Positions 1 to 34,888 of a stretch of 34,888 nt of DNA are shown one piece after another. The translations under genes were made by a program, and so were the position numbers. The notes below the pieces were generated by a model. That model was not told the origin of the DNA and searched no databases. It saw only the letters and a program-made list of their open reading frames with translations. How positions within the stretch are numbered: the stretch's first letter is position 1; each line of letters begins with the position of its first letter. The DNA is from an uncultured Bacilli bacterium (GTDB taxonomy: Bacteria; Bacillota_I; Bacilli_A; RF39; UBA660), in the NCBI GenBank assembly GCA_944332695.1, contig CALVKL010000004.1, positions 1 to 34,888 of the forward strand. Direction: 5' to 3'.

Positions 1-2444
1 TTAGCTTCTTCACGAGCAAATCTTCCTAATGAACAAATATCTCTTACTAAATCCATTTGTTCTTCTATTTTTTCATCTATTAATTTTTCATCATATTTGG
101 GAAAATCAGCTAAATGAATAGATTCTTCACCAGTTAATTTTTGATATATTTCTTCAGTTAAGAAAGGAGTTATTGGTGCACATAGCTTACATAATGCAAT
201 TAAAACTTCATAAGTAGTTAAATAAACTGCTTTTTTAGATTCAGATAATTCACTATCCCAAAATCTTCTTCGATTACTTCTAATATACCAATTAGATAAA
301 TCATCGTTTAAAAATGGAACTATTAATCTTGCAACTTTATTTAAGTCATACTCTTCATAAGCTGATGTTACATCTTTAATTAATTTATTTAATTTAGATA
401 ATAACCATCTATCAATTAATTCTCTTTTACTTTCTTTAATAGAATACTCTCTTGGATCGATATGATCAGCATTCGCATACATTTCAAAAAATGAATAAGC
501 ATTTTTAAATGTTGATATGTATTTAGAATAAATTTCTTTTAGTCCTGTTTCATCAAATTTTAACGGCGTCCAAACAGGAGATGCATATAACATATAATAT
601 CTTACTGTATCCGCACCATATTTAGTCATTATCTCAGTAGGATCGATTATATTACCAGTTGACTTACTCATTTTTTTACCATAAGCATCTAACATCATAT
701 CATTGACTACAACATTTTTGAAACTCGACTGTCCTGATATAATAGTTGATATAACTAATAATACATAAAACCATCCTCTTGTTTGATCTACTCCTTCAGC
801 GATAAAATCAGCTGGAAATTGTGATTCAAATAATTCTTTATTTTCAAATGGATAATGGAATTGTGCATAAGGCATAGATCCTGAATCAAACCAAACGTCC
901 ATAACATCTTTTACCCTATCCATAACTTTACCACATTTACTGCATTTAATATGTAATTCATCAACATATGGTCTATGTAATTCTATTTTTTTAACATCAA
1001 CATTTTCAATTATTTTTTCTTGTAATTCATCTAGTGAACCAATTACTTCTTTATGTCCACATTCACAAGTCCAAATAGGCATTGGACAACCCCAATATCT
1101 ATTTCTTGATATTCCCCAATCGACCATATTATCTAACCAATTAGCAAATCTTTTTTCACCAATATAATCAGGATACCAATTTACTTTTTTATTAGCTTCA
1201 ATTATCTTATCTTTATAAGCTGTAGTTTTTACATACCAAGCTGGTTTAGCATAATAAATCAAAGGGCTTTTGCATCTCCAACAATGTGGGTAATCATGAA
1301 CTAACTTGATTTTTTTAAATAATTTATCATTTTCTTTTAAATATTTAATAATATCAATTTCTAACTCTGATTCAGTAACAAGTCTTCCTTGCCAAGGACC
1401 TTCGGTATAACAACCATCTTTTCCTACCGGATTAATAAAAGATATTCCGTTTTCTCTACAAACACGATTATCATCTTCTCCATAAGCAGGAGCAATATGA
1501 ACGATACCTGTTCCATCAGAATCAGTAACATAATTATCAGCTAAAACTTCAAAAGCTTTACCTTCAACCTTAGCAAAAGGAAGTAATTGTTCATATTTAA
1601 TGCCTTTTAAATCTGTTCCTTTATATTTTTCTAATAATTTATATTCATCGCCTAAAACTTTATTAACCAAAGATTCAGCTAATATAAATTTATATCCTTG
1701 ACTTTCCACTTTTAAATAAGTCAAATCAGGATTAACACATAAAGCAACATTAGCCATTAAAGTCCAAGGTGTTGTTGTCCATACTAAAAAATAAACGTCT
1801 TCATCCTTCTTTTTAAATGGCACAATAACGGTATTTACTGAATCTTGTTGATAACCTTGCGCAACTTCATTACTAGATAATTCCGTACCACATCTTGGAC
1901 AATAAGGTAATACTTTATTCCCATGATATATTAAACCTTTTTTGTCCATTTCTTTAATTATCCACCATTCAGATTCAATAAATTCATTATCACATGTAAC
2001 ATATGGATGATCACAATCAATAAATTGTCCCATCATATCAGTCACTTTTTTTACTTCGTCTATATTAGTAGCCGTTTCTTTATTGCATTCTTTACAAAAA
2101 TTTTCAATGCCAAATTTTTCAATATCTGATTTGGTTTTAAAACCTAATTTTTTTTCAACATTAACTTCAATAGGAAGACCATGAGTATCAAGACCGATTT
2201 TTCTTAAAACTCGATAACCTTGCATTGTTTTATATTTTGTAAAAGCATCTTTTATAGTTTTGGCGAAAACATGATGAATGCCTGGTTTAGCATTAGCATA
2301 AATAGGTCCGTCATAAAAAACATAATTTTCATTATTTTTTCTATTTTCGATTGATTTATTAAAAATATCATTGTTTTTCCAAAATGATGATACTAGAGCT
2401 TCTACTTCATTAATTTTATTTTTATTTAATTCTTTAAAATTCAT
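1..2444 (-). CDS. ileS: isoleucyl-tRNA synthetase, 3' end cut by window edge
   Basis: Charges tRNA-Ile with isoleucine in the cytoplasm. About 814 residues are visible from the ATG at 2444, which has a strong TAAGGAGGG site just upstream; the C-terminus lies beyond position 1. Class I signatures are present: a HIGH-like GIHH near residues 55-58 within PGIHHVFAKTIKD, and KKMSKS near residue 588. CxxC pairs in the editing/insert regions and RGWFYVLL before KMSKS are typical. The GIHH form and the block KTMQGYRVLRKIGLDTHGLP resemble the eukaryotic-like (type 2) IleRS, a class that is usually mupirocin-insensitive; that assignment is an inference. All tryptophans I checked use TGG. Expression should be controlled by the T-box leader directly upstream. 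Confidence 0.95.
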   Translation of the reverse strand, partial: MNFKELNKNKINEVEALVSSFWKNNDIFNKSIENRKNNENYVFYDGPIYANAKPGIHHVFAKTIKDAFTKYKTMQGYRVLRKIGLDTHGLPIEVNVEKKLGFKTKSDIEKFGIENFCKECNKETATNIDEVKKVTDMMGQFIDCDHPYVTCDNEFIESEWWIIKEMDKKGLIYHGNKVLPYCPRCGTELSSNEVAQGYQQDSVNTVIVPFKKKDEDVYFLVWTTTPWTLMANVALCVNPDLTYLKVESQGYKFILAESLVNKVLGDEYKLLEKYKGTDLKGIKYEQLLPFAKVEGKAFEVLADNYVTDSDGTGIVHIAPAYGEDDNRVCRENGISFINPVGKDGCYTEGPWQGRLVTESELEIDIIKYLKENDKLFKKIKLVHDYPHCWRCKSPLIYYAKPAWYVKTTAYKDKIIEANKKVNWYPDYIGEKRFANWLDNMVDWGISRNRYWGCPMPIWTCECGHKEVIGSLDELQEKIIENVDVKKIELHRPYVDELHIKCSKCGKVMDRVKDVMDVWFDSGSMPYAQFHYPFENKELFESQFPADFIAEGVDQTRGWFYVLLVISTIISGQSSFKNVVVNDMMLDAYGKKMSKSTGNIIDPTEIMTKYGADTVRYYMLYASPVWTPLKFDETGLKEIYSKYISTFKNAYSFFEMYANADHIDPREYSIKESKRELIDRWLLSKLNKLIKDVTSAYEEYDLNKVARLIVPFLNDDLSNWYIRSNRRRFWDSELSESKKAVYLTTYEVLIALCKLCAPITPFLTEEIYQKLTGEESIHLADFPKYDEKLIDEKIEEQMDLVRDICSLGRFAREEA

Positions 2445-2652
2445 AATAACCCTCCTTATGATACAAAAAAAATGATACCTAAAGGGCGAAATATATCCGC
2501 GGTACCACCTTTTTTTTTACTTATTTAACTATAACGCGTTACCGTTTTTATCTTGTCCATAAAAAACATCCAAAGTGATCTATATATTAATTCTTTATTA
2601 GTTTCCACCAATCACTAACTCTCTATCAAAGATATTTAATATATCGTCTTTT
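2445..2652 (-). promoter_or_regulatory. T-box riboswitch leader of ileS (Ile, AUC specifier)
   Basis: On the minus strand the leader carries the T-box core AGGTGGTACCGCGG (2497-2510) with the UGGUACC bulge that pairs with the tRNA acceptor end. The antiterminator is AAAGG-UGGUACC-GCG...CGC-CCUUU. The competing terminator pairs GGUACC with GGUAUC (2473-2479 region), followed by eight U. Stem I shows the AGAGAGTTAGTGATTGGTG block. The likely specifier codon is AUC (complement of 2577-2579) followed by A, matching isoleucine. Uncharged tRNA-Ile is expected to stabilise the antiterminator and switch ileS on. Confidence 0.9.
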
Positions 2653-2658
2653 TCATCT

Positions 2659-2688
2659 GTTATATTTCTATTTTTTCAATATCATCAA
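2659..2688 (-). promoter_or_regulatory. candidate promoter for the ileS T-box transcript
   Basis: On the minus strand TTGATG (2683-2688) and TATAAC (2659-2664) are 18 bp apart. The site lies inside the 3' end of divIVA and would start the transcript near 2652, at the 5' end of the T-box. Confidence 0.45.
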
Positions 2689-3130
2689 CCAGTTCTAACT
2701 GTGTTTCTAAAGTTTCTTTTAATCTTCGTTTAAAAACAATCATATTTCTTCTTAAATTATCTGTTTCTTTTTCTATTTCTTCTGCTTTAATTAAAGCTTC
2801 ATTGACAATACGATTAGCATTTTTCTTTGCATCGCTAACTATTATATCTCTTTCTTGGTAAGCTGTCAACTTAATTTGTTCACTTGTTTTTTCAGCCATT
2901 AAAATTGCTCGTTTCAAATTTTCTTCCATTCTTGCGAATTGAGTGATTTTATCATTTAATTTTTTATTTTCTTCTTCTAAATTATTTAATTGCTCTCCTT
3001 TTAACGTTAATTGCTTATCTTTTTCTTCATTTTCTCTAACTATCGTTTCAACTTTAGCAATTACCTTATCTAAGAAATCATTTACTTCTTCTGGATTGTA
3101 TCCTCTTAAAACACGGCTGAATTTTTCCAT
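2660..3130 (-). CDS. divIVA: DivIVA-family cell division / polarity protein
   Basis: Coiled-coil scaffold that binds curved membrane at poles and septa in Gram-positive bacteria. The N-terminus has the family signature RVLRGYNPEEVNDFLDKV (residues 6-23), followed by a long charged heptad-rich coiled coil (about residues 25-145). At 156 residues it is near the usual size. The start at 3130 has a GAGGTGA site, and an in-frame TGA four codons upstream rules out extension. The protein therefore lacks most of the roughly 10 residues that normally precede the RGY motif and help form the membrane-binding tip. It follows sepF by about 20 nt, so the two are probably co-transcribed as a division pair. 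Confidence 0.88.
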   Translation of the reverse strand: MEKFSRVLRGYNPEEVNDFLDKVIAKVETIVRENEEKDKQLTLKGEQLNNLEEENKKLNDKITQFARMEENLKRAILMAEKTSEQIKLTAYQERDIIVSDAKKNANRIVNEALIKAEEIEKETDNLRRNMIVFKRRLKETLETQLELVDDIEKIEI

Positions 3131-3151
3131 AGCTTCACCTCAAATCAATTT

Positions 3152-3556
3152 TTACCATTCAATATTTATATCTTTATTATCGTGAATATCCTTACCTTCA
3201 GTTTCTTCTGTTATTTTCCCATTTACTTTAACATTATTCGGCGTACATAAAAATATTCCACCACCTATTTTTTGGAGATCTCCTCCGATAGCATATATCG
3301 TTCCACTTAAAAAATCGATAATTCTTTTTGCCTGCTCACTAGTCACTCGTTTTAAATTAACAACCACAGTATTTCTATTTTTTAATTGATCAGCAATTTG
3401 TTGGGTTTCTGAAAAAGCTCTTGGCTCTAATAAAACTAATTTGGTACTACCATCTTCTTCTAATGCCTCACTAGCTTTTAAATTATAATATTGATCGTTT
3501 AGCCCATCAACTAATATGTCATTATCATCACTTGAAAACCATTTTTTTATATTCAT
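3152..3556 (-). CDS. sepF: cell division protein SepF
   Basis: SepF binds FtsZ filaments and the membrane and helps shape the septum. The ATG at 3556 follows AAGGAGGA at good spacing and gives a 134-residue protein starting MNIKKWF, an amphipathic membrane-targeting helix. A longer in-frame start exists upstream but would lie before the ribosome site. The SepF core is clear: the [17 protein letters not shown] region, then VVVNLKRV and [21 protein letters not shown], ending with a short acidic tail. It is first in a sepF-divIVA pair on the minus strand. Confidence 0.93.
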
Positions 3557-3605
3557 ACCCTTTTTCCTCCTTGTTGCATAGATATCTATCCACACTACTA
3601 CAATA

Positions 3606-3634
3606 ATTCTATCACAAATTAAATAAATTGTGAA
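3606..3634 (-). promoter_or_regulatory. sepF-divIVA promoter with overlapping inverted repeat
   Basis: Minus-strand TTCACA (3629-3634), 17-bp spacer and TAGAAT (3606-3611) with an upstream TG (extended -10). The spacer is bounded by an inverted repeat TCACAA (3612-3617) / TTGTGA (3628-3633) that could be a repressor site. Confidence 0.55.
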
Positions 3635-3669
3635 CTATATTTTTAACTTTTTTCATTTTTTTACAAAAC

Positions 3670-3699
3670 AAAAAACGATTTTTGAGCTAAATCGTTTTT
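3670..3699 (-). terminator. intrinsic terminator after glyS
   Basis: Minus-strand hairpin AAAACGATTT / AAATCGTTTT with an AGCTCA-type loop and a following U run, five bases after the glyS stop. Confidence 0.8.
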
Positions 3700-3703
3700 A
3701 ATA

Positions 3704-5074
3704 TTAAAAATTTATTTTTTTATTAATATAATCAATAACTTCATTTATACTTAAAGTTATTTGCTCCATAGTATCTCTATTTCGTAATGTAATAGTATTA
3801 TTATTATTAGTGTCATCGTCAACAGTTATACAAAAAGGCGTCCCAATAATATCATTTCTTCGATATCGCTTTCCAATATTACCAGCATCATCATAATTAA
3901 CCATAAAATGTTTAGATAAATCTTGATATATTTGTAATGCTTTTTCTGAGTGTATCTTTTTAATTAACGGTAATACCGCCACTTTATAAGGCGCTAAAAA
4001 AGGTGATAAACTTAATACTTCCCGAGTTGTTCCATCTTTTAGGGTATCTTCATGATAACTAGCAAACATAACCGCTAAAAATGTACGATCTAATCCATAG
4101 GTAGATTCAATAATATAAGGAATATATTTTTCATTAGTTTCTGGATCTAAATATTCCATACTTTTTCCACTATATTCTTGATGCCGAGATAAATCATAGT
4201 TTGTTCGATTATGAGTCCCATTTATTTCTCCCCAACCAAATGGAAATTTATATTCAATATCACAAGCCGCTTTCGCGTAATGAGCTAATTTTTCATGATC
4301 ATGAAATCTTAAATCTTCTTCTTTTAAACCTAAATCTACAAAGAATTGTTTACCATAATTTTTAAAATAATCATATATCTGTGTATCAGTACCTTCTTTA
4401 CAAAATGTCTGAAATTCCATTTGTTCAAATTCAATTGTACGAAACGTAAAATTACCAGGCGTAATCTCATTTCTAAAAGCTTTACCTATTTGGCCTATAC
4501 TAAATGGAAGCTTTGCTCGCATACTTCTTTGAACATTTAAAAAATTAACATATTCTCCTTGGGCATTTTCTGGTCTTAAATATATAATTGATTTAGAATC
4601 ATTAGTCACGCCACGATAAGTTTGAAACATTAAATTAAATTGTCTAATATCAGTAAAATTAGATTTACCACACTTTGGGCATGGCACTTTATATTGCTTT
4701 ATATATTCTACCATTTGTTGTTGCGTCATTCCATCAGCATGAGCGTTTGGATCAAAATCATCAATTAAATTGTCTGCTCTATGACGAGTTTTGCACTCTT
4801 TACAATCAAGTAATGGATCAGAAAACGAACTAACATGACCTGATGCTTCCCAAACTCTTGGATGCATTAATATATCTGCATCTACTTCATAACTATTTTT
4901 TCTTTCTTGAATAAATCTTTTTCGCCAAGCATCTTTGATATTGTTTTTTAATCTAGTCCCCAAAGGTCCATAATCCCAGGTGTTAGCTAAGCCATCATAT
5001 ATCTCACTACCTTGAAATATAAAGCCATATTGTTTACACAAATTAACCATTTTTTCCATATTCATTTTGTCCAT
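3704..5074 (-). CDS. glyS: glycyl-tRNA synthetase, single-chain (alpha2) type
   Basis: Class II synthetase that charges tRNA-Gly. The ATG at 5074 (MDKMNMEK) follows AAGGAGGAATTT and gives 456 residues, normal for the dimeric single-polypeptide enzyme rather than the GlyQ/GlyS heterotetramer. Visible features: DYGPLGTRLKNNI near the N-terminus, a zinc-binding pair CKEC...CPKC in the insertion, motif 2 (RPENAQGEYVNF, then FRNEITPGNF), motif 3 STYGLDRTFLAVM, and a C-terminal anticodon-binding domain. An upstream in-frame ATG at 5110 lies inside the T-box antiterminator and has no ribosome site. Monocistronic: T-box upstream, terminator downstream. Confidence 0.95.
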   Translation of the reverse strand: MDKMNMEKMVNLCKQYGFIFQGSEIYDGLANTWDYGPLGTRLKNNIKDAWRKRFIQERKNSYEVDADILMHPRVWEASGHVSSFSDPLLDCKECKTRHRADNLIDDFDPNAHADGMTQQQMVEYIKQYKVPCPKCGKSNFTDIRQFNLMFQTYRGVTNDSKSIIYLRPENAQGEYVNFLNVQRSMRAKLPFSIGQIGKAFRNEITPGNFTFRTIEFEQMEFQTFCKEGTDTQIYDYFKNYGKQFFVDLGLKEEDLRFHDHEKLAHYAKAACDIEYKFPFGWGEINGTHNRTNYDLSRHQEYSGKSMEYLDPETNEKYIPYIIESTYGLDRTFLAVMFASYHEDTLKDGTTREVLSLSPFLAPYKVAVLPLIKKIHSEKALQIYQDLSKHFMVNYDDAGNIGKRYRRNDIIGTPFCITVDDDTNNNNTITLRNRDTMEQITLSINEVIDYINKKINF

Positions 5075-5206
5075 AAATTCCTCCTTAAAATAAAATTCTA
5101 TTAGATGCATAAGGACGGCATAACCGTGGTTCCACCTTATTTATTCTAATAGAATCACTTTAAAACATATTGCTCAAGAGATTCCAACCTCTGTCATCAC
5201 ATTGAT
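5075..5206 (-). promoter_or_regulatory. compact T-box leader of glyS with very short Stem I
   Basis: The minus strand shows a T-box antiterminator: AAGG-UGGAACC-ACGG-UUAUG-CCGU-CCUU (5111-5138). The promoter position places the transcript start near 5206, so the leader is only about 130 nt. The 5' domain is reduced to a small hairpin (5175-5193) with arms CAGAG / CUCUUG and an 8-nt loop GUUGGAAU, which contains GGA (glycine), complement of 5183-5185. A second helix pairs ATTCTATTAGA upstream with TCTAATAGAAT downstream of the core, followed by TTTTATTTT, and is the likely terminator. The distal Stem I elements of ordinary T-boxes are not visible. Confidence 0.75.
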
Positions 5207-5212
5207 ATAAAT

Positions 5213-5241
5213 ATTTTATTATATATAAATAATTTAGTCAA
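5213..5241 (-). promoter_or_regulatory. glyS promoter
   Basis: Minus-strand TTGACT (5236-5241), 17-bp spacer and TAAAAT (5213-5218). It defines the short glyS leader. Confidence 0.6.
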
Positions 5242-5373
5242 GAAAAACAAAAATAGTTTTTTCATTTTTTCTTTAAATACTTTTGAAGTCTTTATCAGTC
5301 AAATAAGTAACTTTATCCTTATATTTATTATTTCTAGATTTTTATTTTCATTTTTATATTTCTTATGTTAAAA

Positions 5374-5396
5374 AAAAGTAGTTAAAAACTACTTTT
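5374..5396 (-). terminator. terminator after the CotD-like gene
   Basis: Hairpin AAAGTAGTT / AACTACTTT overlapping the stop codon, with a run of U on the minus strand. Confidence 0.75.
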
Positions 5397-5641
5397 TATC
5401 GAAACATACCGCAGCCACCACAATCATCATTGATGACTTGAGTTTCTTCTGTACACGTATATTTTGGAGTGTAACTATGAACATAATGAACTCTATTAAT
5501 TGTATGAGTATTTATTGGACAAATATGTGGCACTTCACAATAAAAATCTTTCTCTACACAGTTATTGATCATAGGTTCATAAATAGGTTCCATCATTTGT
5601 TGCATTCCTTTATTACAGCAACAAGGTCTTTTATTAAACAT
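5396..5641 (-). CDS. CotD-like spore coat protein
   Basis: 81-residue cysteine- and histidine-rich protein. CCC occurs at residues 7-9, and the CotD-like pattern follows: EPIYEPMINNC, then YCEVPHICPINTHTINRVHY, and a C-terminal CGGCG. CotD family proteins are cross-linked structural components of the inner spore coat, which suggests that the organism makes endospores or descends from spore formers. The start at 5641 is preceded by GGGGGA. It stands alone, with its own terminator and pseudogenes upstream. Family assignment rests on the P-x-I/C/H-rich spacing, not on strong identity. Confidence 0.6.
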   Translation of the reverse strand: MFNKRPCCCNKGMQQMMEPIYEPMINNCVEKDFYCEVPHICPINTHTINRVHYVHSYTPKYTCTEETQVINDDCGGCGMFR

Positions 5642-5733
5642 TTTAATCCCCCTTACCTATTTTATAATATGATTAATAAAAATTGTGGTATATGTATTTG
5701 TACCAAAAAATATTAGTTATTTTCTCATGTTAT

Positions 5734-6035
5734 TTATCTTTCATCTCTAATAATGTATTCCGTTGTGAATAATTCATTATATACTTTATCTAAAAAAGAT
5801 AACAATTTATCATAAAATTCACAAAAATTATAGATTATAATCGATTTATCAAATTCATGACACCTTTTACTTTCTAAAGATTAACGATAAAAGATTTCCA
5901 TCAAACCTGAGTCATACACTCCAAAAATCAAATCGTTATTAATGAGTGTTTTTTAAAGTTTTTCACAATCTTTTTTATATCTATCTGATATTTCATTTTT
6001 TGAAAAGCACCAAACAAAAATTTTCAAACTATATC
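5734..6035 (-). pseudogene. decayed gene of unknown function
   Basis: One minus-strand frame reads like coding sequence but is broken by two TAA codons. Segments in order are: a start-like stretch containing KIFVWCFSKNEISDRYKKD; stop; KTLINNDLIFGVYDSGLMEIF; stop; then a stretch containing CHEFDKSIIIYNFCEFYDKL and LFTTEYIIRDER, ending at the TAA at 5734. Codon use matches neighbouring genes. I do not recognise the family. The 480-nt stretch 5642-6121 holds only this relic. It adjoins a second pseudogene. Confidence 0.45.
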
Positions 6036-6121
6036 ATTCTCTCTTAATTTTAAAGCTAATGTTTTTTAATTATATCATACAAAAAGACATCTTTTATTAA
6101 AATGTCTTAAAATTTATTAAT

Positions 6122-6630
6122 TTAAAGTATCATATTATTTATTTTTTTATTGTTTAAAATAATCACATTTTGATTTGTTTCTTTTAAATTTTTGATTGTA
6201 TTATTTTTGTGCTTTAAGTCTTTATTAAGCCATTGTAATAATTGAAGTAATGAATTAAGTGTTGGTTTATAACTATAACTTTCTAAATTTAATTTTTGTC
6301 TTACCCATCTTCTTATTAAACGATAATATAAACAATATCTTTTTAAATCGATATAGTAAATCACATCTGCTATTTTTAAAGCTTCGCTAAAGCAATCTCG
6401 TCCAACATCTTCTATAATCCAACTTTTATTCTTTATAATGTTATTGAACATTTTATCTCTTTCTAATACACTTCTTTTTATATCTCCTTTATCATCATCT
6501 CAAACAACTTTATCTAATTCATAATATTTAATTTCTAATTTTTTAGATAAAATTTTAGAAAGTGTGTTTTACCTGAACTTACTGATCCAATAACGTATAT
6601 TCTTTTATATTTTATATTCTTTTCACTCAT
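6122..6630 (-). pseudogene. P-loop kinase / DNA topology-modulation protein family, frameshifted
   Basis: The reading starts at 6630 (MSEKNIKYKRIYVIGSVSSGKT), a Walker A motif of the FlaR/topology-modulation group of adenylate-kinase-like proteins. One base is missing right after GKT (about 6561-6570), where AAAACACAC should probably read AAAACAACAC. In the next frame the text resumes as LSKILSKKLEIKYYELDKVV, then TGA at 6500-6502 where the family normally has tryptophan, then DDDKGDIKRSVLERDKM and an intact C-terminal 109-codon part with SWIIEDVGRDCF, ADVIYYIDL and RLIRRWVRQKLNLE. The family call comes from this recognisable order. It is broken at two sites, so non-functional unless one is an assembly error. 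Confidence 0.75.
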
Positions 6631-6633
6631 ATT

Positions 6634-7530
6634 TTATATATTATTTCGCATATTTTTACTAACCATTTCTTTTTCTTCGGTTAAATATTTTATTCGTTCA
6701 ATAATCCTTTTAGCTTTAACTAGCTCAACACTATCTTTAGTTTGAGACAAATGCTGTTCTAGATTGGCAATTGATAAATTAGAAGTGATGAAAGTTGGTA
6801 AATTATTGTCCATACGATTTTGTAAAATAGAACATAATATTTCATCTCTTGACCAAGAAGTTACCGCTTCGGCGCCTAAATCATCAATTAATAATAATGG
6901 TACATTTTTAACATACTCGAACTTTTCATCATAATCACTATCAAAAGAAGATTTTAAATCTCTTAAAAATTCTGGCCAAAAGATAATAGCACTTTTAATA
7001 TTTTTTTTAGCTAATTCATTAAAAGTAGCCACAATCAAATAAGTTTTCCCACAACCAAAATTACCAGTTAAATATAATCCTTTACCAGTAGGATTGTTAA
7101 TAAAATTATTTAACCATAATATTGTATCTTTTCGACTAGCGATTCTTTTTTCTACTTTATCCCAGCAAGCATCAATATAACTATCAGGCAAATTATAATA
7201 TTTAACATTTTTTGTAAAACTATATTTTTTATCTTGATTTAATTTATATTTACAAGGCTTATAATGAAACTGAACTATTTTATTAGCTACTTTAGGCAAG
7301 TAAGCATATCCTAACATTTTATTTTGACATTCACTTAAACCTGAACAATTAAGACAATTATGATATTCAAAAAAACATTCTTCTAAAGTTGAAGTATATT
7401 TCATAAGTATCTCATCAGGTATTTTTAATTTAGAAACAAATTCTTTAAAATCATTATTTTCTAAAGCTTCTTCATATGATTTTTGTAATTGCTTTTTATC
7501 AAAACCTAAAGATTCACTTACTTTAATCAT
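6634..7530 (-). CDS. dnaI: primosomal protein DnaI, helicase loader
   Basis: AAA+ ATPase that loads the replicative helicase DnaC at oriC and at restarting forks. 298 residues. The N-terminal zinc region has C52, H57, C59, C62 and C68. The AAA+ core shows Walker A GNFGCGKT (156-163), Walker B LLLIDD (212-217), a sensor-1 TSN near 249-251 and an arginine-rich segment near 275-279. The ATG overlaps the TGA of the upstream dnaB (ATGA), so translation is coupled. This dnaB-dnaI order is standard in Bacilli. The pseudogene downstream begins four bases after the stop. Confidence 0.93.
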   Translation of the reverse strand: MIKVSESLGFDKKQLQKSYEEALENNDFKEFVSKLKIPDEILMKYTSTLEECFFEYHNCLNCSGLSECQNKMLGYAYLPKVANKIVQFHYKPCKYKLNQDKKYSFTKNVKYYNLPDSYIDACWDKVEKRIASRKDTILWLNNFINNPTGKGLYLTGNFGCGKTYLIVATFNELAKKNIKSAIIFWPEFLRDLKSSFDSDYDEKFEYVKNVPLLLIDDLGAEAVTSWSRDEILCSILQNRMDNNLPTFITSNLSIANLEQHLSQTKDSVELVKAKRIIERIKYLTEEKEMVSKNMRNNI

Positions 7531-8780
7531 TTTTCTAACTCCTTTTCAAAAGCTTCCAATTCTTCATCAGATAACATGTCACTATCAATATTTTGATTAA
7601 GCCAACTAGGAACCACTTCTACTTTTTTTGTAGTTTTAGTTCTTTTTTTATTATATTCTTCTTTGGCAAATTCGATTGCTTCACTAACTGTTTCTATTTT
7701 ACTTCTTTTCCATTGGACAGCTATTTGTTCAACAAATTTACGAACTAATTTATTATTATTTATTTTTAATGCATAATCTAATAATACATTAACTACTCCA
7801 GGATTTAATTTTTGTTCTACAATCAAATCTTCAACAATCCTCATATCTTGTTCCGTTGGCTTAGATTCCTGTTTCAAGGATAAAAATTCATAAGGACTAG
7901 TTGTTTCAAACTGATTAATTAATTTAGATTTTTTAGTACCATTAACTTGATTTTGTCTCAAACATAAAGGTTGATTTTGATAAATAAGCTTTGGTATTTG
8001 ACCTTTATTTTCAAATTTGTAAAAACTATGACAATTTTCTTTTAATAAAGATATATCAATTTTACGATCTACTAAACTATTTTTAATTATTTCACTAATT
8101 GCTTCTTCATTTAAATCATAAATAAAAGTTAATTGAAAAATTAATTGACGAATATCTTTGGTAATACTTCTAATATTTAACATTTCTTCCGGAATCAAAC
8201 TTAAGATTTCATTAAAATTAATATTATCTTCAAAGGGAAGATCTAAATGATTAATTCTTTTAATATTATTATCTATTTTATTAGTCCCAACAAAATTATA
8301 AACATCTTTAAAAGAGCAAGAAATATCTTGATAACCTTTAAAATTAACCTTAGGCAAAGAAAAACTATCAACAACACGTTTATATTCATTTTTACTTAAA
8401 TTATTATATAACGCAGTATTTAAAATAGGATTATTTAAAAATTCATAGGCAGATAGTGGACTATATAATTCATATATATAATTATTAATATCTCCTTTTT
8501 TTAAATATGTTTTTATTAAACCAATAGCTTCTAATTTATCTTTAGCTTCTTTAATATCTTCTAATTTTAATTGCATGCTTATTACTAAATCATTATGATT
8601 ATTACCAGAAGAATTAAACTTATTTCGATCTAAAAAACTCCACAAAGTTAAATATAAACTAATTGCTACACTACCAATAATCGGTTGATATAAAGAAGTT
8701 AAAACTAATCGGTCTTGATTATTTAGAATAGTTTTATTGATAACAACAAAATTATCTAAAGGTAACAATGCATTAACCAT
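7527..8780 (-). CDS. dnaB: replication initiation and membrane attachment protein DnaB (DnaD-like)
   Basis: Bacilli-type DnaB, not the helicase. It works with DnaD and DnaI to open and load helicase during initiation and restart. 417 residues; the N-terminal winged-helix part contains SLYQPIIGSVAISLYLTLWSFL (about 28-49), and a C-terminal DnaD-like domain contains LIVEQKLNPGVVNVLLDYAL and a segment FVEQIAVQWKRSKIETVSEA. The acidic tail DEELEAFEKELEK ends in TGA, which overlaps dnaI. An extended -10 like TGATATAAG lies about 25 nt upstream. The ribosome site before the ATG at 8780 is weak (GAG). Confidence 0.88.
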   Translation of the reverse strand: MVNALLPLDNFVVINKTILNNQDRLVLTSLYQPIIGSVAISLYLTLWSFLDRNKFNSSGNNHNDLVISMQLKLEDIKEAKDKLEAIGLIKTYLKKGDINNYIYELYSPLSAYEFLNNPILNTALYNNLSKNEYKRVVDSFSLPKVNFKGYQDISCSFKDVYNFVGTNKIDNNIKRINHLDLPFEDNINFNEILSLIPEEMLNIRSITKDIRQLIFQLTFIYDLNEEAISEIIKNSLVDRKIDISLLKENCHSFYKFENKGQIPKLIYQNQPLCLRQNQVNGTKKSKLINQFETTSPYEFLSLKQESKPTEQDMRIVEDLIVEQKLNPGVVNVLLDYALKINNNKLVRKFVEQIAVQWKRSKIETVSEAIEFAKEEYNKKRTKTTKKVEVVPSWLNQNIDSDMLSDEELEAFEKELEK

Positions 8781-8826
8781 TCATATCAACTCGCTTTCAC
8801 ACTTATATCATAACACATTTATCGAA

Positions 8827-8852
8827 TAAAAAAAAGAATTATTTCATTCTTT
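8827..8852 (-). terminator. terminator overlapping the end of the small HTH gene
   Basis: Minus-strand hairpin AGAAT / ATTCT (arms 8846-8850 and 8835-8839) with a six-base loop and eight U. It separates the regulator from dnaB. Confidence 0.65.
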
Positions 8853-9048
8853 CTTTAAATTCGTCATAAAACAATTTATCTGGCTTAGTTTTTAAAATAT
8901 CGGCTATTTTAATGGCCATTTTATATGACAAAGTTCTTTTATCATTTTCCAATTGAGAGTAAAAAGGTTTACTAATTTTTAACTGTTCAGCCATATATGT
9001 TGTTGTATATCCCTTTTTTTGTCTTAACTGTTTTAATTTTAAATTCAT
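8839..9048 (-). CDS. small XRE-family HTH regulator
   Basis: 69-residue Cro/CI-type DNA-binding protein, essentially one helix-turn-helix domain: LRQKKGYTTTYMAEQLKISKPFYSQLENDKRTLSYKMAIKIADIL, followed by a short tail. AAGGAGTTGTAG precedes the ATG at 9048. It is divergent from a second XRE gene, sharing a 111-bp intergenic region that carries palindromes over its extended -10. Autoregulation is likely. It has no toxin partner or effector domain. Targets are unknown. Confidence 0.85.
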   Translation of the reverse strand: MNLKLKQLRQKKGYTTTYMAEQLKISKPFYSQLENDKRTLSYKMAIKIADILKTKPDKLFYDEFKERMK

Positions 9049-9069
9049 ACTACAACTCCTTATTATTTA

Positions 9070-9100
9070 ATTATATCACAAAGTGCACTAATAGTGTACT
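9070..9100 (-). promoter_or_regulatory. extended -10 promoter with tandem operator AGTRYACT
   Basis: The minus strand has TGATATAAT (9070-9078). Immediately upstream are two 8-bp palindromic sites, AGTGCACT (9082-9089) and AGTGTACT (9093-9100), separated by 3 bp. The sites replace any good -35, so a regulator binding there would block the promoter of the 69-residue HTH gene. Confidence 0.55.
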
Positions 9101-9131
9101 GTAAATTATCAAGATTTATGAGAAAATATTA

Positions 9132-9148
9132 TTGGTAATTTTTACCAA
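9132..9148 (+). promoter_or_regulatory. perfect palindrome upstream of second HTH gene
   Basis: TTGGTAA-TTT-TTACCAA lies between a -10-like TATTAT and the ribosome site of the gene at 9160. This is the expected place for an autoregulatory operator. It differs in sequence from the AGTRYACT pair, so the two regulators may have separate sites. Confidence 0.5.
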
Positions 9149-9159
9149 GAGGTGATTTT

Positions 9160-9396
9160 ATGGGAATGTCAAATGATTACACAAATTTAATAAAGAATAT
9201 AAAATACTACCGTATTAAATCTAACTTAACACAAGAACAATTAGCTGAAAAAGCTGATTTAAGTATTTCCTATATAAAACAAATCGAATCTGGAAAAGAA
9301 TTTAAAAATATTACATTTATTACTTTTAGTAAAATTGCTAAAGCATTAGATATCAGTGTTAATCAGCTATTTGAAGAAATAGAAGTTTTAAATTAA
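9160..9396 (+). CDS. small XRE-family HTH regulator
   Basis: 78-residue HTH protein: RIKSNLTQEQLAEKADLSISYIKQIESG and FITFSKIAKALDISVNQLF, a canonical XRE fold with almost no extra domain. AGAGGTGA precedes the ATG at 9160; a second ATG follows at 9166. It is divergent from the 69-residue HTH gene and convergent with ylxM, overlapping its 3' end by 9 bp. A Cro/CI-like switch with the neighbour is possible but unproven. No phage genes adjoin, so this pair may be a stable chromosomal circuit or a remnant. Confidence 0.85.
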   Translation: MGMSNDYTNLIKNIKYYRIKSNLTQEQLAEKADLSISYIKQIESGKEFKNITFITFSKIAKALDISVNQLFEEIEVLN

Positions 9397-9678
9397 ATCC
9401 ATAATTTTGCTTTTTAAATCATCGTCTAAATTAACGATGATTTTTTTGATCTCATTATTTTTTTTATGTAATTTTAATTTTGATTCATAATACAATAATT
9501 TTTCTTCTATTTCTTTTAAAGTCTTATGAATCGCATTACGACTAATATTATAATTTTCACTAATTTCACTTAAAGATAAATTATCAAAATAATAATCTTT
9601 AAAATATTGTTTTTGTTTATCTGTCAGTAATTCCCCATAATAATCATACAATATACTTAATAAAACTTGATTATTCAT
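9388..9678 (-). CDS. ylxM: YlxM-family putative HTH protein of the SRP operon
   Basis: 96-residue UPF0122/YlxM protein: LLSILYDYYGELLTDKQKQ, then YYFDNLSLSEISENYNISRNAIHKTLKEIEEKL, a sigma-like helix-turn-helix. The family sits beside ftsY and ffh in Bacilli and can stimulate the signal-recognition-particle GTPase. The start at ATG 9678 is chosen because it sits one base after the stop of the upstream gene (TAAaATG), giving translational coupling. A TTG three codons upstream is the only alternative, and neither has a ribosome site. Unlike the usual order, ffh does not follow; the gene converges with an HTH gene. Confidence 0.85.
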   Translation of the reverse strand: MNNQVLLSILYDYYGELLTDKQKQYFKDYYFDNLSLSEISENYNISRNAIHKTLKEIEEKLLYYESKLKLHKKNNEIKKIIVNLDDDLKSKIMDLI

Positions 9679-9679
9679 T

Positions 9680-9934
9680 TTAAACAAACAAAACAGTACA
9701 AATAATAACGATACCTAATCCCAAATAAATAGGTGTCATATATTTTCTTTTATAAATTTTATAGTTATTATATGAAATTACAAACATCAATAATCCAGTC
9801 AAAATTTGACTGATTTTAAATAATTCTCTTTCAAAAACACTAGCAACACCAAAAGCAACCAAATATATTGCTAAAGCAATCTGTAATAACATCGTAATTT
9901 GTTCTACTGTATCAATATTTAATTTATTCTTCAT
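9680..9934 (-). CDS. small four-helix membrane protein of unknown function
   Basis: 84 residues from the ATG at 9934, which follows GGAGGCAGTT. Hydrophobic stretches are ITMLLQIALAIYLVAFGVAS, ISQILTGLLMFVISY and YLGLGIVIICTVLFV, with a basic loop KIYKRKY between the last two. It starts inside the end of ftsY (11-nt overlap) and ends one base before ylxM, so three genes are translationally chained. I do not recognise the family. Its place between the SRP receptor and ylxM suggests membrane-protein biogenesis, an inference from context only. Confidence 0.7.
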   Translation of the reverse strand: MKNKLNIDTVEQITMLLQIALAIYLVAFGVASVFERELFKISQILTGLLMFVISYNNYKIYKRKYMTPIYLGLGIVIICTVLFV

Positions 9935-10901
9935 AACTGCCTCCAAATAATCCATATATATATTTTTCAATATCAAAAACTCCTAAATCTTCTTCTTTTT
10001 CTCCTAAGCCAATAAATTTAACTGGAATTCCTACATTTTCTTTAATAGCTAAAACTATTCCCCCTTTAGCGGTTCCATCTAATTTAGTTAAAACAATACC
10101 TGTAATATTAGTTATTTCTTTAAAACTTTTAGCTTGACTAATTCCATTTTGTCCTGTAGTTGCATCAATTACTAATAAAGTTTCATGAGGTGCATTAGGA
10201 ATTATTTTACCAATCACTTTATTAATTTTATCTAATTCATTCATTAAATTAACTTTATTTTGTAATCTTCCCGCAGTATCAATTAAAACAACATCATAAC
10301 TTTTTTCCTTAGCTTGAGTTAAAGCTTCATATATAACACTTGCCGCATCGGCAGATTCTTTTGAAACTACATCACAGCCAATTTTATTACCCCATTCAAT
10401 TATTTGTTCAACCGCGCCAGCTCGAAATGTATCACCAGCTACTAACAAAACTTTTTTTCCTTCATTTTTTAATTTGTAGGCCATTTTACCGATACTAGTA
10501 GTTTTACCTACTCCATTAACCCCAACAAACAAGATAACTGTTGGACTTTTTTCAGCATAATTTATTTTATTAATAATAATATCATTATTAACATAAATAA
10601 TAAACATTTCATCAATGATAATATCTAATAAATCCTTAGAATCAACTATATGCTCTGACTTTACTCTTTTTTTTAATTTGTCGATAAATTTCATTACCGT
10701 TTCTACACCAACATCAGCCATAATAAATATTTCTTCTAACTCTTCAAAATATTCATCACTAATTTTTTTGTATTTATTACTTAAAATTTTTATTTTATTA
10801 TTAATCTCTTGACGAGTTTTTTTTAAACCTTCCTCATAAGTATTTAATTCTTTTTTATTAGAATTATTAATTATCTTCTTAAACCTATCAAATAACCCCA
10901 T
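9924..10901 (-). CDS. ftsY: signal recognition particle receptor FtsY
   Basis: SRP-type GTPase that docks ribosome-SRP complexes at the membrane. 325 residues from ATG 10901 (MGLFDRFKKI), placed after AAAGGTGAAAC. The upstream ATG at 10922 overlaps the TATAAT promoter box, so it is not the start. The acidic A domain is almost absent; an N domain helical bundle is followed by the G domain with GVNGVGKTT (127-135), DTFRAGAVEQ, DTAGR and TKLDGTAKGG, then the closing GLGEKEEDL. It heads a chain with the small membrane gene and ylxM. Confidence 0.95.
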   Translation of the reverse strand: MGLFDRFKKIINNSNKKELNTYEEGLKKTRQEINNKIKILSNKYKKISDEYFEELEEIFIMADVGVETVMKFIDKLKKRVKSEHIVDSKDLLDIIIDEMFIIYVNNDIIINKINYAEKSPTVILFVGVNGVGKTTSIGKMAYKLKNEGKKVLLVAGDTFRAGAVEQIIEWGNKIGCDVVSKESADAASVIYEALTQAKEKSYDVVLIDTAGRLQNKVNLMNELDKINKVIGKIIPNAPHETLLVIDATTGQNGISQAKSFKEITNITGIVLTKLDGTAKGGIVLAIKENVGIPVKFIGLGEKEEDLGVFDIEKYIYGLFGGSYEE

Positions 10902-10964
10902 AGATGTTTCACCTTTAATCATTATAACAAAAAAAAATAATTATGTCTAATATTTTATATTCTT

Positions 10965-10993
10965 TTGACAAATATTATTAAAAAATGTATAAT
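10965..10993 (+). promoter_or_regulatory. rnjA promoter, consensus sigma-A type
   Basis: TTGACA (10965-10970), 17-bp spacer and TATAAT (10988-10993), a perfect match. A divergent minus-strand TATAAT for ftsY lies near 10920, so both genes are read from this region. Confidence 0.85.
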
Positions 10994-11030
10994 TATAAAG
11001 TCATATTTCTTAAAAAGAAAGGAGGTTAAA

Positions 11031-12677
11031 ATGTTTAAAGAAAGTATTACTAAAATTTTCGCATTAGGTGGTTTAGGTGAAGTCGGCAAAAATATGTACT
11101 GTATTATGCATGAAAATGAAATTATCATTATTGATGCTGGAGTTATTTTTCCTGATGACATGATTGGTGTCGATTATATTATTCCTGATTTTACTTTTTT
11201 AAAACGTAATGAACGAAAAATTAAAGCATTATTTATAACCCATGGTCACGAGGATCATATTGGAGCTATTCCTTTTTTATTACAAAATGTTAATATACCC
11301 GCTATTTATGCGCCTAATCAAGCAGTTGGACTCATTAAAGCAAAATTGGAAGAAAGAAATATCCAATATAAAAATATATTCGTTTACAATGAAAAAAATA
11401 AAATCAAATTTAAACATATGATGGTTGAATTTTTTATGACAACGCACTCTATTCCTGATAGTCATGGAATATGTGTCCACACACCAAATGGTACTGTTGT
11501 TGCTACCGGTGATTTTAAATTTGATTTAACTCCAATTGGACCAATGGCTAATATTCATAAAATGGCAGAAATTGGAAAAAAAGGAGTGACTTTATTATTA
11601 AGCGATAGTACCAACGCTTTAAATGAAGGCTTTTCAACTAGTGAATCCAAAGTTGACGAAGCTTTATCTGATATTTTTAAAAAACATCATGGCCGTATTA
11701 TAATTGCTACATTTGCTTCTAATATTTATCGTCTTAAACATATTGTTGATACATGTAAAAGAAACAATCGCAAAATTGCTATATTTGGACGTAGTATGAC
11801 AATTAATATTGATATATCAATTCAAGGCGGATATATTAAAAATAAAGGCATATTTATTACACCAGAAGAAGCTAACAATATGCCTGATCATAAAGTATGC
11901 TTACTATGCACAGGATCTCAAGGTGAACCGCTTGCAGCTTTAAGTCGAATTGCAAATGGTAGCCATAAACAAATTAAAATTAAAAGTAATGATACTGTTG
12001 TCTTTTCTTCATCTGCTATTCCTGGTAATGCTATTAGTATATCAAGAACTATTAATAAACTTTATTTAAAAGGTGTTAAAGTATATACAAACACTTCATT
12101 AAGTGATGTTCATACTTCTGGTCATGCCAGTCAAGAAGAATTAAAACTAATGATTAGATTAATCAATCCTAAATATTTTATGCCAGTTCATGGTGAGTAT
12201 CGAATGCTTAAAGAACATGCTGACTTAGCCATTATGTGTGATATTCCAAAAGAAAACACCTTTGCTTTAAGTAATGGCGAAGTACTAAATATGAAAAATG
12301 GTCACATTACTAAAGGCGAGACTATTATTACTGGTAATTCTTATGTTGATGGTAATAAAATTGGTGATATTAATAATATCGTCATGAAGGAACGTAAATC
12401 AATGAGTCAAGACGGCATTGTTATTGTCACTTTAACTATTAAAAATAACAAACTATTATCCAATCCAACAATTACGACTAGAGGATTTATACTAATTAAC
12501 GATAATATGGAATTATTACATGATTTAGAAAATAAAACCAAATCTATTGTCAACGATAAGCTCAAAAATATTAGTGAATTAAAATCACTAATCATTACAG
12601 AATTAGTAAGTTATATATATGAAAAAACCGGTCGTAAGCCAACTATATTACCGGTTATTATGGAGATAAAGGTATAA
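11031..12677 (+). CDS. rnjA: ribonuclease J
   Basis: Metallo-beta-lactamase/beta-CASP nuclease with endo- and 5'-3' exonuclease activity in mRNA decay and rRNA maturation. 548 residues from ATG 11031 after AAAGGAGGT; the open frame reaches further upstream, but only into the promoter. Motifs: HGHEDH (71-76, zinc ligands), THSIPDSHG, ATGDFKFD, SDSTNA, the beta-CASP segment with GRSM, CTGSQGEP, and a late MPVHGEYRMLKEHADLA. The C-terminal domain is complete (usual length about 555). Monocistronic, with its own promoter and a strong terminator overlapping the stop. Confidence 0.95.
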   Translation: MFKESITKIFALGGLGEVGKNMYCIMHENEIIIIDAGVIFPDDMIGVDYIIPDFTFLKRNERKIKALFITHGHEDHIGAIPFLLQNVNIPAIYAPNQAVGLIKAKLEERNIQYKNIFVYNEKNKIKFKHMMVEFFMTTHSIPDSHGICVHTPNGTVVATGDFKFDLTPIGPMANIHKMAEIGKKGVTLLLSDSTNALNEGFSTSESKVDEALSDIFKKHHGRIIIATFASNIYRLKHIVDTCKRNNRKIAIFGRSMTINIDISIQGGYIKNKGIFITPEEANNMPDHKVCLLCTGSQGEPLAALSRIANGSHKQIKIKSNDTVVFSSSAIPGNAISISRTINKLYLKGVKVYTNTSLSDVHTSGHASQEELKLMIRLINPKYFMPVHGEYRMLKEHADLAIMCDIPKENTFALSNGEVLNMKNGHITKGETIITGNSYVDGNKIGDINNIVMKERKSMSQDGIVIVTLTIKNNKLLSNPTITTRGFILINDNMELLHDLENKTKSIVNDKLKNISELKSLIITELVSYIYEKTGRKPTILPVIMEIKV

Positions 12678-12693
12678 TCTTTATCTCTTTTAA
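12663..12693 (+). terminator. rnjA terminator
   Basis: GAGATAAAG (12663-12671), 7-nt loop, CTTTATCTC (12679-12687), then TTTT. The stop codon sits in the loop. Confidence 0.85.
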
Positions 12694-12710
12694 TTTATAA
12701 AATTTATTAA

Positions 12711-12875
12711 TTAATTATGAAGGACTAGAACAGCTCTGGCGGAAAAGTCGAAATCGCTACCGCCAATGTAGGTGCCGAAGTAGAACAAGCCCGCACTAGC
12801 ACCATTGTTGTAGTTGCCACCCCGATTGAACCGGAAATTACTAGGGTTCGGAAAGTTCGCGTTATGACCTACGCC
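12711..12875 (-). pseudogene. orphan C-terminal variable cassette of the lectin-like protein
   Basis: A 54-codon minus-strand frame with a stop (TAG 12876-12878) right before it and TAA at 12711. It encodes VGHNANFPNPSNFRFNRGG, then NYNNGASAGLFYFGTYIGG and FSARAVLVLHN. This aligns without gaps over FPN..SN..FNRGG.Y.NGASAG.FYF with the end of the intact gene at 13138-14532. Identical DNA blocks include GGTGCTAGTGCGGGC and TGTTCTACTTCG. It has no N-terminal part, start or ribosome site, and is far more GC-rich than its surroundings. It could be a silent donor cassette, a relic of a lost paralogue or part of a retroelement system. The rest of 12876-13137 is T-rich and holds nothing I recognise. 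Confidence 0.8.
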
Positions 12876-13114
12876 CTATATAATTTATATCAATAAATTA
12901 TACCAAAGCTAAACATATTGACATCGTTGTATTATATTTTTTAAAATATAACCATACATTTATTATTTGACAATTTATTTATATTTTATTAAAAATTTTA
13001 TGACTTCTTGTTTTAACATTTATATATATTTCTTTACTTTATTACTTTTTTATAATTTTTTCTATTTTCTTTACTTATTCTACTTCTTTTTTTATTATCT
13101 ATTTTCCAAGAATA

Positions 13115-13140
13115 AGAAATTAGTAAACTGTTGTTTGCTA
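13115..13140 (-). promoter_or_regulatory. hairpin just downstream of the variable region
   Basis: Starting at the TAG stop on the minus strand: TAG-C-AAAC-AACA-GTTT-A-CTA. This is a seven-pair stem with one mismatch and a 4-nt loop. It has no U run, so it is a poor terminator. A small hairpin at this place is a known feature of retroelement target sites. Confidence 0.4.
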
Positions 13141-14532
13141 CTCACGAACTGCAAGCACACCATGAGCGGAATTGGAGGAAGACGACGCACCACCTGAGAT
13201 ATAGGCGAAGTAGAACACGCCCGCACTAGCACCGTTCCTGTATGAGCCACCACGATTAAACCAGGAGTTGCTAGAGTTAGGAAACCACGCGAAATCTCTA
13301 TACCAGCCACCTGAAGGATTTCCAAATGTTGTTAATGTCTCTTTTGTTGCGTCGCCCAATTTACCACGACTTTGTACTGTGTTTGATGTACTATATGTAT
13401 ATCTATCATAGTATTTTGAATCTGGTACGCTTGTAAATCCTGGACCACTCGGATAAAAATTCCCACTCCTATCTACCATATTGCCCATTACATATTCGTT
13501 TGCTCCACCGGACATATCATATACACCATAAATATTTCCTGTTGTACTTGCTAACGTCCCATTAGTTGTATTATATGCATCACAACTACTAATTGAACTA
13601 CTTCCTGCTGCTGCCCCACATCCTGTTATAAAATTACTATTATTGTTTATTCCAATATCTGTTGCTCCTAATCCATACTTACTTTGTTTTAAATATGCTA
13701 CTGCTCCCCATTCCATATTTTTCATCATATGGCTATCACCATTTAAATTATATGTTGTACTTATTCCTTGAATTGCTGTAAATAAATTTAATAGTGTTGC
13801 ATATCTTAAACTACTTACATTGGGTTTTATTGTTATTGTATGATCTGATTTATCACAATTCGTAAAACTTGGACTACTATTGCAAGTACTATCTGTTGTA
13901 CTTATTTCAAACTTGCCTACCCATATTCCAGTCAATTCTTGAGTACCAAAAGTAAATGCTGGGTGGGTATACCAATTTCCATTAGTAGCATTAGTGCACG
14001 TTTCACTACTATTCCCTGATCCGCTTACGGCATCAACACAACTTACTGTTCCAGTTGAAGATGTTCCATTTTCAAAAGTTATTTGTATTTCTAATGGTTC
14101 TATACTTCCATTATTAGCATTAAATAGTTGATATTTATATCTTGGTATCCATACATACCAAAGCGCAATATCATCTTCGCTTATAATATCACCAACATTT
14201 TTACTTACATCACTATTTAATATAACGGCATTAGCCCATTCTTTAGAATCATAATCATACCATTCTTCATATATATCAGCATATACCCAATTTGTTCCAT
14301 CATATTTAACTGGTATCATATTATCTAATAATTCTGGTTTATTAGCTCCACTTCGATCACGATAAATTATCCCAAAAAATTCATCATTTAATTCATTAGC
14401 AACATCATTTTTTAGTTTATCTAATATTACTTTTCGTCCTCCTAATATACTTAAAATTCCAAAGATTAAAATTAAAAATAAAATTAAAATTGAATATATT
14501 ATACCACTAACAGCGAACCCTTTATTATTCAA
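13138..14532 (-). CDS. membrane-anchored protein with C-type-lectin/FGE-like C-terminus (variable-protein type)
   Basis: Likely surface protein, 464 residues from the TTG at 14532, eight bases after AGAAGGT. Earlier in-frame codons overlap the promoter. The N-terminus is pilin-like: NNKGFAVSGIIYSILILFLI, one membrane segment (about 6-31), then a charged helix. The body has WYVWIPRYKYQ, GIWVGKFE, MKNMEWGAVAYLKQSKYG and GNIYGVYDMSGGANEYVMG, the conserved blocks of the formylglycine-generating-enzyme/C-type-lectin fold. The last 60 residues (WYRDFAW, WFNRGGSYRNGASAGVFYF, then a serine-rich segment) match the variable-region pattern of diversity-generating retroelement targets. Unlike neighbours, the 3' end is GC-rich. 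A related orphan cassette lies 260 bp downstream. Ligand unknown. Confidence 0.75.
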   Translation of the reverse strand: MNNKGFAVSGIIYSILILFLILIFGILSILGGRKVILDKLKNDVANELNDEFFGIIYRDRSGANKPELLDNMIPVKYDGTNWVYADIYEEWYDYDSKEWANAVILNSDVSKNVGDIISEDDIALWYVWIPRYKYQLFNANNGSIEPLEIQITFENGTSSTGTVSCVDAVSGSGNSSETCTNATNGNWYTHPAFTFGTQELTGIWVGKFEISTTDSTCNSSPSFTNCDKSDHTITIKPNVSSLRYATLLNLFTAIQGISTTYNLNGDSHMMKNMEWGAVAYLKQSKYGLGATDIGINNNSNFITGCGAAAGSSSISSCDAYNTTNGTLASTTGNIYGVYDMSGGANEYVMGNMVDRSGNFYPSGPGFTSVPDSKYYDRYTYSTSNTVQSRGKLGDATKETLTTFGNPSGGWYRDFAWFPNSSNSWFNRGGSYRNGASAGVFYFAYISGGASSSSNSAHGVLAVRE

Positions 14533-14557
14533 AATAAGCACCTTCTTTACTATAAAA

Positions 14558-14586
14558 ATTATACCAAATAATATTTTTTTTGACAA
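14558..14586 (-). promoter_or_regulatory. promoter of the lectin-like gene
   Basis: Minus-strand TTGTCA (14581-14586), 17-bp spacer and TATAAT (14558-14563). The -35 abuts the U run of the terminator from the upstream operon, so the gene has its own tight transcription unit. Confidence 0.75.
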
Positions 14587-14587
14587 C

Positions 14588-14613
14588 AAAAAGATGTAGT
14601 AATTAACTACATC
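14588..14613 (-). terminator. terminator after the YihY operon
   Basis: Minus-strand GATGTAGT / ACTACATC (14606-14613 and 14593-14600) with a five-base loop and five U. Confidence 0.8.
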
Positions 14614-14711
14614 CTTAAGAATACTTATAAGTTCACAAATGAAACTTCATCGGTACTATAAAGTAGTCTGTGAATTTGAATATATATATATTCAATAATA
14701 TTTTGGACAAT

Positions 14712-15524
14712 TTAATTTTTTTTATTCATTTCGCTTTCATAATAATTATGATTTATAGCTATTCCTATAACTATCATATTAGAAATAAAATAAACCAACA
14801 ACATCAATATAGCAATATTGGCTAAACTGCCATATATAACATCATAATTAGCAATATTAGTAACATAAAATGAATAAATGCTCGTTAAAAGCATAATAGA
14901 AATAGTTGCAAATAAAGAACCATAATTAACATATTTACTTTTAATTCTTTTATCAAGAGCAAGTGTATATACTATTTTAATTGATATAAATATTATCATA
15001 AAAGCAACCAAAATCTTAATAATAGTAATAATTAAATAGTTATTAGAAATAAATTTTCCAATAATACCAAAATTTAAAATATTATTTAAAATAAAACTAC
15101 CAAAGGCCATAACTATTAATGCAAATGTAAATAAAATAAGTAACCAAAAAGTTATAAATAGTGCTTTGACACGACGGTAAATATAATTTTTGGGCTTATT
15201 TTTATATAAAAAATTAGATGCTGTAATTAAACTATTAGCTCCATTACTTGCAACAAACAGACCTAAAATAACTATAATAAAATTGGAAAATTTTAAACCA
15301 CTTTCAAAGAATGGCAATAATATATCCATTACACCGCTTGGAACAATATGTTTCAAAGAACTAATCAAAGATGTGGTTGATAAAGACAAACTAGAAGCAA
15401 CCATACCAAATAAAGTAAGAATAGGCGCTAAAGAAAGAATAAAGAAAAAAGCTAGATTACCAGGTAAAATTGACATCTCTGGTAATCTAATTATACGCCA
15501 CAAATCAGTAAAAAACTTTTTCAA
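14712..15524 (-). CDS. YihY/BrkB-family inner membrane protein
   Basis: 270 residues, six predicted membrane helices. The first follows LPGNLAFFFILSLAPILTLFG, the family's N-terminal hallmark; then come FIIVILGLFVASNGANSLITA, WLLILFTFALIVMAFG, IIKILVAFMIIFISIKIVYTL, the YGSLFATISIMLLTSIYSFY helix, and a last one with YGSLANIAILMLLVYFI. Once called RNase BN, the family is now regarded as membrane proteins of unclear function, possibly transport. The TTG start overlaps the TGA of the GGDEF-like gene (TTGA), so it depends on translational coupling. A terminator lies downstream. Confidence 0.85.
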   Translation of the reverse strand: MKKFFTDLWRIIRLPEMSILPGNLAFFFILSLAPILTLFGMVASSLSLSTTSLISSLKHIVPSGVMDILLPFFESGLKFSNFIIVILGLFVASNGANSLITASNFLYKNKPKNYIYRRVKALFITFWLLILFTFALIVMAFGSFILNNILNFGIIGKFISNNYLIITIIKILVAFMIIFISIKIVYTLALDKRIKSKYVNYGSLFATISIMLLTSIYSFYVTNIANYDVIYGSLANIAILMLLVYFISNMIVIGIAINHNYYESEMNKKN

Positions 15525-17545
15525 TCTTTAGTTTCCTCTTTATTATTACGCATATCCAATGTTGCTTCATTAATAGCGTCATCTATAGTTTTAATAGCAT
15601 CATTAATCATACTATAACCAATTGCAGCTCCAAAGCCATGCTTTAATTCTTTTAATTCTTTTCCCAATTTACGCATATAAGTTATTACTTGTTTTTCTTC
15701 ATAACCAACTAAATAAATAAGAAATTCATTACCATTTGTTCTAATCATTTCACTATTTTCAATTTGATTAACTATTAAGATATTGGCAGCTTGTTTAATT
15801 ACCTCGTCACCTTCATTATGACCATAATTATCATTGATGTAAGCTACATTATTTAAATCGACAATGATTATTGTTTGAGGATAAATATCACTATTGTCCC
15901 ATTTTTCAATTGAAGCATTTAAATAATTGCGATTTTTTAACGAAGTTAAAACATCAATATATCTTAGCTTATCTTCTTTAGATAAATTAGTAGTTGTTTT
16001 CTTTGGTTTCATTTTCATAATAGCCAAAATTATTAATAATACACCAACGATACTACCCAAAATTACCGCAACTTTTTTTAAAATAATTGGGGCTTTATTA
16101 ACTAACAATAATTCTCCTAATCCATCTGTAACAAAACTTTGTGCATCATTAAATCTAATATAAAAATCTAAAAATTCATTGAACACCTTATTATCAGAAA
16201 TATCGCGTGTAATAAATGAATAATTACCATTATTATATTGGTATGAAATAATGTAATCATCTAATTTATTAGAATAATAATTATAATTATACACATCTAA
16301 AGCAATTATACTTTCATCATCGATATTATCTATTAATTCCAACATATTAGAATAAGTTTTTACAGTAACACTATTATCAATAAAATATTGAGCTATCAAA
16401 CTGTTTTCCAAACATACTACATTCTCTAAAGATTTAATAGAATTTATTATTTTATTATTTGAAGAATGTTTTAAAATTAATAAATTGTTTTCATAAACAG
16501 GAACAGTTTTATATATATCCAAAGCATAGTTTGTATTACTGTTAATACCATAAAACAAATCAATTTTATTAGCATTAAAATCATCTAACAAACTAGTAAT
16601 ATTATTATACTTTTTATAAGATATTTCAGCATTGGTTAAATCAGAAAAATTAGATAATAACTGATAGTTTATTCCTGCTAATTTATTTTCCATTAATGTA
16701 TCATAAGGCCCATTTTCAATAAATCCATAAACATATCGTTTACTTCTAAATTTAACTGTTTCCTCGTCATTTATATTTTTAAAATTTAGATAATTTTTTG
16801 ATAAATATTTATTATAAACATCATAATAATTTAAACTAGACCATTTATTATAATATTTTGTTAAAATTGTATTTAATTTTTCAGTTTCTCCCAAAGATAA
16901 AACATAATATTTTTTATATTCACTAATATTAAAAGCTATTTTATAATTATTATTAATTAATTGTTTTAAATTTGTAGTTTTTAGTAGTACAATTGCATCT
17001 AACTCAGTATCTTTATTATTAAAGTCATTAATTAATTCGTCTGTTTTAGAAAAAGTTTTATAACTTACTTTAGCTTGATATAAGTAATTATTAACATTAT
17101 TTAGATCTTCATTTAAAACACCAATTGTCAAACCTTCTAAATCTTTAATACTTAAAAAAGTTTTATCTTTTGTTATTAAAGCATAATTATCTTCATAAAT
17201 CAAAATCTGATTATCTTGTAGTTGATCGACCAATTTAAAAGTATATTCATCTTTTACTTCATCACCTAATTTATAAGAAACTTTATTAAATGAAAGATTA
17301 GTTTCTTTATTTAAAGAATCCAAAAATTCAATAAAAATTCCTTCGCCGTTATAACTTAAAATAGGTATATTATCGATAATTGACATATCAATAATATTAT
17401 TTTTGTTGTTTTCAATCCATTGCTTTTCAAATAAATTTAAAGTTGTTACTTTGTCCTCTTTTGTTAAAAAGCGATAAATAAAAAAACCGCCAAACAAGAA
17501 CAACACCAAAACAATCAAACCAATTATTATTTTTTTATTTTTCAT
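15521..17545 (-). CDS. two extracytoplasmic binding domains + TM + degenerate GGDEF protein
   Basis: 674 residues from ATG 17545, spaced six to seven bases from GGGTGA and overlapping the upstream gene by 11 nt. An N-terminal signal anchor (KKIIIGLIVLVLFLFGGFF) is followed by two type-3 solute-binding (PBPb) repeats outside the cell: one with LEGLTIGVLNEDLNNV, the other starting near FIENGPYDTLMENKLAG. A second membrane helix (VAVILGSIVGVLLIILAIM) leads to a GGDEF-like domain with LTSLKNRNYL and INDNYGHNEGDEV. The active-site loop reads RTNGNEF instead of RxGGDEF, and the RxxD inhibitory site is absent. Diguanylate cyclase activity is therefore doubtful; it may be a receptor or GTP-binding pseudo-enzyme. 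It ends in TGA overlapping the YihY gene. Confidence 0.82.
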   Translation of the reverse strand: MKNKKIIIGLIVLVLFLFGGFFIYRFLTKEDKVTTLNLFEKQWIENNKNNIIDMSIIDNIPILSYNGEGIFIEFLDSLNKETNLSFNKVSYKLGDEVKDEYTFKLVDQLQDNQILIYEDNYALITKDKTFLSIKDLEGLTIGVLNEDLNNVNNYLYQAKVSYKTFSKTDELINDFNNKDTELDAIVLLKTTNLKQLINNNYKIAFNISEYKKYYVLSLGETEKLNTILTKYYNKWSSLNYYDVYNKYLSKNYLNFKNINDEETVKFRSKRYVYGFIENGPYDTLMENKLAGINYQLLSNFSDLTNAEISYKKYNNITSLLDDFNANKIDLFYGINSNTNYALDIYKTVPVYENNLLILKHSSNNKIINSIKSLENVVCLENSLIAQYFIDNSVTVKTYSNMLELIDNIDDESIIALDVYNYNYYSNKLDDYIISYQYNNGNYSFITRDISDNKVFNEFLDFYIRFNDAQSFVTDGLGELLLVNKAPIILKKVAVILGSIVGVLLIILAIMKMKPKKTTTNLSKEDKLRYIDVLTSLKNRNYLNASIEKWDNSDIYPQTIIIVDLNNVAYINDNYGHNEGDEVIKQAANILIVNQIENSEMIRTNGNEFLIYLVGYEEKQVITYMRKLGKELKELKHGFGAAIGYSMINDAIKTIDDAINEATLDMRNNKEETKD

Positions 17546-17999
17546 CATCTTCACCCGTACTACTATTTGCCACCCAACTAAATTCCTCGGCAGTTTTAGA
17601 ACGATAACCAATTGCAGGATAAGTTTTATTTTCTTTATCAGAATTAGTTAAAAAAATCTCAATATCATAAAAATCTAACAATTTAGTACTTAAATTATCT
17701 AAGATAATTGTAGATAATGTTTTAGCTTCATCTAACTTAACATCTTGATTAACTTCTATAAAAAATTTCATCGTCGCAATTTTTTTTTCATACTTTACTT
17801 CAGTTACCAATTTGGAATCCATAATTATATTTTTTATTTGTTCAATGACTTTATCGTCAACTTCTGGGGCATTACTCAAACGATTATTTTCGCTATTTGG
17901 ATAAAACATACGATAAACAGCAAAACAAGATAAAAATATTAAGCAAAAACTAATTAAACAAATAATTAAAACTGTTTTATGCTTCTTAATAAATTTCAT
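17535..17999 (-). CDS. membrane-anchored extracytoplasmic protein, unknown
   Basis: 154 residues from ATG 17999 after AGGAGTGA. It begins with a basic stretch and a single helix (VLIICLISFCLIFLSCFAVY); the rest, about 120 residues, is mixed alpha/beta and charged, with a segment MKFFIEVNQDVKLDEAKTLS. I do not recognise a family. It is the first gene of a three-gene operon with the GGDEF-like receptor and the YihY protein, overlapping the receptor start by 11 nt. A role as partner or ligand-presenting subunit of that receptor is plausible but unproven. Confidence 0.7.
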   Translation of the reverse strand: MKFIKKHKTVLIICLISFCLIFLSCFAVYRMFYPNSENNRLSNAPEVDDKVIEQIKNIIMDSKLVTEVKYEKKIATMKFFIEVNQDVKLDEAKTLSTIILDNLSTKLLDFYDIEIFLTNSDKENKTYPAIGYRSKTAEEFSWVANSSTGEDDEK

Positions 18000-18098
18000 A
18001 ACTTCACTCCTAACTATTAATATTATACTATAAATATTTATATTTATCAAATCCTATTAATTAGTATGTGAGAAATCTTAATTTATTTTCAAAATAAT

Positions 18099-18133
18099 AA
18101 AGATGAAAATATTTAAGCTGTTTTCATCTTTTA
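18099..18133 (-). terminator. terminator after gatB
   Basis: Minus-strand hairpin AAAGATGAAAA / TTTTCATCTTT with an 11-nt loop, just after the gatB stop, with an AT-rich tail. Confidence 0.75.
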
Positions 18134-18143
18134 ATTATAAACT

Positions 18144-19553
18144 TTACAATTTATTAACATCAAATTTATTTAACTCACTAATTAAAGTTTCATTAGCTAA
18201 ACTAGGATTAATTTGACCTTTACTTTCTTTCATAACTTGTCCCATTAAATATTTGATAGCGCGATCTTTACCTTCTTTAAAATCTTTAACAGAATCTAGA
18301 TTGTTATTTATAACTTTTCTAACAATGTCTAAAACTATATTATCATCACTGATTTGTTCCATTTTATTTTCTTTGACGATATTTAAAGGATCCTTACCTG
18401 TTTCTAATAATACATTAATAACTTCTTTAGCTTGTTTACTCGAAATAACTTTTTTATCCAACAATTCAACTAATTTAATAAAATTATCTTTATTTAATTT
18501 ACTTTCTTCTAGTTTTATGAAATTTTTATTTAAATAAGATAAAACATCTCCCGTTAATAAATTAGCGGCAATATTAGGATTAACATTTAAAATAACACTT
18601 TCAAAAAAGTTACAAATATCTTTGTTGGCAATAATAGTTTTAATATTATTATTATTGATTCCCAAATTAATATATTTATTTTTCAATTCATCAGTTAAAA
18701 TTGGCATATCATTTTTAACTTGTTCTAACCAATTATCATCAATATAGACATAAGGGATGTCTGGCTCAGGAAAATAACGATAATCATTACCTGTTTCTTT
18801 ATATCGCATTAAAACAGTTGTCTTTGTTTTATCATCAAATCTTCTTGTTTGTTCAACTATTTTTTCACCTTTTTTAATTAATTCCTCTTGCCTTTTTATT
18901 TCGTAATCAATAGCAACACCGACATTAGAAATTGAACCAATATTTTTAACTTCGCATTTTGTTCCTAATTTTTCATTATCGCTAACTGATACATTCACAT
19001 CGCAACGCATACTTCCTTCTTCTATTTTAACGTCACTAATGCCTAAATATAGTAAAGTCTCTCTTAACTTTTCTAAATATTGAACAGCTTCTTCACTACT
19101 GTTAATACAAGGTTTTGTAACTATCTCAATTAAAGGAACACCAGCTCTATTAAAGTTAAGTAAAGTATCTGTAGTGTGTAAACTTTTGCAAGTATCTTCT
19201 TCGATATGCATTCTTTCTAAATATATTTTTTTATCAGCTATTTCTAAATATCCATCATAGCCGATTGGTGTATCCTGTTGTGTAATTTGATATCCTTTAG
19301 GTAAATCAGGATAAAAGTAGTTTTTACGGTCAAAATGCATAAGACGATTAATTTTAAAATTCAAAGCAAAACAAGCTTTTAAAGCCATATCAATAACTTT
19401 TTTATTAAGTTTAGGTAAAGTTCCAGGATAACCTAAATCAATAACATTAATATTGCTGTTTTCTTCATCGTTAAAACTATTTTTACTTAAGGAAAATACT
19501 TTAGCCATACTTTTTAATTCGACATGAACTTCGATACCGATTGTTGGTTTCAT
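18144..19553 (-). CDS. gatB: Asp-tRNA(Asn)/Glu-tRNA(Gln) amidotransferase subunit B
   Basis: 469 residues. It phosphorylates and amidates mischarged Glu-tRNA-Gln or Asp-tRNA-Asn using ammonia delivered by GatA. N-terminal GIEVHVEL (residues 5-12), DLGYPGTLP, HFDRKNYFYPDLPKGYQITQ, the metal-binding RMHIEEDTCK, FNRAGVPLIEIVT, and DYRYFPEPDIP are all present, as is the C-terminal YqeY-like tRNA-binding tail with KYLMGQVMKES. The ATG overlaps the gatA stop (TAATG). Last gene of the camS-gatCAB unit. Its presence implies that at least one of GlnRS/AsnRS may be missing from the genome. Confidence 0.96.
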   Translation of the reverse strand: MKPTIGIEVHVELKSMAKVFSLSKNSFNDEENSNINVIDLGYPGTLPKLNKKVIDMALKACFALNFKINRLMHFDRKNYFYPDLPKGYQITQQDTPIGYDGYLEIADKKIYLERMHIEEDTCKSLHTTDTLLNFNRAGVPLIEIVTKPCINSSEEAVQYLEKLRETLLYLGISDVKIEEGSMRCDVNVSVSDNEKLGTKCEVKNIGSISNVGVAIDYEIKRQEELIKKGEKIVEQTRRFDDKTKTTVLMRYKETGNDYRYFPEPDIPYVYIDDNWLEQVKNDMPILTDELKNKYINLGINNNNIKTIIANKDICNFFESVILNVNPNIAANLLTGDVLSYLNKNFIKLEESKLNKDNFIKLVELLDKKVISSKQAKEVINVLLETGKDPLNIVKENKMEQISDDNIVLDIVRKVINNNLDSVKDFKEGKDRAIKYLMGQVMKESKGQINPSLANETLISELNKFDVNKL

Positions 19554-20995
19554 TATTTTCCCTCCTTTATATTTAAATCAAGATTAAGCTTTTTTTCAAT
19601 ATAACTAGCTAATTGATAAATTTTATCTTCCTCAAAATAATTACCGATAATATGCATTCCAATTGGTAAATTATTTTTAAAACCAACTGGTAAGCTTAAA
19701 GCAGGAAGTCCTGCCATATTAACAGGAATAGTTAATAAATCATCATAAAAACTTTTCAAAGCATCGTCTTGTTTAGTACCTAATTTATAAGCGACATCAG
19801 TATTAGTTGGGCCAATAATTAAATCATATTTCGTAAAACATTTTTTAAAACTGTTTGTCATAGCTTGTCTTACTTTTAATGCTTTATAATAGTATATATT
19901 AGCATTTTCACCGCTTAAAATATGAGAGCCAATCATAATTCTTCTTTTTACTTCATTACCAAATCCTAAACTTCTAGTATTTTTATATAATTCATCAATG
20001 TTTTTAAAATCATTAATTTCCAAACCATATTTAATTCCATCATAACGCGCTAAATTACTACTAGCTTCACCAAGTGCAATTACTTGATATAAAGGTATCG
20101 CATATTCTAAATAATCAATATCAATATAATCAACTTGACAGCCGTTTTGTTTTAACATAGCAATAACATCTAAAATAGTTTGTCTAATTTTTTCATCAAT
20201 TGTATCACTCATATAATAATTTGGAACTGCTATTTTTAAATTAGAAATATCTTGACCAATTAAACAAGTAAAATCTTTAACTTCTTTTTTAGAAGACGTT
20301 AAATCATTCTCATCAAAGCCACTAATAACATTTAATAATAACGCATTTTCATAAACATTTCTCGTTATCGGACCGGCTTGATCTAAACTAGAAGCAAATG
20401 CAATAATTCCATACCTTGATACTCTACCATAAGTTGGTTTTAATCCGACCAAACCACAAAAACTAGAAGGTTGTCTAATTGAACCACCTGTATCTGTACC
20501 TAAAGCAAATGGCGTAATTCTAGCGGCTACACAAACAGCCGAACCGGAAGATGAACCACCTGGGACTAAAGTATTATCCCAAGGATTTAAAGTATTACCA
20601 AAATAACTAGTTTCTCCAGTTGAACCCATTGCAAATTCATCCATATTAGTTTTACCAATAATAATCATATTTTTTTCTTTAATTTTACTAATTATAGTAG
20701 CATCATAAACCGGAATAAAATCATCTAAAATATGACTAGCAGCCGTTGTTCTTAAATCTTTTGTTATAATATTATCCTTAATTGCTATCGGTAATCCAAA
20801 CAAAAGATTATCAACATCTTTTTTTTCTAATTCTAAAGCTTGCTTAATTGCTTCTTCCTTATTTAGTGTTATAAAACAATTTAAGTTAGTTTTTTCAATT
20901 CTTTCAAATGCTTCATTTACTAAATCAACTGGTTTCATTTCTTTTGATTTTAACTTTTCATTAATTGTTTTTATATCTAAATCTAAATATCTCAT
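19553..20995 (-). CDS. gatA: Asp-tRNA(Asn)/Glu-tRNA(Gln) amidotransferase subunit A
   Basis: 480 residues. Amidase that releases ammonia from glutamine for GatB. The catalytic Ser-cisSer-Lys triad is intact: K in GLPIAIKDNI, GGSSSGSA and TDTGGSIRQP; the substrate region KPTYGRVSRYG follows. The ATG overlaps gatC's TGA (ATGA), and the stop overlaps gatB's start. The gene is full length with no oddity. Alternative amidase functions are excluded by the gatCAB order. Confidence 0.96.
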   Translation of the reverse strand: MRYLDLDIKTINEKLKSKEMKPVDLVNEAFERIEKTNLNCFITLNKEEAIKQALELEKKDVDNLLFGLPIAIKDNIITKDLRTTAASHILDDFIPVYDATIISKIKEKNMIIIGKTNMDEFAMGSTGETSYFGNTLNPWDNTLVPGGSSSGSAVCVAARITPFALGTDTGGSIRQPSSFCGLVGLKPTYGRVSRYGIIAFASSLDQAGPITRNVYENALLLNVISGFDENDLTSSKKEVKDFTCLIGQDISNLKIAVPNYYMSDTIDEKIRQTILDVIAMLKQNGCQVDYIDIDYLEYAIPLYQVIALGEASSNLARYDGIKYGLEINDFKNIDELYKNTRSLGFGNEVKRRIMIGSHILSGENANIYYYKALKVRQAMTNSFKKCFTKYDLIIGPTNTDVAYKLGTKQDDALKSFYDDLLTIPVNMAGLPALSLPVGFKNNLPIGMHIIGNYFEEDKIYQLASYIEKKLNLDLNIKEGK

Positions 20996-21276
20996 TCTCT
21001 CACCTTCGGAACCACTATATAACCGCCCTTAATACGTTTAGCATTTTTAAGCATATCTTTTCTATCTAAATGTGGTTTAATAACATCTTCACAAAAGCAA
21101 TTTTGATTATCACTAGGACTAATCATTATATTTTCTTCACTAATATTAACTTGTAATATTTTATCTACTTCACATAAAATATCAGTTAATTGTTCCTGAT
21201 ATTTAACCATTTCATCTTCTTTGATGTTTAATTTAGCTAAATCAGCAATATGTCTTACTTTTTCTTTTTCGATCAT
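20992..21276 (-). CDS. gatC: Asp-tRNA(Asn)/Glu-tRNA(Gln) amidotransferase subunit C
   Basis: 94 residues, usual size about 95-100. Small subunit wrapping around GatA and stabilising the GatAB interface. Signatures: VRHIADLAKLNIKEDE near the N-terminus and, later, a segment with DVIKPHLDRKDMLKNAKR. Starts at 21276 following GGAGG in the 3' end of camS; only two bases separate the genes. The TGA overlaps gatA's ATG. Confidence 0.95.
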   Translation of the reverse strand: MIEKEKVRHIADLAKLNIKEDEMVKYQEQLTDILCEVDKILQVNISEENIMISPSDNQNCFCEDVIKPHLDRKDMLKNAKRIKGGYIVVPKVRE

Positions 21277-21278
21277 TT

Positions 21279-22244
21279 TTAATCCTCCAATATATATGTT
21301 TCAATTTTAGTAGCATTATTATTTTTATTTAAAAAGGCTTTAATTTGATTATTACTTTTAAAATAGACCTTAATACTAACATCATTAAAATTATTAATGT
21401 TATTAATTATAACATTAGTCATATGTAATATTTCAGACCTTTTAAAATAACTTTTGTTAATATCTATCTTAATTTCGTTTAAAATTTTATCTTGATATAA
21501 TCCAAAAGAATTAAAATATACGTTATAATCTTGTAATTTGTTTTTCAAAGCAATAATGTTGTTATATGTTTTATTATCGTTAGTCATTACATAATTACTT
21601 TCTAACAAGTAATAACTATAATTGACATATTTTAAATCAATCTTATCAGTCGTTGTTGAACCTAAATATTTAAAACTACCTTTTAAATCATTTTCTAAAT
21701 ATATACCAACAACAATATTAATATTTTGCATTCCATCTTTATTTCGCATATAACTAACTAAATTATTGGCTTTTGATAAAGCATAATCCAAAACTGTTTT
21801 TTCATCAATTATTTTATATCTGTTTTCTTCATAATATTGTTTGTTATTAACTACAATAGCCAATGAAATACCTTTCAAATTATTATTAGTAGCTAGATAG
21901 TTTTGCTCATAAATAGTTGTTATATAAGAAGGGGTAATAACAACATCATCAATCTTGATTTCTTCCGTTTGATTATATTCATCAACTAACTTTTTAATTT
22001 CTTCTGTTGTCAAAAATTGGCCTTCTTGATATAAAGAATTATTTACTTTAAAATATTCTTTTGACAAATTAGATAACATTATTTCCACATTCTCTTTATC
22101 ATAGCTTCTAATACTATAACTTCCTATACTTTCTTTATAAGGATTGGCTACTTGATAATAAGAATCATCATAACTAATTTCAAATGTATCTTCCTTTTGA
22201 CATCCGACCAAAAGAAGCAATAATATTAATAATATTTTTTTCAT
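21279..22244 (-). CDS. camS: CamS-family lipoprotein
   Basis: Surface lipoprotein of the CamS/sex-pheromone precursor family; in Staphylococcus and Enterococcus the signal peptide yields a conjugation pheromone. The leader KKILLILLLLLVGC ends in a lipobox LVGC, with the cysteine near residue 15. The mature part has PYKESIGSYSIRSYD and a block EGQFLTTEEIKKLVDEYN, matching the family N-terminal domain, followed by two repeats. About 321 residues from ATG 22244; two earlier starts (22250, 22253) are possible and the ribosome site is weak. Its place just before gatCAB matches staphylococci. Confidence 0.8.
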   Translation of the reverse strand: MKKILLILLLLLVGCQKEDTFEISYDDSYYQVANPYKESIGSYSIRSYDKENVEIMLSNLSKEYFKVNNSLYQEGQFLTTEEIKKLVDEYNQTEEIKIDDVVITPSYITTIYEQNYLATNNNLKGISLAIVVNNKQYYEENRYKIIDEKTVLDYALSKANNLVSYMRNKDGMQNINIVVGIYLENDLKGSFKYLGSTTTDKIDLKYVNYSYYLLESNYVMTNDNKTYNNIIALKNKLQDYNVYFNSFGLYQDKILNEIKIDINKSYFKRSEILHMTNVIINNINNFNDVSIKVYFKSNNQIKAFLNKNNNATKIETYILED

Positions 22245-22258
22245 AAACATCACTACTT

Positions 22259-22294
22259 AATTATACCATATTCTATTAAAATTATGGCATAATT
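22259..22294 (-). promoter_or_regulatory. camS-gatCAB promoter within a 12-bp inverted repeat
   Basis: Minus-strand extended -10 TGGTATAAT (about 22260-22268) forms one arm of the dyad AATTATGCCATA - 12 nt - TATGGTATAATT (one mismatch). There is no U run, so an operator is more likely than a terminator for recX, whose stop overlaps the far arm. Confidence 0.5.
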
Positions 22295-23051
22295 AACAAT
22301 CTAAAATACTATTTATTTCATCAACAGTAAAACCTTTATTATATAGTTTAATTCTTATTTTATAATTTAATTCTTCATCTTTATATTTATTACTTAATTT
22401 TTTATATAATTTAGCATACTCTTTTTTTATAATATCTTGATTATCAATATTTATATTATCATATATTTCTAATATTTCATTTTTATTATAACCCAAATTA
22501 ATAAGTTCATTGATAACTTTATATTTTAATTTATAACCGCTATATTTAGCATTTTTAGTCTTTTTTTTAATTAATTTTTCTAACTTTTCTTTAACTAAAC
22601 TATTGTCAATTTTAGATAATTCATTATCAATTATTTCACTTGAAATATTATGATTTAATAAATCATTTCTTATTTTATCTAATCCATCATTAGTTAAATA
22701 TAACTTATCATTAATATAAGCTTTTACATAATTATTATCATTAATTAAATTCTTTTCTTGCAAGTGTTTAATTATTTTTTCTTTATCATCATTTGTAACT
22801 TTATTTTTCTCAAGATAATCATTTATTTCTTTAGTACTTCTTAATTTTTTGTTAATGTAATTAACTACTTTATAATATATTTCATAATAATTATTATCAT
22901 TATTTATTTTATTTAATAAAACATTGTCGATTTGCTTATTATAAAGTAACCCATACTTAATAATAACATCATCATAAGTTTTTATTTCATTGCCATCACT
23001 TAATAATATTTTGTATTTTTTGCCAATTTTTTTTATTTTTCCTATTTCCAT
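22293..23051 (-). CDS. recX: recombination regulator RecX
   Basis: 252 residues, long for RecX but typical of Bacilli members. It modulates RecA filaments. Three-helix repeats are visible: YINKKLRSTKEINDYLEKN, then HLQEKNLINDNNYVKAYIND, LDKIRNDLLNHNISSEII, and KYKVINELINLGYNKNEIL. The N-terminal small beta domain (IGKIKKIGKKYKILLSDG) is present. Starts at 23051 after AGAAAGGA. The composition is extreme, with about a quarter of the residues Asn or Lys, reflecting the AT pressure. Own promoter upstream; camS follows 48 bp later. Confidence 0.88.
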   Translation of the reverse strand: MEIGKIKKIGKKYKILLSDGNEIKTYDDVIIKYGLLYNKQIDNVLLNKINNDNNYYEIYYKVVNYINKKLRSTKEINDYLEKNKVTNDDKEKIIKHLQEKNLINDNNYVKAYINDKLYLTNDGLDKIRNDLLNHNISSEIIDNELSKIDNSLVKEKLEKLIKKKTKNAKYSGYKLKYKVINELINLGYNKNEILEIYDNINIDNQDIIKKEYAKLYKKLSNKYKDEELNYKIRIKLYNKGFTVDEINSILDC

Positions 23052-23085
23052 GATTAGATCCTTTCTAAACCCTCAACTGTTTATT

Positions 23086-23114
23086 AGTTTATATTTGTTT
23101 TTAATATTTGTCAA
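23086..23114 (-). promoter_or_regulatory. recX promoter
   Basis: Minus-strand TTGACA (23109-23114), 17-bp spacer, TAAACT (23086-23091). Confidence 0.65.
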
Positions 23115-23116
23115 GA

Positions 23117-23157
23117 AAAAACGATTTTTCGATGTTGTTCTACTAAACCGTTTTTAT
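23117..23157 (-). terminator. terminator of the pilin-like locus
   Basis: AAAAACG-TTT / AAA-CGTTTTT with one A.C mismatch and a 17-nt loop, followed by U on the minus strand. It isolates recX from the locus upstream; the hairpin could also work on the plus strand. Confidence 0.55.
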
Positions 23158-23169
23158 TCTAGTTATTCA

Positions 23170-23335
23170 CACTAATATTTTAAGATCCATTAACAGGAAT
23201 TACGCCAAACGTGTGCGAAAAGATGTTATTGACTTTACCTTTATTGTTAACGCATTAAACGTTAGACGAACTTTATATCTTTACACTCATAGTGCCTCAC
23301 CTTGCCACTTATTCGGTAAGGTGTGTTTTTGCTTC
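23170..23335. other. orphan higher-GC segment with terminator-like hairpin
   Basis: This stretch in the recX to pilin gap (23052-23364) is clearly richer in G+C than its surroundings. A perfect-but-one 9-bp hairpin CACCTTGCC / GGTAAGGTG (23298-23323) is followed by TGTTTTT on the plus strand, like a terminator. The plus strand has about 55 open codons without a start. The minus strand has AAGGTGAGG, a good ribosome site, before an ATG that stops after five codons, and later a frame ending FGVIPVNGS. It is either a small RNA or the remnant of a gene; I cannot decide. Confidence 0.35.
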
Positions 23336-23364
23336 GTTTATAATTTATATTCTATATTTGTTTA

Positions 23365-25081
23365 TTATAATTCATATGGTTCTTGAGCAGTACCTTTACC
23401 ATTAGAGAAAGTTAGGGCTGACTTTAAGTAAATAGTTGACGAAGCAGCATTACCTAATCGCCCAGTAAGCTCAACATTGTGAACAACAGAACCTAAACCA
23501 AAAAGATTCATTGTCCAATAGGAAGTTGATACTGTTGGATTTTCAATGGTATTTACATCGATAAATGTTTTTGTTATTGAATCACTTAAATCTATATCAT
23601 TTCCACTAAACATCTCGCCTACAGTTGGTAATCCTATATTAGCAGTTATTGTTGTTGCTTGCGGTACCGTATAATTGTCTCCCATTTCATACAATCCTAC
23701 TCCATATGTTCCTTCGGTTATATATTTACTATCGATATTGTTTATAAATGGCGTTAATACTCCAGTATATACTATATCAGTTGTTTGGATATTATCACTT
23801 GTATCTACTGCCCATGCACTTGTTGTTGGAAGCAATCCATTTAATACTACTTTTATTCGATTATTTGCTTCATCTTTACTTACTACCCTAAATGTACATT
23901 TATTATCGCTTCCACATGCATTATCTGTTCCTTTATATGGTACATTGATATATTCGCCTACTTGTACATCATTTGTATTTGTCACTTTTGTTCCTACTTT
24001 ATAATTTGAGGTTAGAGTACCATCTCCTTCGGTGATGATCACGTCAGAAATTTTTATAACTGCGCGAATACTACGACCACTTGACGGACCTTGAATAGCT
24101 GTTAGACCTTCTTCTTTAACATTAATAACATTTGAATCATCATAGTAATTTCCTGTCCACCAACGCTCTTTAATATCTAAATAAGAATTCTTTCCCCCGG
24201 CTCTACTATATTGCACTATATCTAATAATCCTACTTTCTTAGTTGTTGTTATTTCATCTACATCAGTATATATTCCAATATTAAATGTACTATTTAATAT
24301 GTTATCTTTAATACTACTATCTAGACTATTATAGAAATAATTATTTAGCCAATCATTTACATAACTTGCCTCATATTTAGCTTCAGTATTTCATACTTCA
24401 TTTGCTGACCGGATTGTCGTCAATGGTTGTTGTGTTATTAAAGTTAATGAATTAGCTAAAGTATCAAATTCAATTACGCGCCAATGATGACCTCCATACC
24501 ATAAATAATTGTTAGCTACTTCATCATTGGTTCCTTTATAATAATATACATTTGAATTAGTTGTATCTTTTAATAAACCCACGGTGTTTGATCCATTATA
24601 TTGTGATAGTAGCTTATTAATTAACGAATTGGGGTTTCTCGGACATTGTTCATCATCAATCACAAATGTTCCACTTAAACATAATGTATAGGTATGATTA
24701 TTACTTTCAATTACTAAATTTGTTAATTTATTACCACTATAACTATTTCTTTTTACCTTAGCACTACCTAAATTAACCATTTTCTTTATCTCTTCTTCAG
24801 TAAATGATATTTTATTAGAACAATCAATATCTTCGCTTGTTAATGTTCCCATTTGTTTTTTCATTTCACTTGTTGCACAATAATTATTTATACCATTTAA
24901 AATCATATTAGATTCTGACTTGCCAGCAGAACTTCTAGCATCATCTACTACATCTAATATAATTGGGGTGGCTATTAATGCTACTATTGCTAATATGATT
25001 ATTACTGCCAATAACTCTATTAACGTAAATGCTTTATTTAGTAAATGCCCCCTCATTTTTGCATATCGTTAATTTTTTCAT
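23365..25081 (-). pseudogene. type IV pilin-like protein gene with leader insertion and in-frame TGA
   Basis: The strong site GGAGGAATAAAAA precedes ATG 25081, which starts MKKLTICKNEGAFT and then stops. Removing a 16-nt repeat unit at 25025-25048 joins this to LIELLAVIIILAIVALIATP, a textbook prepilin signal with cleavage after Gly. As it stands, only a start at 25056 without ribosome site reaches the hydrophobic helix, and leaves Lys before AFTLIELL. The frame then runs to TGA at 24391-24393 after TTIRSANEV and continues in frame (NTEAKYEASYVNDWLNNYFY) to 23365. The body has paired cysteines, WYGGHHWRVIEFD, and a C-terminus STIYLKSALTF then GTAQEPYEL. Gut firmicute pilin-like proteins look like this. 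Surface location expected. Confidence 0.8.
25025..25048. repeat. 8-bp direct repeat pair in the pilin leader
   Basis: GTAAATGC at 25025-25032 and 25041-25048, separated by TTTATTTA. Loss of one copy plus the spacer (16 bp) restores the prepilin frame exactly. Confidence 0.85.
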
Positions 25082-25105
25082 TTTTTATTCCTCCTCGTAC
25101 AATAT

Positions 25106-25125
25106 AATTGGAATATTTTCCAATT
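25106..25125 (-). promoter_or_regulatory. inverted repeat in the pilin leader
   Basis: Perfect AATTGGAA-TATT-TTCCAATT about 10 bases upstream of the ribosome site, so it lies in the 5' UTR. It could be an operator or an RNA hairpin. Confidence 0.4.
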
Positions 25126-25143
25126 GTATTTTCTTACAATTAA

Positions 25144-25172
25144 ATTCTACTATATCCATTTTAAAAAATCAA
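25144..25172 (-). promoter_or_regulatory. pilin-like gene promoter
   Basis: Minus-strand TTGATT (25167-25172), 17-bp spacer, TAGAAT (25144-25149). Confidence 0.55.
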
Positions 25173-25290
25173 TATATCAAATCTTATTATTCAAGCAATA
25201 TTTTTCATTATAAATTCTATTTTATAATTTATATTAAATCTATTAAAATTATTTTTTTATATAATTAATTATAAATCAAAAATTTAAACA

Positions 25291-25325
25291 AAAAAAATTA
25301 ATCCACTCATTGAATTAATTTTTAA
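25291..25325 (-). terminator. efp terminator
   Basis: Minus-strand AAAATTAAT / ATTAATTTT with an 11-nt loop and a run of U, just after the efp stop. Confidence 0.8.
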
Positions 25326-25336
25326 TAATTATATAT

Positions 25337-25894
25337 TTAAGCTCTTGAATCATATTTGCCTGTACTTGTTGATATAATAACTTTTTCTCCTTGTTCAACA
25401 AATAAAGGAACTCTTACTACTAATCCTGTTTCTAATGTGGCATCCTTAGTAGCATTATTGGTAGTATTACCTTTAACCGCTGGTTCAGTATGTGTAACTT
25501 CTAATTCAACTTTATCAGGTAATAAAACACCTAATAATTCTCCTTCATAAAAACTTAAATCAACATTTAATCCTTCTTTTAAGTAATTTACATCATCACC
25601 TAATTGATCTTTAGTTAATTCAATTTGTTCATATGATTCCATATTCATAAAATTGTAACTTTCACCTGATACATATAAAAATTGCATTGGTTTTTTATTA
25701 ATCATTGCTTTTTCTAATTTAGTACCACTATTAAATGATTTTTCTGTGGTAGAGCCACTTCTTAAATTTCTAAGTTTCATTTTTACAAAAGCAGCACCTT
25801 TGCCTGGCTTAACATGAGAAAATTCTAATACTTGATAAATGTCTCCATCTAAGACAAAGGTAATACCATTTTTAATATCATTAACATTTATCAT
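25337..25894 (-). CDS. efp: elongation factor P
   Basis: Ribosome-binding factor that relieves stalling at polyproline. 185 residues, exactly the family length. Domain I loop VKPGKGAAFVKMKLRNL carries K32, the residue modified in many bacteria; domains II and III follow, with LPDKVELEVTHTEPAVKG and the closing GLVVRVPLFVEQGEKV. The start at 25894 follows GGGGG and lies inside the 3' end of a small basic gene, so the two are translationally coupled. Terminator downstream. No modification enzyme is in view. Confidence 0.96.
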   Translation of the reverse strand: MINVNDIKNGITFVLDGDIYQVLEFSHVKPGKGAAFVKMKLRNLRSGSTTEKSFNSGTKLEKAMINKKPMQFLYVSGESYNFMNMESYEQIELTKDQLGDDVNYLKEGLNVDLSFYEGELLGVLLPDKVELEVTHTEPAVKGNTTNNATKDATLETGLVVRVPLFVEQGEKVIISTSTGKYDSRA

Positions 25895-26057
25895 ATTTAC
25901 CCCCTTTATATGGTTTTTTTGGTCTTTTTACTATCTTTACTTTTCTTGGTTCAATTAACACTACAGTAGCTGGTTTTACAAAACGAATTTTTCTTGATAA
26001 ACTACCATCAATAATAATTTTAATTTTTGTAAAATCAGCATTAAAATTTCTAATCAT
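25881..26057 (-). CDS. 58-residue basic protein overlapping efp
   Basis: ATG at 26057 after GGTGATTAG. It encodes IRNFNADFTKIKIIIDGSL, then SRKIRFVKPATVVLIEPRK and a lysine/proline-rich tail ending KPYKGGKYDKC. It ends at TAA 25881-25883, 14 nt inside efp in another frame. The tail PKKPYKGG overlaps the efp ribosome site. It sits between rpmG and efp. I do not recognise the family; the basic charge suggests RNA or ribosome binding. Coding is supported by start spacing, codon use and an uninterrupted frame, but it is short. Confidence 0.6.
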   Translation of the reverse strand: MIRNFNADFTKIKIIIDGSLSRKIRFVKPATVVLIEPRKVKIVKRPKKPYKGGKYDKC

Positions 26058-26069
26058 TTTCTAATCACC

Positions 26070-26237
26070 TTATTTTTTTTCTTTATGAGTTGTTGTTTTT
26101 TTACAAGTTGGACAATGTTTGTTTAGTTCTAAACGATCTGTTGTATTTCGTTTATTTTTTTCAGTACGATAATTCTCGCTTTTGCAGTCTGTACATTGAA
26201 GAGTTATTCTTTCTCTTGCTTCTCCTTTTTTAGCCAT
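26070..26237 (-). CDS. rpmG: 50S ribosomal protein L33
   Basis: 55 residues from ATG 26237 after GGAGGGATTAAA. The zinc-ribbon form: CTDC (15-18) and CPTC (42-45), with the L33 core [20 protein letters not shown]. The stop is 12 bases before the small basic gene's ATG. rpmG, the basic protein and efp thus form a short translation-related group downstream of the PBP gene. Confidence 0.93.
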
Positions 26238-26279
26238 TTTAATCCCTCCTTCTTAAAACACTTACATAATTATACCAAA

Positions 26280-28352
26280 TTATTTATATATTTCAAAGTA
26301 TTTTTGTGAAATTCGTTTAGAAATTATTCTATTTATCGGCGCTCTGGCATTAGAAGTCTCCTTATAAAAAATATCTGGAGAAATAATTACAAATGAAACT
26401 TTAGGATTATCATACGGCGCATAAGCTCCAAAAGTATTACTCATCGTCTCAGTATCGACCATACCATCACCATCAGTATCAATAAAACTTTCACTTGTTC
26501 CTGTTTTACCAGCTGCATTATATTTTGAATCAATAAAGTCTACTCCTAATCCTCCCGATACCATATTAGCTCTAAAACCTAACTTAATTCTATCTAAATA
26601 CTTATCTTCTAAATCGACTTTATTTAAAACTGTCGTTTCTACTTCGTAAAGTATATCCGTTAAACCATCTTTAGTTGGATTATATACTGCTTTTAATAAA
26701 TGGGGCTTTATTCTATAGCCACCATTAGCTATAGTATTAATATATTGCGTTAATTGAATAGGTGTATATGTATCAAATTGACCAATTGAAAAATCTAATA
26801 AATGTCCAGGTAAAGTACTGTCACTAGTATAACCTAAACTTTCTATCGGTAAATCAATACCTGTTTTAACGCCTAACCCAAATTCTTTAAAAATATCCCG
26901 ATAAATATCAAATGCTTTAGGATTAATGTTTAATTGTTCATTATAGCGATATACTCCCCCACCGACATTAATTGCGGTATGAAATTGAAAAACATTTGAA
27001 GAATATTTTAAAGCTGTAATATCATCAACTATTCCTAAGTTTGTCCAAGAACATTTTATTGGGGTTGAAGCAATTTTAATACAATTATCATTTCTTCTTT
27101 CACCTATTTTTAATGCTCCTGTTTTATAACCAACAGCATGAGAGGCACCTTTAACAATCGATCCTGGTGTGACAGGAGTTGTAACTATGCCTGGTGTATA
27201 ATCATAAACTTGGTATTTACCATTTTTTTCAACAACTTGCTTTCCTGCCATTGCTAAAATTTCACCTGTATTAGGATCGCTTATTATAACAAATGAACGA
27301 TTATAATATTTTGTATTAGCATATTTTTTGCCATTAACAACTTCTTCAGTTAGAATTTTTTCAATTTCTTTTTGCAATTCAATATCGATTGTTAAAACAA
27401 TATCTTTTCCTCTACTTCCAGGATCAATTATCTTCCTTGTCCCATCATCTAGTATTTGATAGACTGTTTTTTCTCCTTTAAGTAAAGATTCATATTGATA
27501 CTCTAAATAACTCGTGCCAACGCGATCATTTAGCTCATAACCCAAATTTAAATAATAATCTTTTAATTCATAAGGTATCCCGCTTTCATTAGTTGAAACA
27601 TTACCTAAAATTGTTTTAAAAACATCACCATAAGGATATATTCTTTTCCAATCTAATCTAACATCAAACCCTTTAATATTATTAATATTTTCCGCAATTA
27701 AAGCATATTCTTTTTCCGTGACATTTTCTTTTTTAATTACTTTTTCATCATAACTATAACCAATATTCATCAAATAATAAACATAAGCTGCTAATCTATC
27801 TTTTTGATCTAATTGTTCTAGTTCTTCTTCAGTTACTCGTTCTATTTTTAATTCTTCAATATCATTACTAGTTAATTTACGTTCTTCTAATAATTGCCAT
27901 TCCTCTAACATTATTTTTTCTTTAGCTTTATCTTTATTATTTAATACCCAAAATCTTCTTAATTCTTTTTCTTTTAATTTATTATAATCTAAAGTAATCA
28001 TATCAGCTACTTTATATGCAATATTTATTTCATCTTTTGTAGTCACGCCATTTGGTTTTTTATAATAAATTACTTTAACCGCTTCATTATCAACAATAAG
28101 TTTGCCATTTCTATCATAAATTCTGCCTCTTGGTGTACTAGTAGAAGTCACAATATTTTTACTTAATTGCTCAACTTTAGAAACATAAAATTCGTGATTT
28201 AATATTTGAACGACGAATAAATTAATCCCTAAAACAGTCATTATTATTAAAATTATTCCAATTAAAATGTTATATCTTTTTTCAATTACTTCTTTAATAT
28301 CTTTATTTTTAATACTGCTTATATTATATATTTTTTTATATTTCTTTTTCAT
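26280..28352 (-). CDS. class B penicillin-binding protein, PBP2 type
   Basis: Peptidoglycan D,D-transpeptidase with a single N-terminal membrane helix (YNILIGIILIIMTVLGINLFV). 690 residues. An N-terminal dimerisation domain starts at TPRGRIYDRNGKLIVDN, and the transpeptidase domain has all three active-site motifs: SIVK (in TPGSIVKGA), SSN (in LKYSSNVFQF) and KTGTS (in AAGKTGTSES). The linker YTPGIVTTPVTPGS is typical of the SEDS-partnered elongation or division enzymes; I cannot choose MrdA from FtsI by sequence alone. Its ATG overlaps the last codons of sodA. Presence of this gene shows a walled cell. Confidence 0.92.
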   Translation of the reverse strand: MKKKYKKIYNISSIKNKDIKEVIEKRYNILIGIILIIMTVLGINLFVVQILNHEFYVSKVEQLSKNIVTSTSTPRGRIYDRNGKLIVDNEAVKVIYYKKPNGVTTKDEINIAYKVADMITLDYNKLKEKELRRFWVLNNKDKAKEKIMLEEWQLLEERKLTSNDIEELKIERVTEEELEQLDQKDRLAAYVYYLMNIGYSYDEKVIKKENVTEKEYALIAENINNIKGFDVRLDWKRIYPYGDVFKTILGNVSTNESGIPYELKDYYLNLGYELNDRVGTSYLEYQYESLLKGEKTVYQILDDGTRKIIDPGSRGKDIVLTIDIELQKEIEKILTEEVVNGKKYANTKYYNRSFVIISDPNTGEILAMAGKQVVEKNGKYQVYDYTPGIVTTPVTPGSIVKGASHAVGYKTGALKIGERRNDNCIKIASTPIKCSWTNLGIVDDITALKYSSNVFQFHTAINVGGGVYRYNEQLNINPKAFDIYRDIFKEFGLGVKTGIDLPIESLGYTSDSTLPGHLLDFSIGQFDTYTPIQLTQYINTIANGGYRIKPHLLKAVYNPTKDGLTDILYEVETTVLNKVDLEDKYLDRIKLGFRANMVSGGLGVDFIDSKYNAAGKTGTSESFIDTDGDGMVDTETMSNTFGAYAPYDNPKVSFVIISPDIFYKETSNARAPINRIISKRISQKYFEIYK

Positions 28353-28926
28353 AATTACTACTTACTTTACTAAAATCAATAATTGAAAAAAAGTTATTTA
28401 TATAAGTTTTTCTATCACTTTGATAATCTAAATAATAAGCATGTTCCCATAAATCTAAATTCATAATCGGAATTAAGCCATATGAATAAGGTGTATCTTG
28501 GTTAACAATATTAATAATTTCTAATTTTTTTTCTTTATTTAAAACTAAAAATGTATAACCCGAGCCGACTAATAAATTAGCTTGTCTAATAAATTCATTT
28601 TTAAAATTATCAAAAGAACCAAAATCCTCAATTAATTTATCGTTCAATTCATCACTTATCGGACCACTTCCTAAAATATTAAAAAATAATTCGTGGTTTA
28701 AAACACCACCTAAATTAAATAAAATATTAGCCCTTTCTTCAATGGGAAAAACATCAATATTTTTAACTAATTCTTCTTTGGAATAATCAAAATTATACTT
28801 GCTTAATAAATTATTTAAATTATTTAAATATTTTTTATAATGTTGATTATAATGAACACTCATTGTATAACTACTAATATAAGGTTCATAAGCTGCATAA
28901 TTATCTATCTCAATACTTTTATACAT
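28336..28926 (-). CDS. sodA: superoxide dismutase, Mn/Fe family
   Basis: Dismutates superoxide. 196 residues. Metal ligands H25 (in SVHYNQHYKKY), H78 (in LNHELFF), D158 and H162 (in LDLWEHAYYLDY). A glycine pair before LNH and a glutamine in NQDTP resemble the Mn-specific or cambialistic pattern more than Fe enzymes. The aromatic usually W after NHEL is F here. ATG 28926 follows AAGGAGGAATTA. The 3' end overlaps the PBP gene by 17 nt, so the pair is co-translated, an unusual partnership. Confidence 0.92.
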   Translation of the reverse strand: MYKSIEIDNYAAYEPYISSYTMSVHYNQHYKKYLNNLNNLLSKYNFDYSKEELVKNIDVFPIEERANILFNLGGVLNHELFFNILGSGPISDELNDKLIEDFGSFDNFKNEFIRQANLLVGSGYTFLVLNKEKKLEIINIVNQDTPYSYGLIPIMNLDLWEHAYYLDYQSDRKTYINNFFSIIDFSKVSSNYEKEI

Positions 28927-29001
28927 AGTAATTCCTCCTTATAATATTTTATTTAATTTTCATAACATTATTCTTTTTACATATATTATATTGGTGATGA
29001 T

Positions 29002-29256
29002 ATGAAAGAAAAATTAATTAGTGAGTATGTTAGTAGAATGACTTTAGAAGATGTGAATAGTTTTGCTATTAAAAACGGAATCATTTTAAAAGATGACGAA
29101 TTAAGATTAATCTATAATCATATTAAATCTAGTTGGCATACAATTGTATTTGGAAATCCAAGGGGGATTTTAGATGACTTAAAAGCCAAATTAGATAATA
29201 CTAGTTATCAAAAAATAGAATCTTTATATATTCATTTCAAAAACCTTTATTTGTAA
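29002..29256 (+). CDS. DUF2624-like protein (YqfT type)
   Basis: 84 residues, all-helical: VSRMTLEDVNSFAIKNGIIL, then DDELRLIYNHIKSSW and LKAKLDNTSYQKIESLYIHF. Members of DUF2624 sit beside nfo in Bacillus (yqfT next to yqfS), which supports the call here because nfo is the next gene, in convergent orientation with a 10-nt overlap. Starts at 29002 after GGTGATGAT. Function unknown. Divergent from sodA; the 75-bp gap carries both promoters. Confidence 0.65.
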   Translation: MKEKLISEYVSRMTLEDVNSFAIKNGIILKDDELRLIYNHIKSSWHTIVFGNPRGILDDLKAKLDNTSYQKIESLYIHFKNLYL

Positions 29257-30128
29257 TAATTTCTTACCTTATCAAATAAATTATTATCAAATTTTTTATT
29301 TAAAATCATTGCTATTTCAAATTTATATGGTGGATACATCCTTTCTTTAGAATTATCATCAATAGTTACATAAGGCGTTTCTAATATTTTAGGAATGTCT
29401 TTTAATTTATCATGATATATTATTTTAATTAAATTATCAAAACCTAAAGTACCAAAACCAATATTTTCATGTCTATCTTTGTGAGAATTAATTAAATTTT
29501 TACTATCATTAATATGCACACATTTTAAATACTTTAAACCAATTATTTCATCGAATTTTTTTAACAAATCATCAAAATTATTCACATCATATCCAGCATC
29601 ATTAATATGACACGTATCTAAGCAAACACCTAATTTATAATCAACATGATCAATGATTTCCTTTATCTCTTCAAAATTTTTACCTAATTCTGTTCCTTTA
29701 CCTGCCATTGTTTCTAATAAAATCATAACCTCATGTGAACCAACAGCATTTAAATTATTAATAATATTTTTTATTCCTTCTTCACGACTTAATTTAACGC
29801 TACTACCAGGATGAAGTACTATCTTATTTATGCCCAGTATTGCGCATCTTTTTAATTCTTCCTTTAAAAATTTAACGGCAAAATCATTAGAACTAGCCAT
29901 ATTAATAATATATGGGGCATGAACAATAACATTATTAATATCAATATTATTATCTTTCATCAATTGTTTTGCTTCATTCGTTAACTTAATGTCAATTACT
30001 TGTCTATTTGTATTTTGTGGCGCGCCAGTATAAAACATAAAGGTTGTAGCTCCATAACTTAAAGCTTCCTTAACACTGCCTAATAATTGACTATCTTTTT
30101 TAAAAGAAACATGTGAACCTATAATCAT
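29247..30128 (-). CDS. nfo: endonuclease IV (AP endonuclease)
   Basis: Cuts DNA at abasic sites in base-excision repair; TIM-barrel with three zinc ions. 293 residues from ATG 30128 (MIIGSHVSF) after GGAGATG; the longer in-frame starts have no ribosome site. All ligand motifs are present: GSHVSF, VIVHAPYI, KIVLHPGS, VMILLETMAG, GVCLDTCHINDAGYD, CVHINDSK with HKDRHENIGFG, and ILETP. It is alone on the minus strand and converges with the DUF2624-like gene. Confidence 0.95.
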   Translation of the reverse strand: MIIGSHVSFKKDSQLLGSVKEALSYGATTFMFYTGAPQNTNRQVIDIKLTNEAKQLMKDNNIDINNVIVHAPYIINMASSNDFAVKFLKEELKRCAILGINKIVLHPGSSVKLSREEGIKNIINNLNAVGSHEVMILLETMAGKGTELGKNFEEIKEIIDHVDYKLGVCLDTCHINDAGYDVNNFDDLLKKFDEIIGLKYLKCVHINDSKNLINSHKDRHENIGFGTLGFDNLIKIIYHDKLKDIPKILETPYVTIDDNSKERMYPPYKFEIAMILNKKFDNNLFDKVRNYYK

Positions 30129-30205
30129 ACTAATCATCTCCATATTTAATCTATTAATTATTATACAAAACAAATAGACATTTATCAATATATTTTAACA
30201 TATAT

Positions 30206-30231
30206 AAAAAAAAGAAAAACTTTTATTTTTC
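30206..30231 (-). terminator. terminator after the CotF-like pair
   Basis: Minus-strand AGAAAAA / TTTTTCT hairpin followed by a long U run; it overlaps the stop region of the 80-residue gene. Confidence 0.7.
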
Positions 30232-30465
30232 TAATTTATTTAAAGTTGTTTCAATAACACTTTTGTCTATAGTTTGAATTTGATACCAACCATATGAAGC
30301 CATTTTATTATATAGTGAATGTTGAAGCTTTAAAGTCTCATCTAGACCATATTTCAAAGTTTTATAAACTGCATCTGTTGACGATTCTAAACTGCCGTGA
30401 ACATAAACTTCCATATTACTTTTAAGTAATAACAACATATTTTCCATTAATAATTGATCATTCAT
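30223..30465 (-). CDS. CotF-like spore coat protein
   Basis: 80 residues. The pattern LLMENMLLLLKSNMEVYVHG, then VYKTLKYGLDETLKLQHSLYNKMASYGWYQ follows the CotF family (helical pair ending in a conserved MxxxGWY). CotF proteins are components of the spore coat. The ATG lies one base downstream of the previous gene's TGA start (AATGAATG), so the two are coupled. Together with the CotD-like gene near 5.5 kb, this supports spore formation. Confidence 0.75.
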   Translation of the reverse strand: MNDQLLMENMLLLLKSNMEVYVHGSLESSTDAVYKTLKYGLDETLKLQHSLYNKMASYGWYQIQTIDKSVIETTLNKLEK

Positions 30466-30650
30466 TTTGCCATCCCCCTTAATAAATTCATTAATTCCAT
30501 TTTAACTTGTTGATGAATTTCTAATTGCCAGTTAATAAAATTTTTAAGTTCATCATCCATTAATAAATTAACTGTTTCATTAGCAATTTTTATTAAGTTT
30601 TTTTCATGCTCAACAGCATCTTCTAAATATAATAATTCTTTTTGTGTCAT
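30462..30650 (-). CDS. small CotF-related coat protein
   Basis: 62 residues, all helical and acidic/amphipathic: LEDAVEHEKNLIKIANETVN, then DDELKNFINWQLEIHQQVKMEL. It resembles the N-terminal part of coat-F-like and ferritin-like small spore proteins. ATG 30650 follows GGGAGGAATAT. It ends in TGA overlapping the next CotF-like ORF. Probably a paired coat subunit; the assignment leans on the neighbour. Confidence 0.55.
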   Translation of the reverse strand: MTQKELLYLEDAVEHEKNLIKIANETVNLLMDDELKNFINWQLEIHQQVKMELMNLLRGMAK

Positions 30651-30749
30651 ATATATTCCTCCCTTTATATTATGAGCTATTTTGAAAAAAATTAATCAAA
30701 AATTTAACTAATATTTAAAAAATGAAGCATAATAATATAGGTGAATATT

Positions 30750-31202
30750 ATGTTATGTATAATTTTTATTTTAAAGATATTAGAAAATGCTTTAGGAACA
30801 TTAAGATTAATTATCGTTTCTAATGGTAAAAAAATTGAAGGAGCTATTTTGAATTTTATGTTGTCTATTATTTGGGCTATATCAACTAGCTTAGTTGTAA
30901 TTAACAATAATATTTATAAAATTTTTGTGTTTGCTTTTGGTTCATTAATAGGAAGTTATATTGGTTCAATATTAGAAGAAAAAATAGCCTTAGGTAATAA
31001 TTCACTATTTATAATAAGCACGAAATACAAAACAATAAAAGAAAAATTAGATAATCTTCAAATTGATAATTATTTATTAAATAATATTATATTGGCAATT
31101 ATTCCACGTAAAAAAAGAAAAAATATAATTAATACAATTTTACAAATTGATAATGAAACAAAAATCATTTCAGAAACAGCCAAAAAACTAGTTTTTAAAT
31201 AA
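30750..31202 (+). CDS. UPF0316 / DUF5698 membrane protein
   Basis: 150 residues from ATG 30750, placed after AGGTGAATATT; a GTG at 30741 is less likely. Three helices: IIFILKILENALGTLRLIIV, ILNFMLSIIWAISTSLVVI and IFVFAFGSLIGSYIGSI, then EEKIALG, the family hallmark. The cytoplasmic C-terminal DUF2179-type segment follows (FIISTKYKTI onwards) but is degenerate. Function unknown. It is divergent from the CotF-like pair and convergent with the GDPD gene, overlapping it by 15 nt. Confidence 0.75.
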   Translation: MLCIIFILKILENALGTLRLIIVSNGKKIEGAILNFMLSIIWAISTSLVVINNNIYKIFVFAFGSLIGSYIGSILEEKIALGNNSLFIISTKYKTIKEKLDNLQIDNYLLNNIILAIIPRKKRKNIINTILQIDNETKIISETAKKLVFK

Positions 31203-31829
31203 ATAAGGATAATCAGTTATTATATTATAATTAATTAAATCGTCTTTATATTCGTTAATAGTCCATAAAAAAGTTTCTTTTTTATTATATATTTTTCGAT
31301 TATTATAAGTTAATATATTGAAATCAAAACGATTATATTTTCTATTTGTATTAATTCCATAACCAATTATTAAACCGCATTTATTATATTTTGTTTTAAA
31401 ATAATTTATTAAATCATAATTAAAACTAGCTATATAAATATTTAATTTATAATTTTTTATTATGCTATAAACAATATTTACAAACAATTTAAAATTTTTA
31501 CTTTCTTCTTTTAATTCAATTAATATTTTTTTATTATTATTTATGTTATCCAATAATTCTTTTAATGTACATATTTTACTTGGATTGTTTTTTGTTCCAA
31601 AATTATATTTTAGTAATTTTTTATACTTCATTTTCTTTACAATGCCACTGCCATTACTCACTAAATTAATGATAGGATCATGAATAATAACAATTTTTTT
31701 ATCTTTTGTCATTCTTATGTCAAATTCTATTCCATCAATGAAATCTAAATTAATTGCCGTTAATAGCGCTTGTTTAGTATTTGGTTTATATCTACTTATA
31801 TTAGATCCACGATGAGATATTATTTTCAT
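31188..31829 (-). CDS. glycerophosphodiester phosphodiesterase
   Basis: GDPD family TIM-barrel, 213 residues from ATG 31829 after AGTAGGTGG. Active-site residues: HRG (in IISHRGSN), E and D in GIEFDIRMTKD, H in VIIHDP, and later ILIELKEE. It cleaves glycerophosphodiesters to glycerol-3-phosphate and an alcohol, in phospholipid or teichoic acid turnover. No signal peptide, so cytoplasmic. The central part is short, but all catalytic residues are kept. Confidence 0.88.
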   Translation of the reverse strand: MKIISHRGSNISRYKPNTKQALLTAINLDFIDGIEFDIRMTKDKKIVIIHDPIINLVSNGSGIVKKMKYKKLLKYNFGTKNNPSKICTLKELLDNINNNKKILIELKEESKNFKLFVNIVYSIIKNYKLNIYIASFNYDLINYFKTKYNKCGLIIGYGINTNRKYNRFDFNILTYNNRKIYNKKETFLWTINEYKDDLINYNIITDYPYLFKN

Positions 31830-31875
31830 AAAACCACCTACTAAATAATATGAGAAATATAACATATTTCAACAA

Positions 31876-31905
31876 AAAAACTATTGACAACTTATCAATA
31901 GTTTT
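31876..31905 (-). terminator. terminator after the YfcC-like gene
   Basis: Minus-strand AAACTATTGA / TCAATAGTTT with a 7-nt loop and a run of U. Confidence 0.85.
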
Positions 31906-31910
31906 TGATA

Positions 31911-33389
31911 TTAAATCATTGTAGCCATAAATGAAATAACAATAATTAACAATAACAAAATTAAAGCAAATTTCCAAATATATTTAATCCAATCTTTATA
32001 TGAAACATTTAGATATGAAAGACCAGCTAATAAGAAAACACTAGTAGGAGCTAATAACATAACTAAACCATATATTGTTTGGAAAATTAAAGCAACAACA
32101 TAAATTAAATTTGTTTCCAATGAACTAAAGAATAGGGAAAAACTATTAATCATCGTTGGAAAATCATTATAAGTAAATGAAGTTACCAAAGCACTAGCAA
32201 TAGTTCCAAATAAAGTAAACTCTTCACCGGCAGTAAATTGATTTACCATTGTATATACAAAATTATATGATTTTGATAAAACAAACGTAAAAACAACACA
32301 TGATAAAATTGCGTATAATGCTGGAATAAGCATTTGTTTTACTCCGGATACAAAGGCATCAAAAGCTTCACTTAATTTAATACTGTATAACCATGCAATA
32401 ACAAGTGACATTATAATTAAAACAAATGAGATATCATAATTATTCCAAGACCCGAATGAGCTAACACTTCCTAAAATATTTGACAAAATAGGATAACCAT
32501 TTATTTCAAATTCAGTTATTTGTTCATGAATTGTAGTAAAAACTTCAATATTAAATGTATAACTCCAACTATAAACACCTAACACTAATAAACCCAATAA
32601 TATAAATAAAATTATTATTAAAGGTAAAGTTGTTTTTTTAGTTTCTACTTTGCTATAAAGCGGGATAGTCACTTCATCAGAAGCTTTTGCCAATTCTTTA
32701 TTTTCTTTAGATTTTGTTTTTTCAGATTTTTTAATTTCCTTTTTGATTTCTTTTAATTCTTCTTTATTATTAACAGATTTCATAATCATTAAAACATATA
32801 AAACTGTTATGATGAGCCACAACACAAGACGAACTAAAATTAAAGTGAACATAGAAATATCACTAGCAACACTTCCAAATATTACATTAATGTATCCCCA
32901 AATTCCACTACCTAAAGTACTACCAATTTGACCAACTAGTAAACTACCAACTGTAGCTGCAAATGTAGTAATCTTATTAAAATTTAGTTTTAATAAAACT
33001 GCTACAAAAAACGGTATTAAAAGAAATAAAACATTATTTAGACCAACTACTGATGATAATAAAGAAAATAAAACAATAGTAATAATTAAAAATTTTTTAT
33101 TATCTTTTTTCCACTTATTCACTAAATTTTCAACTAGTTTTGAATAAGCTCCCGTTTTATTTAATACTCCATAAAATCCACCAATAGCTAAAAATAAAAT
33201 ACCAAAACTTGCAAAGTTATTAAAAGTTAGAAGTGGAATTTCAACAGCATCATATAAACCAATTGGCGCAGTTGTCTCAAGTGAAGTAAATGTACCATTG
33301 TAATAAATTCCAGCAGGAACAACCCAACTGATCAACATAACAATTAGAAATGTAATCCCTAATACTTTCAATAAATCATATTTTTTCAT
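31911..33389 (-). CDS. YfcC-family / ion-transporter superfamily permease
   Basis: 492 residues, about 12 membrane segments with a charged cytoplasmic loop (about 215-255, lysine/glutamate rich) between two halves. The N-terminal helix LLKVLGITFLIVMLISWVVPAG is typical of the YfcC/DcuC-like transporters, as are FASFGILFLAIGGFYGVLNKTGAYSKLV and the LLVGQIGSTLGSGIWGY repeat region. The family is thought to move amino acids or C4 acids; substrate here is unknown. Starts at 33389 after GGAGG; monocistronic with a strong terminator. Confidence 0.75.
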   Translation of the reverse strand: MKKYDLLKVLGITFLIVMLISWVVPAGIYYNGTFTSLETTAPIGLYDAVEIPLLTFNNFASFGILFLAIGGFYGVLNKTGAYSKLVENLVNKWKKDNKKFLIITIVLFSLLSSVVGLNNVLFLLIPFFVAVLLKLNFNKITTFAATVGSLLVGQIGSTLGSGIWGYINVIFGSVASDISMFTLILVRLVLWLIITVLYVLMIMKSVNNKEELKEIKKEIKKSEKTKSKENKELAKASDEVTIPLYSKVETKKTTLPLIIILFILLGLLVLGVYSWSYTFNIEVFTTIHEQITEFEINGYPILSNILGSVSSFGSWNNYDISFVLIIMSLVIAWLYSIKLSEAFDAFVSGVKQMLIPALYAILSCVVFTFVLSKSYNFVYTMVNQFTAGEEFTLFGTIASALVTSFTYNDFPTMINSFSLFFSSLETNLIYVVALIFQTIYGLVMLLAPTSVFLLAGLSYLNVSYKDWIKYIWKFALILLLLIIVISFMATMI

Positions 33390-33454
33390 TTTCCATAACC
33401 TCCAAACCCATTATAGCACAAATCTATTAAAATATTAAATAATTTTGGTAAAAT

Positions 33455-33483
33455 TTCACAATATTTTTACAAAATGATATAAT
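33455..33483 (+). promoter_or_regulatory. promoter of the radical SAM gene
   Basis: TTCACA (33455-33460), 17-bp spacer, extended TGATATAAT with TATAAT at 33478-33483. Confidence 0.6.
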
Positions 33484-33498
33484 TAACATGGTGATGTT

Positions 33499-34422
33499 AT
33501 GAAATTCAAATATTCTAATAGTAATAAGCGTTATTATACTTTAGATTATTATTACAAAAACAGATTTAAACAAAAAATTATAAAATTAAGTTTAAATGCG
33601 GGGTTTTCTTGCCCACATTTAAAAAGTGGCGGTTGTGTTTATTGCAGTAATTTAGGCAGTGGTGAATATGCTGGTGACATAAAAGATGACTTAATTACAC
33701 AATTTAATAAAATTAAAACTGTCATGAATAAAAAATGGCAAGGTAAATATATTGGCTATTTTCAAGCAAGAACTAATACTTATGCTCCTTTAGATATTTT
33801 AAAAGAAAAATATGAAACAATTTTAAAATTAGATGACGTAATCGGTTTATCTATTGCAACCAGACCAGATTGCATCACCGATGAATGTTTGGAATATTTA
33901 ACCGACTTAAATAAAAGAACATATTTAACAATCGAACTAGGTTTACAGACAATTCATAAAACAACAGCAGAATTAATTAATCGTGGTCATGATTTAAAAT
34001 GCTTTGAAGAAATGGTCAAAAAATTAAGAAAAAGAAATATTGATGTTGTCGTTCATATCATTAATGGACTACCTTATGAAACAAAAGAAATGATGATTGA
34101 AACAGTAAAATACTTAAACACATTAGATATTCAAGGAATAAAAATTCATATGCTTCACATTTTAAAAAACACTAAATTAGAAAAATTATATACAAATAAT
34201 CCCTTCAAATTATTAACAAAAGACGAATATATCGCTATAGTATGCGAACAATTACAATATTTAAATGAAAATATTGTAATTCATCGTTTAACTGGCGATC
34301 CTAAAGTAGAAGATTTAATAGAACCAAAATGGTTGATTAAAAAGATTGATATCTTAAATGATATAGATAAATATATGGCAAAATATGATATAATTCAAGG
34401 ACAAAAAGCAATAAAAAAATAA
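33499..34422 (+). CDS. YhcC/TIGR01212-family radical SAM protein
   Basis: 307 residues. The iron-sulfur cysteines are in CPHLKSGGCVYC (about 39-50), spaced C-x7-C-x2-C as in YhcC rather than the classic CxxxCxxC. ATRPDCITDECLEYL and TIELGLQTIHKTTAELINRGHD are family blocks. The protein has the full partial TIM barrel and the closing RLTGDPKVEDLIEPKW. YhcC members are linked to tRNA or sulfur metabolism but remain poorly defined. ATG 33499 follows GGTGATG. No neighbour helps. Confidence 0.88.
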   Translation: MKFKYSNSNKRYYTLDYYYKNRFKQKIIKLSLNAGFSCPHLKSGGCVYCSNLGSGEYAGDIKDDLITQFNKIKTVMNKKWQGKYIGYFQARTNTYAPLDILKEKYETILKLDDVIGLSIATRPDCITDECLEYLTDLNKRTYLTIELGLQTIHKTTAELINRGHDLKCFEEMVKKLRKRNIDVVVHIINGLPYETKEMMIETVKYLNTLDIQGIKIHMLHILKNTKLEKLYTNNPFKLLTKDEYIAIVCEQLQYLNENIVIHRLTGDPKVEDLIEPKWLIKKIDILNDIDKYMAKYDIIQGQKAIKK

Positions 34423-34542
34423 ATTTATTGATTTTAAAAATTAAATGCTTGTTTTAATTATAAGTTTACAAAAAAACGAATTTTAATATATAAATTTTAA
34501 AAATTTGTCTTATTTATAATTTACTTTTTTAAAATTAGTAAT

Positions 34543-34571
34543 TTGAATTATATTTAAAATAAAAGTATAAT
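34543..34571 (+). promoter_or_regulatory. promoter of the small orphan gene
   Basis: TTGAAT (34543-34548), 17-bp spacer, TATAAT (34566-34571). Confidence 0.65.
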
Positions 34572-34592
34572 TTCTGATAAAGGAGGAATTAT

Positions 34593-34799
34593 ATGGAAAA
34601 ATTTATAAAAAAAATAACACATTTAAAAGAAAGCGAGATAAAAGAATTACTTTATTATTATCAACAGGGTATTAATATTGGTAAAGAAGAAACGATTGTT
34701 AAAATTATTAACAATATGATTAATATGTCTTTTGATATTAAAACAATCGCTCAAGTAACAAATCAAAAAATTAGTAAAATAAAACAATATATTGCATAA
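34593..34799 (+). CDS. 68-residue helical protein resembling an Rpn-nuclease C-terminus
   Basis: Complete small gene with an AAAGGAGGAATTAT site. It encodes HLKESEIKELLYYYQQGINIGKEET, then MINMSFDIKTIAQVTNQKI. The GINIGKEET...IAQVTNQKISKIK pattern looks like the tail of PD-(D/E)XK family Rpn transposase-like nucleases (G-x-x-x-GK-x-E...I-A-x-x-T). It has its own promoter, so it is more than a random remnant. Either a stand-alone helical regulator or a remnant of a larger element. Confidence 0.5.
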   Translation: MEKFIKKITHLKESEIKELLYYYQQGINIGKEETIVKIINNMINMSFDIKTIAQVTNQKISKIKQYIA

Positions 34800-34888
34800 A
34801 AAAAAACCAAATTAAGAACTGATTTAATAAATTTATACACGAAATAAAAAGTTCTAACTATGACTACATCGATAATTAATTGGTGTAG

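Follow-up and report, generated by a model that had tools for sequence, protein, structure and literature searches.

The systems closest to the locus described here are diversity-generating retroelements (DGRs), among which arrangements with several template repeats (TRs) and many variable repeats (VRs) are on record (PMC6642488). Retrohoming in BPP-1 requires a hairpin after the VR (PMC3240598). In Treponema denticola, remnants of target genes are found without a reverse transcriptase (RT) and a TR (PMC4891356). Tenericutes and Mollicutes go unmentioned in the main text of a large survey of DGRs, which states that its method misses remote targets (PMC8144416). We analyzed a stretch of 34,888 nucleotides (the window, positions 1 to 34,888 of contig CALVKL010000004.1) from an uncultured gut-type Bacilli bacterium. 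The genome under study, G000, is a metagenome bin of 1.21 Mb in 113 contigs and is 89.9% complete; the overall G+C of the contig is 0.25. The region examined is probably a DGR fossil, consisting of a target gene for a surface protein and a half-overwritten TR that have become detached from their machinery. As in T. denticola, a target with fossil adenine diversification would have outlasted the loss of the DGR core; unlike those remnants, the window retains a TR leader and a portion of the TR itself, half of it VR-like, and a second break is present on another contig. As a DGR fossil the region is ordinary in kind, and its anatomy is unusually clear.

Intact relatives have the gene order target, TR, MutS-like accessory, Avd and RT, with the TR downstream of the target on the same strand. 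At seven of these loci (L088, L089, L093, L095, L096, L098 and L102), 94 of the 96 mismatches between TR and VR fall at TR adenines, indicating that the DGR machinery of the relatives is standard. The corresponding value for L107 and L132 is 26 of 27, and for the nine family loci combined 120 of 123 differences between TR and target lie on template adenines. The closest relatives are uncultured Bacilli MAGs; among their loci, L107 (BRZ_PA__bin23) and L132 (BRZ_PD__bin30) each have a target, a TR (NANFPNSSNSWF.RGGNY.NG..AG.FNFNNN) and an RT. Between the TR and the RT, L107 carries genes for a MutS domain I protein (PF01624) and a bAvd (PF22296); the former is a small protein encoded at 2715-3140, between the TR and Avd (E=3e-10), and a similar protein is encoded in L132 at 9653-9931. 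These intact FGE-type DGRs of genus mates resemble the window locus in target, hairpin, TR leader and start, order and strand. They differ from it in that the TR is complete and is followed by the MutS-domain accessory, Avd and RT, and in that their TR-VR differences fall almost solely at adenines. A third locus, L111 (BRZ_PE__bin58, G200), is like G000 in having a target and a TR without an adjacent RT, and is syntenic with contig C1 of G000; unlike that of the window, its TR is complete and has a normal 3′ flank. C-termini of this kind are encoded in 75 of the 193 family genomes, frequently in many copies per genome, and many of these genomes have DGR RTs bearing IGNxTSQ and MDD motifs. No relatives of the element were confirmed among viral contigs.

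The features of the window that are relevant to the comparison are the following.

10965-12677, plus strand: RNase J-like gene (rnj), which converges on the cassette; the usual convergent neighbor in most relatives is a mutM-like gene.
12711-12800, minus strand: variable-like 3′ part of the cassette (ASAGLFYFGTYIGGSDFDFSARAVLVLHN, then a stop), with adenines diversified and the usual TR 3′ flank missing.
12801-12860, minus strand: template-like 5′ part of the cassette (ANFPNPSNFRFNRGGNYNNG), with adenines retained.
12861-12904, minus strand: TR leader with a TGGTATAAT-like extended -10 box, conserved in the DGRs of genus mates.
13121-13140, minus strand: inverted repeat TAGCAAAC-AACA-GTTTACTA, which begins at the stop codon and has one mismatch.
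13138-13290, minus strand: VR of the gene, with adenine-site change relative to invariant template positions.
13138-14532, minus strand: gene for a DGR variable (target) protein of 464 aa; the closest profile and fold match is TaqVP (5vf4).

The target protein begins with a hydrophobic helix, continues with an FGE/C-type-lectin body and ends in the variable C-terminus. No named Pfam or NCBIfam domain was found in the gene product alone; of 50 aligned relatives, 26 gave a weak match to FGE-sulfatase, and a profile search with the gene product gave 5vf4 as its sole match (E=6e-5). The AlphaFold model (mean pLDDT 86, pTM 0.84) has the DGR variable protein TaqVP as its best fold match in the PDB (E=6.7e-10), followed by Mtd variants (E=5e-4) and then by FGE and TvpA, and these matches to TaqVP and Mtd support a C-type-lectin fold of the variable domain in the predicted model. 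The TM-scores to TaqVP are modest (0.36-0.43) and the sequence identity is low (about 15%), so the match holds at the level of fold class. TaqVP, Mtd and TvpA thus share with the window protein the lectin fold and the variable C-terminus, whereas the N-terminal hydrophobic helix sets it apart from them. Fold and relatives both identify the product of the window gene as a DGR variable protein, which bears out the connection to DGRs that the earlier note had drawn for this locus.

The VR of the gene was compared with those positions that are invariant in five template repeats. Changes were found at 17 of 28 adenines and at 8 of 51 non-adenine positions (p=9e-5), so that adenine-specific diversification relative to the genus templates is present in the window gene; two control VRs from RT-bearing relative genomes showed 0 non-adenine changes. 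The combination indicates old adenine diversification plus ordinary drift in the C-terminus. The hairpin formed by TAGCAAAC and GTTTACTA after the stop codon is perfect in most related targets of the same class.

A working DGR might be encoded in a part of the genome that the bin lacks and still diversify the gene in trans, the cassette then being a dead TR copy. In this genus, targets as a rule lie remote from the DGR, an arrangement known from other DGRs (PMC4891356), and the VR of the gene keeps its high G+C together with the adenine-site change. Moreover, because the bin is only about 90% complete and is divided among so many contigs, the RT and Avd may be missing from the assembly. However, a close DGR RT query found no DGR RT in the assembled G000, while the same query recovered full-length RTs, 64-82% identical, in G194, G195 and G204 plus, in G198, a fragmented RT. 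Avd (PF22296), which a search of 16 genomes detected in 13, was not found in G000, and no RT adjoins the C1 locus or its syntenic counterpart L111. The non-adenine changes in the VR compared with their absence in the RT-bearing relatives, the mismatch in the VR hairpin and a broken second target also speak against diversification in trans, which we regard as unlikely. The earlier note had considered that the retroelement acts from elsewhere in the genome, a view not borne out by the assembled G000. Protein and DNA comparisons located the C-terminus at only two places in the assembled genome, the gene and the cassette. From a lone variable-like cassette, neither an active DGR nor one acting in trans can be deduced. 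The sole RT in G000, on contig C67, is retron III-A/Ec107-like and lies beside a relaxase gene and a PtuA-like ATPase, and it was ruled out as a DGR RT; this locus (L001) is likely a retron defence system carried by a mobile element. More broadly, RVT_1 was matched nowhere in 32 of the 75 family genomes that encode these C-termini. Binning may explain some of these cases, and loss of the DGR RT seems to recur in the group, as far as incomplete bins allow such a claim. Beside the fragmented DGR RT of G198 (L227, G198:C9, 4617-5566), near the contig end, lies a group II intron (RF02001, 130 bits).

The cassette at 12711-12875 on the minus strand comprises 54 open codons flanked by stops, with no start used (GVGHNANFPNPSNFRFNRGGNYNNGASAGLFYFGTYIGGSDFDFSARAVLVLHN, then a stop). 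It had been described in the earlier note as an orphan copy of the gene's C-terminus, and the copy is real: the local DNA alignment of the two scores 109, whereas shuffles (n=200) reach at most 41, and both contain the motif FPN..SN..FNRGG.Y.NGASAG.FYF. Their high G+C was also seen correctly, at about 0.52 in each as against the overall value of the contig. The same note had held that the cassette is not a simple template of the gene, and we agree, since just 7 of the 20 mismatches among 90 aligned bases are at cassette adenines, which rules it out as the gene's template. The cassette is probably not an active template.

The leader and 5′ half of the cassette show that it descends from the template repeat of a DGR. 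It lies downstream of the target on the same strand, which is the position of the TR in relatives. A TGGTATAAT-like promoter box stands just upstream of the TR start in the window, in L132 and in L107. Window positions 12846-12891 are identical to the L132 leader and TR start over 46 uninterrupted bases, and the leader and TR start of L107 share 41 identical bases with the window cassette. A single copy of the leader/TR-start motif is present in each of G000, G196, G200 and G204, and a reversed control gave none. Neither this conserved promoter-like leader nor the different histories of the two halves was among the points of the earlier note. The leader bears as well on that note's other proposal, a silent cassette, in which the orphan copy would supply sequence for exchanges of the gene's C-terminus by gene conversion. 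A block of 28 bases with one mismatch in the middle of the otherwise diverged copies would fit a small conversion tract; against this, there is one orphan copy only, it carries the TR leader and promoter-like box, and a real template repeat occupies the same position in relatives. The region is probably not a silent-cassette system, and a donor role for the cassette is extremely improbable.

The two parts of the cassette differ in their adenines. Relative to the L132 TR, none of the 26 adenines in the leader and first 19 codons is changed, and beyond them 11 of 19 are changed (p=7e-6); relative to the L107 TR, the changes number 1 of 24 in the 5′ part and 15 of 22 in the 3′ part. At the positions invariant in five template repeats, 8 of 14 adenines and 2 of 22 other bases in the 3′ half are changed (p=0.005). 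Non-adenine changes in the 3′ part are weakly in excess when L132 is the reference (p=0.04) and not in excess when it is L107. This two-part pattern indicates that the cassette is template-like in front and variable-like at the back. The TR 3′ flank (TILLYCFKI in translation) is absent after the cassette, which ends with RAVLV..N and a stop, an ending like that of remote targets; TRs end otherwise. The 3′ flank of the cassette is A+T-rich and had no match above chance to the 3′ flanks of single targets, and CATAATTAATTAA, which it has in common with the tail of the yihY-linked orthologue in L106, did not exceed shuffles. The unmatched flank and the weakness of the non-adenine excess both count against the fossil reading.

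The 3′ part of the cassette could also have been rewritten in place. In that case mutagenized cDNA would have homed in part into the TR itself during the active phase of the DGR, and deletion of the downstream machinery would have come later. This variant of the fossil departs from the account we favor in one step alone, for which it is a serious alternative. Adenines account for most changes in the 3′ part, and in G165 a locus with an intact DGR RT (L101, G165:C58, 323-3470, minus strand) carries 11 tandem TR-like orphan cassettes, about 250-390 bp apart. In this array, an A is present in 62 of 77 variable columns and in only 1 of 43 invariant columns. These are apparently diversified non-coding cassettes, and their differing mainly at adenine-containing columns suggests that TR-like cassettes can become diversified. 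However, the TR 3′ flank is missing too, and the end of the cassette resembles that of a remote target gene, not that of a TR; we therefore consider it possible but doubtful. From half of the window cassette and the G165 array, one could go further and propose that template-like cassettes, once diversified themselves, form a stored library of variants moved into targets by recombination, which seems very improbable. The G165 cassettes were rejected as templates of coding genes, as only the array itself was matched.

On contig C1 of the G000 assembly (L223, 4727-5887), we found the front of a target of the DGR-locus type that is 93% identical to the window gene over 643 bp. This target is cut at HMMKN and is followed directly by the sequence that follows the TR in L132, L111 and L107 (AGAAATTATATTTGCAGTATCTTATTT). 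The prsA-like and mraZ-like surroundings of C1 match those of L111. The window gene itself is a mosaic: its N-terminus is 84-86% identical to the yihY-linked L105, L106 and L117 and 22% identical to C1, and its body is 89% identical to C1 and about 73% identical to the same yihY-linked orthologues. The mosaic and the C1 junction together favor recombination among target bodies, VRs and the TR as the cause. In the account favored here, homologous recombination between these DGR repeats is the most likely mechanism by which the element was dismantled. A segment of the DGR locus comprising the target body, VR, hairpin, TR leader and TR start would have been joined to a remote target beside a yihY-like gene, with the right-hand join of the moved segment inside the TR/VR homology. 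The original locus on C1 would have retained the front of the target only, fused to post-TR sequence, and what lay downstream of the TR, namely the rest of the template RNA, the MutS-like accessory, Avd and the RT, would have been lost.

DGR repeats invite misassembly, which is a caveat on the fossil reading, and the TR and VR might have been fused in silico at common sequence. Relatives' contigs often terminate at VR sequences, and blocks such as the 28 bases with one mismatch do exist. Yet the entire G000 assembly contains no DGR RT, no Avd and no remaining half of the presumed second target, and the C1 deletion and an in-frame stop in the window's second target are separate signs of decay; an assembly chimera is quite unlikely. 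With recombination as the preferred explanation, the locus illustrates a route of DGR break-up in which target and template repeats look like the recombination points that part targets from machinery and fixed variable proteins are left behind. Two break points are present in one genome, with intact relatives for comparison.

The rnj gene ends within about 35 bp after the cassette. Since a mutM-like gene occupies this place in most relatives, the junction at about 12678-12710 is a rearrangement. No ancestral FGE-type target was seen beside rnj in the relatives; two of them, L191 and L193, have another DGR-type target in place of mutM on its 3′ side, indicating that this side has been rearranged more than once. 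The second DGR-type target of the window (23365-25056, minus strand) encodes a pilin-like N-terminus and GLRPV-like variable ends. It forms one frame with a single in-frame stop just before 24391, and it therefore looks like a pseudogene.
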